Positions 1 through 64,000 of a stretch of DNA of 64,000 nucleotides are shown piece after piece; the first letter of the stretch is position 1, and each line of letters begins with the position of its first letter. Below the pieces are notes generated by a model. It had not been told where the DNA came from, did not search any database, and worked only from the letters and a program-made list of their open reading frames with translations. Origin of the DNA: Paraconexibacter algicola (GTDB lineage: Bacteria > Actinomycetota > Thermoleophilia > Solirubrobacterales > Solirubrobacteraceae); the NCBI RefSeq assembly GCF_003044185.1, contig NZ_PYYB01000003.1, forward strand, positions 248,001-312,000, written 5' to 3'. The position numbers and the translations under genes were made by a program.

Positions 1-3000
1 GTCGGTCCCGCCGAGGAACACCGGCTCCTCGCTGCCGATCGCCACGCTGATCCGGTTCACCGGGGCAGAGCCGTTGTAGGTGACCTGGCCATCCTCCAGG
101 TTCAGCGCGAGGTCGAGGACCTCGGGCAGCTGGTCGATGACCGCGTTCGCCTGCAGCGACTCGGTGTCGATGTCCGCCGTGAAGAGGCCACCGGCGGTCT
201 CGGTGCGCAGCTGCACCGCGTCGCTGGTGTCCAGGTTCAGCTTCTTCAGCTGCCGCACGCGGGCGGCGAGCTCGAAGTCCTGCCCGTCACGGTCCTTGAG
301 GATCGCGCCCTGGTCGGCGGGCAGCGCCGGCTCGGGCTTGCCGTCCTCCCAGGCCTGGATCTCGATCAGCTGGATCGGCTGGTCGGCGGTGAGCGAGGCG
401 CCCCCGGCGTCCTGCGCGAACCCGAGCGTCACGTGCGCGGGGAGCTTCTCGATGCGGGCCTTGATGCGGTTGCCCTCGCCGAGGATCGGCTGCGCCAGAC
501 GCGCGTTCAGCGTCAGCAGCTCGATGCCCTGGTCATCGCCCTCGGCGTTCGTGCCGTCGAAGGTGATCTCGCCGTCGTCGAGCCCGAGGCCGAGCTTCGC
601 GTTGGCCGGCAGGTCGAGGATGTCGGCCTGCGCGGCGACGTCGGCGGTGTCGATGTCGATCGCGAACGGACCGCCGGCGGTGCGGGCCTCGAGCCCGACC
701 TCGCCGGAGAACGCGGCCGTGAGCTTGCGCAGCTCGCGGATGCGGGCGGCGAGCACGAACGGCTCACCGGCGCGGTCGCGGTAGATCGCCCCCTGCCGGG
801 TGGTGTCGTCCAGCGGCGCCGGGAGCGCGGTGGCCCCGTCGCTGGCGAGCAGCTCGAGGCTGCCGATCGCGGCGTCCCCGTCGTCCCCGGCGACGACGCT
901 CGCGCCCGTGCCGGAGTCGTCGAGCTCGACGGCGATCTTCGACGGGAGGTCGAGGATCGTGGCCTGCAGCCGCGAGGCGCGGCCGAACAGCGGCGTGGCG
1001 GAGGTCGCGGTGAGCGCGACGCGGTCCACGCCGTCGCCGTGCCCGTCGAGCGTCAGCCGCCCGGCGCCGAGGTCGGCGGTCAGGTCGGTGTGCGCGGGCA
1101 GGTTCTCGATCTGCGCGTCGACGTCGAGGCCCGGCGAGGCGACGAGCACCCGGAAGGGCGTGCTGCGCAGCTTCGAGGTCAGGCCGACGTCGTCGCCGGA
1201 CAGGTTGACCGTGACCTCGCGGAGGTCCAGGAGGCGCGCGGCGAGCACGTAGCCCGCCGGCGTGTCGCGGAGCACCGCGCCCTGCGGGGTGCCGAGCGTG
1301 GCGTCCACGTCGACGGCGTCCGCTGCGTCGGTGGCGCCGAGGGTCAGCTCCTCGATCGGGTCGGAGGCGACGACGCTCGCGCCGGTGCCGCCGTCGGCGA
1401 GGTCGATCGTCACGTTCGGGGCGAGCTTCTTGACCCCGAGGTCGATGCGCGTGGCGCGGCCGATGAGCGGCTGGGCGCTGCGCACGTTCAGCGCGACGCT
1501 CTCGATGCCCTGCGGGTCGCCGTCGGCGTTCTTTCCGGCGAACGTCAGCTTGCCGGCGTCCTGGTCGAAGCCGACCTGCACGTCGGCGGGCAGGTCGCGG
1601 ATCGCGCCGCGCGCCGTCAGGTCGGCGGTGTCGACCTCGACGTCGAACGGGCCACCGGCGGTCTTCGCCGTGAGGCTGACCGACGGCTGCAGGCCGACGT
1701 CGATGGAGCGCAGGCCGCGGATGCGGGCGCCGGCGACGAAGCCCGCGGGACGGTCGACGTAGCGCACGCCGTTGGCGCCGTCGGCCGGCAGGTCGCCGAC
1801 GAGGTCGACGGGACGGTCGGCCGCGGCCAGCTCGATCAGGCCGATCGGCTCGCTCGCGGTGACCTTGATGCCGTCGTCGGCCTGGTCGAGGTCGAGGGTC
1901 AGGTCGGGGGCGATGTCCTCGATGTGGCCCTTGAGCTGGTTGGCCCGGCCGACGAGCGCCCCGCTGGTGCGGAGGTTCAGGTCGAGCGCGTCGATGCCCT
2001 GCGGCTCGTCGCCCGCGGTCCGGCCGCGGAAGCCGATGCGCAGGTCGTCGAGGTTCGCGGTGATGGTGGACTTCGCCGGCAGCTCGGTGATCTGCGCGGA
2101 GCCGGTGAGGTCGTCGGTGTCGATGTCCGCCCGGAAGACGCCGCCCGCGGTCTCGGTGCTGATGCGCAGCTCGTCGCCGAGGTCGGCGGCGATGCGGCGC
2201 AGCTCGCGGATCCGTGCGCCGACGACGAAGTCGCCGCCGGTGCGGTCGGTGTAGCGGACGCCCTGGACGTCGCCCGCCGGCAGGTCCGCCGCGCGGTCGA
2301 TCAGGCGGTTGGCCGCGACGAGCTCGATCGAGCCGATCGGGGCGCTGGACTGCACGGTGAAGTCGTCGCCGTTCGGCTGCAGGCCGAGCTCGACCTCCGC
2401 CGGCAGGCCACGGACGTCGGCGTCGATCCGGTCGGCGCGGCCGAACAGCGTGCCGCCGACCGCGCGGGCGGTGACCGCGATGCGGTCGATGCCCTGCGGG
2501 TCGCCGTCGGCGTCGGCACCGGTGAAGCGCAGGGCCGCGGCGTCGTCGTCGATCCCGAAGGTCGCGCGGGCCGGCAGGTCGAGGACCTGGCCGCCGGCCT
2601 CGAGGTCCGCGGTGCGGACGTCGAGGGAGAACGGGCCGCCCTTGGTGACGGCGTTCAGCGTGGTGCCGTCACCGGTGTCGATGCCGACCTCGCGCAGCTC
2701 GCGGACGCGGGCCGCGATGCGGAACTCGCCGCCGGGGACGTCACGGTAGACGACGCCGTCGCTGGTGCCGACCGGCAGCGCCTCGGAGCCGTTGGAGGCC
2801 ACGAGCTCGACCTTGCCGAGCGCGCCGCCGCCCTCGACCTTGAAGCCCGTCTTGTCGCCGTCCTGGACGAGCGAGGCGATCGTGCGGGCGGGGATGCCCT
2901 CGATCGTGCCGCGGATCTTCGTGGCCCGGCCGACGAGCGGCTGGGTGCTGTCGGCGTTCAGGACGATCCGGCCGATGCCGGTGCCCTTGCCGTCGAAGTC

Positions 3001-4473
3001 GACCTTGAAGTCCTGCGGGTCGACGGAGAGGTCGAACTCGCTCGGCAGGTTCAGGACGCGGGCGGTGATGGTCCGGCCCGGATCCTTGATGCGGGCGAGC
3101 AGCGGCGTCGCGGCGATCTTGGCGGAGACGCGCGGCGCGCCGCCGCCGAGCGAGAACGTCGCGCGCTGGATGCCCGGGATGCGCAGCGCGGTCGAGGAGA
3201 CCGTGCCGTCGTCGTCGAGGTTCAGGTACGCGGGCTCGCCGGCGAGGAACTTGGGCTCGCCGTTGGCGAAGCCGACCTCGGTGAGGCCGATGGCGCCGCC
3301 CGTGGTCTGGACGGAGCCCCCGTCGTCGTTGACCGCGGCGGTGAAGCCGGTCGGGACGTCGTCGAGGTTGAGGATCGTCTTCTGCGCGGTCGTGCCCGCG
3401 ACCTTGGAGACGAGCGAGGCGCGGATCGCCGCGACGCGCGCGGACGCCGTGTAGGTCGCCTGCACGTTGCCCGAGGTCCGCGCGGTCAGGCCGAGCGAGG
3501 AGGGCAGGTTGTTGATCTGCGCGGAGATCTCGTCGACCGACTGGCCGTCGACGACGCTGGCGGACAGGGTGGCCGGGCCGACGCGGTTCTGCGTCAGGGT
3601 CGCCTGGACCTCGTCGCCGGCGCGGGCGGTGATCGCCGCGGTGTCGGGCGAGGCGCCGTAGGCGAGCCGGACCCGGGTCGGGTTGACCGGGTTGGCGGTC
3701 GTGCCGTCGTAGATCCCGGCGACCAGGGCGATCTTCTCGCCGCGGGCCGTCTGGCTGAGGTTGAAGGTGTAGGTGCCGTTCGGCCGGGCGATCGTGTCGA
3801 TCGGGGTCCCGAGCGTGAAGCGACCGGGCGCGCGATCGTCCAGCGCGTCGTAGCCGAAGGCGATCTGCGAGCGCCCGAGGGTCCGGCGCGTCTGGTCGCG
3901 CAGCACCGCCTGCACGGAGACCGGGAGGGTCGAGGTCTCGCCGAACGCGCGGACGAGCTCGACGCCGACCTGGTTGTTCCCCGTGATCGTGATCGTGCCG
4001 GTGAGGTCGGCGAGCACGTCGTCGTCGACGTTCAGCGCCGTCGGGACCCCGACGACCGCGGTGTGGCTGCGCGAGACCGTCGTGCCGTTAGCGCGCTTCC
4101 AGGTCGTCTCGAACTTGTACTCGAGCAGGCCGGCGCTGCAGGTCAGGGTCGCGAGGCCCTGCCCGATCGTCCCGACGCCGTTCTCCCCGAGCCCGGGCGT
4201 GTTGAGGATCTGGGAGAGGCCGGTGGCGGTCGGGCAGAGCAGCTGCGAGGCGGTCGGCAGGACGCCCTGCTGACCGGTGAGGAGGCCACCGACGGAGGGC
4301 ACGAGCGTCGAGGTGGTGCCGTTGACGGTGCTCGTCACCGCGCTGGTCGTGTTGCCCAGCAGTCCGCCGAGCAGGGCGTGCGCGGGTGCGGCGATGGCGA
4401 GCGACGCGATCGCCGTCGCACCCGTGACCCGCGCGACACGCGTCGCGCGACCTGCATGGAACCTCGGACCCAT
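1..4473 (-). CDS. giant secreted repeat protein, 3' end outside window
   Basis: An open frame without stops runs from an ATG at 4473 to the window edge (1491 codons, no stop reached). GGGGAG lies a few bases before the ATG. The N-terminus is a signal peptide: basic residues, a hydrophobic Ala-rich stretch, and APAHA cleavage near residue 34. The next ~300 residues look unique. From about residue 600 onward the protein consists of at least six diverged ~160-165-residue repeats. Each carries a TAGGPF-like motif followed by alternating acidic and hydrophobic residues, then 'QGI' and 'GRAxRI' motifs. The TAGG motif recurs near 195, 675, 1150, 1655, 2145 and 2640. The composition, rich in Asp, Thr, Ala and Leu with hardly any Cys, suits an extracellular beta-rich surface or adhesion-like protein. 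I do not recognise a named family; a cell-surface role is inferred only from the signal peptide and repeats. Confidence 0.75.
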   Translation of the reverse strand, partial: MGPRFHAGRATRVARVTGATAIASLAIAAPAHALLGGLLGNTTSAVTSTVNGTTSTLVPSVGGLLTGQQGVLPTASQLLCPTATGLSQILNTPGLGENGVGTIGQGLATLTCSAGLLEYKFETTWKRANGTTVSRSHTAVVGVPTALNVDDDVLADLTGTITITGNNQVGVELVRAFGETSTLPVSVQAVLRDQTRRTLGRSQIAFGYDALDDRAPGRFTLGTPIDTIARPNGTYTFNLSQTARGEKIALVAGIYDGTTANPVNPTRVRLAYGASPDTAAITARAGDEVQATLTQNRVGPATLSASVVDGQSVDEISAQINNLPSSLGLTARTSGNVQATYTASARVAAIRASLVSKVAGTTAQKTILNLDDVPTGFTAAVNDDGGSVQTTGGAIGLTEVGFANGEPKFLAGEPAYLNLDDDGTVSSTALRIPGIQRATFSLGGGAPRVSAKIAATPLLARIKDPGRTITARVLNLPSEFDLSVDPQDFKVDFDGKGTGIGRIVLNADSTQPLVGRATKIRGTIEGIPARTIASLVQDGDKTGFKVEGGGALGKVELVASNGSEALPVGTSDGVVYRDVPGGEFRIAARVRELREVGIDTGDGTTLNAVTKGGPFSLDVRTADLEAGGQVLDLPARATFGIDDDAAALRFTGADADGDPQGIDRIAVTARAVGGTLFGRADRIDADVRGLPAEVELGLQPNGDDFTVQSSAPIGSIELVAANRLIDRAADLPAGDVQGVRYTDRTGGDFVVGARIRELRRIAADLGDELRISTETAGGVFRADIDTDDLTGSAQITELPAKSTITANLDDLRIGFRGRTAGDEPQGIDALDLNLRTSGALVGRANQLKGHIEDIAPDLTLDLDQADDGIKVTASEPIGLIELAAADRPVDLVGDLPADGANGVRYVDRPAGFVAGARIRGLRSIDVGLQPSVSLTAKTAGGPFDVEVDTADLTARGAIRDLPADVQVGFDQDAGKLTFAGKNADGDPQGIESVALNVRSAQPLIGRATRIDLGVKKLAPNVTIDLADGGTGASVVASDPIEELTLGATDAADAVDVDATLGTPQGAVLRDTPAGYVLAARLLDLREVTVNLSGDDVGLTSKLRSTPFRVLVASPGLDVDAQIENLPAHTDLTADLGAGRLTLDGHGDGVDRVALTATSATPLFGRASRLQATILDLPSKIAVELDDSGTGASVVAGDDGDAAIGSLELLASDGATALPAPLDDTTRQGAIYRDRAGEPFVLAARIRELRKLTAAFSGEVGLEARTAGGPFAIDIDTADVAAQADILDLPANAKLGLGLDDGEITFDGTNAEGDDQGIELLTLNARLAQPILGEGNRIKARIEKLPAHVTLGFAQDAGGASLTADQPIQLIEIQAWEDGKPEPALPADQGAILKDRDGQDFELAARVRQLKKLNLDTSDAVQLRTETAGGLFTADIDTESLQANAVIDQLPEVLDLALNLEDGQVTYNGSAPVNRISVAIGSEEPVFLGGTD

Positions 4474-4716
4474 GAACTGCTCCCCACGTCGTGGAACGTC
4501 ACCGTGCGCCCTGCCGTGGGCGGTGTCCCGCGAAGTACCCCTACCTCCGGACGAACGGCAACGTACACATGAGCCGCGGCGAACTGCAACCGCGGTAACG
4601 CGTTGTTTTCAGGTTCCGCACCGCGACATCTCGTCGCAGAAAGACGACCCGGAAAATGGACTGTCGATCGACGCCAACGCGAACGCGCCAATCTTGGACA
4701 AAGATCCAGGTAGCGC

Positions 4717-5751
4717 TCAGCCGGCGGCGTGCCGGGCGATCGCGGCGACGAACCCGTCGACGTCGTCCGCGGTCGTGTCCCACGAGCACATCCACCGGAC
4801 CTCGCCGGTCAGCTCGTCCCACACGTAGAACAGGAAGCCGTCCGCCCACAGCGCCTCGCGCACCCGCTCGGGCACGATCGCGAACACCGCGTTGGCCTGG
4901 ACCTCCTGCGTCACCCGGACCCCCGGGAGCCCCGTCACGCCCGCCGCCAGACGGGCGGCCATCGCGTTGGCGTGCGCGGCGTGCAGGCGCCACCGGTCGT
5001 CGGTCAGGAGCGCGTGCACCTGCGCGGAGAGGTACCGCTGCTTGGAGGCCAGCTGCATCGCGGCCTTGCGCCGCCAGGCGATCCCGTCGGCGTGCGCCTC
5101 GTCGAACAGCACGACCGCCTCCGCTCCCAGGCCGCCGTTCTTCGTGATCCCCAGCGCCAGCGCGTCGACGCCCAGATCCCGGGTGGCCTCGCGCAGCGAG
5201 CAGCCGTCGGCCGCCGCCGCGTTCATGATCCGCGCGCCGTCGAGGTGCAGCAGCATCCCGTGCTCGTGCGCGAGGTCGGCGAGCGCGCGAATCTCCGCGC
5301 GGGCGTAGCGGGTGCCCAGCTCGGTCGACTGCGTGATCGACAGGACCTTCGGCTGCACCGCGTGCTCGTCGCCGAAGCGCACGAGCCGCGGCGCCACGAG
5401 CTCGGGGGTCAGCTTGCCGTCCGGCGTCGCGACCGGCAGGAGCTTGCGGGCGAGCAGCCGCTCCGGGGCGCCGCCCTCGTCGACGTAGATGTGGGCGCTC
5501 TCCGCGCACACGATCGCCTGGTGGTGCGCCGGCGCCAGGCTCTCCAGGCACAGGACGTTCGCGGCCGTCCCACCCCAGACGAAGAAGACCTGCGCCTCCT
5601 CCCCCAGGTGCTCGCGGACGAGCGCGACCGCGTCCTGGGTCACCGGGTCCGCCCCGTAGGCGGGCACGTGACCGAGCGCGTCGGCCTGCGCGACCGCGGC
5701 GAGGACCTCCGGGAGCGCCCCCGCGTAGTTGTCCGAGGCGAACGCCGTCAC
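4717..5751 (-). CDS. low-specificity threonine aldolase-like PLP enzyme
   Basis: A 344-residue fold-type I PLP enzyme of the beta-eliminating lyase/threonine aldolase family, which typically cleaves L-threonine or allo-threonine to glycine and acetaldehyde. It starts with the family-typical 'FASDNYAG' region. It has a glycine-rich phosphate-contact motif near residues 74-80 (FVWGGTAAN), the PLP-ring Asp in 'LHLDGARI', and the Schiff-base Lys in 'GITKNGGLG'. The GTG start at 5751 forms a GTGA overlap with the SDR stop, so translation is probably coupled; the frame extends further upstream but only through the SDR gene. It is the last gene of a three-gene operon with an SDR and a DUF6421 fusion, so its true substrate may be a beta-hydroxy amino acid peculiar to that pathway. 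Confidence 0.88.
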   Translation of the reverse strand: MTAFASDNYAGALPEVLAAVAQADALGHVPAYGADPVTQDAVALVREHLGEEAQVFFVWGGTAANVLCLESLAPAHHQAIVCAESAHIYVDEGGAPERLLARKLLPVATPDGKLTPELVAPRLVRFGDEHAVQPKVLSITQSTELGTRYARAEIRALADLAHEHGMLLHLDGARIMNAAAADGCSLREATRDLGVDALALGITKNGGLGAEAVVLFDEAHADGIAWRRKAAMQLASKQRYLSAQVHALLTDDRWRLHAAHANAMAARLAAGVTGLPGVRVTQEVQANAVFAIVPERVREALWADGFLFYVWDELTGEVRWMCSWDTTADDVDGFVAAIARHAAG

Positions 5752-6488
5752 CGGCGCGTCCCGCCGTGCAGCTGCAGGCGCTGGCCGTTCATCGCGCTCG
5801 CCCCGTCCCCCAGGACGTAGGCGATCGCGGCGGCGATGTCGTCCGCGTCGGCGAACGTCCGGTAGGCGCTGTCGGCCTTGCCCTCGACCATCGCGGCGGT
5901 CGCGATCGCGTCGACCACGACGATGTTCGCCGTCGCGCGGCGGGGATCGTCCGCCTCCTGCTGGGCGAAGCCGTCGGCGAGCGCGAGCGTCCACGCCTCC
6001 GCCGCCGCCTTCGCCGCGCCGTAGGCGGCGTTCGTGAACGTCGGCGCCTGCGCCTGCTTGCTGCTGACGAGCACGAAGCGGCCGTGCCCGCTGTCCAGCA
6101 GCGGTCCCGCGAAGGCGCGGCTCGTGTGCTGCACGGTCCGCACGAGCAGGTCGTGCAGCAGCGTCCAGTCCTCCAGCGGGGCGGTCGGCAGCGGCTCGCC
6201 GCCCCGCCAGCCGCCGACGAGGTGCGCGAGCCCCGCGACCGTCCCGAAGCGCTCCACGAGCGCGGCGGCCCAGGCGGCTGTCGCGTCGGGGTCGAGCAGG
6301 TCGACCGTGCGGACGTCCACGCGCTCGGCCGGGAGCGCGAGCTCGGCCGCGAGCGCGTCGAGCTTCGCGGCGTCGACGTCGGTCAGCGCGAGCGTCGCGC
6401 CGTGCGCGGCGAGCGCCCGGGCGACCGCCGGGCCCAGGCCCCCGGTCGCGCCGGCGATCGCGACGACGCGGCCGTCGAGCGCGCTCAC
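5748..6488 (-). CDS. short-chain dehydrogenase/reductase (SDR)
   Basis: A 246-residue classical SDR. The Rossmann nucleotide motif GATGGLG is at residues 13-19. The active-site region has 'VSSKQ' (Ser) and YGAAK (Tyr-x3-Lys) at about residues 156-160. An Asp after beta-2 ('LTDVD') suggests NAD(H) preference. The GTG start at 6488 overlaps the stop of the DUF6421 gene (GTGA), and its own stop overlaps the threonine aldolase start, so the three genes form one translationally coupled operon. The substrate is unknown. From context it may oxidise or reduce a hydroxy group on a compound also handled by the aldolase. Confidence 0.88.
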   Translation of the reverse strand: MSALDGRVVAIAGATGGLGPAVARALAAHGATLALTDVDAAKLDALAAELALPAERVDVRTVDLLDPDATAAWAAALVERFGTVAGLAHLVGGWRGGEPLPTAPLEDWTLLHDLLVRTVQHTSRAFAGPLLDSGHGRFVLVSSKQAQAPTFTNAAYGAAKAAAEAWTLALADGFAQQEADDPRRATANIVVVDAIATAAMVEGKADSAYRTFADADDIAAAIAYVLGDGASAMNGQRLQLHGGTRR

Positions 6489-8590
6489 GCGGCCACCAGG
6501 GCCGGCTCGAGCTTCGGCTGCAGCTGCGTGTAGAAGACGCTCAGCGGGAACTCGTCGTCCTGCACGGCGTCGATCCACCGCTTCGGATCGGGCTCCTCGT
6601 GCAGGGCGCGGGCGCCGCCGGTCCACACCGACGTGACGGCGGGCGCGACGTAGGAGCTGACGAGGTCGTGGGCGGTCATCCAGTAACGCACCTTCGGGAG
6701 ATCGATGCCGGACCGGTACAGCGCCTCCACCTTTGCACGAAGCGCGACGACGCCGTCCGCCACGTCGTTCCAGTCGATCGTCAGGCGGTTGTCGGTCCAG
6801 CGGATCGTGCCGCGCTCGTGCAGGAACGCGAACAGCAGCTGGCCGCCGAGCCCGTCGTAGTTGCGCACCCGCGAGCCCGTCACCGGGAAGCGGAACAGGC
6901 GGTCGAAGAGGATCGCGGTCTGCACGTGGCGGGCGAACGCGAAGCCCTCCGCCTCGAGCCCGACCGCCTCGCTGAACGCGGTCAGGTCGCAGCGCAACTC
7001 CTCCAGCGAGTACATCCAGTACGGCATCCGCTGGCGGATCATGAATGGGTCGAACGGCAGGTCGCCGCGGCTGTGCGCCCGGTCGTGGACGAGGTCCCAC
7101 AGCACGAACGCCTCCTGGCTGATGCGCGGCGAGGCCAGCAGCGCCGCGGCGTCGGCGGGCAGGTTCACGCCGAGGACCTCGACGGCGGCGCCGCAGACGC
7201 GCCGGAAGCGCTCGGCCTCACGGTCGCAGAAGATGCCGCCGAAGTGGTTGACGGTCGGCTTGCGCTCCCCGGTCGAGAACGTCTCCGGGAAGAGGACCGC
7301 GCACTCGCTGTCGTAGCCCGCCGTGCGGTCCACGAACGTCACCGGCACGAACTTCGGGTTGTCGTAGCGGGTGCGCTCGAGCTCGGCCAGCCACGCCGGC
7401 CACGGCACGCGCACGACGAGCGCCTCGAAGCGGGTGTCGCGCGACCCGTTCTGCGTGTACATCGGGAACACGACGAGGTGCTCGATGCCGTCCTCGCGGT
7501 GCAGGTCGGGACGGAAGTGCTCGAGCGCGCCGGTGAAGTCGGGGCGCGGGAAGCCGTCGGCCACCCAGCGGTGCAGGTCGGCGACGGTCGCCTCGACGTA
7601 GGCGGCCTGGTGCGGGAAGTGCGGGGCGAGCGCGGCGACCGCGTCGGCGATGCGGCCGACGCGCGCGGCGAGGTCGGCGGCGTCGTGCGTGGCGGTGTCG
7701 ACCGAGCCGTCGGGCTCCTGCAGCAGCCGCAGCGCGTCGACCTCGGCCTTGAGCGTGGCCCAGTGCGGGTCGGCGAGGACCGGGGACGCGGCGGGCGTCC
7801 CGCCGGCGGCGGCGAAGGCGGACTGCGCCGCCCACGTGATCGTGTCGAGCCAGAGCGCGCGGTGGTCGAGGTCGCCGAGGCAGTCGTCGCCGAACAGGTC
7901 GGAGTCGGCGAAGAGGACGACGCGGCCGGCGCCCGCGGTCGTGGCGGCGAGCAGCGTCGCGCCCGCGGGGTCGGCCTGCGCGGAGGTCTGCAGCAGCGGG
8001 GTGGCGCCGTTGCGCAGCTCGAGGGCCCCGGCGCGGTAGAACGCGGCGCGCTCGACGCGGGCGAGCAGGTCGGCGCCGCCGACGGTGCTGCGGGCTGCGG
8101 CGCGCTGGGCGAGCACCCAGGCGGGGTTGCCCGCGTGCGCGTGCGTGTAGTCGTAGACGGTGGCGGTGGCGACGCCCAGGCCGAAGCGGGCGAGCAGCCG
8201 GTCGACGTTGGTGCCGTACTTCGCCTGCTCGGTCTCGCCGAGCACGACGAGGCCGCCGCCGGCGCGGACCCACGCCTCGATGGCGTCGATCTCGGCGTCG
8301 GCGAACACCGGGTACGCGCCGTCGGTCTTCTCCCACGTCGCCTCCGAGGGGTGCGCGATGACGAGCACGTCGGCGTCGGCGAGCGCGTGTGCGTCGAGCG
8401 CGCCGTGCCGATGGGCGGCGACGGTCAGCTCGCGGCCGCGCAGCGCGTCGGCGGCGTCGGCGTAGCTCGAGTCCTGCGGATGGGCGGGCTGCAGCGCGGC
8501 GGCCCGCTCGCGCGAGATCGTCCACGCCTCCCCGTGGGACTCGTCGAAGAGGACGCGCGCGACGGCGGCAGGGGCGTTCACGAGGGCCAT
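6485..8590 (-). CDS. DUF6421 protein with N-terminal GATase-like domain
   Basis: A 701-residue protein made of two parts. Residues ~10-235 resemble the DUF4350/IFT52-type class I glutamine amidotransferase-like fold, with 'VLFDESHGEAW' at the start and 'GGGLVVLGETE' in the middle, but without the catalytic cysteine. Residues ~245-700 match the DUF6421 family as I know it from Streptomyces, with blocks such as 'VFPMYTQNG', 'LERTRYDNP', 'GGIFCDREA', 'HDRAHSRGDLPFDPF' and 'YDGLGGQLLF'. The conserved His/Asp/Glu residues could bind metal, but no function is established. Streptomyces homologues, as I recall them, are only about the size of the second part. It is first in an operon with an SDR and a threonine aldolase. 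A TAGCCT hexamer lies 6 nt before the ATG, suggesting a leaderless message. Confidence 0.78.
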   Translation of the reverse strand: MALVNAPAAVARVLFDESHGEAWTISRERAAALQPAHPQDSSYADAADALRGRELTVAAHRHGALDAHALADADVLVIAHPSEATWEKTDGAYPVFADAEIDAIEAWVRAGGGLVVLGETEQAKYGTNVDRLLARFGLGVATATVYDYTHAHAGNPAWVLAQRAAARSTVGGADLLARVERAAFYRAGALELRNGATPLLQTSAQADPAGATLLAATTAGAGRVVLFADSDLFGDDCLGDLDHRALWLDTITWAAQSAFAAAGGTPAASPVLADPHWATLKAEVDALRLLQEPDGSVDTATHDAADLAARVGRIADAVAALAPHFPHQAAYVEATVADLHRWVADGFPRPDFTGALEHFRPDLHREDGIEHLVVFPMYTQNGSRDTRFEALVVRVPWPAWLAELERTRYDNPKFVPVTFVDRTAGYDSECAVLFPETFSTGERKPTVNHFGGIFCDREAERFRRVCGAAVEVLGVNLPADAAALLASPRISQEAFVLWDLVHDRAHSRGDLPFDPFMIRQRMPYWMYSLEELRCDLTAFSEAVGLEAEGFAFARHVQTAILFDRLFRFPVTGSRVRNYDGLGGQLLFAFLHERGTIRWTDNRLTIDWNDVADGVVALRAKVEALYRSGIDLPKVRYWMTAHDLVSSYVAPAVTSVWTGGARALHEEPDPKRWIDAVQDDEFPLSVFYTQLQPKLEPALVAA

Positions 8591-8596
8591 GCGGAA

Positions 8597-8602
8597 AGGC
8601 TA
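8597..8602 (-). promoter_or_regulatory. putative -10 box of the DUF6421 operon
   Basis: On the minus strand this reads TAGCCT, ending 6 nt before the ATG at 8590. That spacing would place the transcription start at the start codon (leaderless). No Shine-Dalgarno sequence is visible. Confidence 0.5.
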
Positions 8603-8635
8603 GGCGGGACCGATGCGACGCTCAATGCCGATCCG

Positions 8636-8652
8636 CTGCCGGAGTACGGCAG
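8636..8652. promoter_or_regulatory. inverted repeat, candidate Lrp/AsnC operator
   Basis: CTGCCG, 5 nt, CGGCAG: perfect 6-bp arms between the divergent DUF6421 operon and the Lrp/AsnC gene. It abuts a CAGAAT hexamer (8650-8655) that lies 7 nt before the regulator start. Lrp/AsnC proteins commonly autoregulate through ~15-17-bp sites in such intergenic regions, so this is the best local candidate. Confidence 0.45.
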
Positions 8653-8662
8653 AATCCTGCGC

Positions 8663-9109
8663 ATGGACGACATGGACCGCCAGATTCTTGCGCTGCTGAC
8701 CGACGACGGCCGTCGCACGTACGACGACATCGCCCGGCGCGTGTCGCTCTCCTCCCCCGCGGTGAAGCGCCGCGTGGACCGGCTGCGCCGCGACGGGACC
8801 CTGCGCGGCTTCACCGCGGTCGTCGACCACGCCGCGCTCGGCTACGGCGCCGAGGCGCTGGTGGAGCTGTTCTACGGGCCCGGCGTGACGCTGGACCGGG
8901 TCGCCGCGTCGCTGCGGGCGGTGCCCGAGGTCGTGGAGGCCTGGAGCGTCACCGGCGAGGCCGACGCGATCGCCCGCGTGCGTACCCGCGACAACGCGGA
9001 CCTCGAGCGCCTGATCCGCTCCCTGCAGGCGGACGGCACCGTCGTGCGCACCCGCTCCCAGGTCGTCCTCTCCCGCCTGGTGCACCGCCGCGGCGAGGAC
9101 GACGCCTGA
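8663..9109 (+). CDS. Lrp/AsnC family transcriptional regulator
   Basis: A 148-residue single Lrp/AsnC protein. The N-terminal winged helix-turn-helix covers residues ~3-60 ('MDRQILALLTDDGR', 'SSPAVKRRVDRL'). A RAM/ACT-like ligand-binding domain covers ~65-145 ('VVEAWSVTGEAD'). Such regulators sense amino acids or related small molecules and form octamers. The gene is divergent from the threonine aldolase/SDR/DUF6421 operon with 72 bp between starts, so it probably regulates that operon in response to a substrate or product. CAGAAT 7 nt before the ATG and the lack of an SD suggest a leaderless transcript. Confidence 0.93.
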   Translation: MDDMDRQILALLTDDGRRTYDDIARRVSLSSPAVKRRVDRLRRDGTLRGFTAVVDHAALGYGAEALVELFYGPGVTLDRVAASLRAVPEVVEAWSVTGEADAIARVRTRDNADLERLIRSLQADGTVVRTRSQVVLSRLVHRRGEDDA

Positions 9110-9143
9110 GCCACCCGCCGCACCCCCGTACCCCTGGGGGGCG

Positions 9144-9366
9144 GTGAACGGACCTTTCCAGCCCGTGGAGGGGCGGGAGATGGACAGTCCGGGTGGGTTC
9201 TCCGGATTCCCCGGCGGACGCGCATCGTGACGGACCGCAGTCAGACCCCTGGTCGAGGCGCACCCGCCGACCGGAGCGCCGCCGAGGCCGCACGCCCCCG
9301 CCGTCACGAGGCACCCGCCAGGCTGTCCATCCTCCGCCCCTCCAGGGGCTGGAAATGTCCGTTCAC
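9144..9366. repeat. 44-bp inverted repeat flanking ~135 bp
   Basis: This fills most of the 300-bp gene-free gap at 9110-9409. The left arm 9144-9187 and the right arm 9323-9366 are inverted copies, identical at 40 of 44 positions when aligned by eye. Arm ends read GTGAACGGAC...ATGGACAG. Shorter inverted matches continue inward (CGTGACGG near 9226 and CCGTCACG near 9301). No transposase, target duplication or convincing ORF is visible. It could be a MITE-like element, a long RNA hairpin between the Lrp gene end and the SirB1-like gene end, or a regulatory repeat. Confidence 0.7.
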
Positions 9367-9409
9367 CCCCTCCAGCGCGGGGCAGGGCGGGGCCGGCGGC
9401 CGCCCGCGC

Positions 9410-10069
9410 TCAGTTCCAGGCCGACTGGGCGCGGGCGGCGTCGACGCGGCGGCGTAGGTGCTCGCGCGGTGGCAGCGGGAGCGCGAGGAGCAGCTCGCGG
9501 GCGCGCGCCCGCAGGTCCAGGCGGCCGATCTCGTGGGCGCGCAGCGCCACGAGGTCGAGCAGCGCGGCGGCCCCCTCGTGCGGGCAGAGCCAGGCGACGT
9601 CGCCACCGTGGTCGAGGTCGCGGGCGTCGAGCAGCCGGCCCTCCTCGCGCGGGACGCTCACCAGCGGCAGATCGAGGTCCCGGTGGGCGAGGGCGACGAG
9701 GCCCGGGGACCGCACGACGTCCACGGCCCAGCCGGCGCGGTGCGCCGCCGCCGCGGCGACGAGCGCGACCGCGAGCTCGTGCCCGGCGGCGGTCGCGAGC
9801 ACGCGGTCGGGGACCAGGTCGTCGATGCCGGCCGGGACCGCGCGCGGACCGAGCACGGCGAACGACGCGACGACCCGCTCGCCGAGCGCGTCGAGCTGCA
9901 AAGCGGGGTCCCGCGTGGGCACGGTGCGCAGGCGGTTGGCCAGCGGCGCGATCCAGTCCAGGCCGCCGGCGACGGACGGCGGGTCCAGCGCGCCCGACAG
10001 CGCGTGCAGCAGCGCCCCCAGCCCGGGGTCGCGCAGCCCGGCCACGCGGGTGAACGGCGCCGGGGTCAT
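9410..10069 (-). CDS. SirB1/transglutaminase-like (Transglut_core2) protein
   Basis: A 219-residue protein resembling the SirB1 family. The central '[17 protein letters not shown]' to 'SPGLVALAH' region aligns by eye with the usual 'NSxLxxVLxxRxGxPIxLxxxY...GHF' block. The tail around '[20 protein letters not shown]' matches the C-terminal TPR-like helices of that family. The residues normally Asn, Ile/Ser and the His of 'PGHF' are altered here, so it is probably not an active transglutaminase. The ATG overlaps the rpsD stop (ATGA), so it is translated with ribosomal protein S4. Family assignment is moderate; function unknown. Confidence 0.55.
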
Positions 10070-10698
10070 CGCCGCGCGTACCGCTCGACGACGTGCTGCT
10101 CGACCACGGGGACGTGGATCTCGTCGCGCACGGGCAGCCGCAGCACGCGGCCGGTGAGCGCGTCGAGGTCGGCCTGCAGCCAGGGCGGCACGGTCCCGAC
10201 CTCCTCGGCGGCCTGCCGCGCCACCGGCTCGACCGGCGCGCCCGGCGCCAGGGTGATGACCGAGCCCTCGGCGACCAGCGCGGACGCGATGTCGCAGCGG
10301 CGCCCGTCCAGCCAGATGTGCCCATGGCCGACGAACTGCCGCGCCTGCGCGCGCGTGTTGGCGAGGCCGAGCCGGTAGACGACGTTGTCCAGGCGCCGCT
10401 CCAGCGTCTGCAACAGCGCCTCGCCGGTGGTGACGTCGCGGCGGCGGGCGGCCTGCTCGACGTAGCGGCGGAACTGCCGCTCGCGCACGCCGTAGAGGAG
10501 CTTCAACTTCTGCGTCTCGCGCAGCTGCACGCTGTAGACCGACGGGCGCCCTCGGCGCGCGGCCCCGTGCTGGCCGGGCGGCACGGCGCCGCGCCGCTCC
10601 AGGGACGTCTTCCCGAGCAGGCGTCGGGTGCCCTTCAGGCCGAGATCGACGCCCTCGCGCCGCTCGAGCTTCTCGACTGGTCCGGTGTATCGACCCAT
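10066..10698 (-). CDS. rpsD: 30S ribosomal protein S4, cysteine-free (C-) form
   Basis: A 210-residue S4 starting at MGRYTGP. It has the N-terminal assembly region and the S4 RNA-binding domain ('[25 protein letters not shown]') at residues ~90-150. S4 nucleates 30S assembly on 16S rRNA and can autoregulate. The N-terminal 40 residues contain none of the four cysteines of zinc-binding actinobacterial S4. The gene is not in the usual rpsM-rpsK-rpsD-rpoA operon; instead it is coupled to a SirB1-like gene and divergent from an RNA helicase. It may be a zinc-independent paralogue or the only S4; the window cannot decide. A GTG 12 nt upstream is an alternative start. Confidence 0.9.
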
Positions 10699-10700
10699 GT

Positions 10701-10716
10701 GTAAGGGCACCCTAAC
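10701..10716. promoter_or_regulatory. 16-bp imperfect palindrome at the rpsD start
   Basis: On the rpsD strand it reads GTTAGGGTGCCCTTAC: 7-bp arms with one mismatch around TG. It contains TAGGGT, a -10-like hexamer, and ends 2 nt before the rpsD ATG. Either a repressor operator overlapping the promoter or a small RNA hairpin hiding the start codon would fit. Confidence 0.45.
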
Positions 10717-10718
10717 AA

Positions 10719-10751
10719 ACAGCCGGGGCGCGGGGAACCGCCCCTGGCTGT
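10719..10751. promoter_or_regulatory. GC-rich inverted repeat between rpsD and helicase
   Basis: ACAGCC-GGGGCG and CGCCCC-T-GGCTGT form 12-bp arms with one bulged base around an 8-nt loop. It lies between the divergent starts of rpsD (10698) and the DEAD-box helicase (10764), so it would be in the 5' leader of one gene or be a DNA operator. No U-tract follows, so a simple terminator is unlikely. Confidence 0.4.
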
Positions 10752-10763
10752 CAGGGTGAGGAG

Positions 10764-12476
10764 GTGCAGGACGATCTCCCCCCCACCCTCTTCACCGATC
10801 TCGGCCTCCGCGCCGAGCTCCTCGACGCGCTCACCGCCCTCGGCTACGAGGAGCCCACGCCGATCCAGGCGCAGACGATCCCGCCGCTGCTGGAGGGCCG
10901 CGACCTCCTCGGCCAGGCCGCCACCGGCACGGGCAAGACCGCGGCCTTCGCGCTGCCCGCCCTGGAGCGCCTCGCCGCGAGCGGCACCGAGGACAAGGCG
11001 CCCCGCGTGCTCGTCCTCGCCCCCACGCGCGAGCTCGCCACCCAGGTCTCCGAGGCGATGCACAAGTACGGGCGCGGCATCGGCGCCCGCGTGCTCCCGA
11101 TCTACGGCGGCCAGCCGATCGTGCGGCAGCTGCGCGCGCTCAGCGGCGGCGTCGACGTCGTCGTCGCCACCCCCGGCCGCGCACTGGACCACATCGGCCG
11201 CGGCACGCTCGACCTCTCGCGCCTGCACACCGTCGTCCTCGACGAGGCCGACGAGATGCTCGACATGGGCTTCGCCGAGGACATCGAGTCGATCCTCGAG
11301 GCCGCCCCGGCCGACCGCCAGACCGTCCTCTTCTCCGCGACGATGCCGCCGCGCATCGCGCGCATGGTGAAGAAGCACCTGGCCGACCCGGTCCACATCG
11401 AGGTCAAGCGCGCCGCGACGCCGGAGGGCGAGGCGCCGAAGGTCCGGCAGGCCGCATACGTCGTGCACCGCCCACACAAGGCCGCGGCGCTCGGGCGCAT
11501 CCTCGACCTCGAGGTGCCGACCGCCGCGATCGTCTTCTGCCGCACCCGCGCCGAGGTGGACGCCCTGACCGAGACGCTCAACGGCCGCGGCTACCGCGCC
11601 GAGGCGCTGCACGGCGGGCTCAGCCAGGAGCAGCGCAGCAAGGTCCTGCAGCGCCTGCGCGCGGGCACCACCGAGCTGCTCATCGCCACCGACGTCGCCG
11701 CCCGCGGCCTCGACATCGACACGCTGACCCACGTCGTCAACTACGACGTGCCCGCGTCGCCGGAGACGTACGTGCACCGCATCGGCCGCGTCGGCCGGGC
11801 CGGACGCGAGGGCGTCGCGATCACGCTCGCCCAGCCGCGCGAGCACCGGATGCTCAAGACGATCGAGAAGATCACGCGCCAGCCGGTGAAGATCGAGAAG
11901 GTCCCGACGATCGCCGACCTGCACGCCCGGCGCCTGGAGCTCACCCGCGCGGCGCTGCAGGAGTCGCTGCTGCAGGAGGACGAGCTCGAGCGCTTCCGCG
12001 TCGTCGTCGAGACGCTCGCCGACGAGTTCGACGTGATGCAGGTCGCGATGGCCGCCGTGCGGCTCGCCCATCAGGCGCAGGCCGGGGTCGACGAGGACGA
12101 CGAGGAGGAGATCCCGCAGGCCTCGCTCGACCGCGGCCCCAAGCCCGACCGCGACCGTGGCCCTGCCCGCCCCGGCGCGGGCGGCGGCAAGCCCGGTGGC
12201 GGCCGCCGCCTCGACGCGGAGGGCCCGACCACGCGGATCTTCATCGGGGCCGGACGCAGCGCCGGGATCCGGCCGCAGGACCTCGTCGGGGCGATCACCG
12301 GCGAGTCGTCGCTGACCGGCCGGCAGATCGGCGCGATCGAGATCACCGACCGCTTCTCGCTCGTCGAGCTGCCCGAGAACCGGGCCGACGAGGTCATCGC
12401 CGCGATGCGCTCCAGCACGATCAAGGGCCGCAAGGCGACCGTGCGGCGCGAGAAGTTCGACCGCAAGCGCCGCTGA
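10764..12476 (+). CDS. DEAD-box ATP-dependent RNA helicase (CsdA/DbpA type)
   Basis: A 570-residue helicase that unwinds RNA duplexes, typically in ribosome assembly, cold adaptation or mRNA decay. Visible motifs are the Q motif region '[11 protein letters not shown]', Walker A ATGTGKT (~53-59), PTRELA, TPGR, DEAD (~160), SAT, then '[15 protein letters not shown]' and HRIGRVGR in the second RecA domain. An acidic then Gly/Pro/Lys-rich linker leads to a C-terminal DbpA RNA-binding RRM (~488-570, '[15 protein letters not shown]'). The GTG start at 10764 is chosen because GAGGAG or GTGAGG precedes it closely. It is divergent from rpsD, consistent with a ribosome-related job. Confidence 0.95.
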
Positions 12477-12487
12477 ACCGCGGCGGG

Positions 12488-13768
12488 TCAGCCCGCGGCG
12501 GTCGCGGCGCCGCGCAGCCCGTCGAGCCCGTCGTGCAGCCGCAGCGCGATCTCGAGCTCGAGCCGGCGGTCGTCCAGCGACCGCCCGAGCAGCTCCTCGG
12601 CGCGCTTGGCCCGGTACACGACGGTGTTCTGGTGGATGCCCAGGCGGCGCGCCGTCCGGGCCGGGCTGAGCCGCTCGTCGAGGTAGACGCGGATCGTCGC
12701 GCGCAGCCGCGCCATCGCGTCGGTGTCCGCCCCGAGCTCGCCGAGCTCGGCGACGACGAACTCCGCCGCCCGGCCCGGCTCGGCGCTCACCAGCGACGTC
12801 AGCGCGACCGACGGGTAGCCGATCAGGGTGCCGGCCCGGACGCCGAACGTCTCGCCGACCTCGCGCGCGGCCCGCGCCTCGCGGTGGCTGCGGCACATGC
12901 CCGCGACCCCGGGATGGACCGCGCCCAGCGCGGCCCGCGCGCGCCCACCGAGCGCGGACGGCCGGCGCGGCGCCGCGCGCGCGTCGAGCCGGTCCCCGGT
13001 CGTCCACGCCCACGCGACCCGCTCCCCCACGGGCACGATCAGCGTCTGCGTCCCGCCGAGCTCGCCGGCGAGCTCGCGCGCGATCGTCGTCGGCGCCACG
13101 GACGCGCCGATGCGCGCGCCCGGCTCGGTCCAGACGATGAACGCGAGCTGACGCCCGTCGACGTCGTGGCGCAGGGTCGCGGCCGCGTCACGGTGGTCCA
13201 CAGGCTCTCCCGCGACGATCGCCTGGACGAGCTCCGCCTGCTCGGCGGCCGCACCGCGCAGCCACTGCTCGCGCTCGTTCTCGTAGTCGTCGACGAGCTG
13301 GGTGCAGACCGCGTCGATGTAGATGAAGAGCTCGCGGCCCGCGTCGGCGAGCACCCGCCAGGCGACCTCGGGCTCGAGCTCGAGCTCCGCGGCGCGCTGC
13401 TCGAACTCGCGCTCGAACAGGCTGTGCCCGAGCCGGTACGCGCGCAGCAGCGAGGCCAGCGGCATGCCGCGGTGGACGAGCTCGTGCGCCCAGGCGCGCG
13501 CGTCGTCGGGCGCCTCGGTCGTGGTCGGCTGCATCGGGACGCCGCCGACGAGCGACTCCTGGATCGCGACGAGGTTCGCCGTGCAGCTCATGACGAGCCC
13601 GGCCCGGAAGTCCGGGTCGGTGGCGGGCAGGAACTCCGGAATCGTCGCCATCAGCTGGGCGGCCATGTCCTCGCCCATGCGGGCGCTGTCGATCCGGCCC
13701 GCGACCTCCGCGATCCGGGCCCGGACGACGTCCTGCAGCTCCGCCTCGACCATCCCGCGGAGCATCAT
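12488..13768 (-). CDS. PucR/CdaR-family helix-turn-helix regulator
   Basis: A 426-residue transcription factor. The C-terminal PucR HTH_30 domain (~360-415) has the signature 'RLGIHQNTVVYRAKRAEELL'. A GGDEF-like or CdaR-type sensory region precedes it, and an all-helical N-terminus resembles the RsbR-like input found in many actinobacterial PucR proteins. The ATG at 13768 or 13765 lies 13 bp after the stop of the FAD oxidoreductase gene, so it is the last gene of the DUF3556/oxidoreductase operon. It probably controls that operon and perhaps the divergent carboxyltransferase through the TTTGTGG palindrome at 17205. Confidence 0.88.
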   Translation of the reverse strand: MMLRGMVEAELQDVVRARIAEVAGRIDSARMGEDMAAQLMATIPEFLPATDPDFRAGLVMSCTANLVAIQESLVGGVPMQPTTTEAPDDARAWAHELVHRGMPLASLLRAYRLGHSLFEREFEQRAAELELEPEVAWRVLADAGRELFIYIDAVCTQLVDDYENEREQWLRGAAAEQAELVQAIVAGEPVDHRDAAATLRHDVDGRQLAFIVWTEPGARIGASVAPTTIARELAGELGGTQTLIVPVGERVAWAWTTGDRLDARAAPRRPSALGGRARAALGAVHPGVAGMCRSHREARAAREVGETFGVRAGTLIGYPSVALTSLVSAEPGRAAEFVVAELGELGADTDAMARLRATIRVYLDERLSPARTARRLGIHQNTVVYRAKRAEELLGRSLDDRRLELEIALRLHDGLDGLRGAATAAG

Positions 13769-13781
13769 CGCAGGCTCCCGG

Positions 13782-15269
13782 CTACCAGCCGCCGGCGTAC
13801 TCGGGCTCGGGGATCGACGACTCCGACGCGTCGCGCACGCGGCGCGCGGCGGACGGGTCGATCCGCGCGAGCGCCGACAGCGCCGCGTTGTAGCCGCACA
13901 TGCCGTGCGCGCCCGCCCCGGGCGGCGTCGCCGCGCTGCAGAGGTAGACGCCGTCGATGCCGGTCGCGTACGGGTCGAGCGTCGCGCGCGGGCGGAAGAC
14001 CATCTGCAGCGGGTCGTTGGCGCCGGTGACGATGTCGCCGCCGACGTAGTTGACGTTGTGCTCCTGCATCGCCACGGCGGAGCGGACGTGCCGCCCGACG
14101 ATGCGGTCGCGGAACCCGGGCGCGAAGCGCTCGATCTGCGCCTCGATCGCCGCGGTCGCGTCGCCCGTGTAGCCCGACGGCACGTGCGCGTACGCGTACA
14201 GGGGATGCAGGTCGCCGTTGGCGCGCGAGGGGTCCGCGAGCGACTGCTGGCAGACCAGCACGTACGGGCGCTCGGGCATCTCGCCGCGGCAGGTCATGCG
14301 CTCGGCGGCCGCGGTCTCGCGCCAGTCCCCGCACACGTGCACGGTGCCCGCCAGGCGCGACTCGGCGTGCGCCCACGGCACCCCGCCGTCGACCGCGAAC
14401 TCGACCTTGAACGCGCCCGGCCCGTGCCGGAAGCGCCGGTAGGCGCGCGCGACGCGCGCCGGCATGCGGTCCCCGGCGATGTCGGCGGCCGCGCGCGGCG
14501 AGGTGTCGAGCATGACGACGTCGTGGTCGGCGACCTCCTCGAGCGACCGGACGGTGACCCCGGTCTCGAAGCGCACGCCGTGCTCCGTCGCGAGCGCGAT
14601 CATCGCGGCGGAGATCGCCTGCGAGCCGCCCTGCGCGACCGGCCAGCCGTAGCGGTGCGCCGCGGTGCCGAGCGTCACGCCGATCGCGGAGGACATCGGC
14701 GACCCGAACGGCCGGAACGCGTGGGCGGCGACCCCGGCGAACAGGGCGCGGCCCTCCTCGGTCGCCCACGCCCGGGTCAGCAGCGAGGCGGGCAGACCGG
14801 AGAAGGCGCCGAAGACGCCCATCGCGACGGGGGCGCGCGGCACGTGCAGCACCGGCTGCACGATCTCGGCGGCGAGCCGGTCGAAGCGGCCCTCCAGCCA
14901 GCCGAAGATCGCCTTCCAACGTCGCCCGTCGCGTCCCGGCAGCGCGTCGGCGGTGCGCTCCACCGACCGCCAGGCGGCGGCCCCGCGGCCACCGTCCAGC
15001 GGGTGGGAGTACTGCACCTCGGGCCACAGCCAGCGCAGGCCGTGGGCCCCGAGGTCGAAGCGCCGCGAGAACGGCGTGTCGAGTGCGAGCGGGTGCGCCG
15101 CGGAGCACTCGTCGTGCAGGAGGCCGGGGACGGTCAGCTCGCTGCTGCGCGTGCCGCCACCCAGTCGGTCGGCGGCCTCGAGGACGGTGACCTCGAGACC
15201 CTCCGACGCGAGCGTGAGGGCGGCGGCGAGCCCGTTGGGCCCGCTGCCGACCACGACCGCCCTGCTCAT
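13782..15269 (-). CDS. NAD(P)/FAD-dependent oxidoreductase, phytoene desaturase-like
   Basis: A 495-residue flavoprotein of the phytoene dehydrogenase/amine oxidase superfamily. The N-terminus has the FAD-binding motif GSGPNGL (residues 8-14) followed by 'VLEAADRLGGGTRS', the dinucleotide-binding signature of that group. The C-terminus contains 'DGVYLCSAATPPGAGAHGMCGYNAA', here quoted only as far as its Gly-rich FAD-contact role: 'GAGAHGMCG'. Substrate is unknown; members desaturate or isomerise carotenoids or other polyenes. Its ATG at 15269 overlaps the stop of the DUF3556 gene (ATGA). Pairing with a DUF3556 membrane protein suggests a lipid or isoprenoid substrate in the membrane. Confidence 0.82.
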   Translation of the reverse strand: MSRAVVVGSGPNGLAAALTLASEGLEVTVLEAADRLGGGTRSSELTVPGLLHDECSAAHPLALDTPFSRRFDLGAHGLRWLWPEVQYSHPLDGGRGAAAWRSVERTADALPGRDGRRWKAIFGWLEGRFDRLAAEIVQPVLHVPRAPVAMGVFGAFSGLPASLLTRAWATEEGRALFAGVAAHAFRPFGSPMSSAIGVTLGTAAHRYGWPVAQGGSQAISAAMIALATEHGVRFETGVTVRSLEEVADHDVVMLDTSPRAAADIAGDRMPARVARAYRRFRHGPGAFKVEFAVDGGVPWAHAESRLAGTVHVCGDWRETAAAERMTCRGEMPERPYVLVCQQSLADPSRANGDLHPLYAYAHVPSGYTGDATAAIEAQIERFAPGFRDRIVGRHVRSAVAMQEHNVNYVGGDIVTGANDPLQMVFRPRATLDPYATGIDGVYLCSAATPPGAGAHGMCGYNAALSALARIDPSAARRVRDASESSIPEPEYAGGW

Positions 15270-17083
15270 ACCGGCAGTGCCGGGGTGTCCGCGTCGTCGC
15301 CGGCCGCGGGGACCGGTCGCGGCTGTGCCGGGTAGCGGACGCGCTCGTAGCCGTCCAGCTTCCACGTGACCGTCGTGTCGATCGGCCCGTTCGGCAGCCA
15401 CGGCTGCTCGGCGACCGCTTCGGTCACCTTCCAGTAGCCGCGCTCGACGACGCCGACCGCCACGTCCATCACGAAGTAGTACTGCTTGTCCTCGCCGACG
15501 CGCTCGGACTCGACCCAGACGACCATGAACTCGCCCGGGGCGAAGTTGCACTTCTCCTGCACGGTGCGCAGGAAGTGCTCGTCGTGGAAGTGCCCGTCAC
15601 CGAAGTTGAAGCCGGTGATCGCGTTGCAGGAGAACTCCGCCTCGCGCGGGATGTAGTGGTCCATGTCCGCGCCGAGCGTCTTGATCATCACGGAGTTCAT
15701 CCCGCGGCCCTGCGAGTGCATCGCCCGCCAGCCGATGAGCTGCTGCATGATGACCTCGGCCTCGTCCTCCCCGTAGAGCGGGACGAGCTGCTGACGCTGC
15801 ATGAGGGCCGGCTTGACGAGGTGGTCGTCGAGCTTCTTCTCGGCGCCCGGGGCGAACGCCCACATCGCCGACGCCCAGTTGCCCGCGTACTGCCGCATCG
15901 ACGGCAGGAACGACACCTTGTCGGGCCGCATGTTGCCGAGGATCGGGAAGAACAGGCAGGCGGCGAACGTCAGGATCATCAGCGTCGTGTCCATGTCACC
16001 GAGCCCGAAGCCCTCGTGGTTGGGCCAGCCGATGAACAGGAACGCGGTGATGAAGATGAAGCCGATGTTCCACTCCAGCGGCACCGCGAGCGGGAACGTC
16101 GAGGTGATGAAGACGTGGAAGCAGATCATCAGGATCGCCGCGGCGACGCTGAGGGTCTCGTTGCCGCTGAACAGCAGGACGAGCGGCGTGCCGAACTCGA
16201 CCAGGGTGCCCGGGCCGTGCGCGATGCGGACGGCGGCCTTCGACGGGCGGAGGTCCTCCGGGAAGTTGCGGTAGTGCATCTTCTTGACCTTGCGCGAGCT
16301 GAGCCACGGGGTGTTGGAGACCATCGGCGGGATGACGTTGCCGAAGTGGTGGCCGAACTTCGAGAAGGCGGCACCGCACCAGACGGTGACGATGAGGATC
16401 TTCGCCGCGACGATCATGTCGACGAACGGGAAGAACGCGAAGAAGACGAGCGCCGGCAGGTACTGCTCGGAGCGCGCCTGCAGGAAGGCGATCTTGTCGC
16501 GCAGGCCCAGCAGCGGCTGCAGGACGAGGATCGGAATGATCGCCGCGACCGGGAGCAGGTCGATGCCGGTCTCGCCGTCGGCGGTGCCGGGCACGGCGAG
16601 CGCGACGACGTAGGCGGCCATCAGGGCGATGAAGAGGCCCGCGTCCAGCGCGGTGCGGGTGCCGCCCTCGGTCCCGGGGACCTTGGTCGGGAACGGCGGG
16701 TTGCGGATCGTGCCGGTGCGCGCGTAGTAGAGGACGCCGCCCGTCATCGGCTTGAAGTGGCCGGCCAGCGGACCCCAGGAGCCGGCAAGACCCATGGCCT
16801 CCAGGAACGCCGTCCAGAGGACCACCTTCTGGTAGAAGATCGGCGCGTCCCACCACTCGCTCGGCGAGAACGGATCGAGCCCGGACGTGAGCGCGCCGAC
16901 GAGGATGCCGCCGCCCATGTACAGGACGAGCAGCTTCACGATGTAGACGATCGCGGTGATCTTGGGGGCACCGAACCCGTACTCGGCCCAGTGCCGGGAG
17001 AGGACCTTGATCCGCTCCTGGTAGGGCATGTCCATGAACTTGGCCGGTTCGACCGGCGGGAACTCTCCCGTCGTCAGACCCAT
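15266..17083 (-). CDS. DUF3556 multi-pass membrane protein
   Basis: A 605-residue integral membrane protein that I recognise as DUF3556, an actinobacterial family of unknown function. About eight hydrophobic segments lie between residues ~45 and ~400. A soluble C-terminal third contains conserved-looking motifs such as 'GWRAMHSQGRGMNS', 'ADMDHYIPREAEFSCNA' and 'GDGHFHDEHFL', rich in His, Asp and Cys. The MGL start at 17083 is preceded by GAGAGAG-like purines. It leads the operon with a phytoene-desaturase-like enzyme and a PucR regulator. The His-rich tail could bind metal; a role in lipid or polyene modification is an inference from the partner only. Confidence 0.82.
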   Translation of the reverse strand: MGLTTGEFPPVEPAKFMDMPYQERIKVLSRHWAEYGFGAPKITAIVYIVKLLVLYMGGGILVGALTSGLDPFSPSEWWDAPIFYQKVVLWTAFLEAMGLAGSWGPLAGHFKPMTGGVLYYARTGTIRNPPFPTKVPGTEGGTRTALDAGLFIALMAAYVVALAVPGTADGETGIDLLPVAAIIPILVLQPLLGLRDKIAFLQARSEQYLPALVFFAFFPFVDMIVAAKILIVTVWCGAAFSKFGHHFGNVIPPMVSNTPWLSSRKVKKMHYRNFPEDLRPSKAAVRIAHGPGTLVEFGTPLVLLFSGNETLSVAAAILMICFHVFITSTFPLAVPLEWNIGFIFITAFLFIGWPNHEGFGLGDMDTTLMILTFAACLFFPILGNMRPDKVSFLPSMRQYAGNWASAMWAFAPGAEKKLDDHLVKPALMQRQQLVPLYGEDEAEVIMQQLIGWRAMHSQGRGMNSVMIKTLGADMDHYIPREAEFSCNAITGFNFGDGHFHDEHFLRTVQEKCNFAPGEFMVVWVESERVGEDKQYYFVMDVAVGVVERGYWKVTEAVAEQPWLPNGPIDTTVTWKLDGYERVRYPAQPRPVPAAGDDADTPALPV

Positions 17084-17204
17084 CGCTCTCTCCTCACGTC
17101 GTGTGTCGGGCAGCCGGACCGTCCCTCACGGCCCGCGATGGACGCACCGTAGGCGCCGGGGGCGGGGCCGCGATATGGAGCGGCGGGCTCAAGCACGCGG
17201 GGCT

Positions 17205-17223
17205 TTTGTGGAATCACCACAAA
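17205..17223. promoter_or_regulatory. TTTGTGG-N5-CCACAAA operator
   Basis: A perfect inverted repeat with 7-bp arms and a 5-nt spacer (AATCA), AT-rich against very GC-rich surroundings. It lies 37 bp before the carboxyltransferase ATG (17260) and 122 bp before the DUF3556 operon start. It looks like a dimeric repressor or activator site; the PucR regulator in the divergent operon is the obvious candidate. Confidence 0.6.
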
Positions 17224-17259
17224 CCGCTCGCCGGTGCGCGGTCCAGTAGAAGTCCCGGC

Positions 17260-18807
17260 ATGGAGGATCTCGAGGAGCTGCTGCGCCGCCGGGCGCTGAC
17301 CGAGGACGACGCGCGCCCCGAGGCGGTCGCGCGCCGTCGCGCGCGCGGCGGGCGCACGGCGCGCGAGAACGTCGCCGACCTCGTCGACGAGGGGTCGTTC
17401 GTCGAGTACGGCCGCTACGCGATCGCCGCCCAGCGCGGCCGCCGCACGGTCGAGGACCTGCAGGCCGCGACCCCCGCCGACGGCATGCTCGCGGGGACCG
17501 CCGCGATCGACGGCCACCCGGCCGCCGTGCTCGCCTACGACTACACGGTGCTCGCCGGCACGCAGGGCGCGCTCGGGCACCTGAAGAAGGACCGGCTGTT
17601 CGAGCTGATCGAGCGCCTGGCGCTGCCCGTCGTGTTCTTCGCCGAGGGCGGCGGCGGCCGTCCCGGGGACACCGACCACCCGGTCGTCTCCTCGCTGCAC
17701 GTCCGCGCGTTCGCGCTGTGGGCGAAGCTCTCGGGGCACGTGCCGCGGATCGCGATCGTGCACGGCCGCTGCTTCGCGGGCAACGCGGTGATCGCGGGCT
17801 GCTCGGACCTGATCGTCGCGACGCGCAGCACGTCGATCGGGATGGGCGGCCCGGCGATGATCGCGGGCGGCGGGCAGGGCGAGGTCGCCCCGGACGACGT
17901 CGGGCCGGTCGACGTGCAGACGAAGAACGGCGTGATCGACGTCCTCGTCGACGACGAGGCGCAGGCGGTCGAGGTGACGCGGCGGCTGCTCGGCTACTTC
18001 CGTCCCGCCGTCCCGGACCGCGACGCGCCGGCGGGCGACCAGGCGCTGCTGCGCACGCTCGTGCCGGAGCGCGCGCGCCGCGCGTACAAGCTCGCGCCGA
18101 TCGTCGAGGCGCTCGCCGACACGGGCTCGGTGACGCACCTGCGGCCGCGCTTCGCGCCGGAGATGGCGACCGCGCTGGCGCGGATCGAGGGCCGTCCCGT
18201 CGGGGTGATCGGCAACAACACGATGTACGCGGCGGGCGCGATCACGAGCGCGGCGGCCGACAAGGCCGCGCGGTTCCTGCAGCTGTGCGAGGCGTTCGGC
18301 CTGCCGGTCGTGTCGCTCATCGACACCCCGGGGATCATGGTCGGCCCGAAGGCGGAGGCGACCGGGCTCGTGCGTCACGCGTCGCGGCTGCTGCTCGCCG
18401 GGGCCGCCCTGACCGTGCCGACGGTCGCCGTCGTGCTGCGCCGCGGCTACGGGCTCGGCGCGCAGGCGATGGCGTTCGGCTCGCTGCACGAGCCGCTGCT
18501 GACGGTCGCCTGGCCGTCGGCGCACCTCGGGCCGATGGGCCTGGAGGGCGCGGTGCGCCTGGGGCTGCGCAAGGAGCTCGAGGCGATCGAGGACGAGGAG
18601 GAGCGCGAGCGGCGCGTCCGCGAGGTCACGGCGCTGGCCCAGCAGAACGCGCGGGCGCTGAACGCCGCGCAGCTGTTCGAGCTCGACGACGTGATCGACC
18701 CGGCGCAGACGCGCGACCTGATCGCGCGGACGCTCGACGCGGCGGCGCACAGCGGGAACGGCGGCGGCGCGCCCCGGGGGACGCGCCGCTACGTGGACTC
18801 GTGGTGA
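17260..18807 (+). CDS. acyl-CoA carboxylase carboxyltransferase (beta) subunit
   Basis: A 515-residue carboxyltransferase of the propionyl-/methylcrotonyl-CoA carboxylase beta family, which moves CO2 from biotinyl-BCCP to an acyl-CoA. Both crotonase-fold halves are present. The N-terminal half has 'ARENVADLVDEGSFVEYG' and the oxyanion region 'GRCFAGNAVIAGCSD'. The C-terminal half has 'TPGIMVGPKAEATGLVRH' and 'GYGLGAQAMAFG'. No biotin carboxylase/BCCP alpha subunit is adjacent, so it must pair with one encoded elsewhere. The ATG follows TAGAAG by 7 nt and a TTTGTGG palindrome. The acyl-CoA substrate is not clear from sequence. Confidence 0.88.
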   Translation: MEDLEELLRRRALTEDDARPEAVARRRARGGRTARENVADLVDEGSFVEYGRYAIAAQRGRRTVEDLQAATPADGMLAGTAAIDGHPAAVLAYDYTVLAGTQGALGHLKKDRLFELIERLALPVVFFAEGGGGRPGDTDHPVVSSLHVRAFALWAKLSGHVPRIAIVHGRCFAGNAVIAGCSDLIVATRSTSIGMGGPAMIAGGGQGEVAPDDVGPVDVQTKNGVIDVLVDDEAQAVEVTRRLLGYFRPAVPDRDAPAGDQALLRTLVPERARRAYKLAPIVEALADTGSVTHLRPRFAPEMATALARIEGRPVGVIGNNTMYAAGAITSAAADKAARFLQLCEAFGLPVVSLIDTPGIMVGPKAEATGLVRHASRLLLAGAALTVPTVAVVLRRGYGLGAQAMAFGSLHEPLLTVAWPSAHLGPMGLEGAVRLGLRKELEAIEDEEERERRVREVTALAQQNARALNAAQLFELDDVIDPAQTRDLIARTLDAAAHSGNGGGAPRGTRRYVDSW

Positions 18808-18809
18808 GG

Positions 18810-18884
18810 CCGTCCGGCACTGGGTGACGCCGACAGAGCGGAATTGCACTTCGACCCCATCCGGCGTCACCCAGGACCGGACGG
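18810..18884. terminator. long inverted repeat between convergent genes
   Basis: Arms 18810-18832 and 18862-18884 are complementary over 8 + 13 bp (CCGTCCGG and CTGGGTGACGCCG with their complements), interrupted only by a 2-nt mismatch. The 29-nt loop is unusually AT-containing. It sits 3 bp after the carboxyltransferase stop and 12 bp before the PII stop, so a bidirectional transcription terminator is the simplest reading, although no U-tract follows. A dispersed repeat element is the alternative. Confidence 0.6.
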
Positions 18885-18896
18885 TCCCGGGCACCG

Positions 18897-19265
18897 TCAG
18901 ACGTCGGCGGCCGCCCCCGGATGGCTCTGGAGGATCTCCTCCCCCGACTCCCCGGTCCGCACGCGGTAGGACTCGTCCACCGGGAGGACGAAGACCTTGC
19001 CGTCACCGACGGCCCCGGAGCGGCCGTGCTTCAGCACCGTGTCGACGACCGTCGCCACGTCGCGGTCGGCGACGACGCACTCGAGCTTGAGCTTCGGCCG
19101 CAGGTAGTTCGTGAGCTCCGCGCCGCGATAGCGCTCGGTGATGCCCTTCTGCCGACCGGAGCCCTTGACCTCGCTGATCGACAGCGAGGGGAATCCGAGC
19201 TGCAGGAGCTCCATCCGGATCGGCTCGAACGCCTCGTGCCGGATGAACGCCTCGACCTTCTTCAT
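18897..19265 (-). CDS. glnK: P-II family nitrogen regulatory protein
   Basis: A 122-residue PII signal protein, a trimer that binds ATP/ADP and 2-oxoglutarate and blocks or opens Amt. The fold motifs are intact: 'EVKGSGRQKG' before the T-loop, 'GAVGDGKVFV' in the B-loop and 'YRVRTGESGEE' in the C-loop. The T-loop reads RGAELTNYL, so residue 51, normally the uridylylated/adenylylated Tyr, is Leu; a Tyr occurs at 54 instead. Canonical covalent modification is therefore unlikely at the usual site. The ATG overlaps the amt stop (ATGA), the classic amt-glnK arrangement. Confidence 0.92.
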   Translation of the reverse strand: MKKVEAFIRHEAFEPIRMELLQLGFPSLSISEVKGSGRQKGITERYRGAELTNYLRPKLKLECVVADRDVATVVDTVLKHGRSGAVGDGKVFVLPVDESYRVRTGESGEEILQSHPGAAADV

Positions 19266-20674
19266 GCTTTCGCCTCCGTGGGGGTGCCGGCGCTCGGGGA
19301 GTACCCGACGAGCTCGGCCTCAGGAATGAACTGCTCGGGGTATCCGTACATGCCGTGGTCGGAGATGTCGAGGCCCGCGATCTCCTCCTCCTCGGTCACG
19401 CGCAGGCCGATCGTGTGCTTGATCGCCAGGAACGTGATGCTCGACAGCACGAACACGGTGACGAAGGTCAGGCCGACCGCGGCCGCCTGCGTCCCGAGCT
19501 GCCCGAGCCCGCCGCCGTAGACGAGGCCCTCCTTGCCGATGCCGATGTTCTCGGCCAGGCGCGGCGAGGTGAAGATGCCGCACGCCAGGGTGCCCCAGAT
19601 CCCGGCGAGCCCGTGGGCCGAGGTCGCCCCGATCGGGTCGTCGATCTTCTTGTCGATCGCGAGGATGCCGTAGACGACGATGACGCCGCCGATGAGGCCG
19701 ATGATCGGCGCCGCCCAGAACTCCACGTAGCCGGCGGGCGCGGTGATCGCGACGAGCCCGGCGATGCCGCCGTTGCCGATCATGCCGACGTCGAGCTTCT
19801 TCACGGTCAGGGCGACGGCGATCATCGCGCCGATGACGCCGCCCGCCGCACCGAGGTTGGTGACCGCGATGACCTCGGCGAACGCGTTGCCACTGGTGCC
19901 GAGCGTGGAGCCGCCGTTGAAGCCGAACCAGCCGAGCCAGAGGATCAGCACGCCCAGCCCGAAGAGCGGCATCGAGTGGCCGGGGATCGCCCGCGGCTTG
20001 CCGTCCGGCCCGTACTTCCCGCGGCGCGGGCCGAGGAAGATGCACGCGGCGAGCGCGGCGGTGGCGCCGGTGAGGTGCACGACGGACGAGCCGGCGAAGT
20101 CCTGCACGCCGTCGCCGATCTCGGCGAACACCCCGCCGCCGAAGCCCCAGTGGGCGATCAGCGGGTAGATCACGCCGGCGAACACGAGCGCGAAGATCGG
20201 GTAGACGGCGAACTTGATGCGCTCCAGCGTGGAGCCCCAGACGATCGCGAGCGAGACCGCCGCGAACATGAACTGGAAGATGAAGAACGACGCGGTCTCC
20301 CCGGTCGCGCCCTCACCGGCGACCTCGTGGCCGACCTGGAAGAAGAAGCCGCTGTCCCCCGCGATGGTGCCGTCACCACCGAACGCGATCGCGAACCCGA
20401 CCGCCCACCAGGCGATCGCGGCGATCGAGAAGTTCACGAGGATCTTCGCGACCCCGGCACCCACGTTCTTGCCGCGGGAGAACCCGATCTCCAGGAACGC
20501 GAAGCCGGCCTGCATGAAGAAGACGAGCACGGTGGCGACGAGCACCCACGTGACGTTCAGCTCTCCGGCGACGACGTCGATCGGGGTCGGCTCCTGCGCC
20601 AGGGCCGCGGCGGGAAGCAGCAACGAGGCCAGGGTGGCCGCTGCGGCGCCGCGCGCGAGCGATCTGCGATGCAT
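19262..20674 (-). CDS. amt: ammonium transporter, Amt family
   Basis: A 470-residue Amt channel with an N-terminal signal peptide (residues 1-~27, ending 'AAALAQ') and 11 predicted membrane helices. Typical family blocks include 'FFMQAGFAFLEIGFSRGKN', 'SSVVHLTGATAALAAC', 'LGWFGFNGGS' and 'DDPIGATSAHGLAGIWG', with the twin pore histidines (in 'VHLTG' and 'SAHGL'). It conducts ammonium/ammonia into the cell under nitrogen limitation, gated by the PII protein encoded immediately downstream. The ATG at 20674 is chosen because GAGGAG precedes it at normal spacing; an upstream in-frame extension lacks a signal sequence. Confidence 0.96.
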   Translation of the reverse strand: MHRRSLARGAAAATLASLLLPAAALAQEPTPIDVVAGELNVTWVLVATVLVFFMQAGFAFLEIGFSRGKNVGAGVAKILVNFSIAAIAWWAVGFAIAFGGDGTIAGDSGFFFQVGHEVAGEGATGETASFFIFQFMFAAVSLAIVWGSTLERIKFAVYPIFALVFAGVIYPLIAHWGFGGGVFAEIGDGVQDFAGSSVVHLTGATAALAACIFLGPRRGKYGPDGKPRAIPGHSMPLFGLGVLILWLGWFGFNGGSTLGTSGNAFAEVIAVTNLGAAGGVIGAMIAVALTVKKLDVGMIGNGGIAGLVAITAPAGYVEFWAAPIIGLIGGVIVVYGILAIDKKIDDPIGATSAHGLAGIWGTLACGIFTSPRLAENIGIGKEGLVYGGGLGQLGTQAAAVGLTFVTVFVLSSITFLAIKHTIGLRVTEEEEIAGLDISDHGMYGYPEQFIPEAELVGYSPSAGTPTEAKA

Positions 20675-20798
20675 CGATAACTCCTCAGTCAAACGACAGT
20701 AGTTTTCCTGCGTCCTGCCGTGTGGAGTCTGCGGCGCGGCGGCGCGGCGCACCTTCGCCCGGTGTCGAACATCCGCGACGTGCGTTTCGCCCCGCTGT

Positions 20799-20812
20799 CG
20801 AACACGTGTTCG
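20799..20812. promoter_or_regulatory. LexA-like palindrome CGAACACGTGTTCG
   Basis: A perfect 14-bp palindrome matching the Gram-positive/actinobacterial SOS box pattern CGAAC-N4-GTTCG. It lies in the 272-bp gap between amt (start 20674) and the histidine kinase gene (start 20947), about 125-135 bp from either start. That is far for a repressor site, so a different regulator or a distal role is possible. Confidence 0.45.
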
Positions 20813-20946
20813 CATCGTGCGCAGGGTCGGTTGCGACGTACGTGGCGCCGTGGTGGTCCTGATCGTGGCGGCGAGGAGCCGCGCGGGACAGGGGGAGAAA
20901 CCCGCGACGGCGCCCGCGGGGATCCCCCATCCGGGAGCATGGGGCG

Positions 20947-21891
20947 ATGCGGACCTCGGTGACGTGGCGGATCCTCGCGTCGAGCGCCGGCGTGTTCCTG
21001 GCGGCCGCCGTGGCGCTGGTGCTGACGCCCGCGACCGTGAGCCGGACGGTCCAGGGCCACGAGATCGTGCAGCTCGCCCTCGGCGTGGCCGCGTTCCTGG
21101 CGCTGCACGCGGTGCTCGTGCGCCGCACGCTGCGTCCGCTGGGGGCGCTCGTCGCCGACATGCGCCGGGTCGACGTCCTCGCGCCCGGCACCCGCGTCGA
21201 GGTCCCCGGCGGTCCCGCGGAGGTCGAGGCGCTCGCCACCGCGTTCAACGAGATGGCCCAGCGGCTGGAGCAGGAGCGCCGCACCGCGGCCGGTGCGACC
21301 TTCTCGGCGCTGGAGGACGAGCGGCGGCGCATCGCCCGCGACCTGCACGACCAGGTCGGCCAGGACCTCACGGCGCTGCTGATGCAGCTCGACCGCATGC
21401 GCGACCACCCCGAGGCCGCCGCCGCACGGGAGCTCGCGCGGGACATCCTCGGCGAGGTGCGCGGCGTCGTCTCGGCGCTGCGCCCCGATCCGCTCGAGGA
21501 GCTCGGGCTCGCGGAGGCGCTGCGCTCGATGTGCTCCCGGCTCGACGTCTTCGGCGGCCCGGCGATCGACTGCCGCGTCGAGGAGGACCTGCCGCCGCTC
21601 CCCGCCGACGGGCAGACCGCGATCTACCGCGTGGCGCAGGAGGCGCTGACCAACGCGCTGCGGCACGCCCGCGCCACCACGGTGTCGCTGACGCTCGGGA
21701 CGGAGGGCGCGCAGGACGTCGTGCTGCGCGTCGTCGACGACGGCCCGCCGACCGGGCGCCTGGTCGAGGGCGCAGGGCTGCGCGGGGTCCGCGAGCGCGC
21801 ACTCACCGTGGGGGCCCGCGTGACCGTCGGCGCGGCGACGGGCGGCGGGACCGCGCTCGAGCTGCGGCTCGCTCCCGGGGTGCCGGCGTGA
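20947..21891 (+). CDS. sensor histidine kinase, NarL/HisKA_3 type
   Basis: A 314-residue membrane kinase. Two hydrophobic segments (residues ~9-29 and ~41-57) flank a short extracytoplasmic loop. A HAMP-like linker follows to ~108. The HisKA_3 dimerisation helix has phospho-acceptor His134 in 'RRIARDLHDQVGQ'. A HATPase_c domain (~225-310) has 'AQEALTNALRHA' (N box) and 'GLRGVRERA' (G box). The tiny sensor loop suggests intramembrane sensing. The stop overlaps the response regulator start (GTGA), so the two are one two-component system. The signal is unknown. Confidence 0.93.
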   Translation: MRTSVTWRILASSAGVFLAAAVALVLTPATVSRTVQGHEIVQLALGVAAFLALHAVLVRRTLRPLGALVADMRRVDVLAPGTRVEVPGGPAEVEALATAFNEMAQRLEQERRTAAGATFSALEDERRRIARDLHDQVGQDLTALLMQLDRMRDHPEAAAARELARDILGEVRGVVSALRPDPLEELGLAEALRSMCSRLDVFGGPAIDCRVEEDLPPLPADGQTAIYRVAQEALTNALRHARATTVSLTLGTEGAQDVVLRVVDDGPPTGRLVEGAGLRGVRERALTVGARVTVGAATGGGTALELRLAPGVPA

Positions 21892-22532
21892 GCCTGCGCG
21901 TCCTGCTCGTCGACGACCACGCGCTGGTACGGCACGGGCTGCGGCTGATCCTCGACGGCGACCGCGACTTCGAGGTCGTCGGGGAGGCCGGGGACGGGGC
22001 GCATGCGCTGGAGCTCGCCGACCGGCTGCCGGTCGACCTCGCGGTGGTCGACATCACGATGCCGCGCATGACCGGCCTGCAGCTGCTGCCGCTGCTCCGC
22101 GCGCGTCGTCCGGGCCTGCCGGTCGTCGTCCTGTCGATGCACGACAACGAGCGGTTCGTGCTGGAGGCGGTCCGCGGCGGCGCGAGCGCGTACGTCCTGA
22201 AGTCGGCGGTCGACCGCGACCTCCTCGACGCCTGTCGCGCCGCGGTCCGCGGGGACGCGTTCCTGCACCCGGCGGCCACGCGGAGCATGATGGCGGCGCT
22301 GCGCGGCGAGACCGCGCCCGCCTCCGCGGACGACCCGCGGCTCTCGCCGCGCGAGCTCGAGGTGCTGAAGCTCATCGCCGAGGGGCACAGCTCGCGCGCG
22401 ATCGCGGAGCTGCTCGTCATCTCGGTCAAGACGGTCGAGGGCCACCGGGCGCGGATGGCCGAGAAGCTCGGCACCTCCGACCGCGTCGCGCTCACCCGCT
22501 ACGCGATCCGGACCGGCCTGGTCGAGGCCTGA
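21888..22532 (+). CDS. NarL/LuxR-type response regulator
   Basis: A 214-residue response regulator, partner of the preceding kinase. The receiver domain (1-~120) has the acidic pair in 'LLVDDH' and phospho-acceptor Asp55 in 'AVVDITMPRMTG', plus 'SAYVLKSA' with the conserved Lys. The LuxR-type HTH (~150-212) has 'LSPRELEVLKLIAEGHSSRAIA' in part and 'VKTVEGHRARM'. The GTG start at 21888 overlaps the kinase stop by 4 bp. It probably autoregulates or controls distant targets; no target is apparent nearby. Confidence 0.94.
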   Translation: MSLRVLLVDDHALVRHGLRLILDGDRDFEVVGEAGDGAHALELADRLPVDLAVVDITMPRMTGLQLLPLLRARRPGLPVVVLSMHDNERFVLEAVRGGASAYVLKSAVDRDLLDACRAAVRGDAFLHPAATRSMMAALRGETAPASADDPRLSPRELEVLKLIAEGHSSRAIAELLVISVKTVEGHRARMAEKLGTSDRVALTRYAIRTGLVEA

Positions 22533-22534
22533 CG

Positions 22535-22554
22535 CGGCGCGGCGCGCCGCGCCG
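22535..22554. terminator. 20-bp perfect palindrome after the response regulator
   Basis: An all-G/C palindrome (arm CGGCGCGGCG) begins 3 bp after the response-regulator stop and ends 2 bp before a TACCGT -10 hexamer of the next gene. It can form a strong stem with almost no loop but lacks a U-tract. A terminator or a promoter-proximal operator are both possible. Confidence 0.4.
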
Positions 22555-22556
22555 GG

Positions 22557-22562
22557 TACCGT
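22557..22562 (+). promoter_or_regulatory. putative -10 box of the thioesterase gene
   Basis: TACCGT followed by 7 nt and then the ATG at 22570; no Shine-Dalgarno is visible. The spacing fits a leaderless transcript. Confidence 0.45.
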
Positions 22563-22569
22563 GCGGGCG

Positions 22570-22965
22570 ATGAGCGTCGACGAGGACGGCCGCATCGGCC
22601 CGGGACCGTTCGCCCGCCATCTCGGCTTCCGGCCGATCCGGGCCGACGAGGACGGGGCGGTCGTCGAGGCCGACCCGCGGCCGGAGCACCTCAACGGCGG
22701 CGGCATCGTCCACGGCGGCTACCTGACCGCGCTGCTGGACAGCACGACCGGGTGGGCGGTGCACGCGCACGTGCCGCCCGGGGTCGCCGCCCCGCACGTC
22801 CAGCTGACCGTGCAGTACGTGCGCGCCGCGGTCGCCGGCGAGCCGCTGGTGTGCCGCGGGCGCTGCCTGCGGGCGGGTGGCCGGATCGCCTCCGCGGAGG
22901 CGGAGATCACGCAGGGCGACCGCGTGATCGCGCGCGCGGTGACGAGCCACGCCGTGCTCGTCTGA
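22570..22965 (+). CDS. PaaI-like hotdog-fold thioesterase
   Basis: A 131-residue single hotdog domain of the PaaI/YdiI acyl-CoA thioesterase group. The family signature 'LNGGGIVHGGYLTALLDS' carries the conserved HGG and the acidic catalytic residue region. 'QLTVQYVRAA' and 'RIASAEAEI' follow. Members hydrolyse aryl- or acyl-CoA thioesters. The ATG at 22570 is preferred to a GTG nine bases upstream because TACCGT sits 7 nt before it. The SAEAE stretch overlies one copy of the recurrent CCTCCGCGGAGG palindrome (22889). Confidence 0.85.
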   Translation: MSVDEDGRIGPGPFARHLGFRPIRADEDGAVVEADPRPEHLNGGGIVHGGYLTALLDSTTGWAVHAHVPPGVAAPHVQLTVQYVRAAVAGEPLVCRGRCLRAGGRIASAEAEITQGDRVIARAVTSHAVLV

Positions 22966-22993
22966 GCGGCCCCGGACGCGCGCGGCGCGCCCG

Positions 22994-24226
22994 TCAGCGG
23001 GGGCCGAGCCAGTGCACGATCTCGAGCGCCAGGCCGACCTGCAGGCCGCGGCCCGCCAGCGGCGCGGGGAGCAGCTCCTGGGCGCGGGCCAGCCGGTTGA
23101 GGACGGTGTTGCGGTGCGCGTAGAGGACCTGCGCGGCGCGGGTGGCGTTGCAGTCCTCGCGCAGGTAGGCGCGCAGCGTGTCGCGCAGCTCGGCGGGCGC
23201 GTCGGCCAGCGGGCCCAGCGTGCGGCGCACGAGCTCGTCGGCGGCCTGCTCGTCGTGGGTGGCGAGCGCGACGACCTGCACCTCGTCGAACGTCGTCAGG
23301 CGCACGTCGGGCACACGCTGCATCAGCCGCTGGGTGGCGAGCGCGTCCTGGTGGCTGCGGCGGAAGCCGTCGACCCCGGGGAGCGTGGGGCCGAGCGCGA
23401 CCCGCACGGTCGGCAGCCCGGCGAGGCCGGCGCGCAGGGCGTCGAGGTCGGGGCCGTCCTGCCCCGCGGTCCAGGTCCACAGGGCGGCGGAGCTGGCCAG
23501 CACGGTCAGCGGCCGGCGGGCCCCGGACGCGCGCGCGAGCAGCTCGGCGCCCGCGTCGAGCTCGCCCTGGTCGGGCTCCGGGGCGTCGGTGAAGACGACC
23601 GCGGCGGTGTGGGTGCGGCCGAGCTCGTACCCCAGGCGCCGGCTGGCCCGGTCGGCGGCGATCGGGGCCCCGCCGAGGACGAGCGTCGTGACCTCCAGGC
23701 GCTCGGCCTGGGTGCCGCGGGTGAGGTGCGCCCGCTCGCGCTGCATCTCCTCGGCGATCCCGAGCAGCGTGCGGTCGACGAAGTCGAAGATCGAGCGGGC
23801 CGTCACGTCGAGCAGCTCGCCGAGCTCGGCCGGGTCGGAGGTGAGCGCGAACGCCTGCGCCATCCACAGCCGCCATGCGGCGTTCTGCCCGGTGCGGTAC
23901 GCGTCGACGGCGGTCTGGTCCAGGCCGCGGCGCACGAGGTCGCGCGCGACGCCGAACGTCTCGCTGGGCGGTGCCGGGGGGACCCGCTCCCCCGGCCGCT
24001 GCACATTGACCCGCAGCCAGTGCGTGAGGTTCGCGCGGTTCGTCCGGCGGATCGCGGCGACGAGCGCAGGGTCGCCGAGGATCGCCGGGTCGAGGTCGGC
24101 GAGCGTGACCGCGTCGATCGCGTCGTAGCCCTCCTCGGGAACCGCGAGGAGCGCTTCGGCGGCCGTGCGGATGAGCTCGCGGACGGCGGGCGACGGCGTC
24201 GGCCACGACTCATGGGCAGGTTGCAC
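22994..24226 (-). CDS. PucR-family helix-turn-helix regulator
   Basis: A 410-residue regulator with an N-terminal all-helical input region, a GGDEF-like middle ('VRVALGPTLPGVDGFRRSH') and a C-terminal PucR HTH ('ATRAAQVLYAHRNTVLNRL', ~355-385). It is divergent from an EthA-like monooxygenase/SDR operon with 67 bp between starts and probably controls it, responding to a ketone or fatty substrate. The start is uncertain: the GTG at 24226 is chosen because further upstream the frame enters the monooxygenase gene region. A palindrome GACCGATCGGTC (24266-24277) lies between the two genes. Confidence 0.82.
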   Translation of the reverse strand: MQPAHESWPTPSPAVRELIRTAAEALLAVPEEGYDAIDAVTLADLDPAILGDPALVAAIRRTNRANLTHWLRVNVQRPGERVPPAPPSETFGVARDLVRRGLDQTAVDAYRTGQNAAWRLWMAQAFALTSDPAELGELLDVTARSIFDFVDRTLLGIAEEMQRERAHLTRGTQAERLEVTTLVLGGAPIAADRASRRLGYELGRTHTAAVVFTDAPEPDQGELDAGAELLARASGARRPLTVLASSAALWTWTAGQDGPDLDALRAGLAGLPTVRVALGPTLPGVDGFRRSHQDALATQRLMQRVPDVRLTTFDEVQVVALATHDEQAADELVRRTLGPLADAPAELRDTLRAYLREDCNATRAAQVLYAHRNTVLNRLARAQELLPAPLAGRGLQVGLALEIVHWLGPR

Positions 24227-24265
24227 AGACAGGATCGTACATCGGGGCAGATCGCCCTTGGTCCT

Positions 24266-24277
24266 GACCGATCGGTC
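24266..24277. promoter_or_regulatory. 12-bp palindrome GACCGATCGGTC
   Basis: A perfect palindrome between the divergent PucR and EthA-like genes, 16 bp before the monooxygenase ATG, followed directly by a further GGTC. Sequences of this form are typical repressor half-site pairs (often TetR-type), but the adjacent regulator is PucR-type, so the binding protein is unknown. Confidence 0.4.
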
Positions 24278-24293
24278 GGTCATGCTTCCCGTC

Positions 24294-25796
24294 ATGAGCT
24301 CCCTCACCGCGACCGACCACGTCGACGTCCTGATCGTCGGCGCCGGCCTCTCGGGCATCGGCACCGCGTGGCACCTCCAGGACAAGCAGCCCGGCAAGAC
24401 CTACGCGATCCTCGAGGCCCGCGACTCAAGCGGCGGCACCTGGGACCTCTTCCGCTACCCGGGCATCCGCTCCGACAGCGACCTCTCCACCTTCGCGTAC
24501 GCGTTCAAGCCCTGGACCGGCGAGAAGGCGATCGCGGACGGCCCCGACATCCTGCGCTACCTGCGCGACACCGCCGCCGACGCGGGCATCGACCAGCACA
24601 TCCGCTACGGCCACCGCGTCACGCGCGCCAGCTGGTCGACCCCCGAGCAGCGCTGGACCGTCGAGGCGCAGCGCGCCGAGGACGGCGAGACCGTCCGCAT
24701 GACCGCGTCGGTCCTGTTCTGCGCCAGCGGCTACTACCGCTACGACGAGGGCTACTCCCCCACGTTCCCGGGCGCCGAGGACTTCGGCGGACGGATCGTC
24801 CACCCCCAGCACTGGCCCGAGGACCTCGACGTCACCGGCAAGAAGATCGTCGTCATCGGCTCCGGCGCCACCGCGGTCACGCTGATCCCGGCGCTCGCCA
24901 AGCAGGGCGCCGCGAAGGTCACGCAGCTGCAGCGCTCCCCCTCCTACGTGATGTCGCTGCCGGAGAAGGACGCGATCGCCGACGCGCTGCGCAAGGTCTT
25001 CGGGGACCGTCGCGGCCACGAGCTCACGCGTCGCAAGAACATCTTCCAGCAGCGCATGCTCTACAAGTTCTGCCAGAAGTACCCGGACCGGGCGCGCAAG
25101 ATCATCCGCGCGCTCACCGACAAGCAGCTGCCCGAGCACATCGACGTCGACGTGCACTTCAAGCCGAAGTACGGCCCCTGGGACCAGCGGCTGTGCGCGG
25201 TGCCCAACGGCGACCTCTTCCGCGCCTTCCGCAAGGGGACGGCGGACATCGTCACCGACGGCATCGAGACGTTCACCCCGACCGGCATCCGGCTGAGCTC
25301 CGGCGGCGAGCTGGAGGCGGACATCATCGTCACCGCCACGGGCCTGAACCTGCTGCTGTTCGGCGGCGTCGAGGCCGAGGTCGACGGCGAGGTCGTCGAC
25401 GTGACGAAGGCGCTGGCCTACAAGGGCATGATGCTCAGCGGGATCCCGAACTTCGCGTTCGCGATCGGCTACACGAACTCGTCCTGGACGCTGAAGGTCG
25501 ACCTCGTCTGCGAGCACCTCTGCCGCGTCCTCGCGCACATGGACGCCCACGGCCTCGGGACCTTCATGCCCGTGCTGGACGACCCGGACATGCCGACCCG
25601 CCCGCTGCTGGACTTCTCCGCCGGCTACGTGCAGCGCTCCCTGCACCTGCTGCCCAAGCAGGGCGCCTCGGCCCCCTGGCACCTCGCCATGGACTACAAC
25701 GAGGACGTCCGGCACCTGCGCGACCAGCCGGTCACCGACCCGGCGCTGCGCTTCGAGCCCGCCGCCGACCGGCGCGCGGTCGAGGCCGTCGCGTGA
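24294..25796 (+). CDS. ethA: EthA-like flavin Baeyer-Villiger monooxygenase
   Basis: A 500-residue FAD/NADPH monooxygenase closely resembling mycobacterial EthA. Both Rossmann motifs are present: GAGLSG (16-21) for FAD and GSGATA (~187) for NADPH. 'FRYPGIRSDSD' follows the first. The Baeyer-Villiger fingerprint appears as FGGRIVHPQHWP (~163). The C-terminal half contains 'KYGPWDQRLCAVPNGDLF' and 'ATGLNLLLFGG', typical of EthA. It would insert oxygen into ketones or S-oxidise thioamides. It leads an operon with an SDR (GTGA overlap), a common pairing for alcohol-to-ketone-to-ester degradation. Confidence 0.9.
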   Translation: MSSLTATDHVDVLIVGAGLSGIGTAWHLQDKQPGKTYAILEARDSSGGTWDLFRYPGIRSDSDLSTFAYAFKPWTGEKAIADGPDILRYLRDTAADAGIDQHIRYGHRVTRASWSTPEQRWTVEAQRAEDGETVRMTASVLFCASGYYRYDEGYSPTFPGAEDFGGRIVHPQHWPEDLDVTGKKIVVIGSGATAVTLIPALAKQGAAKVTQLQRSPSYVMSLPEKDAIADALRKVFGDRRGHELTRRKNIFQQRMLYKFCQKYPDRARKIIRALTDKQLPEHIDVDVHFKPKYGPWDQRLCAVPNGDLFRAFRKGTADIVTDGIETFTPTGIRLSSGGELEADIIVTATGLNLLLFGGVEAEVDGEVVDVTKALAYKGMMLSGIPNFAFAIGYTNSSWTLKVDLVCEHLCRVLAHMDAHGLGTFMPVLDDPDMPTRPLLDFSAGYVQRSLHLLPKQGASAPWHLAMDYNEDVRHLRDQPVTDPALRFEPAADRRAVEAVA

Positions 25797-26635
25797 GCGC
25801 GGTCGCCGGCAAGGTCTGCGCCGTCACCGGCGCGGGCTCCGGGATCGGGCGGGCGCTCGCCACGGGCCTCGCCCGCCGCGGCGCGAAGCTCGCCCTCTCC
25901 GACGTCGACGCGCAGGGCCTGCAGGCGACCGCCGACGCGGTCCGGGCGCTCGGCGCCGCGGTGCACACCGCGACGGTCGACGTCAGCGACCGCGACGCCG
26001 TCGAGGCGTGGTCCGCGCAGGTCGTCGGCGAGTACGGGGTCGTGCACCAGATCTACAACAACGCGGGCGTCGCGCACTCGGCGACCGTGCTGGAGAGCGA
26101 CTACGCCGACTACGAGCGCGTCCTGGGCATCAACCTGTGGGGCGTCATCCACGGCACGAAGGCGTTCCTCCCCCACGTCGTCGCCTCCGGTGACGGGCAC
26201 GTGATCAACATCTCGTCACTGAACGGCTACCTCGCGCAGCCGGAGATGAGCCACTACTGCACGTCGAAGTTCGCGGTCCGCGGCTTCACCGAGACGCTGC
26301 GGGCGGAGATGGCCGCCGGCGGGCACCGCGTCGGCGTCACGGTCGTGCACCCGGGCGGGATCAAGACCGCGATCGCCGACAACGCGCTCGAGCACGCGCG
26401 CGAGAGCGGCGTGGAGATCACGGCCGAGCAGGAGGCGCGCAACCGCCTCTACAACGAGAAGCTCCTGAAGATGCCGGCGGAGCGGGCGGCGGACATCGTC
26501 ATCGGCGGCGTCGAGGCCGACCGGCCGCGCGTGCTCGTCGGCAACGACGCCAAGGCCGTCGACGCGCTCGTGCGCCTCCTCCCCGCCCGGCACCTGCCGC
26601 TGTTCGCGGCGCTGCAGAAGCGCCTCGTCCGCTGA
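25793..26635 (+). CDS. short-chain dehydrogenase/reductase
   Basis: A 280-residue classical SDR with cofactor motif TGAGSGIG (residues 12-19), NNAG (~90), catalytic Ser in 'NISSLNG' and YCTSK (Tyr-x3-Lys, ~158). An Asp in 'LSDVD' favours NAD(H). The extended C-terminus after 'VVHPGGIKTAIA' resembles SDRs that accompany Baeyer-Villiger monooxygenases in mycobacteria. The GTG start at 25793 overlaps the monooxygenase stop. Probable role: oxidise an alcohol to the ketone used by the monooxygenase, or the reverse. Confidence 0.9.
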   Translation: MSAVAGKVCAVTGAGSGIGRALATGLARRGAKLALSDVDAQGLQATADAVRALGAAVHTATVDVSDRDAVEAWSAQVVGEYGVVHQIYNNAGVAHSATVLESDYADYERVLGINLWGVIHGTKAFLPHVVASGDGHVINISSLNGYLAQPEMSHYCTSKFAVRGFTETLRAEMAAGGHRVGVTVVHPGGIKTAIADNALEHARESGVEITAEQEARNRLYNEKLLKMPAERAADIVIGGVEADRPRVLVGNDAKAVDALVRLLPARHLPLFAALQKRLVR

Positions 26636-26672
26636 GTCCCGGGTCCGGGACGGGGCGGATCCCGCGGGCGGC

Positions 26673-26678
26673 TACCCT
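26673..26678 (+). promoter_or_regulatory. putative -10 box of the 154-aa gene
   Basis: TACCCT, then 6 nt, then GTG at 26685. This supports the GTG as a leaderless start. Confidence 0.4.
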
Positions 26679-26684
26679 CGGTGG

Positions 26685-27149
26685 GTGCCCGCGGTGCGCC
26701 CCACCCCGCTGGTCGCGGCCAGCGACCTGAAGCGCCAGCGCGGCTGGACCGAGGGCCTCGTCGAGCGGCTCCTCGGGGCCCCCGACGCGCTGGCGCCCAA
26801 CCCGCACGGCTTCCGGTCCCCGATGCGCTGGTACGCGCTGGACCGCGTCCTGGAGGCCGAGGCCGATCCGTCGTTCGTGCGCTGGGCGGCGTCCCTGGAC
26901 GAGCGCCGCACCTGGCGGCGCGCGCAGCCGACGCGCACCGCGCTCCCCGCCGAGATCGACCGACTCGAGTGGCTCGCCGACCCGCGCCGCATCGCCCTGT
27001 TCGTCGTCCCCCGTGTCCCGCGCCGCCGACGCCCCCGGCCCGCCCCGGACGCCTCCGCGGAGGCGTCCCCCGACCGCGCGGGCGGCGGCCGCGCCCCGGA
27101 GCCGCCGCGCTACGCGCTCGGGCGCTTCGAGGTCCTGCGGCTGTTCTGA
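26685..27149 (+). CDS. hypothetical protein, small conserved N-terminal module
   Basis: A 154-residue protein that I cannot name. Residues ~15-60 ('RGWTEGLVERLLGAPD' then 'PMRWYALDRV') resemble a short helical module that occurs in many bacterial proteins of unknown function. The rest is Arg/Pro-rich. Residues ~120-127 read DASAEAS, which overlies an exact 20-bp palindrome (27048-27067), one copy of the recurrent element in this window. No membrane segment. The GTG start is supported by a TACCCT hexamer 6 nt upstream. Confidence 0.65.
   Translation: MPAVRPTPLVAASDLKRQRGWTEGLVERLLGAPDALAPNPHGFRSPMRWYALDRVLEAEADPSFVRWAASLDERRTWRRAQPTRTALPAEIDRLEWLADPRRIALFVVPRVPRRRRPRPAPDASAEASPDRAGGGRAPEPPRYALGRFEVLRLF
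27048..27067. repeat. dispersed palindrome copy (coding)
   Basis: The fullest copy of the recurrent palindrome, an exact 20-bp inverted repeat with core CCTCCGCGGAGG. It lies inside the 154-aa gene, where it is read as Asp-Ala-Ser-Ala-Glu-Ala-Ser. Other copies of the core are at 22889, 32567, 32621, 41623, 41654 and 46423. Confidence 0.7.
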
Positions 27150-27201
27150 GCCCCGTCGCGGACGCGCAAGAGCCCCGGCACGGAACGGGACTCTCACTCG
27201 A

Positions 27202-27274
27202 AGCGGGCGACCGGGTTCGAACCGGCGACATTCAGCTTGGAAGGCTGACGCTCTACCAACTGAGCTACACCCGC
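27202..27274 (-). tRNA. tRNA-Gly (TCC)
   Basis: A 73-nt cloverleaf on the minus strand. Acceptor GCGGGTG pairs with CGCCCGC. The D-arm contains AGCTCAGTTGGTAGAGC. The anticodon loop CTTCCAA gives anticodon TCC. The T-arm contains GGTTCGAACCC. CCA is not encoded. Confidence 0.95.
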
Positions 27275-27327
27275 GAGCGTCCGTCGAATCTAGCGCGCCG
27301 GCGACACGGGCGTCGCCGGGAGCGGAG

Positions 27328-27399
27328 CGGGGGAGCCGGGATTCGAACCCGGATTCACGGTTTTGGAGACCGCGCGTGTAGCCATTGACTCACTCCCCC
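27328..27399 (-). tRNA. tRNA-Trp (CCA)
   Basis: A 72-nt tRNA on the minus strand. Acceptor GGGGGAG pairs with CTCCCCC, discriminator G. The anticodon stem is GCGGT/ACCGT with loop CTCCAAA, anticodon CCA. The T-arm GGGTTCGAATCCC is canonical. The D-stem is weak: positions 10-13 AGTC against 22-25 CACG give only two clear pairs. CCA is not encoded. Confidence 0.9.
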
Positions 27400-27473
27400 A
27401 GGGCCGCGGAGCATAGCGATTCGGGTGTCGGCCGGACCCGCCGGTCGCCGCCGCACGGGGCCGGGGCACGAGA

Positions 27474-27555
27474 TGCGGGCGGAGGGACTCGAACCCCCAC
27501 GGCTTGCGCCACCAGGACCTAAACCTGGCGTGTCTACCAGTTCCACCACGCCCGC
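27474..27555 (-). tRNA. tRNA-Leu (TAG)
   Basis: An 82-nt class II tRNA on the minus strand. Acceptor GCGGGCG/CGCCCGC, discriminator A. The anticodon stem CCAGG/CCTGG has loop TTTAGGT, anticodon TAG. A long variable arm (TGGCGCAAGCC) is typical of Leu. The T-arm contains GGTTCGAGTCC. Confidence 0.94.
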
Positions 27556-27612
27556 CGGCCGTGCCCGGAGAGTGTCGCACCGCAAACCGCTGCACGGCGC
27601 CGCGACCGGAGG

Positions 27613-27618
27613 TATGGT
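27613..27618 (+). promoter_or_regulatory. putative -10 box of the 162-aa membrane protein gene
   Basis: TATGGT, 9 nt before the ATG at 27628, with no clear Shine-Dalgarno. Confidence 0.4.
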
Positions 27619-27627
27619 CCCGGAGCC

Positions 27628-28116
27628 ATGGCTGAGTCAGCGAAGCGCGACAGCGTCATCATCGAGCATCCCAACCGGGACAAGGCGGCGAGCAAGGCCA
27701 CGAAGGCCACCGTCATCCTGCTCCTGCTCGCGTCCGCGGGACTCGTCGGGGTCATCACCGTCGGCGGCTGGGACGCGCTGCAGGGCGCGCAGTCCGTCCA
27801 GATCGCCTACATCGCGATCTACCTGGTGATGGCCTACTACGTGAGCATCTGGAACCGCGGGATCCTCCCGGTAGCCGCCGCGCTGGCGATCATCATGCTC
27901 ATCTTCGCCGCGGTCGCCGCTCCCGAGTGGTTCGCGCGCGACAAGGACGGCTACACCGACCCCGCGCTCCCTGCGGAGTTGCTCGGGATGCTGACCGTGA
28001 TCGTCATCCCCGTGCAGGCGCTGCTGATCGCGTTCGCGATGCGCGGCTTCGCGCAGGGCTGGAACGTCGAGGTCGAGCGCTACCCCGACGGCAGCGTGCA
28101 CGCCCCCGCGACCTGA
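27628..28116 (+). CDS. small multi-pass membrane protein, unknown
   Basis: A 162-residue protein with a charged N-terminal 25 residues and about four hydrophobic segments (near residues 26-45, 55-75, 80-97 and 115-140). A loop with 'APEWFARDKDGYTDP' lies between the third and fourth. I do not recognise a family. It sits alone between two tRNA groups, with TATGGT 9 nt before the ATG. No functional clue comes from its neighbours. Confidence 0.75.
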   Translation: MAESAKRDSVIIEHPNRDKAASKATKATVILLLLASAGLVGVITVGGWDALQGAQSVQIAYIAIYLVMAYYVSIWNRGILPVAAALAIIMLIFAAVAAPEWFARDKDGYTDPALPAELLGMLTVIVIPVQALLIAFAMRGFAQGWNVEVERYPDGSVHAPAT

Positions 28117-28141
28117 GCGGACGGTAGGATCCGGGCGGCCG

Positions 28142-28223
28142 GCCCGGATGGTGGAATCGGTAGACACGATGGACTCAAAATCCATTGCCCTCGGGCGTGC
28201 GGGTTCGAGTCCCGCTCCGGGTA
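28142..28223 (+). tRNA. tRNA-Leu (CAA)
   Basis: An 82-nt class II tRNA. Acceptor GCCCGGA pairs with TCCGGGT, with a G-T wobble at position 1-72; discriminator A. The anticodon stem ATGGA/TCCAT has loop CTCAAAA, anticodon CAA. A long variable arm and T-arm GGGTTCGAGTCCC follow. TAGGAT at 28125-28130, 11 nt upstream, is a plausible -10 box. Confidence 0.94.
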
Positions 28224-28348
28224 CCTGACGGTCGTCGCCCCGGCGAGGACCACGGCAGCACGCGACACGCGGTCCGGTCCGCACCCGTCATCGGACCGCG
28301 CGCGCACGCCGTATGGTCGGGGACACCATCCGCGAGAGAGGAGCCGCC

Positions 28349-28747
28349 GTGCCTGCCATCGAAGGTCGCGTCCGGGAGCTGATCGAGGCGAAGAACTTCG
28401 CCCACGTCGGGACCGTCCGGGAGGACGGCACCGTCCTGGTCGTCCCGGTCTGGGTCCACACCGACGGGGAGCACGTGCTGCTCAACAGCGCCGAGGGGCG
28501 CGCCTGGCCGGCGAACCTGCGCCGCACGGGCACCATCACCGTGACGGTGACGAACCACGAGAACCCGTACGAGTTCACGTCGATCACCGGGTCGCTGGCG
28601 CTCGACACCCACGAGGGCGCCGACGAGCACATCAACGAGCTGTCGAAGAAGTACATCGGCCAGGACGAGTACCCCTTCCGCCAGCCCGGCGAGCAGCGCG
28701 TGAAGTTCGCGATCTCCCCGGACCGCGTGAAGCTCCACGGCTCCTAG
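28349..28747 (+). CDS. PPOX-class F420-dependent flavin/deazaflavin protein
   Basis: A 132-residue split-barrel protein of the pyridoxamine 5'-phosphate oxidase-like superfamily, of the actinobacterial type often annotated as F420-dependent. Typical pieces are 'NFAHVGTVREDGTVLVVPVWV', here referred to only as the N-terminal barrel strands, then 'NSAEGRAWPANLRR' and 'TVTVTNHENPYEF'. It probably reduces an unknown substrate with F420H2 or binds F420. The GTG start at 28349 follows GAGAGGAG; an upstream in-frame start is less likely. The F420 biosynthesis genes lie 10 kb downstream. Its stop overlaps the stop of the convergent IMPase gene by 4 bp. Confidence 0.8.
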   Translation: MPAIEGRVRELIEAKNFAHVGTVREDGTVLVVPVWVHTDGEHVLLNSAEGRAWPANLRRTGTITVTVTNHENPYEFTSITGSLALDTHEGADEHINELSKKYIGQDEYPFRQPGEQRVKFAISPDRVKLHGS

Positions 28748-29514
28748 GCGACGAGCTCGAGCAGCGCGCCCGCGACCTCCGCGGGCGCGGCGAGCACCCC
28801 GGAGGGCAGGATGCCGTCCGCGGCGAGCGTGCGCACGGTCAGGCCCGCGCCCTCGCACAGCAGCGTGCCCGCGGCGATGTCCCACGCCTGCACGCCGCGC
28901 TCGTAGTAGGCGTCGACGCGGCCCGCGGCGCACCACGCGAGGTCCAGCGCCGCGCTGCCGGCCCGGCGCACGTCGCGCACCCGCGGGACGACCTCCCGGA
29001 CGACGTCGGCCTGCGCGGCGCGGACCGCGGCGTCGTAGCCGAAGCCGGTCGCCACGAGCGTGCCCGCCAGCCCGAGGGTCGGGGCGCTGCGCGGGGCGAG
29101 CGGCACGCCGTCCAGGCAGGGGCGCTCGCCCGCGACGACGGTGAAGGTCTCGCCGCGCACCGGGTCGTGCACGACCCCGACGCGGCCCTCGCAGGCGACC
29201 GACACGCACCACATCGGGATGCCGTAGAGGAAGTTCACGGTGCCGTCGAGCGGGTCGACGATCCAGCGCAGCCCGCTGGTGCCCGGGGTGTCCTCGCCCT
29301 CCTCTCCCATGATCGCGTCGTCGGGGCGGCGGTCGGCGAGCACCGCGCGGATCGCGTCCTCCGCCTCCCGGTCCGCCTCGCTGACCGGGTCGGTGCTCGT
29401 GGACTTCGTGTCGACGGTCAGCTCGTCCAGCGCGCCGAAGCGGGCCAGCAGCAGGCCGCCCGCGGTCCGTGCGGCCTGGACGGCGACGTCGAGCAGCTCG
29501 TCGGGCGCGCTCAT
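28744..29514 (-). CDS. inositol monophosphatase family protein
   Basis: A 256-residue Mg2+-dependent phosphatase of the IMPase/SuhB superfamily. Metal and substrate motifs are present: 'GEEGED' (~70), 'WIVDPLDGTVNFLYG' (the DPxDGT signature, ~85-95) and 'QAWDIAAGTLLCEGAG' (the WDxAA motif, ~208). Substrates in the family include myo-inositol-1-phosphate, histidinol phosphate and FBP; which applies here cannot be told. The ATG at 29514 overlaps the amidase stop (ATGA), so the two genes are coupled. Confidence 0.92.
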   Translation of the reverse strand: MSAPDELLDVAVQAARTAGGLLLARFGALDELTVDTKSTSTDPVSEADREAEDAIRAVLADRRPDDAIMGEEGEDTPGTSGLRWIVDPLDGTVNFLYGIPMWCVSVACEGRVGVVHDPVRGETFTVVAGERPCLDGVPLAPRSAPTLGLAGTLVATGFGYDAAVRAAQADVVREVVPRVRDVRRAGSAALDLAWCAAGRVDAYYERGVQAWDIAAGTLLCEGAGLTVRTLAADGILPSGVLAAPAEVAGALLELVA

Positions 29515-30944
29515 GCGGCGATCGCCGGTCGGTGCTGCGCCCACGGCCGCTCGCGCTCGAGCTGGGCGGCGAGCGCCAGCAGCCGCTCCTCCCCCGCCTG
29601 CGGGCCGAGCAGCTGCACGGCGACCGGGAGGCCGTCGCCGTCGAAGCCCGCCGGCACCGAGCAGGCGGGCAGGCCGGTGACGTTGACCGCGGCCGCGTAC
29701 GCCACCCAGCGTGGCGCCTGCGCGAGCAGCCGCGCGAGCCCGTAGTGCGCCCACGCGCCGACCGCGAACGGGCCGCGGGGCATCATCGGCGTCAGGACGA
29801 CGTCGACGTCGTCGAAGATCGCCGCGACCTTCCGCGTCATCGCCGGCTCCGCCTCGCGCGCCCAGCGCACGAGCCCGGGCGGGAGCGCCTGGCCGATGCG
29901 CGCGGCGGCCCGCACGCGCCGCTCGAGGCGGTGGCGCTCGGGCATCGCGTCGGCGACGTCGTCGCCGATGCCGCGCACGATCCGCAGGTTCACCGCCTGC
30001 CAGATCCGCAGCGGCCAGTCGATGTCGCGCTCCACGACGGTGTGCCCGAGCGACCGCAGCAGCTCGGCGGTCTCCGCGAGGCCGCGCTGCTGGTCGGGGC
30101 CGAGCGAGGGCGGCAGCGATCCGGCGGGGACCGCGGTGCTGAGCGCGATCCGCAGCGGCCCGGGATCGGACGCGGTCGCGGCGAGGAAGCCGCCCTCGGG
30201 GGCGGGCAGCGTCGTGGTGGCGTCGAGGAACAGGGCGGCGTCGGCGACCGTGCGGGCGAGCGGGCCGTTGACGCTCATGCCCTGCCAGGCGTCGTCGTGC
30301 GGGGCGAGCGGCACGCGGTCGCGCTGGGGCTTGATGCCGAAGAGGCCGCAGAACGCGGACGGGATGCGGATCGAGCCGCCGCCGTCGGACCCCAGGCCCA
30401 GGCCGGCGAGCCCGGCCGCGACCGCCGCGGCGGTGCCGCCGCTGCTGCCGCCGGGGGTGCGGTCGAGCTGCCACGGGTTGCGCGTCGCCCCGAACGTCAT
30501 CGACTCCGTGTAGGGCATCGCGGTCATCTCGGGGACGTGCGTCTTGCCGAGCACGACGCCGCCGGCGGCGCGCAGGCGCCGCACGACCTCGGCGTCCTCG
30601 GTCTTCGCCGGCCCGTGGGCGGCGGTCCCCCAGGCGGTCGGCTCGCCCGCGAGGTCGGCGTCGTCCTTGATCGCGAGCGGGACGCCGTTGAGGATGCCGG
30701 GGTCCTCGGAGCCCTTGCGGCGCCGGCCGGTGGCCGTGAACGCCTTCGCGCGGCGGGCGTCCGCGGCGTCGGCCTCCGCGAGCGCCTGCTCGGCCAGGAC
30801 GACCCGGTATGCGTTGATCCGCGGGTCGATCCGGGCGATGCGCTCGAGCATCAGCTCGGTGAGCTCGCGCGAGCTCACCTCCCCCTGGGCGATGAGCTCC
30901 GCCTGCCGGGCGGCGCCGGCGAAGGCGAGGTCGGTGGCGTCCAT
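29511..30944 (-). CDS. amidase signature family protein
   Basis: A 477-residue amidase of the amidase-signature family (Ser-cisSer-Lys triad). The catalytic Lys is in 'LAIKDDADLAG' (~93), and the Gly/Ser-rich signature is 'TPGGSSGGTAAAVAAG' with the nucleophile in 'SDGGGSIRIP'. Members hydrolyse acyl-amides, and the related GatA acts on Glu-tRNA; the lack of GatB/C neighbours argues for a general amidase. The ATG at 30944 is preferred to a GTG nine bases upstream, since TAGGGT lies 7 nt before the ATG. Confidence 0.92.
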   Translation of the reverse strand: MDATDLAFAGAARQAELIAQGEVSSRELTELMLERIARIDPRINAYRVVLAEQALAEADAADARRAKAFTATGRRRKGSEDPGILNGVPLAIKDDADLAGEPTAWGTAAHGPAKTEDAEVVRRLRAAGGVVLGKTHVPEMTAMPYTESMTFGATRNPWQLDRTPGGSSGGTAAAVAAGLAGLGLGSDGGGSIRIPSAFCGLFGIKPQRDRVPLAPHDDAWQGMSVNGPLARTVADAALFLDATTTLPAPEGGFLAATASDPGPLRIALSTAVPAGSLPPSLGPDQQRGLAETAELLRSLGHTVVERDIDWPLRIWQAVNLRIVRGIGDDVADAMPERHRLERRVRAAARIGQALPPGLVRWAREAEPAMTRKVAAIFDDVDVVLTPMMPRGPFAVGAWAHYGLARLLAQAPRWVAYAAAVNVTGLPACSVPAGFDGDGLPVAVQLLGPQAGEERLLALAAQLERERPWAQHRPAIAA

Positions 30945-30951
30945 GCCCGGC

Positions 30952-30957
30952 ACCCTA
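30952..30957 (-). promoter_or_regulatory. putative -10 box of the amidase operon
   Basis: TAGGGT on the minus strand, 7 nt before the ATG at 30944. The same TTAGGGTGCC context also precedes rpsD. Confidence 0.45.
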
Positions 30958-31041
30958 ACGATCGACCGCTGCCGCCCCGGCCGACCGTGGGCGGCGGCGG
31001 TGCCGCGCGGACGCGTGCCGCAGCTGCGGCCCGTCGCGGGC

Positions 31042-31047
31042 TAGGAT
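31042..31047 (+). promoter_or_regulatory. putative -10 box of the M28-like gene
   Basis: TAGGAT, 9 nt before the ATG at 31057; no Shine-Dalgarno sequence is visible. Confidence 0.4.
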
Positions 31048-31056
31048 CGCGCCCGC

Positions 31057-32262
31057 ATGGGCACCCCGGACGATCTCGTCACGCGGCTCGCCGCGATCCC
31101 GGGGCGGACCGCGGGCTCGGACGCGGAGCGCCGCGCCGCGCGCCTGCTCGCCCGCGAGCTGCGCGCCACCGGACGCCGGGTGCGGGTGCAGACCGTCTGG
31201 GTGCGCCCGTCCTGGGGACCGGTCCTCGCGCTCCTGTGCGCCGCCGGGATCGTCGGGACCGTCGTCAGCGTCGACGAGCCGCGGATCGGGGCGTCGATCT
31301 GCCTCGTCGCGCTCGCGCTGCTCGCCGGGGACCTCTCCGGGCGCTTCGCGGTGCTGCGGCGGCTGACCGTCGCGCGCGCCACCCAGAACCTCATCGCCCT
31401 GGACGAGCGCGACCGGGCCGTGCGGCTGGTCATCACCGCCGCCGTCGACGCGCCGCGGTCGACCGCGCTCACCGCGGGCCGCGTCGCCCGGCTGGCCGCG
31501 CGTCTGCGCCGGCTGCTCGGCCCGCTGGCTCCCGGGGGCTTCGGGCTCGTCGCGGCCGCGCTGCTGCTCGCCGCGCTGCTGGGCGAGCTCCGCGCGCACG
31601 ACCTCGACGAGAACCTCCTCGGGATCCTGCAGCTGCTGCCCACCGCGGTCCTGATCGGGGCGATCGGCGTCGCGCTCGACCACTGGACCAGCGACAGCGG
31701 GCCCGGTGCGGACGCGGACGCCAGCGCGTGCGCGGTCGCGCTCGAGCTCGCCGCCGCCCTGGACCGCCGTCCGCCCGAGCACCTGTCCGTGGACGTCGTG
31801 CTCGCGGGCGCCGGGCAGGCGCACGCGCTGGGCCTGTCCCGCTGGATCGACGCGCAGCGGCGCGGCGGGCGCCGCGCGGAGGAGGTCGTCGTGCTCCACG
31901 TCGCGGCGTGCGGCTCCGGTCGGCCGGCGTGGTGGACGCGCGACGGGCTCGTCCTGCCGCTCGCCTACCACCCGCAGCTGCTCGAGCTGACGGCGCGGGT
32001 CGCGCAGCAGGAGCCGCGGCTCGGGGCCCGGCCGGTCCAGGGCCGTGGGCGCACGGGCGCGCGGGCCGCCCGCGGGGTCGGCTGGCCCGCCATCGCGATC
32101 GGCTGCCTGCCCGACGGGGACGTGCTGGCCGCCCCCGGCCGCCCGCAGGACACGCCCGACCGCGTCGACCGCGCCGCGATGGACGCCTGCCGCGAGCTGT
32201 GCCTCGGCCTGGTCGACGCGCTCGACGGCGAGCTCGATCGCAGCCTCGCGCAGGACGACTGA
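31057..32262 (+). CDS. M28-peptidase-like membrane protein, zinc ligands apparently lost
   Basis: A 401-residue protein whose N-terminus ('IPGRTAGSDAERRAARLLARE') matches the start of M28 zinc aminopeptidases. Hydrophobic segments near residues 50-70, 75-92 and 165-215 imply membrane anchoring inserted in the peptidase fold. The strand that normally carries the HxD zinc ligands reads 'VITAAVDAPRS', lacking the His, and 'SDSGPGADADASACAVALELA' corresponds to the usual 'DNASG' region. It is probably a non-catalytic relative; a divergent active enzyme cannot be excluded. Confidence 0.65.
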   Translation: MGTPDDLVTRLAAIPGRTAGSDAERRAARLLARELRATGRRVRVQTVWVRPSWGPVLALLCAAGIVGTVVSVDEPRIGASICLVALALLAGDLSGRFAVLRRLTVARATQNLIALDERDRAVRLVITAAVDAPRSTALTAGRVARLAARLRRLLGPLAPGGFGLVAAALLLAALLGELRAHDLDENLLGILQLLPTAVLIGAIGVALDHWTSDSGPGADADASACAVALELAAALDRRPPEHLSVDVVLAGAGQAHALGLSRWIDAQRRGGRRAEEVVVLHVAACGSGRPAWWTRDGLVLPLAYHPQLLELTARVAQQEPRLGARPVQGRGRTGARAARGVGWPAIAIGCLPDGDVLAAPGRPQDTPDRVDRAAMDACRELCLGLVDALDGELDRSLAQDD

Positions 32263-32325
32263 CCCGGGTCGCGGGTCGGACGACCGTCCAGCCGGCGAGC
32301 TGCGACTCCCGCCGCACCGGCCGGC

Positions 32326-33309
32326 GTGCCGATGCCGGTCGGGCCCGTGCCGCTCCCCGTCCGTCGCTCCGCCCTGCCCGTCGCCGCCCTGCTCGCCGTC
32401 GCCCTCGGCGTCACGGTCGCGGGTCCGGGCCCCGGGGCGAGCGTCGCGGTGGCCGACGACGGGGGCACGAGCGCGAGCGTGACCCGGCTCGGCGGCGCGG
32501 CCGCCACCGGTGCGCGGGTGGCCGGCGCCACCGTGGCCGTGGGCGCCGTCGAGGCGGCCGGAGGCACCTCCGCGGAGGCGTCCCGCACGCCCGGGCACCG
32601 CACCGGCGGTGCCGCGAACACCTCCGCGGAGGCGTCCCGCCGCCCTCGCACCACCCGCGCCAGCACCTCCGCGGAGACGTCCCGCCGCCTCCGCGCCACC
32701 CGCGCGAACACCTCCGCGGAGACGCCCCGCCGCGCCCGCGCGGCCCGGCGCCGCGCCGCCCGGGCGGACCGCCTGGTGCTCAAGCGGGTCGGGGGTCGTG
32801 GACGCGCGCCCTTCGCCGTCACCCGCGACCCGCTGCCCACCGCCCGGGCGCCGCTCACCGGCCTGCCCGCGGTCGTGGACGCCGTGACCGACCAGGTCAC
32901 CGCGGTCCTCGCGCCGATCACCGGCGGCGGCGCGGCGACCACCTCCCCGAGCCCCACGGCGACCCCGACCCCGACGCCGACCCCGGACCCGGCTCCGGTC
33001 TCGATCCCGGCGGTCGGCGTGGTCCTGCGCGACACCCCGGCGTACCGCGCCACGCTCTCCCGGCCCACCGTGGCCGCCGGTCGCGTACGCCTGCAGGTCC
33101 AGAACGCGGGCGAGGATCCGCACGACCTCGTCGTGCTGCGCGACGAGGACGGCAGCGGCGCGGCGATCTTCCCGCTGACCGCGCCGAGCACGACGCGGAC
33201 CTCGACCGTGACGCTACGCTCGGGCACGTACACGCTCTTCTGCACCCTGACGGCACCGGTCGTCCACAGGGACGCCGGCATGCGCGCGACGCTGGTCGTC
33301 TCCGACTGA
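32326..33309 (+). CDS. secreted cupredoxin-domain protein with Arg-rich repeats
   Basis: A 327-residue exported protein. A signal peptide occupies residues ~1-43. Residues ~80-140 contain four SAE[AT]-type units, the last three as tandem 15-residue (45-bp) Arg-rich repeats, then a basic stretch. A Thr/Pro linker (~210-225) leads to a C-terminal beta domain of about 95 residues. That domain has potential type-1 copper ligands in the right order: His266 ('DPHDL'), Cys306 ('LFCTL'), His314 and Met319 ('HRDAGM'). It could be a blue-copper electron carrier or copper-binding protein. The start is either GTG 32326 or ATG 32332; both leave the signal peptide intact. Confidence 0.75.
   Translation: MPMPVGPVPLPVRRSALPVAALLAVALGVTVAGPGPGASVAVADDGGTSASVTRLGGAAATGARVAGATVAVGAVEAAGGTSAEASRTPGHRTGGAANTSAEASRRPRTTRASTSAETSRRLRATRANTSAETPRRARAARRRAARADRLVLKRVGGRGRAPFAVTRDPLPTARAPLTGLPAVVDAVTDQVTAVLAPITGGGAATTSPSPTATPTPTPTPDPAPVSIPAVGVVLRDTPAYRATLSRPTVAAGRVRLQVQNAGEDPHDLVVLRDEDGSGAAIFPLTAPSTTRTSTVTLRSGTYTLFCTLTAPVVHRDAGMRATLVVSD
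32617..32751 (+). repeat. three tandem 45-bp coding repeats
   Basis: Units at 32617-32661, 32662-32706 and 32707-32751 encode [NS]TSAE[AT]-SRR-type 15-mers. Each begins with a near copy of the CCTCCGCGGAGG palindrome; units two and three have GGAGAC in place of GGAGGC. A further related copy lies at 32567. Confidence 0.75.
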
Positions 33310-33363
33310 CGCGCCAGCTACGGTGCAGGGGTCCCGCACACCCCGTCCCTGGAGTCCGCCCCC

Positions 33364-34098
33364 GTGGCCTACCCGATCACCTTCGAGGCCGACGTCGCCG
33401 AGCGCCGCAGCCGCCTGACCACCTTCTTCCGCGCGCTGATGGTGATCCCGCACCTGCTCGTGCTGCTCGTCTACGGGCTCGTCGCGGTGTTCACGATCGT
33501 CGGCGCCTGGTTCGCGCTCGTGATCACCGGCCGCTACCCCCAGGGCCTGTACACGTTCAACAGCGGCGTCCTGCGCTACATCACGCGCGTCTACGCGTAC
33601 ATGTACCTGCTCACCGACGCCTACCCGCCGTTCGGCACCGGCGAGAGCACCGACTACCCGGTCCGGCTCGCGATCGCCCCGCCCCAGCCGCAGTACAGCC
33701 GCCTGAAGGCGCTGTTCCGGATCATCGTCGGGATCCCCGTCCTGATCATCAACTACGTGATGAACCTGATCCTCGGCTTCGTCACGATCATCGCCTGGTT
33801 CTGGATCGTGATCACCGGCAAGGAGTCCAAGGGCCTCCACGCCGCGCTGTCGTTCACGCTCTCCTACAACGCGAAGGCCAACGGCTACTTCTACCTGCTG
33901 ACCGAGCGCTACCCGCCGTTCAGCGACGACGACGCCGGCACCCTGACCGCGGCTCCCGCGGGCGGCCCGCTGGACCCGCCCGCCCCCGCCGGCCCGTCCA
34001 CGTCGCTGGGCTCCGACATCGGCCTGCCGGACCTGCCGCCCCCGCCGCCGCGCGAGGACGGCCCCAGCGGGCTGACCAGCGGCGACCCGCTGCGCTGA
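33364..34098 (+). CDS. DUF4389 domain membrane protein
   Basis: A 244-residue membrane protein with two DUF4389-like halves. Each half has a long hydrophobic hairpin (~25-60 and ~120-155) followed by 'ITG[RK]xxxGL' and a 'YxYLLTxxYPPF' motif ('YAYMYLLTDAYPPF' and 'GYFYLLTERYPPF'), which is diagnostic of the family. The C-terminal ~50 residues are Pro/Gly-rich and probably disordered. Function unknown in the family. The GTG start at 33364 sits close to GGAG. It is followed after 13 bp by the acetoacetyl-CoA synthetase gene, perhaps co-transcribed. Confidence 0.88.
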   Translation: MAYPITFEADVAERRSRLTTFFRALMVIPHLLVLLVYGLVAVFTIVGAWFALVITGRYPQGLYTFNSGVLRYITRVYAYMYLLTDAYPPFGTGESTDYPVRLAIAPPQPQYSRLKALFRIIVGIPVLIINYVMNLILGFVTIIAWFWIVITGKESKGLHAALSFTLSYNAKANGYFYLLTERYPPFSDDDAGTLTAAPAGGPLDPPAPAGPSTSLGSDIGLPDLPPPPPREDGPSGLTSGDPLR

Positions 34099-34111
34099 GC
34101 CCCACCGCCCG

Positions 34112-36112
34112 ATGAGCGATCCCGCGGCGGCGCCGCCCGTCCTCTGGTCCCCGTCCCCGGAGCGCGTCGCGCGCGCGGCGCTCACGCCGTTCGCGCGCTG
34201 GGTGCAGGAGACCCGCGACGTGCCGGTGACCGCCGACTACCACGCCCTCTGGCGCTGGTCGGTCGACGACGTCGGCGGGTTCTGGGCGGCGATCTGGGAG
34301 TACTTCGACGTGCAGCACGACGGGAGCGCCGAGCCCCCGCTCGGCCGCGCGACGATGCCGCACGCCGAGTGGTTCCCCAACGCGGCGCTGAGCTTCCCCG
34401 AGCACGTCTTCCGCGGCAAGGACCCGGAGGCGCTCGCGCTGCAGCACACCTCCGAGCTGCGCCCGCTGGACGCCTGGAGCTGGGGGGAGCTGCGCGAGCG
34501 GACCGCCCGGATCGCCGCCGGCCTGCGCGCGCTCGGCGTCGGCGAGGGCGACCGCGTCGTCGCCTACCTGCCGAACCTGCCGGAGACCGTCGCCGCGTTC
34601 CTCGCCGTGTCCTCGCTCGGGGCGATCTGGTCCTCCTGCTCCCCGGACTTCGGCGCGCGGTCGGTGATCGACCGCTTCGCCCAGATCGAGCCGACCGTGC
34701 TGCTCGCGGTCGACGGCTACCGCTACGGGGGCCGCGACTTCGATCGCGTCGCGACGCTCGCCGGCCTCCAGGAGGAGCTGCCGACCGTCCGTCACACGGT
34801 CGTCCTGCCCTACCTCTCCCCCGCGCCCGACCTCGCGCCGCTGCGCGACGCGACCGCATGGGACGACGCCTTCCCCGCCGGTCCGGCGGCCGCCGACCTG
34901 ACGTTCGCGCGCGTGCCGTTCCGCCACCCGCTGTGGGTGCTCTACAGCTCCGGGACGACCGGGCTGCCGAAGCCGATCGTGCACGGGCACGGCGGCATCC
35001 TGCTGGAGCTGCTGAAGAAGCAGCACCTGCACCTCGACGCGCAGGCCGACGACCGCGTCCTGTGGTTCACCACGACCGGCTGGATGATGTGGAACTTCCT
35101 CGTCGGCGTGCTGCTGACCGAGGCGTCGATCGTGCTCTTCGACGGCAACCCCGGCCACCCGGATCTCGGCGTGCTCTGGGACGTCGCCGAGCGCACCGGC
35201 ACCACGACCTTCGGCACCGGTGCCGCCTACCTCGCCGGCTGCCTGAAGGCGGGCCTGCACCCGGGCGAGGGCCGCGACCTGTCGGCGATCCGCGCCGTCG
35301 GCTCGACCGGCTCCCCGCTGTCCCCCGAGGGCTTCCAGTGGGTCTACGACGAGCTCGGCGCGGACACCTGGCTGTTCTCCACCAGCGGCGGCACCGACGT
35401 CTGCACCGCGTTCGTCGGCGGCGTCCCGACGCTGCCCGTCCACCTCGGCGAGCTGCAGGCCCCGTCGCTGGGCTGCAAGGTCGAGAGCTGGGACGAGGAC
35501 GGCCGGCCGCACGTCGGCCGCGTCGGCGAGCTCGTCCTCACCGAGCCGCTCCCGTCGATGCCGGTCGGCTTCTGGGGCGACGAGGACGGCTCCCGCTACC
35601 GCGACGCGTACTTCACGTACTTCGACGTCGACCCGCCGGTCTGGCGGCACGGGGACTGGATCGAGCTGACCGAGCGCGGCACCACGATCATCTACGGGCG
35701 CAGCGACTCGACCATCAACCGCGGCGGGATCCGCATGGGCACCAGCGAGATCTACCGCGCGGTGCTCGCGCTCGACGAGATCGTCGACGCGCTGGTCGTC
35801 GACGTGCCCGGCCGCGAGGGCTTCCCCGACGGCTGGATGCCGCTGTTCGTCGTGCTGCGCGAGGGCGCCACGCTCGACGACGACCTGATCGGCCGGATCG
35901 CCCGGCGCGTGCGGGAGGACTGCTCCCCGCGGCACGTGCCCAACGAGGTCCACGCGATCGCCGAGGTGCCGCGCACGCTCAGCGGCAAGGTCCTCGAGGT
36001 CCCGGTCAAGCGGATCCTCATGGGCGAGGCGCCCGACCGGGCCGCGAGCCGCGACTCGCTCGCCAACCCCGCCGCGCTCGACTGGTTCGTGCGGCTCGCC
36101 GCGACGCTCTAG
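34112..36112 (+). CDS. acetoacetyl-CoA synthetase (acetoacetate-CoA ligase)
   Basis: A 666-residue ANL-superfamily ligase that makes acetoacetyl-CoA from acetoacetate, ATP and CoA. The N-terminal family-specific region has 'YHALWRWSVDDVGGFW' and 'LGRATMPHAEWFPNA'. The AMP-binding P-loop reads 'LYSSGTTGLPKPIVHGHGG' (~275-293). A later motif is 'STSGGTDVC'. The C-terminal acyl-adenylate region has 'GRSDSTINRGGIRMG', and the catalytic Lys motif is 'TLSGKVLEVPVKR'. The length matches the family. HMG-CoA lyase, a producer of acetoacetate, is encoded just beyond, which suggests leucine or ketone-body use. Confidence 0.95.
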   Translation: MSDPAAAPPVLWSPSPERVARAALTPFARWVQETRDVPVTADYHALWRWSVDDVGGFWAAIWEYFDVQHDGSAEPPLGRATMPHAEWFPNAALSFPEHVFRGKDPEALALQHTSELRPLDAWSWGELRERTARIAAGLRALGVGEGDRVVAYLPNLPETVAAFLAVSSLGAIWSSCSPDFGARSVIDRFAQIEPTVLLAVDGYRYGGRDFDRVATLAGLQEELPTVRHTVVLPYLSPAPDLAPLRDATAWDDAFPAGPAAADLTFARVPFRHPLWVLYSSGTTGLPKPIVHGHGGILLELLKKQHLHLDAQADDRVLWFTTTGWMMWNFLVGVLLTEASIVLFDGNPGHPDLGVLWDVAERTGTTTFGTGAAYLAGCLKAGLHPGEGRDLSAIRAVGSTGSPLSPEGFQWVYDELGADTWLFSTSGGTDVCTAFVGGVPTLPVHLGELQAPSLGCKVESWDEDGRPHVGRVGELVLTEPLPSMPVGFWGDEDGSRYRDAYFTYFDVDPPVWRHGDWIELTERGTTIIYGRSDSTINRGGIRMGTSEIYRAVLALDEIVDALVVDVPGREGFPDGWMPLFVVLREGATLDDDLIGRIARRVREDCSPRHVPNEVHAIAEVPRTLSGKVLEVPVKRILMGEAPDRAASRDSLANPAALDWFVRLAATL

Positions 36113-37059
36113 GAGCGGTCCCGCCGCCACGGCAGCGGCAGCGGGGTGTCCGGCAGGTCCGGCTCCCCGGGCGGCGGCGGCAGTGGCGTCGCCGGTCGCA
36201 GCCCGACGACGAGCAGGAAGAGCGACCCGGCGGCGAGAACGAGCGGCCAGCCGACGAGGCCCCCGTCGGCCCCGACGACGAGCAGCCACTCGGCCAGCAC
36301 CACGATCCCGACGACCACCGGTCCGCGGTGCTCGTCGACCGCGCCGTAGGCGACCAGCCCGAAGCCGGCGGCGAGCCCGAGCAGCTCCCAGCCCGTCCCG
36401 AGCCCCACCTCGACGCCGCCCGCCGGTCCGCCCGCGAGCCGCAGCAGGAACCCGACGCCCTCCAGCGCGGCGCTCGCCAGGATCGCCCCGACCGCGACCC
36501 CGGCCGCGTTGGCGAGCTGGGCGGCGTGCGCCGGACGCCGGTCGCGTCGCGCGAGCGCGACGAGCGCGAGGACGACCGCGCAGACGAGCAGCAGCCGCCG
36601 GTAGCCCGCCGGGGACGGGTCGCCGACCGTCTCGGCGGCGGAGAGCACGAGCACGATGCCCGACAGGGCCGCCAGCAGCGTCAGCGCCGCGGTGTACCGC
36701 GCCCGCGCCCACACGACCGCGACGGCCATCAGCACCGCGGAGGTCCACAGCAGCGTCGTCGCCTGCGCGAGCTCGGCATCGAGCAGCTCGACCACGTCCC
36801 GGAGCGCGACGAGCGTCAGGAACCACGTGCACAGGTACAGCGCGACCTGGTAGCCGCGTGGGCTCGTGGGCTCGGTCGGGGAGCGCCAGGCGATCGTCGT
36901 CAGCAGCGCCAGCACCACGACCGTGATCGCCAGTCGGCCGCCCGCCCCGAGGTCGTCCTGCAGGCGCAGGCTCAGCAGCCCGACGAGGACGGTCAGCGCG
37001 ACCGCGCCGGCCGCGATCTGGTCGCCGCGGAACGGCTCGGGGGTCAGGAGGCGCAGCAC
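36109..37059 (-). CDS. multi-pass membrane protein, unknown
   Basis: A 316-residue hydrophobic protein with about nine to ten predicted membrane helices spread over residues 15-290 and a Pro-rich cytoplasmic-looking tail ending WRRDRS. Low-complexity Leu/Val/Ala composition prevents a family call; it faintly resembles DUF2157-type or acyltransferase-like membrane proteins, but I do not claim either. The GTG start at 37059 is supported by TAGGTT 6 nt upstream. Its stop overlaps the acetoacetyl-CoA synthetase stop by 4 bp (convergent). Confidence 0.7.
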   Translation of the reverse strand: MLRLLTPEPFRGDQIAAGAVALTVLVGLLSLRLQDDLGAGGRLAITVVVLALLTTIAWRSPTEPTSPRGYQVALYLCTWFLTLVALRDVVELLDAELAQATTLLWTSAVLMAVAVVWARARYTAALTLLAALSGIVLVLSAAETVGDPSPAGYRRLLLVCAVVLALVALARRDRRPAHAAQLANAAGVAVGAILASAALEGVGFLLRLAGGPAGGVEVGLGTGWELLGLAAGFGLVAYGAVDEHRGPVVVGIVVLAEWLLVVGADGGLVGWPLVLAAGSLFLLVVGLRPATPLPPPPGEPDLPDTPLPLPWRRDRS

Positions 37060-37065
37060 CGCGCC

Positions 37066-37071
37066 AACCTA
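37066..37071 (-). promoter_or_regulatory. putative -10 box of the 316-aa membrane protein gene
   Basis: TAGGTT on the minus strand, 6 nt before the GTG at 37059. Confidence 0.42.
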
Positions 37072-37096
37072 CCCGCAGCGCGCCCGCCCCGAGCGT

Positions 37097-38026
37097 TCAG
37101 CGGTGCCAGTCGACGGGGCCGGCCACGAGCGTGTGGCTGCCCAGCGGCCGGCCGAGCACCTCGGCGACCGCGCGCGAAGCCTCGAGCAGCTTCGCCAGGT
37201 CGATCCCGGTGTCGACGCCCATCTCGTGCAGCATCGACACGAGGTCCTCGCTCGCGATGTTGCCGGTCGCGCCCTTGGGGACCGGGCAGCCGCCGAGCTC
37301 CCCGAAGCTCGACTCGAAGCTCGTGCAGCCCGCCTCCAGCGCGGCGAGCGCGTTGGCGAGCCCCTGGCCGCGGGTGTTGTGGAAGTGCGCGGTGATCTCG
37401 ACGTCGTCCCCGAGCCGCTCGCGCGCGGCGACGAAGAACTCGCGGACCTGCCGCGGGTTCGCCATCCCGGTCGTGTCGCCGAAGCCCAGCTCCTGCGCGC
37501 CCGCGTCCCGCAGCGCGACCGCGAGGTCGAGGACCCGGTCGCGCGGCACGTCCCCCTCGTAGGGGCAGCCGAACGACGTGGCGATGACCGCCTCCACCTG
37601 CTTGCCCGCCTCGCGCGCCCGCGGGATGACCTTCTGCAGGCCGGCGAGCGACTCGGCGATCGAGCGGTTGACGTTCTTGCGGTTGTGGGTCTCCGAGCCG
37701 CTGAGGAAGACCCCGCACTCCTCGAACAGGTCGGCGACGGCCAGCGCGTTGTCGAGCCCGCGCTCGTTCGGGATCAGCACGCTGCGCGACACGCCGGCGG
37801 GCACGTCGATCCCGGCGAGGACCTCGGTGTTGTCCGCGAGCTGCGGCAGGACGTCCGGCCGCACGAACGAGGTCACCTCGATGCGCTTCACGCCGGTCCG
37901 CACGAGCAGGTCGATCAGGCGGATCTTGTCCGCGGTGGCGATCGTCTCCGGCTCGTTCTGGAACCCGTCACGCGGCCCGACCTCGCGGACGTGGACGGAC
38001 GACGGCAGGTCGGGCAGGTCGGTCAC
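37097..38026 (-). CDS. mvaB: hydroxymethylglutaryl-CoA lyase
   Basis: A 309-residue HMGL-like TIM barrel that splits HMG-CoA into acetyl-CoA and acetoacetate, the last step of leucine degradation. The N-terminus reads 'VREVGPRDGFQNE' with the metal/substrate Arg-Asp. 'EVTSFVRPDVLPQLAD' matches HMG-CoA lyases rather than isopropylmalate synthases. Metal-binding 'HFHNTRGQG' and the catalytic-Cys loop 'ELGGCPVPKGATGN' are intact. The GTG start at 38026 follows GGAG. It is 11 bp downstream of a small secreted-protein gene. Its partner acetoacetyl-CoA synthetase gene is close by. Confidence 0.94.
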   Translation of the reverse strand: MTDLPDLPSSVHVREVGPRDGFQNEPETIATADKIRLIDLLVRTGVKRIEVTSFVRPDVLPQLADNTEVLAGIDVPAGVSRSVLIPNERGLDNALAVADLFEECGVFLSGSETHNRKNVNRSIAESLAGLQKVIPRAREAGKQVEAVIATSFGCPYEGDVPRDRVLDLAVALRDAGAQELGFGDTTGMANPRQVREFFVAARERLGDDVEITAHFHNTRGQGLANALAALEAGCTSFESSFGELGGCPVPKGATGNIASEDLVSMLHEMGVDTGIDLAKLLEASRAVAEVLGRPLGSHTLVAGPVDWHR

Positions 38027-38037
38027 GGGCCGGTCTC

Positions 38038-38589
38038 CTACTTCGAGGACGTCTTCTTCTCCGGCGGGTCGGGCACGGTCTTCCCGATCTTCGTGCCGAT
38101 CTCGAACGACGCGTACGCGTTGACGTGCTGGACGTCGAAGCCGAGCAGGTCGGTGGAGCGGTTCAGCCGCTTGGGCAGCGTGAAGCGCCAGCGCTTGCCG
38201 GTCTTCGTGACGCGCTTGGCCTCGCCCAGGGCGGTGATGACCTCCTCGCCCTTGCCGTCGATGCGCGCGGCGCGCCAGCGGATGTAGGTCGCCGGGACCT
38301 TCGTCAGCACGGTCACGTCCCCGTTGGGGCGCACGGTGACCGTGTTGGCGAACTTCAGCGGGTACTTCACCTCCGGCGTGCACTCGCCGCCGGTGCCGTC
38401 CGCCTTCGGGACGCAGTTGTAGCCGACCGTCGCCGGGGCCTTCTGCGTGGAGGACTGCACGATCAGCGTGCGGTAGTCCTGCGCCGCCGGGGCCGCCGTG
38501 TTCTGCGCGAGGGCGAGCGAGGTGAGGGTGAGCGTGGCGCCCACTCCCCCCGCCAGGGCCATCCGCGCTCTCCTGCCGTCGAGTCGCAT
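38038..38589 (-). CDS. secreted hypothetical protein
   Basis: A 183-residue protein with a clear signal peptide (basic 'RLDGRRAR', hydrophobic core, cleavage after 'SLALAQ', ~residue 29). The mature part has one Cys pair ('NCVP' and 'GECTP') that may form a disulfide, and a Lys-rich C-terminus. No family recognised. It precedes HMG-CoA lyase and is divergent from npdG. The -10 boxes of both directions appear to overlap at TATA (38603-38608). Confidence 0.75.
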   Translation of the reverse strand: MRLDGRRARMALAGGVGATLTLTSLALAQNTAAPAAQDYRTLIVQSSTQKAPATVGYNCVPKADGTGGECTPEVKYPLKFANTVTVRPNGDVTVLTKVPATYIRWRAARIDGKGEEVITALGEAKRVTKTGKRWRFTLPKRLNRSTDLLGFDVQHVNAYASFEIGTKIGKTVPDPPEKKTSSK

Positions 38590-38602
38590 GGACGACGAAA
38601 TC

Positions 38603-38608
38603 TATACT
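38603..38608 (+). promoter_or_regulatory. putative -10 box of the F420 operon (npdG)
   Basis: TATACT, a near-consensus -10, 9 nt before the npdG ATG at 38618 with no Shine-Dalgarno. The reverse strand reads AGTATA, so the divergent secreted-protein gene (start 38589) may share this AT-rich core. Confidence 0.55.
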
Positions 38609-38617
38609 CCGGCGCCC

Positions 38618-39292
38618 ATGGCCGACCCCATCTCCATCATCGGTGGTTCCGGTGCACTGGGCTACGGACTCGCTGTCCGGCTCGGTCGCGCAGGTATCCC
38701 CGTCACCATCGGATCCCGCGACGCGGCGCGCGCGGTGGAGGCCGCCGAGCGCGCGGCCGCGGCCGTCCCGGACGGCTCGTTCACCGGGCTCGGGAACGCG
38801 GAGGCGGCCGCCGAGAGCTCGATCGTGATCCTGTCGGTGCCGTTCCGCAACCAGTCCGAGACGCTCACGAACCTGAAGACGACGCTGCAGCCCGGGCAGC
38901 TCGTCGTCGACGCGACCGTGCCGCTGGCCGCGGCCGTCAGCGGCAAGGCGACGCGCATCCTCGGCGTCTGGCAGGGCTCCGCCGCCCAGCAGGCGCAGGA
39001 GATGGTCCCGGAGGGCGTGCGCGTCGTCAGCGCGTTCCACACCGTCGCGGCCGCCCACCTCGGCGACCTCGACTGGCAGCTCGACGAGGACATCCTCGTC
39101 TGCGGCGACAAGAAGGACGACAAGGCCCGCGTGATCGAGCTGATCGGGAAGATCGACGGCCTGCGCGGCGTCGACGCCGGCAAGCTCGAGATGAGCCGCA
39201 TCGTCGAGTCGCTCACCCCGCTGCTGATCGGGATCAACGTGCGCCACAAGACGCACGCCGGCATCAAGATCACCGGTCTGCCGTCGGCGTGA
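38618..39292 (+). CDS. npdG: NADPH-dependent F420 reductase
   Basis: A 224-residue F420:NADPH oxidoreductase (Fno/NpdG) that exchanges hydride between F420 and NADP(H). The Rossmann motif IGGSGALGYGLA is at residues 8-19, followed by 'IGSRDAARA' where Ser-Arg selects the NADPH phosphate. 'ILSVPFRNQ' and 'VSAFHTVAAAHL' are family blocks near the F420 site. The stop overlaps the cofD GTG start (GTGA), giving an operon npdG-cofD-cofC-cofE that makes and reduces F420. Confidence 0.93.
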   Translation: MADPISIIGGSGALGYGLAVRLGRAGIPVTIGSRDAARAVEAAERAAAAVPDGSFTGLGNAEAAAESSIVILSVPFRNQSETLTNLKTTLQPGQLVVDATVPLAAAVSGKATRILGVWQGSAAQQAQEMVPEGVRVVSAFHTVAAAHLGDLDWQLDEDILVCGDKKDDKARVIELIGKIDGLRGVDAGKLEMSRIVESLTPLLIGINVRHKTHAGIKITGLPSA

Positions 39293-40206
39293 GCGCCGGC
39301 CCCGTCGTCGTCCTCGCCGGGGGCACCGGCGGGGCGAAGCTCGCGCGCGGGATGCTCGACGTGGTCGGTGACGACCTCGTGGTGGTCGCCAACACGGCCG
39401 ACGACGTCGAGCTCTACGGCGCGTACGTCTCGCCCGACCCGGACCTGTGCGCGTTCTGGCTGGCGGACCGCATCGACGCGCGCGGCTGGGGCCTGGACGG
39501 CGACACCTTCCACGTCATGGACGGGCTGCGCGAGCTCGGCCGCGAGGTCTGGTTCAACCTCGGCGACCGCGACCTCGCCGTCGGGCTGCGCCGGGCCGAG
39601 CGGCTCGCCGCGGGCGACCGCCTGACCGAGGCGCTGCACGAGCTGACCACCGCCCTGGGGCTGACCGCGCGCGTGCTGCCGATGAGCGACGCGCCCGTGC
39701 GCACACGCGTGCGCACCGAGGGCACGTGGGCCCCGTTCCAGGAGTTCATGATCCGCCGGCAGGGACGCGGGCCGATCGAGGACGTCGCGTTCGACGGCAT
39801 CGAGGCCGCGACGCCGCCCCCCGAGGTGCTCGACGCGATCGCCGCCGCCCGCGCGATCGTCATCGGGCCGAGCAACCCGGTCATCTCGATCCGGCCGATC
39901 CTCGACGTCCCGGGGATGCGCGAGGCGCTCGCCGCCTCCCCCGCCGCGGTCGTCGCGGTCAGCCCGATCGTCGGCGGCACCGTGGTGAAGGGACCGACGG
40001 AGCCGTTCCTCGCGTGGGCCGGACACCCCCTGAACGCGTCGGGGATCGCCGCGCACTACGGTGGTGTCCTCGACGGTCTCGTCACGGACGAGGCCGGACA
40101 CGGAACCAGCGTGCCGATGCTCCAGACCGACACCATGATGGGCGACGCCGCCGCACGGCAGCGTCTCGCCCGACAGACCCTCGACTTCACGGAGGGTCTG
40201 CGATGA
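39289..40206 (+). CDS. cofD: phospholactate/PEP transferase CofD (FbiA)
   Basis: A 305-residue CofD. It transfers the phospholactyl or phosphoenolpyruvyl group from the GDP/GMP-activated donor to the deazaflavin Fo, making F420-0 or dehydro-F420-0. Diagnostic blocks are the N-terminal 'VLAGGTGGAKLARGM', 'VVANTADDVELYGAYVSPD', 'WFNLGDRDLA', 'SDAPVRTRVRTEG' and 'IGPSNPVISIRPIL'. The start is GTG, overlapping the npdG stop by 4 bp. It is followed by cofC with an ATGA overlap. Confidence 0.95.
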   Translation: MSAGPVVVLAGGTGGAKLARGMLDVVGDDLVVVANTADDVELYGAYVSPDPDLCAFWLADRIDARGWGLDGDTFHVMDGLRELGREVWFNLGDRDLAVGLRRAERLAAGDRLTEALHELTTALGLTARVLPMSDAPVRTRVRTEGTWAPFQEFMIRRQGRGPIEDVAFDGIEAATPPPEVLDAIAAARAIVIGPSNPVISIRPILDVPGMREALAASPAAVVAVSPIVGGTVVKGPTEPFLAWAGHPLNASGIAAHYGGVLDGLVTDEAGHGTSVPMLQTDTMMGDAAARQRLARQTLDFTEGLR

Positions 40207-40862
40207 GCACGATCGCCGTCGTCCCCGTCAAGCGCTTCGGCGACGCCAAGCAGCGCCTGGCCGACCACATCGGCGAGCCGACCCGCAAGGCGCTCAGCGA
40301 GGCGATGGTCACCGACGTGCTCATCGCGCTGCGTCGCGCGCAGCGCGTCGACCGCGTGATCGTCGTGACGAACGAGCCCGCCGCCGAGGCGCTGGCCAAC
40401 GGCTACGACGCCGAGCCGGTCCTCGACTCCGACGGGGAGACGTCGCACAGCTCGGCGGCGCTCGTCGGCGTGCGCTCCGCCCGCGAGCGCGGGGCGCGCC
40501 GGGTGCTGCTGGTGCCCGGGGACTGCCCGGCGCTCGACCCCAAGGAGGTCGACGCGCTGATCGAGGGAGCCGGCGAGGCGCCCGAGGTCCTCGTCATCCC
40601 CGACCGCCACGGGACCGGCACCAACGCCCTGCTGCTGAGCCCGCCGGACGTCATGGAGCCGTCCTTCGGTCCCGGGTCGGCCGCCCGGCACGTCGAGCTC
40701 GCCCGCGCCGCCGGTGCCTCCGCCGCGCTGCGCGAGGTCCCGTCCCTGGCGCTGGACGTCGACACCTTCGAGGACCTGCAGGCGTTGCGCGACGCGCTCG
40801 CCGGGGTGATCGGCGGCGCCGCGCACACGCGCGGGATGCTGAACCGGCTCGCACGCCGGTGA
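40203..40862 (+). CDS. cofC: 2-phospho-L-lactate/PEP guanylyltransferase CofC (FbiD)
   Basis: A 219-residue nucleotidyltransferase that activates 2-phospholactate or phosphoenolpyruvate with GTP for CofD. The N-terminal 'VVPVKRFGDAKQRL' is the family GTP-binding motif. 'LLVPGDCPALDPKEV' is the metal-binding GDxP region, and 'DRHGTGTNALLL' is a further signature. Which three-carbon phosphate it accepts is not evident. It sits between cofD and cofE with overlaps of 4 bp on both sides. Confidence 0.93.
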   Translation: MSTIAVVPVKRFGDAKQRLADHIGEPTRKALSEAMVTDVLIALRRAQRVDRVIVVTNEPAAEALANGYDAEPVLDSDGETSHSSAALVGVRSARERGARRVLLVPGDCPALDPKEVDALIEGAGEAPEVLVIPDRHGTGTNALLLSPPDVMEPSFGPGSAARHVELARAAGASAALREVPSLALDVDTFEDLQALRDALAGVIGGAAHTRGMLNRLARR

Positions 40863-41614
40863 ACGGGCTGCTCGCGACCCCGGTCGCGGGCCTGCCGCCC
40901 CGCCTGCGCGCCGGGGACGACCTCGCCGCGCTCGTCGCCGACGCGGTCGCGGACTGGCGCGACGGGGACGTCGTCGTCATCGCGCACAAGGCGGTCTCCA
41001 AGTGCGAGGGGCGCATCGTGCGCCTCGCCGACGTGACGCCCTCGGCGCGGGCGCGGCAGCTCGCCGCCGAGCACGACAAGGACCCGCGGCAGGTGCAGGT
41101 GGTCCTCGACGAGTCCGCCGAGCTCGTCCGCGCCGACCACGGCGTGCTGATCACCCGCACCCGGCACGGGTTCGTCTGCGCGAACGCGGGCGTGGACGCC
41201 TCCAACAGCGGCGAGGACGACACCCTCGTCCTGCTGCCGCTGGACCCGGACGGCTCGGCCCGCGGCCTGCGCGCCGCGCTGCGCGCGCACACCGGGGTCG
41301 AGCGGCTGGCCGTCGTGGTGACGGACTCGTTCGGGCGCGCGTGGCGTCACGGGCAGTGCGACGTGGCGATCGGGGTCGCCGGGCTGCAGCCGCTGGACGA
41401 TCGGCGCGGCGGACGCGACGCGGACGGCCGCGAGCTGCGCGCCACCTGGATCGCGGTGGCCGACCAGGCGGCGGCCGCCGCCGACCTCGTCCGCGACAAG
41501 ATCTCCGGCACGCCCACGGTCGTCCTGCGCGGGCTCGGGCACCACGTGACCGCCGACGACGGCCCCGGCGCGGCGGCACTGCTGCGGCCGCTCGCGGAGG
41601 ACCTCTTCCGCTGA
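40859..41614 (+). CDS. cofE: F420-0:gamma-glutamyl ligase CofE
   Basis: A 251-residue CofE that adds gamma-linked glutamates to F420-0. Family blocks: 'VVIAHKAVSKCEGRIV', 'RTRHGFVCANAGVDASN', 'VVVTDSFGRAWRHGQ' and 'IGVAGLQPLDD'. It contains the ligase domain only. Mycobacterial FbiB has an additional ~200-residue C-terminal nitroreductase-like domain that reduces dehydro-F420-0; that domain is absent here. The GTG start overlaps the cofC stop. Two palindromes follow the stop. Confidence 0.94.
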   Translation: MNGLLATPVAGLPPRLRAGDDLAALVADAVADWRDGDVVVIAHKAVSKCEGRIVRLADVTPSARARQLAAEHDKDPRQVQVVLDESAELVRADHGVLITRTRHGFVCANAGVDASNSGEDDTLVLLPLDPDGSARGLRAALRAHTGVERLAVVVTDSFGRAWRHGQCDVAIGVAGLQPLDDRRGGRDADGRELRATWIAVADQAAAAADLVRDKISGTPTVVLRGLGHHVTADDGPGAAALLRPLAEDLFR

Positions 41615-41620
41615 CGACGG

Positions 41621-41666
41621 CGCCTCCGCGGAGGCGCGCCGACGCGCCAGACGCCTCCGCGGAGGC
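41621..41666. terminator. two CCTCCGCGGAGG palindromes between cofE and greA
   Basis: Copies at 41621-41636 (CGCCTCCGCGGAGGCG) and around 41654-41665 lie in the 55-bp gap between convergent cofE (stop 41614) and greA (stop 41670). Each can form a GC-rich stem of eight or so pairs in either direction, so a bidirectional terminator role is plausible. The same palindrome also occurs within genes, so it may instead be a dispersed element. Confidence 0.55.
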
Positions 41667-41669
41667 ATC

Positions 41670-42140
41670 TCAGCCGATGCGCAGGACCGCCATCGGGCGG
41701 CCGCCGCGCGGGGTCTGCACCTCGACGGTGTCCCCCGCCTTCGCGCCCACGAGCGCGATCGCGACCGGCGACTCCGCGGACAGCTTCCCGGCGGACGCGT
41801 CCGCCTCGGTCGGGCCGACGATCGTGTAGGTCGCCTCCTTGCCGGAGGTCTCGTCACGCACGGTGACCGTCGAGCCGAAGCCCACGACGTCGGTGCCGGA
41901 GGCCTCGACGACGACCGCGTTGCGCAGCCGCTCCTGCAGGCGCAGGATCTTCGTCTCGAGGTGCCCCTGGTCCTCCTTGGCGATGTGGTACTCGGCGTTC
42001 TCCTTCAGGTCGCCCATGTCGCGGGCGAAGGAGATCCGCTTGGCGATGTCGGCCCGCGCGGTCGTCTCCAGCTCGTGCAGCTCCGCCTTGAGCGCCTCCA
42101 GGCCCTCCGCGGTGATCGCCTCGCCGCCCGGGGTGCTCAT
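41670..42140 (-). CDS. greA: transcription elongation factor GreA
   Basis: A 156-residue GreA that rescues backtracked RNA polymerase by stimulating transcript cleavage. The N-terminal coiled coil has the acidic tip motif 'GDLKENAEYH' (~43-52) with the conserved Asp and Glu. The C-terminal FKBP-like domain has 'VVGFGSTVTVRDE' and 'SAESPVAIALVGAKAGDTVEV'. Length is normal. Its ATG overlaps the fbiC stop (ATGA), so it is co-translated with an F420 biosynthesis enzyme, an unusual pairing. Confidence 0.95.
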   Translation of the reverse strand: MSTPGGEAITAEGLEALKAELHELETTARADIAKRISFARDMGDLKENAEYHIAKEDQGHLETKILRLQERLRNAVVVEASGTDVVGFGSTVTVRDETSGKEATYTIVGPTEADASAGKLSAESPVAIALVGAKAGDTVEVQTPRGGRPMAVLRIG

Positions 42141-44383
42141 GCGGTCACCAGGTCGAAGCCGTCGAGCGTCATGCCGACGGGCGTGCGCCGCCGCACCGCG
42201 TAGAGCGTCGTGCGCTCCGCGGCGGGGCGCCCGGCCGCGTGCGCGGCCTCGACGAGGTCCTCCGGGTCCAGACGGACGCCGTGACGGCTCCCCGCCATGC
42301 GGCTGATCGACTCCTCCATGAGGGTTCCTCCCAGGTCGTTGACGCCCCAGCGCAGCGATTCGGTCGCCGCGTCCAGGCCCATCTTGACCCACGAGGCCTG
42401 CAGGTTGCTGATCGACCGGCCGAGCGCGAGGCGGAAGACCGCGGTGTGCTTGAGGTTCTCCTCGGCGGAGAGCTCCTCGACGCCGTGGGTGCGGCCGAGC
42501 ATCGTCATGTACGGGATGAAGCTCAGCGGCACGAACTCGGTGATGCCGCCGGTGCGCTCCTGCAGCGCGCGGACGACGCGCAGGTGCTCGGCGAGCTCCC
42601 AGGGCTCCTCGACGTGCCCGAACATCACGGTCGAGGTCGAGCGCAGGCCCGCGGCGTGCGAGGCCTCGATCACCTCGACCCAGCGGGCGGCGGGCAGCTT
42701 GTTCGGGCTGATCCGCTCGCGCACGCCGTCGTGGAGCACCTCCGCGGCGGTCCCGGGCGTCGAGCCCAGGCCGGCGTCGCGCAGCTGCGCGAAGACCTCG
42801 GACAGCGGCAGGCCGCTGACCGTCGCCATGTGGTCGATCTCCATCGGCGAGTACGCGTGCAGGTGCAGCTGCGGCGCGAGCTCCTTCGCGAAGCGCAGCC
42901 AGCCGAGGTAGTCCTCGAACTGCCAGTCCGGGTGGATGCCCGACTGGATGCACAGCTCGGTGGCACCGAACGCGACCGCGTCGGCGACGCGCGCCGCGAA
43001 GTCCTCCCGCGAGTGCTCGTAGGCGTCCGGGGAGCGGCGGGACTGCCCGAAGCCGCAGAACGCGCAGCCGACCGTGCAGACGTTCGAGACGTTGATGTTG
43101 CGGTTCACGACGTAGGTGACGTCGTCCCCCGCGAGCTCGGCGCGCAGCTCGTCGGCGGCCTGGCGCAGGTCCTCGACCGCCTCGGGCCGGTCCTCCGCGA
43201 AGAGCGCGGTCAGCTCGTCCTCGCTCAGCCACGCACCGTCGCGGCCGCGGGCGATCGCCCCGGCGACGAGGTCGCGGCGGATCGGGCGCGGCGGGTCGGT
43301 CCGCCCGGACCCGCGCCGCGGGATGAACGACCAGTACTTCTGGCGGATCGTGTCCATCACGCCCGGGGCGATCCACCCGGCGTCGATGAACGAGCCGTAC
43401 ACGCACAGCCGCTCGGTGAGCGCGTAGCCGCGCGGGGCGAGCTCCTTGCGGACCTGGTGCGGGGACGGGAAGGGATGCTCGGGGCTGATGTGGTCGCCGT
43501 TGGCCGACAGGCCCCCGAGGTCGGTGGCGCCGGCGTCGATCAGCCGTGGCCACCAGTCGGCGAGGTTCGGCGGGATCTGCACGCCGACGTCGGGCATGAT
43601 CCGCCGCGCGTGGGTGACGAGGTCCTCCATCTCCTCGATCGTCACGCCGGTCGCCCAGGCGGGCAGGTCCTTCGCGGGCCGCTCGCCCTCGCCGTCCCAC
43701 AGGCCCGTCGCCCAGGCGCGCCGGGCGGCCGCGTCGGCGATCTCCGCGACCTCGCGGCCGTAGTAGGCGTCGTGCGGGACGAAGTTCTGCAGGATGACCT
43801 CCTGCAGGTGCCCGTGCTCGGCGTGGACCGCGGCCAGCGCGTCGAGCGCCGCGAACCGGTCCTGCGCGGTCTCGCCGATGCCGACGAGGATGCCGCTGGT
43901 GAACGGGATCCGCAGCTCGCCCGCCCAGCGGATCGTCTCGAGGCGGCGGTGCGGGGCCTTCGTCGGCGAGCCCTGGTGGGCGACGAGGTCGTCGCGGATC
44001 GACTCGAGCATCAGCCCCTGCGAGGCGGTGACCTCGCGCAGCCGCGCCAGGTCCTCCTTCGTGAGGACGCCGAGGTTCGTGTGCGGGAGCAGGCCGCGCT
44101 CGAGCGCGCGCTCGCAGGTCCACACGACGTACCCGGTGAAGTCCTCGTGCCCGTACGCGGCGAGCCGCGCGGCGACCTCGGCGTTGACCTCCGGCCGCTC
44201 GCCCGTGAGCACGAGCAGCTCCTTGACGTTGCGGCGCGCGGCGGCGTCGAGCTGCGCGATCACCTCGTCGGGCGAGTAGAGGTGCGCCTTGTGGGTCTTG
44301 AAGGCGCAGTACTTGCAGAAGCACTGGCAGGTTCGCGAGAGCGAGAGCGTGACGTTTCGCGAGAAGGTGACGCGACGGCGCAT
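42137..44383 (-). CDS. fbiC: 7,8-didemethyl-8-hydroxy-5-deazariboflavin (Fo) synthase FbiC
   Basis: A 748-residue fused CofG-CofH radical SAM enzyme that builds the Fo deazaflavin from tyrosine and a pyrimidine. The CofG half has an iron-sulfur motif C-x3-C-x2-C in 'CQCFCKYCAF' (~19-26). The CofH half has a second in 'CTVGCAFCGF' (~434-441). 'HTNLGVLTKEDL', 'ILVGIGETAQDR', and near the end 'MGLDAATESLRWGVNDLGGT' are typical blocks. Fused FbiC is characteristic of actinobacteria. Downstream greA overlaps by 4 bp. The ATG at 44383 lies ~100 bp from the divergent lipoprotein gene. Confidence 0.96.
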   Translation of the reverse strand: MRRRVTFSRNVTLSLSRTCQCFCKYCAFKTHKAHLYSPDEVIAQLDAAARRNVKELLVLTGERPEVNAEVAARLAAYGHEDFTGYVVWTCERALERGLLPHTNLGVLTKEDLARLREVTASQGLMLESIRDDLVAHQGSPTKAPHRRLETIRWAGELRIPFTSGILVGIGETAQDRFAALDALAAVHAEHGHLQEVILQNFVPHDAYYGREVAEIADAAARRAWATGLWDGEGERPAKDLPAWATGVTIEEMEDLVTHARRIMPDVGVQIPPNLADWWPRLIDAGATDLGGLSANGDHISPEHPFPSPHQVRKELAPRGYALTERLCVYGSFIDAGWIAPGVMDTIRQKYWSFIPRRGSGRTDPPRPIRRDLVAGAIARGRDGAWLSEDELTALFAEDRPEAVEDLRQAADELRAELAGDDVTYVVNRNINVSNVCTVGCAFCGFGQSRRSPDAYEHSREDFAARVADAVAFGATELCIQSGIHPDWQFEDYLGWLRFAKELAPQLHLHAYSPMEIDHMATVSGLPLSEVFAQLRDAGLGSTPGTAAEVLHDGVRERISPNKLPAARWVEVIEASHAAGLRSTSTVMFGHVEEPWELAEHLRVVRALQERTGGITEFVPLSFIPYMTMLGRTHGVEELSAEENLKHTAVFRLALGRSISNLQASWVKMGLDAATESLRWGVNDLGGTLMEESISRMAGSRHGVRLDPEDLVEAAHAAGRPAAERTTLYAVRRRTPVGMTLDGFDLVTA

Positions 44384-44478
44384 CCGTTGAGTGTATGGCG
44401 TCGCCGGACCGGTCCCGTCGAGGGCCGCGGACGCGCCCGGCGGCCGATGCGGCTCCGCGGCGCGGGTCCGGCGACGCC

Positions 44479-44484
44479 TATCCT
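44479..44484 (+). promoter_or_regulatory. putative -10 box of the NMT1-like lipoprotein gene
   Basis: TATCCT, 6 nt before the GTG at 44491. It supports that GTG as the true start instead of the in-frame ATG at 44395. Confidence 0.5.
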
Positions 44485-44490
44485 GGCGGC

Positions 44491-45450
44491 GTGCTCCGTC
44501 GCCTGCTGCCGCTCCTCGCCCTCCTCGCCGCGCTCGGCCTGGCCGCCTGCAGCGGCGGCGACGGCCGCCCCGAGGAGGACGCGACGCTGCTGCTGGACTT
44601 CACGCCCAACGCGGTGCACGCGGGGATCTTCCTGGCCCGGTCGCGGGCGTTCGACGAGGCCGAGGGCGTGCGCCTGGAGATCCAGCCGCCGTCGGACTCG
44701 ACCGACGCGGTGAAGCTCCTGACCGCCAACCGCACCGACTTCGCGATCCTCGACATCCACGACCTCGCGATCGCCCGCGAGAAGGGCGCCGATCTCGTCG
44801 CCGTGATGCCGGTCGTCCAGCAGCCGCTGGCGAGCGTCATCACCGGGCCGGACGTCCGCCGCCCGCGCGACCTGGAGGGCCGGACCGTCGGGGTCACCGG
44901 CCTGCCGAGCGACGTGGCCGTGCTGCGGTCGATCGTCCGCGGCGACGGCGGCGACCCCGAGCGGGTGAAGACGACCACGATCGGCTTCACCGCCGTGCAG
45001 GCGCTGCTCGGCGGCAAGGTCGACGGCGTGACCGCGTTCTGGAACGCGGAAGGCGTGGCGCTCAAGCGCGAGAAGCCCGACACGCGCGTCTTCAAGCTCG
45101 ACCGCTACGGCGCCCCCTCCTACCCTGAGCTCGTGCTCGCGGTCAGCCGCTCGACCTACCAGGAGCGCCGGCCGCTCGTGCGCGCGGTGGTCACCGCGCT
45201 CAAGCGCGGCTACGACGAGGCGATCGCCGACCCGGAGTCCGGGACGACCGCGCTCGTCGAGGCCCAGGAGGGGCTGCGCCAGGACCTCGTGCTCGAGGAG
45301 CTCGAGGCCGTCTCCCCCGCGCTCGTCGGCAGCTCGGTCGGCTTCGGCGTGTTCGGCCGGCGCGACGTCGAGGAGTGGGCCCGCTGGGAGGCCGAGGTCG
45401 GCATCACCGAGGAGCCGGTGAACGTGGCGCTGGCGTTCGGCCGGCCCTGA
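44491..45450 (+). CDS. NMT1/THI5-like substrate-binding lipoprotein
   Basis: A 319-residue periplasmic-type binding protein of the NMT1/SsuA family, usually part of an ABC importer for pyrimidine precursors of thiamine, sulfonates or related compounds. A signal peptide with lipobox LAAC places the lipid-modified Cys near residue 19. The mature domain starts with 'LLDFTPNAVHAGIFLA', the standard start of this family, then 'FAILDIHDLAIAREKGA'. No permease or ATPase gene is adjacent. The GTG start is supported by TATCCT 6 nt upstream. Ligand unknown; the opening motif favours a thiamine-precursor-like ligand. Confidence 0.87.
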   Translation: MLRRLLPLLALLAALGLAACSGGDGRPEEDATLLLDFTPNAVHAGIFLARSRAFDEAEGVRLEIQPPSDSTDAVKLLTANRTDFAILDIHDLAIAREKGADLVAVMPVVQQPLASVITGPDVRRPRDLEGRTVGVTGLPSDVAVLRSIVRGDGGDPERVKTTTIGFTAVQALLGGKVDGVTAFWNAEGVALKREKPDTRVFKLDRYGAPSYPELVLAVSRSTYQERRPLVRAVVTALKRGYDEAIADPESGTTALVEAQEGLRQDLVLEELEAVSPALVGSSVGFGVFGRRDVEEWARWEAEVGITEEPVNVALAFGRP

Positions 45451-45465
45451 CGGCCGGCCCGGGCG

Positions 45466-45852
45466 CTACTGGGAGCGCAGGCGACGGAACTCGTCGCGCA
45501 CCGACTGCGGACGGCCCCACATCTGCGTGACCTCCACACGGCCGCTGCGGACCTGGCGGACCGCGAGCTCGCCCGCGATGCCGGCGTCGTCGAGCAGGCC
45601 GAGCGCGGTGCTCACCGCGGGCGCCGAGGCGGCGTGCCCGAAGCGGTGGGCGACGAGCAGGCGCCAGTGCCAGTCGTGCTGCGAGTAGGGCTGCGCGTTG
45701 CAGGTCACCAGGTACACCGCGGCGTCGATGTACCGCTCCTCGTCGTGGATCCGCAGGTCGATCTCGAGATCGGTCCAGTCGTCGGGGAGCGAGTCGACGA
45801 TCCGCTGGAAGGTGTCGGCGAGCGGCATGAGCAGGAATCTACCGTCTGCCAT
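45466..45852 (-). CDS. hypothetical protein, 128 aa
   Basis: A soluble alpha/beta-looking protein of unknown family. Features: 'DDWTDLEIDLRIHDEERYIDAAVYL' (quoted in part) suggests a small sandwich domain, then 'PYSQHDWHWRLLVAH' with clustered His/Trp, and a basic tail. It is divergent from ygfZ with only 11 bp between starts, so promoters must overlap coding DNA. No function proposed. Confidence 0.7.
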   Translation of the reverse strand: MADGRFLLMPLADTFQRIVDSLPDDWTDLEIDLRIHDEERYIDAAVYLVTCNAQPYSQHDWHWRLLVAHRFGHAASAPAVSTALGLLDDAGIAGELAVRQVRSGRVEVTQMWGRPQSVRDEFRRLRSQ

Positions 45853-45863
45853 CCTCCGACCCC

Positions 45864-46835
45864 ATGACCGTCCTCGTCATCACGGACACCGACCGCGAGG
45901 CGCTCACCACCGGCGCCGGGCTCGTGGACCGCTCCGAGCGCGGCAAGCTCGCGCTCACCGGCGCCGACCGTCGCAGCTTCCTCAACGGCCAGGTCACGAA
46001 CGAGATCGAGGCCCTGGAGCCCGGCGGCGGCACCTACGCGGCGTTCCTCACCCACAAGGGCAAGATGCTCGGCGACGTGCGGGTGCTCGAGACCGGCGAG
46101 GAGCTCCTGCTGGACACCGAGCGCGTCGCGCTGCAGGCGCTGTTCGACCTCGTTCGCCGGTTCAGCATCGGCTACGACGTGCAGCTGCACAAGCGGACCC
46201 TGCAGACCGGGCTGCTGTCGCTCGTCGGGCCGCGCGCGGCGGCCGTCGCGGACGCCGAGGACCTGCCCGCCGAGGAGCACGCGCACCGGGCCGGGACGCT
46301 CGGCGGGCGCCCCGCACGGCTCGTGCGCACCCGCGCGGGCGTCGACGTGCTGACCGCGACCGAGGACGTCGAGGCGGTCCGCGCCGCACTGCTCCAGGCG
46401 GGCGCCGTGGCGGTGGCGGAGGCCTCCGCGGAGGTGCTGCGCGTCGAGGCGGGCGTCCCGCGCTACGGCGTCGACCTCGACGACACCGTGATCCCGCAGG
46501 AGGCGGCGCTCAACGAGCGGGCCGTGAGCTTCACGAAGGGCTGCTACGTCGGCCAGGAGACCGTCGCGCGGCTCTTCTACAAGGGCAAGCCCAACCGCCA
46601 CCTGCGCGGGCTGCGGCTGTCCGGTCCCGCCGCGCCCGGCGACCCGCTCGTGCTCACCGGGGAGTCCGGGGAGCGCGAGGTCGGCCGCCTGGGCAGCGTC
46701 GCGGACTCCCCGCAGCACGGGCCGATCGCGCTCGCGCTCGTGCGCCGCGAGGCGGCGCCCGGGGACGTCGTGCGCGTCGGCGACGGCGACACGACCGCGG
46801 TCGTCACCGAGCTGCCGTTCGCCCCCGCGGACTGA
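45864..46835 (+). CDS. ygfZ: YgfZ/GcvT-like folate-binding protein
   Basis: A 323-residue tetrahydrofolate-binding protein of the YgfZ (IBA57) group, which supports repair or assembly of certain [4Fe-4S] enzymes such as MiaB-type radical SAM proteins. The diagnostic motif KGCYVGQE is near residues 226-233, with the conserved Cys. The N-terminus 'LTGADRRSFLNGQVTNE' is typical of the GcvT fold. Residues around 190 read ASAEV and overlie a copy of the recurrent palindrome (46423). It converges on a nuclease gene, overlapping its 3' end by 32 bp. Confidence 0.92.
   Translation: MTVLVITDTDREALTTGAGLVDRSERGKLALTGADRRSFLNGQVTNEIEALEPGGGTYAAFLTHKGKMLGDVRVLETGEELLLDTERVALQALFDLVRRFSIGYDVQLHKRTLQTGLLSLVGPRAAAVADAEDLPAEEHAHRAGTLGGRPARLVRTRAGVDVLTATEDVEAVRAALLQAGAVAVAEASAEVLRVEAGVPRYGVDLDDTVIPQEAALNERAVSFTKGCYVGQETVARLFYKGKPNRHLRGLRLSGPAAPGDPLVLTGESGEREVGRLGSVADSPQHGPIALALVRREAAPGDVVRVGDGDTTAVVTELPFAPAD
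46423..46434. repeat. dispersed palindrome copy (coding)
   Basis: CCTCCGCGGAGG inside ygfZ, read in frame as Ala-Ser-Ala-Glu-Val. The flanks match the fuller copies only on one side. Confidence 0.5.
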
Positions 46836-48582
46836 GCGGCGGCGCGGGCGCGCCGCGCCGCGCGTCGGGCGCCCCGACGCCGTCGGCGGGCGGCTCGGGC
46901 ACGCCGTGGGCGCGCAGGAACGCGGCGATCCGCCGCCGGGCCGGCTCCGGGTCGAGCTCGAGCGTCGGGACCACCCGGCCGCGCAGCCACGTCTCGGCGA
47001 TCCGCTGGCGGCCGACGTCGGCGGGCGCGAGGTGCGGCACGGTCCCCGGACCGGTGTCGCGCAGCGCCCGGACCGTGCGGGCGACCCCGTCCTGCACGTC
47101 GTCGAGCGGCCCGTGGTCGGCGACGCGTCCGCCGACGAGCCAGAACGCGTCCCAGCCCCGCACGCCGCGGTGGGAGGCGAGCACGAGCCGTGGCCGGGCG
47201 TGCGCTGCGGCGACGTCCTCCCCCAGGGCGGCGAGCAGCTCCTCCAGGCGGGCGCGGCGACGCCGCAGCCACGCCGCGCGCTCGTAGCGCTCGGCGGCCG
47301 CGGCCCGGCGCATCTGCTCGTCGACGTGGCGCAGCAGCGGGTGGGTGGACGCGGGCACGCCGCCGACCGTGTCGCGCCGGGTGAACAGCGCCAGCGCCTC
47401 GTCGAGCTTGCGGCGGTAGGCGTTGGGGTCGAGGTCGCCCAGGCACGGGGACGCGCAGCGGCCCATCTGCCCGTACGCGGACGGGTGCGGCCGGCGGGGC
47501 AGCGAGCGGCCGCAGTGCCGCAGCCCGAACAGCGAGTTCAGCTGCTCGACGAGCTCGAGCGCTCCTGCGCGCGAGGCGAGCGGCCCGACGTTCACGGCGT
47601 GGCCGGGCGCGGGCTCCGGCGCCACCTCGAGCACGGGGAACGCGATGTCGAAGCGGCAGCGCAGGTACACGAAGCGGTCACGGTGCTTGTCGCGGACGTT
47701 GCCGGGCGGCAGCAGCTCCCCGATCAGGCGCTGCTCCTCCAGCAGGGCGCCGAGCTCCGAGCGCGTCTCGACGTGGTCGACGGACTCGACCCGCGCCGAC
47801 CAGTCCCCGTCGGTCGAGGACGGGGCGAAGTGCGCGGCGGCCCGTCGGCGCAACGACACGGACTTGCCGACGTACAGCGGCTGGCCCGCCTCGTTGCGGA
47901 ACACGTAGACGCCCGGGGCGTCGGGCAGGTGCCCCATCGCGGGGGCGCGCCGGCGCACGCCCTGGAGCGTCGCGCCGCCGTCGGTGCGGCCGGCGCGCGC
48001 CCGGCGGGGCCGGGCCGGGCGCAGGAGCGCGACCGCGTCCGCGACGGTGATCGCGTTGGCGCAGAGTTTGGGGAACAGCGCGCAGAACACGCGCGCGCAG
48101 GTCTCGGCGTCCGCGAGCGCGCGGTGCGAGACCTCGACGTCGATCCCGAGCGAGCCCGCGAGCAGCGCGAGCTTGCGCTGGCGGGCCAGCGGGTGCAGCC
48201 GTCGCGCCATCGCGACGGTGCAGAGCGTCGGCGGGTCGGGCCAGTCCAGTCCCGCGCGGTCGAACGCCTGTCGCAGCACCCGGACGTCGAACGACGCGGA
48301 GTGCGCGACGAGGACGCGATCCTCGAGCAGCTCGGCGAGCTCGGGCAGCGTCGTCTCGGCGGCGGGCGCGGCGTCGACCATCGCCTGCGTGATGCCGGTG
48401 AGGCGCTGCACGCCGCGGCTCAGCGGCGCGTGGACGGCGCACAACGTCTCCCAGCGGTCGTGCAGCTCACCGCCCCCGACGAGGACGGCGCCGACCTCGG
48501 TGAGCTCGCAGGCGTCACCGGCCTTGCCGTTGGTCTCGGTGTCGACGACGAGGAACTCCTGGGTGAGCAGCGACTGGTGCAC
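46804..48582 (-). CDS. DEDDh exonuclease fused to UvrC-N/Cho-like GIY-YIG nuclease
   Basis: A 592-residue two-domain nuclease. Residues ~8-175 form a DEDDh 3'-5' exonuclease like DNA polymerase III epsilon: 'LVVDTETNG' (Asp, Glu), 'LVAHSASFDVRVL' (Asp), 'SHRALADAETC' (His, Asp). Residues ~215-300 form a GIY-YIG domain ('PGVYVFRNEAGQPLYVGKSVSLRRR'-type, Tyr/Gly/Lys/Arg present). Then comes a UvrC-like linker with a Cys group ('MGRCASPCLG'). The UvrC C-terminal endonuclease half is missing, as in E. coli Cho. It probably incises or trims damaged DNA. The GTG at 48582 is chosen because the exonuclease domain begins just after; a LexA-like box lies 4 bp upstream. Confidence 0.88.
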   Translation of the reverse strand: MHQSLLTQEFLVVDTETNGKAGDACELTEVGAVLVGGGELHDRWETLCAVHAPLSRGVQRLTGITQAMVDAAPAAETTLPELAELLEDRVLVAHSASFDVRVLRQAFDRAGLDWPDPPTLCTVAMARRLHPLARQRKLALLAGSLGIDVEVSHRALADAETCARVFCALFPKLCANAITVADAVALLRPARPRRARAGRTDGGATLQGVRRRAPAMGHLPDAPGVYVFRNEAGQPLYVGKSVSLRRRAAAHFAPSSTDGDWSARVESVDHVETRSELGALLEEQRLIGELLPPGNVRDKHRDRFVYLRCRFDIAFPVLEVAPEPAPGHAVNVGPLASRAGALELVEQLNSLFGLRHCGRSLPRRPHPSAYGQMGRCASPCLGDLDPNAYRRKLDEALALFTRRDTVGGVPASTHPLLRHVDEQMRRAAAAERYERAAWLRRRRARLEELLAALGEDVAAAHARPRLVLASHRGVRGWDAFWLVGGRVADHGPLDDVQDGVARTVRALRDTGPGTVPHLAPADVGRQRIAETWLRGRVVPTLELDPEPARRRIAAFLRAHGVPEPPADGVGAPDARRGAPAPPLSPRGRTAAR

Positions 48583-48586
48583 GATG

Positions 48587-48600
48587 CGAACACGTGTACG
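48587..48600. promoter_or_regulatory. LexA-like box next to the nuclease start
   Basis: CGAACACGTGTACG differs at one position from the palindrome CGAACACGTGTTCG and from the actinobacterial SOS pattern CGAAC-N4-GTTCG. It sits directly before the start of the Cho-like nuclease gene, where a LexA repressor would block transcription. Confidence 0.45.
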
Positions 48601-48703
48601 TGTCGGCCCGGACGGCACGCAGGACGACGTGCACCCGTCCGACCGCGCGGAGGGCTACCGTGGAAGACGAGCACCCCGCCCTCCCCAGAGAAAGGCAGCG
48701 CGC

Positions 48704-48922
48704 ATGACGACCGTCTCGCAGCAGGACGCCCTCCGCCGGCTCGAGGAGCTCGACGCGCTCGTGCGCGACGCGTGGGAGCAGTACCAGGCCGAGGTCCGGC
48801 TGCTCGACGGCGCCGCCTACGCCGTGGCCGAGCCCGCCGCCTGGGACGCCCTGCAGCTCACGCTCGCCGAGGTGCAGGCCGAGCGCGAGGCGCTCGCGGC
48901 CCCCGCGACCGGCAGCATCTGA
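48704..48922 (+). CDS. small coiled-coil hypothetical protein
   Basis: A 72-residue acidic, helical protein, Leu/Ala/Glu-rich throughout ('ALRRLEELDALVRDAWEQY' region), consistent with one or two coiled-coil helices. No Cys, no signal peptide, no membrane segment. A GAAAGG purine run is ~8-13 nt before the ATG. Its length and codon use look like a genuine small gene; function unknown. Confidence 0.6.
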   Translation: MTTVSQQDALRRLEELDALVRDAWEQYQAEVRLLDGAAYAVAEPAAWDALQLTLAEVQAEREALAAPATGSI

Positions 48923-48993
48923 ACGTCGCCGTTCATCGCCGTTGACCCGAACGCCGGGTGTTCGGTTAGGGTTGCGCTCCGGGGGCCTGCTGT

Positions 48994-49009
48994 GGGCCCT
49001 CGAGGGCCC
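48994..49009. promoter_or_regulatory. 16-bp perfect palindrome before a lipoprotein gene
   Basis: GGGCCCTCGAGGGCCC lies between TAGGGT (48967-48972, a possible -10) and the lipoprotein start, so it would be in the mRNA leader and could form a tight hairpin, or bind a regulator as DNA. Confidence 0.4.
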
Positions 49010-49031
49010 TGGGATGGAGAGCGATCGTCAC

Positions 49032-49463
49032 GTGACCAAGAGGATGCGCCGGACGGCGACCGCGCTCGCGGCGACCGTGCTGCTGACCGCGGCCGGCTGC
49101 GGCGACGACGAGGACTACGCCAACGAGGAGCGGCCGCCCGCGCCGATCGTCGTGACGGCGGCGATCACGCCGTCGGGCGTCGCCGTGTCGCCCGAGAAGT
49201 TCGGGGCCGGGCCGATCAACCTGATCGTCACCAACCAGACCGAGACCTCGCAGCAGGTGACGCTCGAGACCCGCGACACGTCCTCCGGGCCGGGCATCAC
49301 GCAGCGCACGGGTCCGATCAACCCGCGGGACACCGCGACGCTGAAGGCCGACGTGCCCAGCGGCTCCTACCGGGTGTCCGTGGGCGCCGGGTCGATCGAC
49401 GCCGCGACGCTCGAGGTCGGCGCCGAGCGGCCGAGCGCGCAGAACGAACTCCTGCAGCCCTGA
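49032..49463 (+). CDS. putative lipoprotein with beta-sandwich-like domain
   Basis: A 143-residue lipoprotein. After a basic N-terminus (TKRMRR) comes a hydrophobic segment ending in TAAGC, where the Cys would be lipidated (~residue 23). The mature part has alternating beta-like strands ('INLIVTNQTETSQQVTLE', 'GSYRVSV') resembling cupredoxin or Ig-like folds, but without copper ligands. The GTG start at 49032 follows GGAGAG at normal spacing; the ATG at 49014 would also work. No family name. It is followed by another exported-protein gene. Confidence 0.7.
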   Translation: MTKRMRRTATALAATVLLTAAGCGDDEDYANEERPPAPIVVTAAITPSGVAVSPEKFGAGPINLIVTNQTETSQQVTLETRDTSSGPGITQRTGPINPRDTATLKADVPSGSYRVSVGAGSIDAATLEVGAERPSAQNELLQP

Positions 49464-49489
49464 GCGTCCGCGTCTGGCACGATCGGGGG

Positions 49490-50062
49490 ATGCCACGCCC
49501 GCGCCGGACCGCGATCCTGGCCGCCTGCCTCGCCGCGGGGGCCCCGGCCACGTACGCGCTCGCCCAGACCACGGTCACCCCCGAGCAGGAGACCACGGGA
49601 AGCAGCAACCCCCAGGCGTTCTTCTCGCAGGAGCTGCAGGCCGACGCGAAGACGAGCTCCGCGATCAAGCGCCTGCTGTCGAGCAAGGCGGGCTTCGTCG
49701 ACGCGCGCAGCGGCTTCGTCGACGTGACGGGCGACGGCAAGGCCGACGCGATCGTCCTCGTCACGATGCCCGGCCAGGCGGGCACGGTCGCCCTCTACCT
49801 CTTCTCGACCGACGGCGGCGCCTCGGGCAAGCCGACGGCCAAGCTGCGCGCGGTGTTCCGCAGCCAGCAGCTCTATCGCGCCACGTTCAAGCTGCGCAAC
49901 GGCACGCTCGTGGTCCGCACCCCGGTGTACGCCAAGGGCGACGAGCCGCAGGCCCCCTCGAAGTTCGAGGAGCGCGACTACGTGTGGGACAAGGCGTCCA
50001 CGACGCTGCGTCGCACCGCCCGGCGGGAGTTCGCCGGCCCGGGCGCGACGCCCCCGCGCTGA
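49490..50062 (+). CDS. secreted hypothetical protein
   Basis: A 190-residue exported protein: twin-Arg-free signal peptide ('PRPRRTAILAACLAAG', cleavage near 'YALAQ', ~residue 26), then a globular domain. 'GFVDVTGDGKADAIVLVTMPG' contains a DVTGDGKAD segment resembling the calcium-binding FG-GAP/VCBS repeat, followed by strands. This suggests one beta-propeller-blade-like or related fold. Function unknown. Only one such repeat is present, so it is not a full propeller. Confidence 0.7.
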   Translation: MPRPRRTAILAACLAAGAPATYALAQTTVTPEQETTGSSNPQAFFSQELQADAKTSSAIKRLLSSKAGFVDARSGFVDVTGDGKADAIVLVTMPGQAGTVALYLFSTDGGASGKPTAKLRAVFRSQQLYRATFKLRNGTLVVRTPVYAKGDEPQAPSKFEERDYVWDKASTTLRRTARREFAGPGATPPR

Positions 50063-50114
50063 GGGCCCGCGGCCCGGCCGCGGGACGGCACCGCAAACTC
50101 ACGCTGCGGCCGGG

Positions 50115-50120
50115 TAACCT
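50115..50120 (+). promoter_or_regulatory. putative -10 box of ccr
   Basis: TAACCT, 10 nt before the ccr ATG at 50131, with no Shine-Dalgarno evident. Confidence 0.4.
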
Positions 50121-50130
50121 CTCCGGTCCT

Positions 50131-51387
50131 ATGGCAGTCGATATCTCCCAGGTGTCCGTCGTCGACACCGAGCCCGGCGAGCTCCCGGCCACGATGGCGG
50201 CTTGGGTCATCCGCGAGGACCGCTTCGGCGAGCCGCGCGATGCCTTCCAGGTCGAAGAGATCGAGGTCCCGGAGCCCGGGGCGTTCGAGGTCGTGGTCCG
50301 CGTGATGGCGGCCGGCGTCAACTTCAACAACGTGTGGGCCGCGCTGGCGGAGCCCATCTCGATCTTCCGCTACGGCGACCACCCGCAGTACGGCCACCAC
50401 ATCGGTGGGTCGGACGCGTCGGGCATCGTCTGGAAGGTCGGCGAGGGCGTCACCCGCTGGAAGCCGGGCGACGAGGTCGTGATCCACTGCAACATGGCGT
50501 CCTACGAGGATCCCGAGGTCCACGGCCTCGACCCGATGGCCGCCCCGTCGCAGATGATCTGGGGCTACGAGACCACCTGGGGCTCCTTCGCGCAGTTCAC
50601 GAAGGTCCAGGCCCAGCAGCTCCTCCCCAAGCCCAAGCACCTGAGCTGGGAGGAGGCCGCGTCCTACGGCCTCACGTACTTCACCGCCTACCGGATGCTC
50701 TTCAACCGCGGCGGCCTGACCGCCGGCAAGAAGGTCCTGATCTGGGGTGCGGCCGGTGGCCTCGGCGTCTTCGCCGTGCAGCTGTGCAAGGCCGCGGGCG
50801 CGGAGTGCGTCGGCGTCGTCTCCTCCGAGGAGAAGGGCGAGCTCGTCAAGGAGCTCGGCGCCGCCGGCTACCTGAACCGCAACGACTTCAAGGGCATGAT
50901 GCGCAAGGGCGGCGAGACGCCCGAGGAGGAGAAGGCCCGCTTCCTCGAGTCGCGTCGCTTCTCGCAGGCGGTCAACGAGATCCTCGGCGAGGCGCCCGAC
51001 ATCGTCTTCGAGCACGTCGGCACCGCGACGTTCCCGACCTCCGTCTACGCGGTCAAGCCGTTCGGCAAGGTCGTCATCTGCGGCGCCACCTCCGGCTACA
51101 CGCTCGACTTCGACGTCCGCTACCTGTGGATGCGCCAGAAGGAGATCATCGGCTCGCACTTCGCCAACGCGTGGGAGTGCAACCTCGCGAACAAGCTCAT
51201 CGAGGAGTCGAAGGTCCGCCCCGTGCTCTGGAAGACCCTCGGGTTCGACGGGGTCGCCGAGGCGCACCAGATGATGCGCGACAACCAGCACCTCGGCAAG
51301 ATCGCCGTGCTCGTCGGGGCCACCGAGCCCGGGCAGGGCCGCACCGCCGAGGGCGAGGGCGCGATCATCGCGGAGGTGGGTGCCTGA
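50131..51387 (+). CDS. ccr: crotonyl-CoA carboxylase/reductase
   Basis: A 418-residue MDR-superfamily enzyme that reductively carboxylates crotonyl-CoA to ethylmalonyl-CoA with NADPH and CO2, the key step of the ethylmalonyl-CoA pathway. Typical blocks: 'GVNFNNVWAALAEP', 'HHIGGSDASGIVWKVG', 'GDEVVIHCN', 'PMAAPSQMIWGYETTWGSFAQF', of which the first ~20 residues mark the CCR type, and the Rossmann motif 'WGAAGGLGVFAVQL' (~208-221). 'HFANAWECNLAN' is near the CO2 site. It is followed, with TGATG stop/start overlap, by a 108-aa gene. Ethylmalonyl-CoA mutase is encoded 3.4 kb downstream. Confidence 0.95.
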   Translation: MAVDISQVSVVDTEPGELPATMAAWVIREDRFGEPRDAFQVEEIEVPEPGAFEVVVRVMAAGVNFNNVWAALAEPISIFRYGDHPQYGHHIGGSDASGIVWKVGEGVTRWKPGDEVVIHCNMASYEDPEVHGLDPMAAPSQMIWGYETTWGSFAQFTKVQAQQLLPKPKHLSWEEAASYGLTYFTAYRMLFNRGGLTAGKKVLIWGAAGGLGVFAVQLCKAAGAECVGVVSSEEKGELVKELGAAGYLNRNDFKGMMRKGGETPEEEKARFLESRRFSQAVNEILGEAPDIVFEHVGTATFPTSVYAVKPFGKVVICGATSGYTLDFDVRYLWMRQKEIIGSHFANAWECNLANKLIEESKVRPVLWKTLGFDGVAEAHQMMRDNQHLGKIAVLVGATEPGQGRTAEGEGAIIAEVGA

Positions 51388-51713
51388 TGGCCGCCGGCGC
51401 CGTGCAGATCGGCTGGTACGCCACGGGCTTCCGTGGCGACCAGCTCCAGGAGGCGCTCGAGGAGATCTCGGCGATCGCCCCCCGCTACGGGTCGACGCAC
51501 TACAGCGTCTACCGCTCGATGGACGACCGCTACCGCTTCACCCAGTACTTCCATTTCGAGAAGAAGGCGGACTGGGACGCGTTCTGGAACGGCCCCGAGT
51601 TCACGCGCTTCCGCGTCGTGACCTCCGGCTGGTGGCAGGTCCCGGTCCTCTACACCTGGCAGGAGGTCGCGTCCTTCGGGTTCGCCCCCGCCGTGGAGCC
51701 CGCCGAGGCGTAG
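51387..51713 (+). CDS. small protein coupled to ccr, unknown
   Basis: A 108-residue soluble protein. The order 'YGSTHYSVYRSMDDRYRFTQYF', here only paraphrased, followed by 'EKKADWDAFWNGPEF' and 'WWQVPVLYTW', resembles the ferredoxin-like dimeric alpha/beta-barrel group (ABM/EthD/DUF-type), which often bind or monooxygenate small aromatics. No catalytic residues can be assigned. The ATG overlaps the ccr stop (TGATG), so it is co-translated with Ccr and probably works with it, but this is inference. Confidence 0.7.
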   Translation: MAAGAVQIGWYATGFRGDQLQEALEEISAIAPRYGSTHYSVYRSMDDRYRFTQYFHFEKKADWDAFWNGPEFTRFRVVTSGWWQVPVLYTWQEVASFGFAPAVEPAEA

Positions 51714-51802
51714 GTGGTCCGCCGGTCCTGCGGGACCGGCCCCCACCGAGGATGTGCCGACGGGGCGCGGGAGACCGCGCCCCGTCGTCGTGCTGCGGGG
51801 CC

Positions 51803-52090
51803 CTAGGCCTTCTCGAGCGGGGCCATCGTCAGGCCCGCGTCCTGCAGCTGGGACCAGTAGTGCTCGGCCAGCTCCTGGTGCCCGGACCAGACGATCGCCT
51901 GGCCGGTGTTGTGGATCTGGTCGGCGATCCGGTAGCCGCGGTCCAGCGTGATGCCGGGGATGAACCGAGCGAGGGTGCTCGCGACGCCGTCGAAGGTGTT
52001 GTGGTCGTCGTTGCGGACGATGACGCGCCAGGCGCCACCGAGACCACTGTCGGGCCCGCTCGTGCGGGGGAGTTCGATCGTCTGGCTCAC
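51803..52090 (-). CDS. clpS: ATP-dependent Clp protease adaptor ClpS
   Basis: A 95-residue ClpS that delivers N-end-rule substrates to the ClpAP/ClpCP protease. The core 'VIVRNDDHNTFDGVA' contains the conserved Asn-Asp-Asp used to bind the substrate N-terminus. 'GQAIVWSGHQELAEHYWSQL' and 'GLTMAPLE' complete the fold. The GTG start at 52090 fits the usual length. It lies 11 bp downstream of an MBL-fold hydrolase gene, an uncommon operon partner, and no clpC/clpA is nearby. Confidence 0.88.
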   Translation of the reverse strand: MSQTIELPRTSGPDSGLGGAWRVIVRNDDHNTFDGVASTLARFIPGITLDRGYRIADQIHNTGQAIVWSGHQELAEHYWSQLQDAGLTMAPLEKA

Positions 52091-52101
52091 GTCGGCGGAC
52101 G

Positions 52102-52965
52102 TTACCGGGATTCGTCGCGCTTTTCCTCGCGCTTGGCCCAGTACCGGGCCAGCCCCGCGTGGTTCATCGACGGCCGGTACGCCTCCTCGTAGGCGGCGCG
52201 CGCGACGGGGTCGTCGGTCTTGGCGTGGATCAGCGCCCGTGCGGCGGCGGAGAAGCCGTCCTCGTCGGTCCCGCGCGCGAGCTCGGCGAGCTTCGGCAGC
52301 GTCTCGCGCAGCTCGTCGAGCTGGTGCTGGACGTCGTCGCGGAAGCCGAAGTGGGTCAGCGCGAGCCGCTCCGGGCGCCACGCCTCGACGAGGTCGATCG
52401 AGGCCAGCCAGAGCTCGACGTCGATGTCCGGCGGCGGGGTCGGCGGCAGCGCCGGGCCGCCCTCGATGCGCACCCCGGCGACGTCACCGGTGAACGCGGT
52501 GCCGGTCTCCTCGTGCAGGTACGCGACGTGGTGCTTGGCGTGCCCGGGCGTGTACGCCGCCCGGAAGCCGTCGATCGTCTCGCCGCCCTGCAGGACGCGG
52601 ACGTTCTCCTGCGGGACCGGGACGACCTCGCCCCAGAGCCGGTCGAAGTCGGCGCCGTAGATCCGCTTGGCGCTGCTGACGAGCCGCTCGGGGTCGACGA
52701 GGTGGCGGGCGCCCTGCTCGTGCACGCAGACCTCCACGTCCGGCCAGCGCTGCACGAGCCGGCCGGCCGCCCCCGCGTGGTCGAAGTGGATGTGGGTCAG
52801 CAGGATGCGGCGCGGCGCGGGACGGTCCTCCCCGCGCGCCGCGAGCATCGTGGCGTGCGCGACCTCGGGGCCGGGGTCGACGAGGACGTCGTCCCCCACG
52901 GCGTAGCAGCAGACGGCGCGACGCGCCCCCATGTGCTCGACGTCCAGTGCTCGGATCTCGGTCAT
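52102..52965 (-). CDS. metallo-beta-lactamase fold hydrolase
   Basis: A 287-residue MBL-fold enzyme. The zinc-binding signature is THIHFDHAG (~62-70), followed by later ligands in 'YTPGHAKHHVAY' (His), 'AFTGDVAG' (Asp) and 'LTHFGF' (His). A helical C-terminal extension (~200-287) resembles MBL proteins that act on lactones or thioesters. Substrate unknown. Its ATG overlaps the methyltransferase stop (ATGA), and clpS follows after 11 bp. Confidence 0.88.
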   Translation of the reverse strand: MTEIRALDVEHMGARRAVCCYAVGDDVLVDPGPEVAHATMLAARGEDRPAPRRILLTHIHFDHAGAAGRLVQRWPDVEVCVHEQGARHLVDPERLVSSAKRIYGADFDRLWGEVVPVPQENVRVLQGGETIDGFRAAYTPGHAKHHVAYLHEETGTAFTGDVAGVRIEGGPALPPTPPPDIDVELWLASIDLVEAWRPERLALTHFGFRDDVQHQLDELRETLPKLAELARGTDEDGFSAAARALIHAKTDDPVARAAYEEAYRPSMNHAGLARYWAKREEKRDESR

Positions 52966-53780
52966 GCGTAGGCCTCTCTCTCGGCGACGATCACGTCCTG
53001 GAACGACAGGTGCTCCTCGCGGCCGCACCACGATCCCGGGTGCAGGCCGATGAGCGTGAGCCCGTGACGGCGCAGCGTCCGGAACACCCACTCGTCGGCG
53101 TAGGCGACGGCCTCCTCGGGCATCGCCTCGTCGAGGATCGCGACCTCCTCCTCCGCGTCGAGGAACGGGAAGTGCGCGACCCCGTCCTCGATCAGCGTGC
53201 GGGAGGTGTCGTTCAGCAGGAAGAAGGTGGCGAGGACGCGGCCGCCGGGCTTCAGGCAGCGCGCGATCTCCGCGAGGTAGTGGTCGGCCTCCGCCTCGAG
53301 CAGGTGCGTGAGCACGCTCGTGCAGAGGACGACGTCGAACGACCCGCTGGGGTACGGGAAGCGGTAGTCCGCCGCGGTGTGGGTCCCGCCCGGGTTGTAG
53401 CGGGCGTTGAAGAGGTCGGCGACACGGAAGCGGAAGTGCGGGTGGCGGCGGTAGCGGCGCCGGCACCAGCCGATCCCGTCGACGTTGACGTCGAAGCCGT
53501 CGTAGCGGCCGCCGGCCTGCGGGTCGAGCACGCGGGTGAGCGGCCGGGCCATCCGGCCGATGCCGCAGCCGACGTCGAGCACCGCGTCGGACGGGCGCAG
53601 GCCCACGAGCCGCTCGAGGTGCCCGGCGAACTCCTCCCCGGTCTCGACGAAGTCCGAGTGCCCGACGAACTGCAGGCGCCGCGGGGGCACGAGCCGGTCG
53701 GCCCGCGGCGGGCGGCTCAGGTAGCGGTCCCGGACGTCGAGCGCCCGCAGGCGCGCGGACATGGCGACTCGGCGGGACAC
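52962..53780 (-). CDS. class I SAM-dependent methyltransferase
   Basis: A 272-residue methyltransferase. Motif I is 'VLDVGCGIGRMARPL' (~68-82), motif II 'YDGFDVN', motif III/IV 'FDVVLCTSVLTHLL' and 'CLKPGGRVLATFFLL'. The N-terminal segment 'LVPPRRLQFVGHSDF' resembles a group that methylates glycans or small metabolites in the cell envelope. The acceptor is unknown. Start GTG 53780 is chosen since TAGCCT lies 9 nt upstream; ATG 53762 is an alternative. Confidence 0.87.
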   Translation of the reverse strand: MSRRVAMSARLRALDVRDRYLSRPPRADRLVPPRRLQFVGHSDFVETGEEFAGHLERLVGLRPSDAVLDVGCGIGRMARPLTRVLDPQAGGRYDGFDVNVDGIGWCRRRYRRHPHFRFRVADLFNARYNPGGTHTAADYRFPYPSGSFDVVLCTSVLTHLLEAEADHYLAEIARCLKPGGRVLATFFLLNDTSRTLIEDGVAHFPFLDAEEEVAILDEAMPEEAVAYADEWVFRTLRRHGLTLIGLHPGSWCGREEHLSFQDVIVAEREAYA

Positions 53781-53789
53781 GGGCGCCCC

Positions 53790-53795
53790 AGGCTA
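53790..53795 (-). promoter_or_regulatory. putative -10 box of the methyltransferase operon
   Basis: TAGCCT on the minus strand, 9 nt before the GTG at 53780. The divergent yihY-like gene starts only 15 bp away at 53810. Confidence 0.42.
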
Positions 53796-53809
53796 GTCGA
53801 TCCGATCTC

Positions 53810-54739
53810 GTGGACAATGCCCGCATCGACCTCGCTCGGCGCCCCCATCCCCTGCGCGCCCTCGGGCGTGCGATCGCGCGGTTCTGGCGCAAGGCCTACG
53901 ACGACGGCGTCACGGGTCTCGCGGCGATGGTCGCGTACAACCTGCTGCTGTCGATCTTCCCGCTGGCGCTGATCGCGCTGTTCGTCGCCGGGCAGGTCCT
54001 GAGCTCCGAGGACCTCGAGCGGTCGGTGCTCGCCGACCTCCAGCGGCTCTTCCCCAGCGCGGCCGACAGCACGCTGCGCAGCGCGCTGAACAGCATCGAG
54101 CAGCGCACGACGACGACCGGGATCGTCGCGCTCGTCGCCTCGGTGTGGATCGGCTCGTCGTTCTGGGGCGCGCTCGACACGGCGTTCGGCCGCATCTACG
54201 GGACCGACTCGCGGCCGTGGGTCCGCCAGAAGCTGTTCTCCGTCTCGATGCTCGTCGTCGTGTTCCTGTTCTTCGTCGCGTCGCTGGCGATCCCGTTCGC
54301 GCAGTCGACGTTGCGCAAGGGCGCCTCGGGCCTGCCGCTCGGGCTCGACGACGTGCACGAGATCGTCTTCGGGATCACGCTCGCCGCCGGGCTCGTGCTG
54401 CTCTTCGCCACCCTCTGCCTCGTGTACTGGCGGGTGCCGCGGGGGGCGATGCCGTGGCGGCGCGTCTGGCCGGGCGCGCTCGGCGCGACGCTGGCGATCG
54501 GCGTGGTCGACTACGCGTTCCCGCTGTACCTGACGAACGTGTCGACGATCGCCGAGGTCGGTCCCTCGGTCGTGTTCGCGCTGATCGCGCTGGTGTGGTT
54601 CTACGCCCTGGCGATCATCCTGCTGGCCGGGGCGGTGGTGAACGCGCTGCGCCGCACGCCCGAGGAGGTGCGGGCCGACGCCACCCGGGCCGCGGCGTCG
54701 GGCCCCGCCGCCCGGGTGGAATCCGTCGTCCATCCCTAG
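53810..54739 (+). CDS. YihY/BrkB-family inner membrane protein
   Basis: A 309-residue multi-pass protein of the YihY (formerly called RNase BN/BrkB) family. Typical blocks: 'TGLAAMVAYNLLLSIFPL' (first helix), 'SSFWGALDTAFGRIYG', 'PFAQSTLRKG' region, 'WRRVWPGALGATLAI' and 'VWFYALAIILLAGAVVNA' (last helix). Six membrane segments are apparent. The family's job is unclear; transport has been suggested. It lies 10 bp before ethylmalonyl-CoA mutase but that gene has its own -10 box. Confidence 0.9.
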   Translation: MDNARIDLARRPHPLRALGRAIARFWRKAYDDGVTGLAAMVAYNLLLSIFPLALIALFVAGQVLSSEDLERSVLADLQRLFPSAADSTLRSALNSIEQRTTTTGIVALVASVWIGSSFWGALDTAFGRIYGTDSRPWVRQKLFSVSMLVVVFLFFVASLAIPFAQSTLRKGASGLPLGLDDVHEIVFGITLAAGLVLLFATLCLVYWRVPRGAMPWRRVWPGALGATLAIGVVDYAFPLYLTNVSTIAEVGPSVVFALIALVWFYALAIILLAGAVVNALRRTPEEVRADATRAAASGPAARVESVVHP

Positions 54740-54742
54740 AAT
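54737..54742 (+). promoter_or_regulatory. putative -10 box of ecm
   Basis: TAGAAT, then 7 nt (CCTGCGC), then the ATG at 54750. The same AGAATCCTGCGCATG string precedes the Lrp/AsnC gene at 8663. It overlaps the stop codon of the preceding gene. Confidence 0.5.
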
Positions 54743-54749
54743 CCTGCGC

Positions 54750-56732
54750 ATGAGCGACCATCGGCTGCCGGAGCGGGACCGCCCCTGGATGATGCGGACC
54801 TACGCGGGACACTCGACCGCGGAGAAGTCCAACGAGCTGTACCGCTCGAACCTCGCGAAGGGCCAGACCGGCCTGAGCGTGGCGTTCGACCTGCCCACCC
54901 AGACCGGCTACGACCCCGACCACGAGCTCGCCCGCGGCGAGGTCGGCAAGGTCGGCGTGCCCGTCGCGCACCGCGGCCACATGACGACGCTGATGTCCGG
55001 CATCCCGCTGGACAAGATGAACACGTCGATGACGATCAACGCGACCGCCGCGTGGCTGCTCGGCCTGTACATCGTCGCCGCCGAGGAGCAGGGCGTCGCG
55101 CAGGAGCAGCTCCAGGGCACGACGCAGAACGACATCATCAAGGAGTTCCTCGCGCGCGGGACCTACGCGTTCCCGCCCGGCCCGTCGATGCGGCTGATCG
55201 CGGACATGGTCGCCTACACGGTGACCGAGGTCCCGAAGTGGAACCCGATCAACATCTGCAGCTACCACCTGCAGGAGGCGGGCGCCACGCCCGTGCAGGA
55301 GATCGCCTACGCGATGAGCAACGCGATCGCCGTGCTCGACGCGGTGCGCGAGCGCGTCGACGAGTCGCTCATGCCGAAGGTCTTCAGCCGCATCTCGTTC
55401 TTCGTGAACGCGGGCGTGCGGTTCGTCGAGGAGCACGCGAAGCTCCGCGCGATGGGCATCCTCTGGGAGGAGCTCGGGCGCGAGCGCTACGGCGTCACCG
55501 ACGAGAAGCAGCTGCGCTTCCGCTACGGCGTGCAGGTCAACTCGCTGGGCCTGACCGAGTCGCAGCCGGAGAACAACGTGCAGCGGATCGTGCTCGAGGC
55601 GCTCGCGGTCACGATGGGCCGCAACGCGCGCGCCCGCGCGCTCCAGCTCCCGGCGTGGAACGAGGCGCTGGGCCTCCCGCGCCCGTGGGACCAGCAGTGG
55701 GCGCTGCGGATCCAGCAGGTCCTCGCGTTCGAGACCGACCTGCTCGAGTACCCGGACATCTTCGAGGGCTCGGTCGTCATGGACGGCCTCGTGAACGAGA
55801 TGCTCGAGGGCGCGCGCGCCGAGATGGCCGTCGTCGCCGAGCACGGCGGCGCCGTGAAGGCCGTCGACTACATGAAGGCCGCGCTCGTCGACAGCCACCG
55901 CGAGCGGATCAAGCGGATCGAGTCCGGCGACCAGACCGTCGTCGGCATCAACAAGTACACCGAGAGCGAGAAGTCGCCGCTCGTGGACGAGGAGGGCGGC
56001 ATCATGGTCGTCGACCTCGCCGTCGAGGCGCAGCAGCGCGACGCGGTCGTCGCCTGGCGGGCCGAGCGCGACCAGGCCGCGGTCGACGCCGCGCTGGCCG
56101 AGCTCACGCGCGTGGCCGGCACCGACGAGAACATCATGCCCGCGACGATCGAGGCCGCCCGCGTCGGCGCGACGACCGGCGAGTGGTCGGCGGCGCTGCG
56201 CGACGCGTTCGGCGAGTACCGCGGCCCGACCGGCGTCGGCGAGGCCGCCGCCGGCAGCGACGACCCCGACATCGAGGAGCTGCGCGAGGAGGTCGACCGC
56301 GTCAGCGAGGCGCTCGGCCGCCGCATGAAGATCCTCGTCGGCAAGCCCGGTCTGGACGGGCACTCCAACGGCTCCGAGCAGATCGCGGTCCGTGCGCGCG
56401 ACGCCGGCATGGACGTCGTCTACGAGGGCATCCGGCTGACCCCGGCGCAGATCGCGTCGAGCGCGCTGCAGGAGGGCGTCCACGTGATCGGCCTGTCGAT
56501 CCTGTCCGGCTCGCACCGCGAGCTGATCCCGGACGTCATCCGGGCGCTGCGCGACGCGGGCGTCGACGCCCCGGTCGTCGTCGGCGGGATCATCCCGGAG
56601 GCGGACGAGCAGCCCCTGAAGGACGCGGGCGTCTCGGCGGTCTACACGCCGAAGGACTTCGACATGCGCAAGATCATGCGCGACATCGTCGCGCTGGTCG
56701 CCGACCACAACGGCATCGGGACGGCGGCGTAG
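54750..56732 (+). CDS. ecm: ethylmalonyl-CoA mutase (Ecm/MeaA), B12-dependent
   Basis: A 660-residue coenzyme B12-dependent mutase converting ethylmalonyl-CoA to methylsuccinyl-CoA. The catalytic barrel (1-~520) opens with 'RTYAGHSTAEKSNELYR' and 'GLSVAFDLPTQTGYDPDH', with 'MNTSMTINATAAWLLGLY'. These match Ecm/MeaA rather than methylmalonyl-CoA mutase. The C-terminal B12 domain (~525-655) has the DxHxxG signature as 'GLDGHSNGSEQ'. Both halves are in one chain, as expected. It is followed 8 bp later by a MeaB-type GTPase, and ccr is 3.4 kb upstream. Confidence 0.94.
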   Translation: MSDHRLPERDRPWMMRTYAGHSTAEKSNELYRSNLAKGQTGLSVAFDLPTQTGYDPDHELARGEVGKVGVPVAHRGHMTTLMSGIPLDKMNTSMTINATAAWLLGLYIVAAEEQGVAQEQLQGTTQNDIIKEFLARGTYAFPPGPSMRLIADMVAYTVTEVPKWNPINICSYHLQEAGATPVQEIAYAMSNAIAVLDAVRERVDESLMPKVFSRISFFVNAGVRFVEEHAKLRAMGILWEELGRERYGVTDEKQLRFRYGVQVNSLGLTESQPENNVQRIVLEALAVTMGRNARARALQLPAWNEALGLPRPWDQQWALRIQQVLAFETDLLEYPDIFEGSVVMDGLVNEMLEGARAEMAVVAEHGGAVKAVDYMKAALVDSHRERIKRIESGDQTVVGINKYTESEKSPLVDEEGGIMVVDLAVEAQQRDAVVAWRAERDQAAVDAALAELTRVAGTDENIMPATIEAARVGATTGEWSAALRDAFGEYRGPTGVGEAAAGSDDPDIEELREEVDRVSEALGRRMKILVGKPGLDGHSNGSEQIAVRARDAGMDVVYEGIRLTPAQIASSALQEGVHVIGLSILSGSHRELIPDVIRALRDAGVDAPVVVGGIIPEADEQPLKDAGVSAVYTPKDFDMRKIMRDIVALVADHNGIGTAA

Positions 56733-56739
56733 CCCCCAC

Positions 56740-57702
56740 GTGCCCCTGGACGGCGCGGAGCTCGGATCGCGGCTGCGGCACGGCGACCTGTCGGCCGCGC
56801 CCGCGGTCCTGAACCTGGTCGAGAACCGCACGCCGGCGGCGCGCGAGGAGATCGCGCGCCTGCTGCGCGAGGTGTCGCCAGCGCAGCTCGGCCGGGAGGC
56901 GCCCGGGCACGTCGTCGGCATCACCGGCCCGCCCGGCGCGGGCAAGTCGACGCTGCTGAGCGAGCTGGTGCGCGAGTGGCGCTCGCGCGACCGGTCGGTC
57001 GCGGTGCTCGCGGTCGACCCGTCGTCGCGGCGCTCGGGCGGCTCGCTGCTCGGGGACCGCGCCCGGATCACGTTCGACCCGACCGACCCGCGGACGTTCA
57101 TCCGCTCGACCGCCGCCGGGGAGCGCCTCGGCGGCCTCGCCCCCGCGACGCGCGCGGCCGCGCACGCGCTGGCCGCCGCATTCGACGTCGTCGTCATCGA
57201 GACGGTCGGGGTCGGGCAGTCGGAGACCGAGGTCTCCGAGGTCGCGGACACGATCGCGGTGATCGTGCAGCCGGGCTCCGGCGACGCCCTGCAGTTCCTC
57301 AAGAGCGGGATCATGGAGATCCCCGACGTGCTCGTGGTGACGAAGGCGGACCTCGGGTCGATCGCGCTGCGCGCCCGTCGGGACCTGAGCGCGGCGCTGC
57401 GCTCGGCGGGCTCGCGCGACACCGCGGTGGTCGCGGTCTCCTCGATCGCCCCGGTCGTCGGGATCGACACGCTCGCGGACGCCCTCGACGAGCACCGCGG
57501 GCGACTGGACGTGCCGTCCCGGCGGCTCGCGGCCCGGCGCGCGAGCGCCCTGGCGGACTTCACGGTCGAGCACGGCGAGCGCGGCGTCCGCGCGCTCGGC
57601 GGGCGGCGGCCGGCGCAGCGCTTCCTCGACGACCAGGACCCGGGCGCCGACGTGCCCGCGCTGGTCGCCGCCCTCGAATCCCGTGCGGAGACCCCACGCT
57701 GA
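56740..57702 (+). CDS. meaB: MeaB/ArgK-family GTPase chaperone
   Basis: A 320-residue G3E P-loop GTPase that protects and loads B12-dependent acyl-CoA mutases. Walker A is GPPGAGKST (63-71). 'VLAVDPSSRRSGGSLLGDR' holds the switch region, 'VVIETVGVGQSE' is the ExxGxGQxE signature, and 'VVTKAD' is the guanine-binding motif. The GTG start at 56740 is 7 bp after the ecm stop. Its role here is almost surely service of ethylmalonyl-CoA mutase. Stop overlaps the start of a 50-aa gene. Confidence 0.94.
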   Translation: MPLDGAELGSRLRHGDLSAAPAVLNLVENRTPAAREEIARLLREVSPAQLGREAPGHVVGITGPPGAGKSTLLSELVREWRSRDRSVAVLAVDPSSRRSGGSLLGDRARITFDPTDPRTFIRSTAAGERLGGLAPATRAAAHALAAAFDVVVIETVGVGQSETEVSEVADTIAVIVQPGSGDALQFLKSGIMEIPDVLVVTKADLGSIALRARRDLSAALRSAGSRDTAVVAVSSIAPVVGIDTLADALDEHRGRLDVPSRRLAARRASALADFTVEHGERGVRALGGRRPAQRFLDDQDPGADVPALVAALESRAETPR

Positions 57703-57854
57703 TGAAGCTCGACCTGCTCCTCCTGATCGCCGCGTTCGTCGTCGGGACGGTCGTCGCCGAGCTCGCCGGGGCCGTGAACCTCGGGACCGCGCTCGCGTTC
57801 GGTCAGCTGACGTTCGCGGCCGTGCTCGTCTGGGTGCTCGTCAAGCGGCCGTGA
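57702..57854 (+). CDS. 50-residue two-helix membrane peptide
   Basis: A tiny protein of two hydrophobic segments (residues ~3-22 and ~27-46) joined by 'AGAVNLGTAL', ending KRP. The ATG overlaps the MeaB stop (TGATG), so it is translated with MeaB. Its 3' end overlaps the 3' end of a convergent gene by 14 bp. No family recognised. Consistent hydrophobic patterning and tight coupling argue that it is real. Confidence 0.55.
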   Translation: MKLDLLLLIAAFVVGTVVAELAGAVNLGTALAFGQLTFAAVLVWVLVKRP

Positions 57855-58503
57855 CGTCGTCCGGCCGGACGTCCGGCTCGGGCGCCATCCGGTGGCCGCA
57901 GTGCGGGCACACGCGCGCGGAGAGCCGCACGCTGCGGGCGCACGCCGGGCAGTCCTTCGTGCCGTAGCGCTCGGCCTGCTCGGCCGCCCGCTCGAGCTCG
58001 GCGAGCGTGGCGGCGGCGCGCTCGAGCGCGGCGTGGGCCGCCTCCCGCGCGGTCGGGGCCGCCGGTGCAGCGGCGGGGAGCGGCTCGGGCGCCGCGCTCT
58101 CGGGCACGACGGCCGCCTCGGGCGGCTCGGGCGGCTCGGGTTCCTCGGGGGCCGCTCCGGCGCCGACGGGGCCGGTCGCCTCCCTGTCGTCGGGCGCCGC
58201 GGCCGCGACCGGCCCGGCGACGTCCTGCAGCGGCCACGGCAGCTCCGCCGACGGCGTCTGCCCGCCCGCGGCGCCGCGACGGCGTCCCGCGGGCCGGCGC
58301 AGGCCGCGCGGCAGCGCGCGGAAGGTCCGCTCGACGTCCTCGATGCGGGTCGTCGTCGGCCGCTCGCGTGGCGGGAGGCCGTGCTCGGCCCGGACCCGGT
58401 CCTCGGCCCGCCGGTCGACCCAGCGGACCCCGGCCAGGAGCAGCGACGCCCCCGCGACGAGCAGGGGCGTGAGCACCGCGAGGACGTAGAGCACGCCGGT
58501 CAT
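57841..58503 (-). CDS. membrane-anchored zinc-ribbon protein
   Basis: A 220-residue protein: N-terminal hydrophobic segment (~3-24), a long Pro/Ala/Glu-rich linker, a helix (~150-175, 'AHAALERAAATLAELERAA'), and a C-terminal zinc ribbon with CPAC (~183) and CPHC (~198). The layout suggests a membrane-tethered rubredoxin-like zinc domain of unknown partner. TAGCCT precedes the ATG by 10 nt and lies inside a GGAGGC-TAG-GCCTCC inverted repeat (58512-58526), a possible operator. Confidence 0.7.
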   Translation of the reverse strand: MTGVLYVLAVLTPLLVAGASLLLAGVRWVDRRAEDRVRAEHGLPPRERPTTTRIEDVERTFRALPRGLRRPAGRRRGAAGGQTPSAELPWPLQDVAGPVAAAAPDDREATGPVGAGAAPEEPEPPEPPEAAVVPESAAPEPLPAAAPAAPTAREAAHAALERAAATLAELERAAEQAERYGTKDCPACARSVRLSARVCPHCGHRMAPEPDVRPDDVTAA

Positions 58504-58511
58504 CGAGCCCT

Positions 58512-58526
58512 GGAGGCTAGGCCTCC
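58512..58526. promoter_or_regulatory. 15-bp inverted repeat over a -10 box
   Basis: GGAGGC, TAG, GCCTCC. On the minus strand it includes TAGCCT, 10 nt before the start of the zinc-ribbon gene (58503). A repressor bound here would cover the promoter. Confidence 0.38.
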
Positions 58527-58548
58527 TGGCGGACGGCGCGCGCCGGTC

Positions 58549-58674
58549 TCAGAGGACGCCCGTGCCGCCGAGCGCGAGCAGCGCCATCACGGCGACGACG
58601 AAGGCGAGCAGGACGCCGTCGAAGCTGCGACGGCCGACGGTGGAGGTGTGCTGGGCGATCTCGTGGGAGGACAT
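58549..58674 (-). CDS. 41-residue single-pass membrane peptide
   Basis: A short ORF from ATG 58674 to TGA 58549. The sequence starts SSHEIAQHTSTVGRRSF, followed by a hydrophobic stretch (~19-39, 'DGVLLAFVVAVMALLALGG'). GGGGAG lies immediately before the start but closer than ideal. It fills the gap between the zinc-ribbon gene and the NTF2-like lipoprotein gene, all on the same strand. It is plausible as a real micro-protein but rests on hydrophobicity and position only. Confidence 0.4.
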   Translation of the reverse strand: MSSHEIAQHTSTVGRRSFDGVLLAFVVAVMALLALGGTGVL

Positions 58675-58759
58675 GCTCCCCACGTCGGCCGTCCAGCGCG
58701 CGCTCCTCAGTTCCGGTCCCCGACGTCGAACGGACGTCCAGGTGCGCGCCCGGTCGTGG

Positions 58760-59191
58760 TTAGGGCGCGGCGGGCTGGGGCGGCTGCGGCTGCGCCTTCG
58801 CGAGCGAGGAGATCCGCCACTCGCCCCCCTCGAGCGTCAGCTCGAGCGTGTCCTGCGAGTCGGGCTGCCCCTCGGCGCTGGAGCGGACCTGCACCAGCGC
58901 CTTGGACTTGTTGACCGTCACCTCGCCGACCTCGACCCGCGGGTTCTTCACCTCCTGGAGCCCGCGCTTGAACGCGAGCTCGCAGGGCAGGCCGACCGCC
59001 TCGACGCTGCGCAGCAGCTCCTTCGCGACGAGGTCGTCGCAGATCCGCTGGTAGTCCTTCTTCGCGCTCGCCTCCCCGTAGCTGCGCACCGTGTCGCGCA
59101 CGAGGTCGGTGTCGGACTCCCCGCCGCAGCCGGCGGCGAACGCGCTGAGGGCCGCGAGCAGCGCGGCGAGACGCCTGGTCCGAACGGTCAT
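58760..59191 (-). CDS. putative lipoprotein, NTF2-like
   Basis: A 143-residue lipoprotein with signal peptide and lipobox AAGC (Cys ~21). The mature part, starting 'DTDLVRDTVRSYGEASAKKDYQRIC', here summarised as an N-terminal helix pair, and ending in 'GGEWRISSLAKA', has the outline of an NTF2/SnoaL-like domain common in actinobacterial lipoproteins. Function unknown. It is divergent from moaA with 24 bp between starts. TACTCT (minus strand, 59200-59205) lies 8 nt before the ATG and overlaps the -10 of moaA. Confidence 0.72.
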   Translation of the reverse strand: MTVRTRRLAALLAALSAFAAGCGGESDTDLVRDTVRSYGEASAKKDYQRICDDLVAKELLRSVEAVGLPCELAFKRGLQEVKNPRVEVGEVTVNKSKALVQVRSSAEGQPDSQDTLELTLEGGEWRISSLAKAQPQPPQPAAP

Positions 59192-59199
59192 CGCGCCGC

Positions 59200-59209
59200 A
59201 GAGTACAGT
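59200..59209. promoter_or_regulatory. overlapping divergent -10 boxes
   Basis: The plus strand has TACAGT at 59204-59209, 6 nt before the moaA ATG. The minus strand has TACTCT at 59200-59205, 8 nt before the lipoprotein ATG. The two hexamers share two base pairs, so the two promoters should exclude each other. Confidence 0.5.
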
Positions 59210-59215
59210 CCCTGC

Positions 59216-60217
59216 ATGGGTCGAGAGGCACTCGTCGACGGGCACGGTCGTCGCATCGGGGACGTGCGCGTGTCGGTCACCGACCGCTGCAACTTCCGCT
59301 GCCAGTACTGCATGCCCGCGGAGGGCCTCCCGTGGCTCGAGCGCTCCGACGTCCTGAGCTTCGAGGAGCTGACGCGCATCGTGCGCCTCCTCGCGGAGAT
59401 GGGCGTGGGCGGCGTGCGCCTCACCGGCGGCGAGCCGCTCGTGCGCCGCGACCTGCCGCGGCTCGCCGCCATGGTCGCCGCGCTGCCGGGGGTCGAGGAC
59501 CTCGCGATCACCACGAACGGCTTCCTGCTCGAGCGCGACGCCCGGGCGCTCGTCGACGCCGGGGTGCGCCGCTTCAACGTGTCGATCGACTCGCTGCAGC
59601 GCGACCGCTTCTACGAGCTGACGCGTCGTGACGCGCTCCCCCGCGTCCTCGCGGGACTCGAGGCGCTCGCGGCGATCCCGCAGGCGCACCCGATCAAGGT
59701 GAACGCCGTCGCGCTGCGCGACTTCACCGAGCAGGAGGCGCTCCCGTTCGCCGCGTTCGCGCGCGAGCACCCGTTCGAGGTCCGCTTCATCGAGGTCATG
59801 CCCCTGGACGCGGACCGCCGCTGGACGCCGGAGCAGGTCCTGACCGGCCAGGAGCTCCACGACCTGATCCACGCGGTCCACCCGCTCGAGCCGCTCGAGC
59901 GCGCGCCGTCGTCCACCGCGCGGGTCTACCGCTTCGCCGACGGCCGGGGCGCCGGGACGATCGGCTTCATCAACCCGGTCAGCGAGCCGTTCTGCGACGA
60001 CTGCAACCGGCTGCGGCTCACCGCCGACGGCAAGCTGCGCACCTGCCTGTTCTCGGTCAACGAGACCGACCTGCGCACGCCGCTGCGCGACGGGACCGAC
60101 GACGACGGGCTCGTGCAGATCATCCGCGACGCGGTCTGGCGCAAGGAGCTCAAGCACCGCGTCAACGACCCGGGCTTCGTGCAGCCGCCGCGCTCCATGA
60201 GCGCCATCGGCGGCTGA
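59216..60217 (+). CDS. moaA: GTP 3',8-cyclase MoaA
   Basis: A 333-residue radical SAM enzyme, first step of molybdenum cofactor synthesis, converting GTP to 3',8-cyclo-GTP. The N-terminal [4Fe-4S] motif is CNFRCQYC (Cys25, 29, 32). The SAM region has 'RLTGGEPLVRRDLP'. The C-terminal second cluster region has 'FCDDCNRLRLTADGK' and a downstream Cys in 'LRTCLFS'. The C-terminus ends in the essential Gly-Gly. Other moa genes are absent, but mobA lies 1.9 kb downstream on the other strand. Leaderless start predicted. Confidence 0.96.
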   Translation: MGREALVDGHGRRIGDVRVSVTDRCNFRCQYCMPAEGLPWLERSDVLSFEELTRIVRLLAEMGVGGVRLTGGEPLVRRDLPRLAAMVAALPGVEDLAITTNGFLLERDARALVDAGVRRFNVSIDSLQRDRFYELTRRDALPRVLAGLEALAAIPQAHPIKVNAVALRDFTEQEALPFAAFAREHPFEVRFIEVMPLDADRRWTPEQVLTGQELHDLIHAVHPLEPLERAPSSTARVYRFADGRGAGTIGFINPVSEPFCDDCNRLRLTADGKLRTCLFSVNETDLRTPLRDGTDDDGLVQIIRDAVWRKELKHRVNDPGFVQPPRSMSAIGG

Positions 60218-60260
60218 GCGTTCATCCAAACGTCACCGGCGAGCGAACATCCTGGTCGGG

Positions 60261-62072
60261 ATGCTCCTCCTGACGCTCTTCGCCGTCCTCGCCGGTGCCG
60301 GCACCGCGGTCAGCCCGTGCGTGCTGCCGGTCCTCCCCGCGCTGCTGTCCGCGGGCGCCACCGGCGGCCGCCGCCGTCCGCTGGGGATCGTCTGCGGGCT
60401 GACCGTCACCTTCACGGTGACGATCGTCGGCCTCGCCCAGGTGGTCGACGGCGTCGGGCTCGGCGACGGGCTGCTGCGGACGCTGGCGATCGTCGCGCTG
60501 CTCGGCTTCGGCCTCGTCGTGCTCGTCCCGGCGCTCGGCGACCGGGTCGAGGCGCCGCTCTCGCGGCTGGCGCGGTTCGGCCCGACCGGGCGCGAGGGCG
60601 ACGGCCTGCGGTCCGGCCTGCTGATCGGCGGCGCGCTGGGCTTCGTGTACGCGCCGTGTGCCGGCCCGATCCTCGCGGCCGTGATCGCGGTCGGCGCCGC
60701 CACGGGCGAGACCGTCGTCATCGGCCTCGCCTACGCGGCCGGGTCGGCGGCCGTCCTGCTGCTGCTGGCGCTCGGCGGGCGGCGCGTCGTGGACCGCGTG
60801 CGCCGGGCCGGCCGCGGTCCCGCCGTCCAGCGGGCGGTCGGTGCGGTGATGGTGCTCACCGCGGTCGCGATGCTCGCCGACCTCGACGTGCGCTTCCAGA
60901 CCTCGATCGCCGACCACCTGCCCGCCGCGGTCGTCAACCCCACGCGCGCGCTGGAGCGGTCCGGGGCGGTCGCCGACCGGCTCGAGGACCTGCAGGGCGC
61001 GCCGCGCTTTAACTCGCAGGCGGCCGCGCGCGACGCCGCGCCCGCGGTCGCCGCCGCGACCACCGGACCGACCGGTCCCGCCCCGGACCCCGACACCGCC
61101 GCGCTCCCGGGCGTGCGCACGCCGCCGCTGCCCGTGCTCGGCCCCGCACCGGAGTTCCGGGACACGCAGCGCTGGTTCAACACCCCGGACGGTCGCGCGC
61201 TCTCGCTGCGGCAGCTGCGCCGCGAGCGCAAGGTCGTGCTCATCGACTTCTGGACCTACACCTGCATCAACTGCATCCGGACGCTCCCCTACCTGCGGGC
61301 GTGGGACGCGAAGTACCGCCGGCTCGGCCTCGAGATCGTCGGGGTGCACACGCCCGAGTTCGCGTTCGAGAAGGACGCCGGGAACGTCGCCGACGCCGTC
61401 CGCCGCAGCCGCCTGCGCTACCCCGTCGTGCAGGACAACGACTTCGGCACCTGGAACGCCTGGGGCAACCAGTTCTGGCCCGCCAAGTACCTCATCGACG
61501 CCGACGGCCAGGTCCGCTACACGCACTTCGGGGAGGGCGAGTACCGGGAGACCGAGGCCGCCATCCGCGCCCTGCTCGCCGAGGCCGGCGACCGCGACCT
61601 CGGCGCCGGGGTCCGCACCACCGGCGGCGACGCGCCCTCGCAGCGCACCACGCCCGAGACGTACCTCGGCTCGCAGCGCGCGCAGGGGTGGGCGCAGCCG
61701 CCGACCGACGGCACGCGCGCCTACCGCTACCGCGGCGCGCTGCCCCAGAGCGGCTTCGCGCTTGACGGTCGCTGGCGGGTGGACGGCGAGCGCGCCGCCG
61801 CGGTCGCCGACGGCGTCCTGCGCGCGCAGGTCGTCGCCCGCGACGTCTACCTCGTCCTCAGCCCGCCGCGCACGCGCGCGGGCCTCGTGACCGTCGAGCT
61901 CGACGGCCGCCCGATCCGCGCCCGCGACGCGGGCGACGACGTCCGCGGCGGCCGCGTCCGCGTGCCGTCGCAGCGGCTGTACCACCTCGTGCACCTCGAC
62001 CGTCCGGGCGAGCACGAGCTGACCCTGCGGTTCCGCGACGGCACCGCCGGCTACGCGTTCACGTTCGGCTGA
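60261..62072 (+). CDS. dipZ: DipZ-like CcdA-thioredoxin fusion
   Basis: A 603-residue membrane protein with three parts. Residues 1-~220 form a CcdA-type transmembrane electron relay with the paired cysteines in 'SPCVLPVLPALL' (Cys20) and 'YAPCAGPIL'. Residues ~295-445 form an extracytoplasmic TlpA-like thioredoxin domain with active site CINC (~331-334, 'WTYTCINCIRTLPYL'). Residues ~470-603 resemble the beta-rich C-terminal domain of mycobacterial DipZ. It carries reducing power across the membrane to thiol proteins. It starts 43 bp after moaA and may be co-transcribed. Confidence 0.92.
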   Translation: MLLLTLFAVLAGAGTAVSPCVLPVLPALLSAGATGGRRRPLGIVCGLTVTFTVTIVGLAQVVDGVGLGDGLLRTLAIVALLGFGLVVLVPALGDRVEAPLSRLARFGPTGREGDGLRSGLLIGGALGFVYAPCAGPILAAVIAVGAATGETVVIGLAYAAGSAAVLLLLALGGRRVVDRVRRAGRGPAVQRAVGAVMVLTAVAMLADLDVRFQTSIADHLPAAVVNPTRALERSGAVADRLEDLQGAPRFNSQAAARDAAPAVAAATTGPTGPAPDPDTAALPGVRTPPLPVLGPAPEFRDTQRWFNTPDGRALSLRQLRRERKVVLIDFWTYTCINCIRTLPYLRAWDAKYRRLGLEIVGVHTPEFAFEKDAGNVADAVRRSRLRYPVVQDNDFGTWNAWGNQFWPAKYLIDADGQVRYTHFGEGEYRETEAAIRALLAEAGDRDLGAGVRTTGGDAPSQRTTPETYLGSQRAQGWAQPPTDGTRAYRYRGALPQSGFALDGRWRVDGERAAAVADGVLRAQVVARDVYLVLSPPRTRAGLVTVELDGRPIRARDAGDDVRGGRVRVPSQRLYHLVHLDRPGEHELTLRFRDGTAGYAFTFG

Positions 62073-62096
62073 GGCGGGGACGGGGGCTGCGGCCGG

Positions 62097-62696
62097 TCAG
62101 GCCGGGAAGCCGTCGCGACGGTCGAGCATCGCGGTCGCCTGCAGCAGGTCGTCCGGCGTGTTGACGTTGAAGTACGGCGTCGCGTCGGTCTCCGCGAGCT
62201 CCCGCACCCGCAGCCCCTGCACCGCGTCCGTGAGCCGGACCGTCGGGTCGAACCCGGCGAGCCGGCCGAGCGCGCCCGGCGCGTACAGGGCGCACAGCGG
62301 CTGCAGCCGTCCCGCGACCCGCGGGACGACGGCGTCGGCGTCCCCCCGGTCCACGGCGAGGATCCGCCGGACCGTGGCGCGGTCCAGCAGCGCGAGGTCC
62401 CCGGCGGCGACGAACACCGGGCGTCCGCCGGCCAGGCGCAGCGCCTGCACGATCCCCGCGAGCGGATGGCGCGGCACCGGCGGCTCCATCCAGACCGCGA
62501 CGCGCGGGTCCAGGCCGGGCAGCTCGACGTCGCGCTTGGCCACGACCGCGACGTCCGGCAGGACCGCCAGCAGCGCGGCGAGCGGATGGTTCAGCAGCGC
62601 CCGCCCCCGGACGAGCACGATCGCCTTCCCGCCGCCCATGCGGCGACCCAGCCCACCGGCGAGCACCACGCCCATCGGCGCGCGCGCATCGCTCAT
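62097..62696 (-). CDS. mobA: molybdenum cofactor guanylyltransferase MobA
   Basis: A 199-residue nucleotidyltransferase that attaches GMP to molybdopterin. The N-terminal GTP-binding motif 'LAGGLGRRMGGGKA' (~13-26) is intact, and 'VFVAAGDLALLD' provides the metal-binding Asp. 'NVNTPDDLL' near the end is typical of MobA. Somewhat divergent in the GDMP/P motif (Leu replaces Met/Pro), so an IspD/MocA-like specificity is a minor alternative. Converges with dipZ; moaA is nearby. Confidence 0.87.
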   Translation of the reverse strand: MSDARAPMGVVLAGGLGRRMGGGKAIVLVRGRALLNHPLAALLAVLPDVAVVAKRDVELPGLDPRVAVWMEPPVPRHPLAGIVQALRLAGGRPVFVAAGDLALLDRATVRRILAVDRGDADAVVPRVAGRLQPLCALYAPGALGRLAGFDPTVRLTDAVQGLRVRELAETDATPYFNVNTPDDLLQATAMLDRRDGFPA

Positions 62697-62747
62697 CGCT
62701 GGCCCCCTGCCCCGGACACGTGGCCGAGCCTACCGCCGTCCGCGCCG

Positions 62748-62753
62748 TAGACT
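62748..62753 (+). promoter_or_regulatory. putative -10 box of the 190-aa zinc-ribbon gene
   Basis: TAGACT, 6 nt (GGCGGC) before the ATG at 62760; no Shine-Dalgarno. Confidence 0.45.
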
Positions 62754-62759
62754 GGCGGC

Positions 62760-63332
62760 ATGGAGGGTTCCTTCGACAGTCGGCCGTGGCTGCGCTGCTA
62801 CCGGTGCTGGTCCACCGACCTCGAGGTCCAGGTGCACTACGACGGCGTGCACAAGATCGACCTCGAGACCGGTGAGCGCGCCGAGCCGATCGAGCAGATC
62901 CAGGAGGCCGTCGTGCAGTGCGTCGACTGCATGCACGACCAGCCGCACCTCCTGTTCGTCGGGGACCGCGTCGAGCCGATCGAGGACCGCTGGGAGCGGA
63001 TGGTCGCCGGGACCCCGTGGGTGGCGTCCTGCACCGTGTCGGTGAACACCGACGAGGTCGAGACCTGCACCGGCCCCGAGGCCGCCGACGCCCTCTCCTA
63101 CGCCGCCTTCGGCGACCACGGCACCCGCGAGTTCTTCACGCACGTGCGGTTCCACAAGCACGAGGACGACAACCGCACGATCGTCGTGCACCTGCTCGTC
63201 GAGCTCTACGCCCGCTCGCAGGACGAGGCCACCGACGTGCTCGAGGAGGCCGCCCGCGGCCCGATCGCGATCACCTCGCTGGCCGAGGAGTCGCGCCCGC
63301 CCGCCGCCTCCGGCGGCGCCGACCCGCACTGA
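62760..63332 (+). CDS. four-cysteine zinc-ribbon-like protein, unknown
   Basis: A 190-residue soluble protein. Two CxxC pairs, CYRC (~13-16) and CVDC (~54-57), could form one zinc site around a beta insert. The C-terminal part ('FFTHVRFHKHEDDNRT' region) is His/Asp-rich and followed by a helix. It has no recognised family, signal peptide or membrane segment. A leaderless start is predicted. It lies between mobA (divergent) and the glutamate dehydrogenase gene (convergent), so context does not reveal its role. Confidence 0.72.
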   Translation: MEGSFDSRPWLRCYRCWSTDLEVQVHYDGVHKIDLETGERAEPIEQIQEAVVQCVDCMHDQPHLLFVGDRVEPIEDRWERMVAGTPWVASCTVSVNTDEVETCTGPEAADALSYAAFGDHGTREFFTHVRFHKHEDDNRTIVVHLLVELYARSQDEATDVLEEAARGPIAITSLAEESRPPAASGGADPH

Positions 63333-63353
63333 GCGGCCGACACCGCAGGCGGC

Positions 63354-64000
63354 TCAGCGGCCGACGACGGTCCGCAGGCGCCGCGCGACGAGCCCGAGGC
63401 CGGCGACGTCCGCGCCCTCCCCGGCGACCATCCGGGCGAGCGTCGTGAACCGCTCGACCTGGACCGCGCGCGTGGCGAGCGCCGCGCCGACCGCGGCGGC
63501 CGGCTCGAGCTCGGGATGCTCCGACAGCGCGACGCCCGCGAGCTCGACCGCGAGGTCGTGCAGCTCGTCGGTGACCGACAGCGCCGCCCACCGCTGCGCG
63601 CGCCCGGACGGCGGCAGCTGCGCGACCGCCGTGTGCAGCGCGCTGAGCCACAGGGCGTCCTGCACCGCCACGAGCCCGGCGGCCGCCGCGGGCACGTCCC
63701 GGCCCGTGCGCTGCGCCAGCCCGACGAGCGCCGGGGCGTGCACGAGCTCCGGCAGCAACGCGAGCGCGGTCGCGAGGTCCTGCGGCACCCCGCGCTCCGC
63801 GAGCGCGGTGGCCCGGCGCTCGTGCGCGGCGGCCCGGTCGCCACCGAGGATCCCGGCGACGTCCGCGCGGACGAGCTCCGCGGCCTGCGCGGTGGCGGCC
63901 GCGAGCGGGCCGATCTCCGCACCGGGAGCGTGGCGCAGCACCCAGCGGCTGCTGATCCGGACGGCCTCGTCGACGAGCGTCATCGCCGACCACTGGTCGG
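63354..64000 (-). CDS. gdh: NAD-specific glutamate dehydrogenase (Bac_GDH), C-terminal end
   Basis: The frame stays open to the window edge, so only the last ~215 residues are present and the start is outside. The sequence (DQWSAM, then 'VRISSRWVLRHAPG', 'LAERGVPQDLATALALL', 'WLSALHTAVAQLPPSGRAQRW', 'SVTDELHDL') matches the helical C-terminal domain of the large ~1600-residue NAD-GDH, which deaminates glutamate to 2-oxoglutarate. The catalytic domain lies upstream beyond position 64000. An internal ATG at 63983 is not the start. Convergent with the zinc-ribbon gene. Confidence 0.82.
   Translation of the reverse strand, partial: DQWSAMTLVDEAVRISSRWVLRHAPGAEIGPLAAATAQAAELVRADVAGILGGDRAAAHERRATALAERGVPQDLATALALLPELVHAPALVGLAQRTGRDVPAAAAGLVAVQDALWLSALHTAVAQLPPSGRAQRWAALSVTDELHDLAVELAGVALSEHPELEPAAAVGAALATRAVQVERFTTLARMVAGEGADVAGLGLVARRLRTVVGR

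Follow-up and report, generated by a model that had tools for sequence, protein, structure and literature searches.

The window (the whole stretch of 64,000 nucleotides of Paraconexibacter algicola that was analysed) contains three genes encoded on the minus strand in the order DUF6421, SDR, and threonine aldolase. The first codes for a DUF6421 protein of 701 aa (6485..8590, minus), identified by Pfam profile and AlphaFold2 model, the second for an SDR of 246 aa (5748..6488, minus; Pfam SDR, E 9e-27), and the third for an L-threonine aldolase-type PLP enzyme of 344 aa (4717..5751, minus; PF01212, E 2e-44). Successive genes share 4-bp stop/start overlaps, exactly two in number, at 6485-6488 (DUF6421/SDR) and 5748-5751 (SDR/aldolase), so these coordinates bear out the three-gene operon proposed in an earlier, sequence-only reading. 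That reading was also right in placing a divergent Lrp/AsnC gene 72 bp away: it lies on the plus strand (8663..9109; 148 aa; PF01037 and PF13404, Pfam E 2e-17), across a gap at 8591-8662. All four gene identifications pass the Pfam cut-offs.

The palindrome noted earlier between the divergent genes is present at 8636-8652 (CTGCCG-GAGTA-CGGCAG, an inverted repeat). Shuffling the 72-bp sequence produces one at least as long in 20% of cases; hence, taken alone, it is no more than expected by chance, and its status as a proven operator is rejected. More telling is the fact that the gap region can be aligned without gaps across 12 relatives, the alignment including a conserved block TC[AG]ATGCCG at 8622-8630. 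A strict promoter scan found none. By eye, there is a possible leaderless promoter for the operon (TTGAGC, 17 bp, TAGCCT; 8597-8625, minus), and -10-like boxes lie close to both start codons, so that both mRNAs would be nearly leaderless. Members of the Lrp/AsnC family are usually amino-acid sensors.

Past the 3′ end of the operon, an open frame of at least 1491 aa (1-4473, minus) runs off the window, and the opposite strand has a matching shadow frame that is also open. At 10066-10710 (minus) lies a second gene for ribosomal protein S4 (PF00163 and S4 domain), beside a DEAD-box helicase gene at 10764-12476. A stronger-scoring S4 gene is found elsewhere in the genome, at C5:121481, and the copy in the window looks like a divergent paralogue.

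Domains of the DUF6421 protein

A PolE-like Fe/pterin oxidase domain is predicted at residues ~270-698 of the DUF6421 protein, from PF19985 and from fold match; the PF19985 (DUF6421) profile covers residues 275-697 (E 3e-179, 597 bits against a cut-off of 25). The sequence-only reading gave the family no known function, which no longer holds: PolE, which its authors place in DUF6421, is an Fe/tetrahydrobiopterin-dependent oxidase of the polyoxin antifungal pathway (PMC12614342). It desaturates L-Ile to 3,4-dehydro-Ile, the only product reported (PMC12614342). Its activity requires Fe2+, O2, and BH4; adding dihydropteridine reductase raises it 2-3 fold, and soluble mutants of the HExxHxnE motif have lost it (PMC12614342). 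The same authors count ~10,000 proteins in the family and give its iron motif as HE/DxxHx(21-23)E (PMC12614342). PolE is the one DUF6421 member with a published function found in the open-access literature.

The crystal structures of PolE (SnPolE/SmPolE; PDB 9J2E, 9J2R, 9J3G) match residues 407-603 of the P. algicola protein at the sequence level (E 5e-13). An AlphaFold2 model of the protein (mean pLDDT 93, pTM 0.93, with lowest confidence at about residues 500-520, beside the iron motif) superposes on SmPolE and SnPolE along the full length of the catalytic domain (Z 30.5-31.1, rmsd 3.3-3.9, 351-359 residues; Foldseek E 1.5e-15). This match, with Z ~31, ranks above the one with DPP III (6EOM, Z 18.4). 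A DPP III-like peptidase is rejected, because the motif is HDRAH and an HExxGH is lacking; the fold is only a related one.

An earlier suggestion was to look by structure prediction for a metal site in residues 245-700, and a predicted iron site does fall at residues 502-531 of the PolE-like fold. It consists of H502-D503-x-x-H506 and E530-E531 (HDxxH-x23/24-E; codons at 6998..7087, minus), is placed by conservation and by alignment with the HExxH...LEEL of PolE, and has all five residues invariant among 67 DUF6421 homologues. Between H506 and E531 there are 24 residues, against 21-23 in the published motif, and E530 would give 23; the PolE alignment nevertheless points to E531 as the ligand, one residue past the published range. 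Among other positions, F140 and Y280 of SnPolE align with F434 and Y578, both invariant, whereas Y157, the residue mutated in the L-Ile complex structure, corresponds to an invariant Ile453. Because the metal motif and the F140 and Y280 positions are kept while Y157 is replaced, the redox centre looks conserved and the substrate pocket looks different from that of PolE. Overall identity between the two proteins is ~20%.

The DUF6421 protein is thus very probably an Fe/pterin oxidase, its dependence on Fe, O2, and tetrahydropterin being read across from PolE. Since PolE is characterised as such an enzyme and its structures match, the carrier step once proposed for DUF6421 is unlikely, and the family does have a characterised homologue, albeit a distant one with a different pocket residue. 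The protein could also be a PolE-like 3,4-desaturase working on L-isoleucine (or Val/Leu), with the aldolase and the SDR acting on later products. The shared fold and metal motif would suit such an enzyme, but the low identity and the invariant isoleucine at the Y157 position speak against it, and a 3,4-desaturated amino acid would carry no beta-hydroxyl for the aldolase to cleave; we regard this as very improbable.

The N-terminal part of the protein (residues ~1-260) is a GIFT/DUF4350 domain (PF14258, E 1e-9 over 89-248). It had been described as class I GATase-like, and the two folds are related, but by family it matches DUF4350 and IFT52/GIFT best. The nearest fold is the GIFT/IFT52 N-terminus (profile E 3e-10; Z 26.6 over 218 residues), here fused to an oxidase, and amidotransferase-like folds score lower (3RHT, Z 17.1; Pdx2, Z ~14). 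Nor is the domain a local extra, as had been supposed, since 57 of the 80 nearest named homologues carry it, as do all 20 same-class loci; it is absent from Streptomyces and the other lineages of the phylum sample (18 loci). On a tree of the catalytic domain, rooted at the midpoint only, its distribution takes two changes to explain, and the long form is found across the major clades. As long forms lie on both sides of this root, it is simpler to assume two losses. Hence, the domain is probably ancestral and lost in two other lineages, and a recent local fusion is rejected.

Conservation of the three-gene unit

Three sets of loci were compared: the 80 nearest named homologues, picked by similarity to the P. 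algicola DUF6421 protein; 18 loci of a phylum sample, which come from a family search and were not picked by similarity; and 20 loci of the P. algicola class or of closer relatives. An aldolase gene lies directly downstream in 77/80, 15/18, and 17/20 of these, respectively (109 of 118 DUF6421 genes overall), and an SDR gene adjoins DUF6421 in 68/80, 18/18, and 10/20 (96 of 118 overall). Some of the missing aldolases and SDRs correspond to contig ends (L061, L093, L114). The association seen in P. algicola therefore extends far beyond its genome, and DUF6421 genes are not found mostly without these neighbours. Flanking genes vary with the clade, and none of them accompanies the unit throughout. 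As the clades are distant and their flanks differ, a frozen accident is unlikely; conservation across the three samples likewise leads us to reject a chance operon. In all likelihood, DUF6421 is functionally coupled to the aldolase.

The regulator is an exception to this trend. An AsnC gene is adjacent and divergent in 14/20 same-class loci, against 5/80 and 2/18 elsewhere, so it is not a general member of the unit. Within the class of P. algicola, the Lrp/AsnC protein probably controls the operon.

The aldolase matches solved L-threonine aldolases over its whole length (7YVR, E 9e-77; 5VYE, E 5e-75; and 1V72, the range extending to E 5e-68), and differs from them in being the fixed partner of a DUF6421 oxidase. 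Residues S6, H87, H130, D171, R174, K204, and R319 are invariant among 45 sequences. K204 is presumably the PLP lysine, and the roles of the His, Asp, and Arg residues are likewise taken from what is known of the family. These residues support an intact active site, predicted to cleave beta-hydroxy-alpha-amino acids. The NCBIfam models for GntG and for low-specificity aldolases both score below their cut-offs on this protein.

Several loci are unusual. The closest homologue (L058, 78% identical) lies on a metagenome-assembled genome named Marmoricola and clusters tightly with Thermoleophilia-type sequences; the label is probably wrong or the assembly mixed. This locus has the same divergent AsnC gene, but is without the SDR found in P. 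algicola. At L144, an amino acid permease gene (3121-4692, minus; PF00324) lies divergently beside a DUF6421-SDR pair that has no full aldolase neighbour. Some DUF6421 copies look broken, one being spread over three separate frames (L035-L037, in G093:C10) and another having one internal TGA (L033, in G077).

The SDR and the putative pathway

The SDR of the operon forms a clade apart from its paralogues, scoring 303 bits where the next of the 58 SDR matches in the genome scores 79, and its model is of high confidence (pLDDT 94.7). It retains the catalytic Ser142, Tyr156, and Lys160, the last two within a Y156xxxK160 motif. Its distinctive element is VGGWRGG (residues 91-97), which is nearly or fully invariant; the invariant columns of the alignment are V91, G92, G93, W94, G96, Y156, K160, E164, and W166. 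At this position the other aligned SDRs of the genome mostly have the usual NNAG-like motif, and none has GGW. A 49-aa consensus segment around the motif, searched against 177,635 PDB sequences, gives 10 matches, three of which are dihydropteridine reductases (1DHR, 1HDR, 9DTW; each E ~0.7), and the alignment with 1DHR places its GGWAGG in register with VGGWRGG. Dihydropteridine reductase (QDPR) is a pterin-recycling SDR, reducing quinonoid dihydropterin with NAD(P)H, and the two proteins are both SDRs of ~245 aa. The likeness was observed only within the motif segment. Taken whole, the P. algicola protein finds ordinary classical alcohol/carbonyl SDRs as its nearest listed matches, by profile and by fold; these fill the lists of best matches, so that the absence of QDPR from them carries little weight.

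The motif suggests, tentatively and at somewhat less than an even chance, that the SDR recycles pterin. In the same oxygenase-aldolase unit it might instead reduce the carbonyl product (an aldehyde or ketone) that the aldolase sets free, or oxidise the beta-hydroxyl of the intermediate. Such roles agree with the classical neighbours among the matches listed, with the retained catalytic residues, and with the absence of the SDR from many oxidase-aldolase loci, as for an accessory carbonyl reductase. Of 22 genomes, picked mostly for lacking the SDR at the locus, 20 have no member of its clade elsewhere at E ≤ 1e-28, and most of these keep DUF6421 and aldolase; supply from another site in the genome is therefore rejected, and the result speaks against pterin recycling. 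On the other side, an invariant GGWxGG, common to dihydropteridine reductase, replaces the usual NNAG, and the SDR persists in three phylum-sample loci without a recognisable aldolase (L140, L141, L144). We consider a role away from pterin rather unlikely. Pterin-4a-carbinolamine dehydratase is also encoded in the P. algicola genome, but equally in relatives without DUF6421, and being nearly universal in these families it gives no independent support. No member of the aromatic amino acid hydroxylase family was found in the P. algicola genome.

The operon set is conserved across many actinobacteria and therefore probably oxidises an amino acid, then splits it. With Fe(II), O2, and tetrahydropterin, the DUF6421 protein would oxidise the beta-carbon of an L-amino acid to yield a beta-hydroxy-alpha-amino acid, which the PLP aldolase would cleave to glycine and an aldehyde or ketone. 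The SDR would most likely reduce quinonoid dihydropterin with NAD(P)H, sustaining the oxygenase, or alternatively reduce the released carbonyl. Hydroxylation followed by retro-aldol cleavage is proposed because next to the Fe/pterin oxidase stands a type of aldolase that splits beta-hydroxy amino acids, and no substrate is named because PolE Y157 is replaced by I453. The beta-hydroxy amino acid chemistry put forward from the sequence remains the best reading, the linkage to aldolase and SDR being conserved, whereas DUF6421 can no longer stand in it as the unknown step. The evidence for hydroxylation and cleavage by DUF6421 and the aldolase seems to us evenly balanced, and the whole chain, with the SDR role left between pterin recycling and carbonyl reduction, falls slightly short of that. 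The parts supported by comparison are the operon structure, the linkage, the metal motif and PolE-type fold of DUF6421, and the apparently intact aldolase site; the substrate, the cleavage direction, hydroxylation over desaturation, and the SDR role we infer. Counting against the scheme are the desaturase activity of PolE, the low identity with it, the spacing of 24, the classical SDRs among the matches listed for the SDR, and the genomes that dispense with the SDR clade.

The likeness to PolE thus concerns the catalytic fold, the HE/DxxH...E site, and the F140 and Y280 positions. The P. algicola protein differs in its added GIFT domain, in HD for HE, in the spacing to the second Glu, in Ile453, and in its partners, which are an aldolase and an SDR instead of PolF. 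For the cleavage, a precedent is the published retro-aldol step of GntG in guanitoxin biosynthesis (PMC10367076), whose NCBIfam model does match the aldolase here, below its cut-off; this is another, cyanobacterial pathway, in which no DUF6421 protein is described. Both the enzyme family and, in general terms, the notion that unusual amino acid pathways surround it have already been published, but in the open-access literature (most subscription papers lie outside it) no description of the three-gene unit was found. In its most specific form, the proposal would be an undescribed, widespread actinobacterial pathway, in which a DPP III/PolE-fold Fe/tetrahydropterin oxygenase beta-hydroxylates a common amino acid, a dedicated aldolase splits the product to glycine and a carbonyl, and a dedicated SDR in the operon recycles the pterin; this conjunction we hold doubtful. 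If true, it would add a new way of cleaving amino acid side chains, as well as a pterin-dependent oxygenase that does not belong to the aromatic amino acid hydroxylase family. The conserved aldolase partner provides a concrete reaction prediction for many of the remaining DUF6421 proteins.

In Streptomyces, the aldolase gene is often directly followed by genes for a transglutaminase-like protein and a stand-alone B3/4 tRNA-editing-type domain (L121, L123, L124, L130, L131, L134, L147, L149). The B3/4 domain is the editing domain of phenylalanyl-tRNA synthetase; therefore, a free copy fits a function in guarding against a non-protein amino acid. This extension counts in favour of the proposed mechanism, as it fits the presence of an unusual amino acid in the cell. 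It would also suit a unit that runs towards synthesis. Here the aldolase would condense glycine with an aldehyde, and DUF6421 and the SDR would then desaturate or oxidise the resulting beta-hydroxy amino acid, giving an unusual amino acid to be secreted or used in signalling or in a natural product. PolE does act in a biosynthetic pathway, and its authors note that many of its homologues adjoin amino-acid-modifying enzymes (PMC12614342). Yet no further gene is constant around the unit, the flanks being clade-specific, and its wide occurrence in several actinobacterial orders, together with the Lrp/AsnC regulator of one class, is more in keeping with the metabolism of a common amino acid; synthesis in this direction seems improbable. 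Under oxidation and cleavage, too, the B3/4 domain of Streptomyces may guard translation against the amino acid of the pathway.
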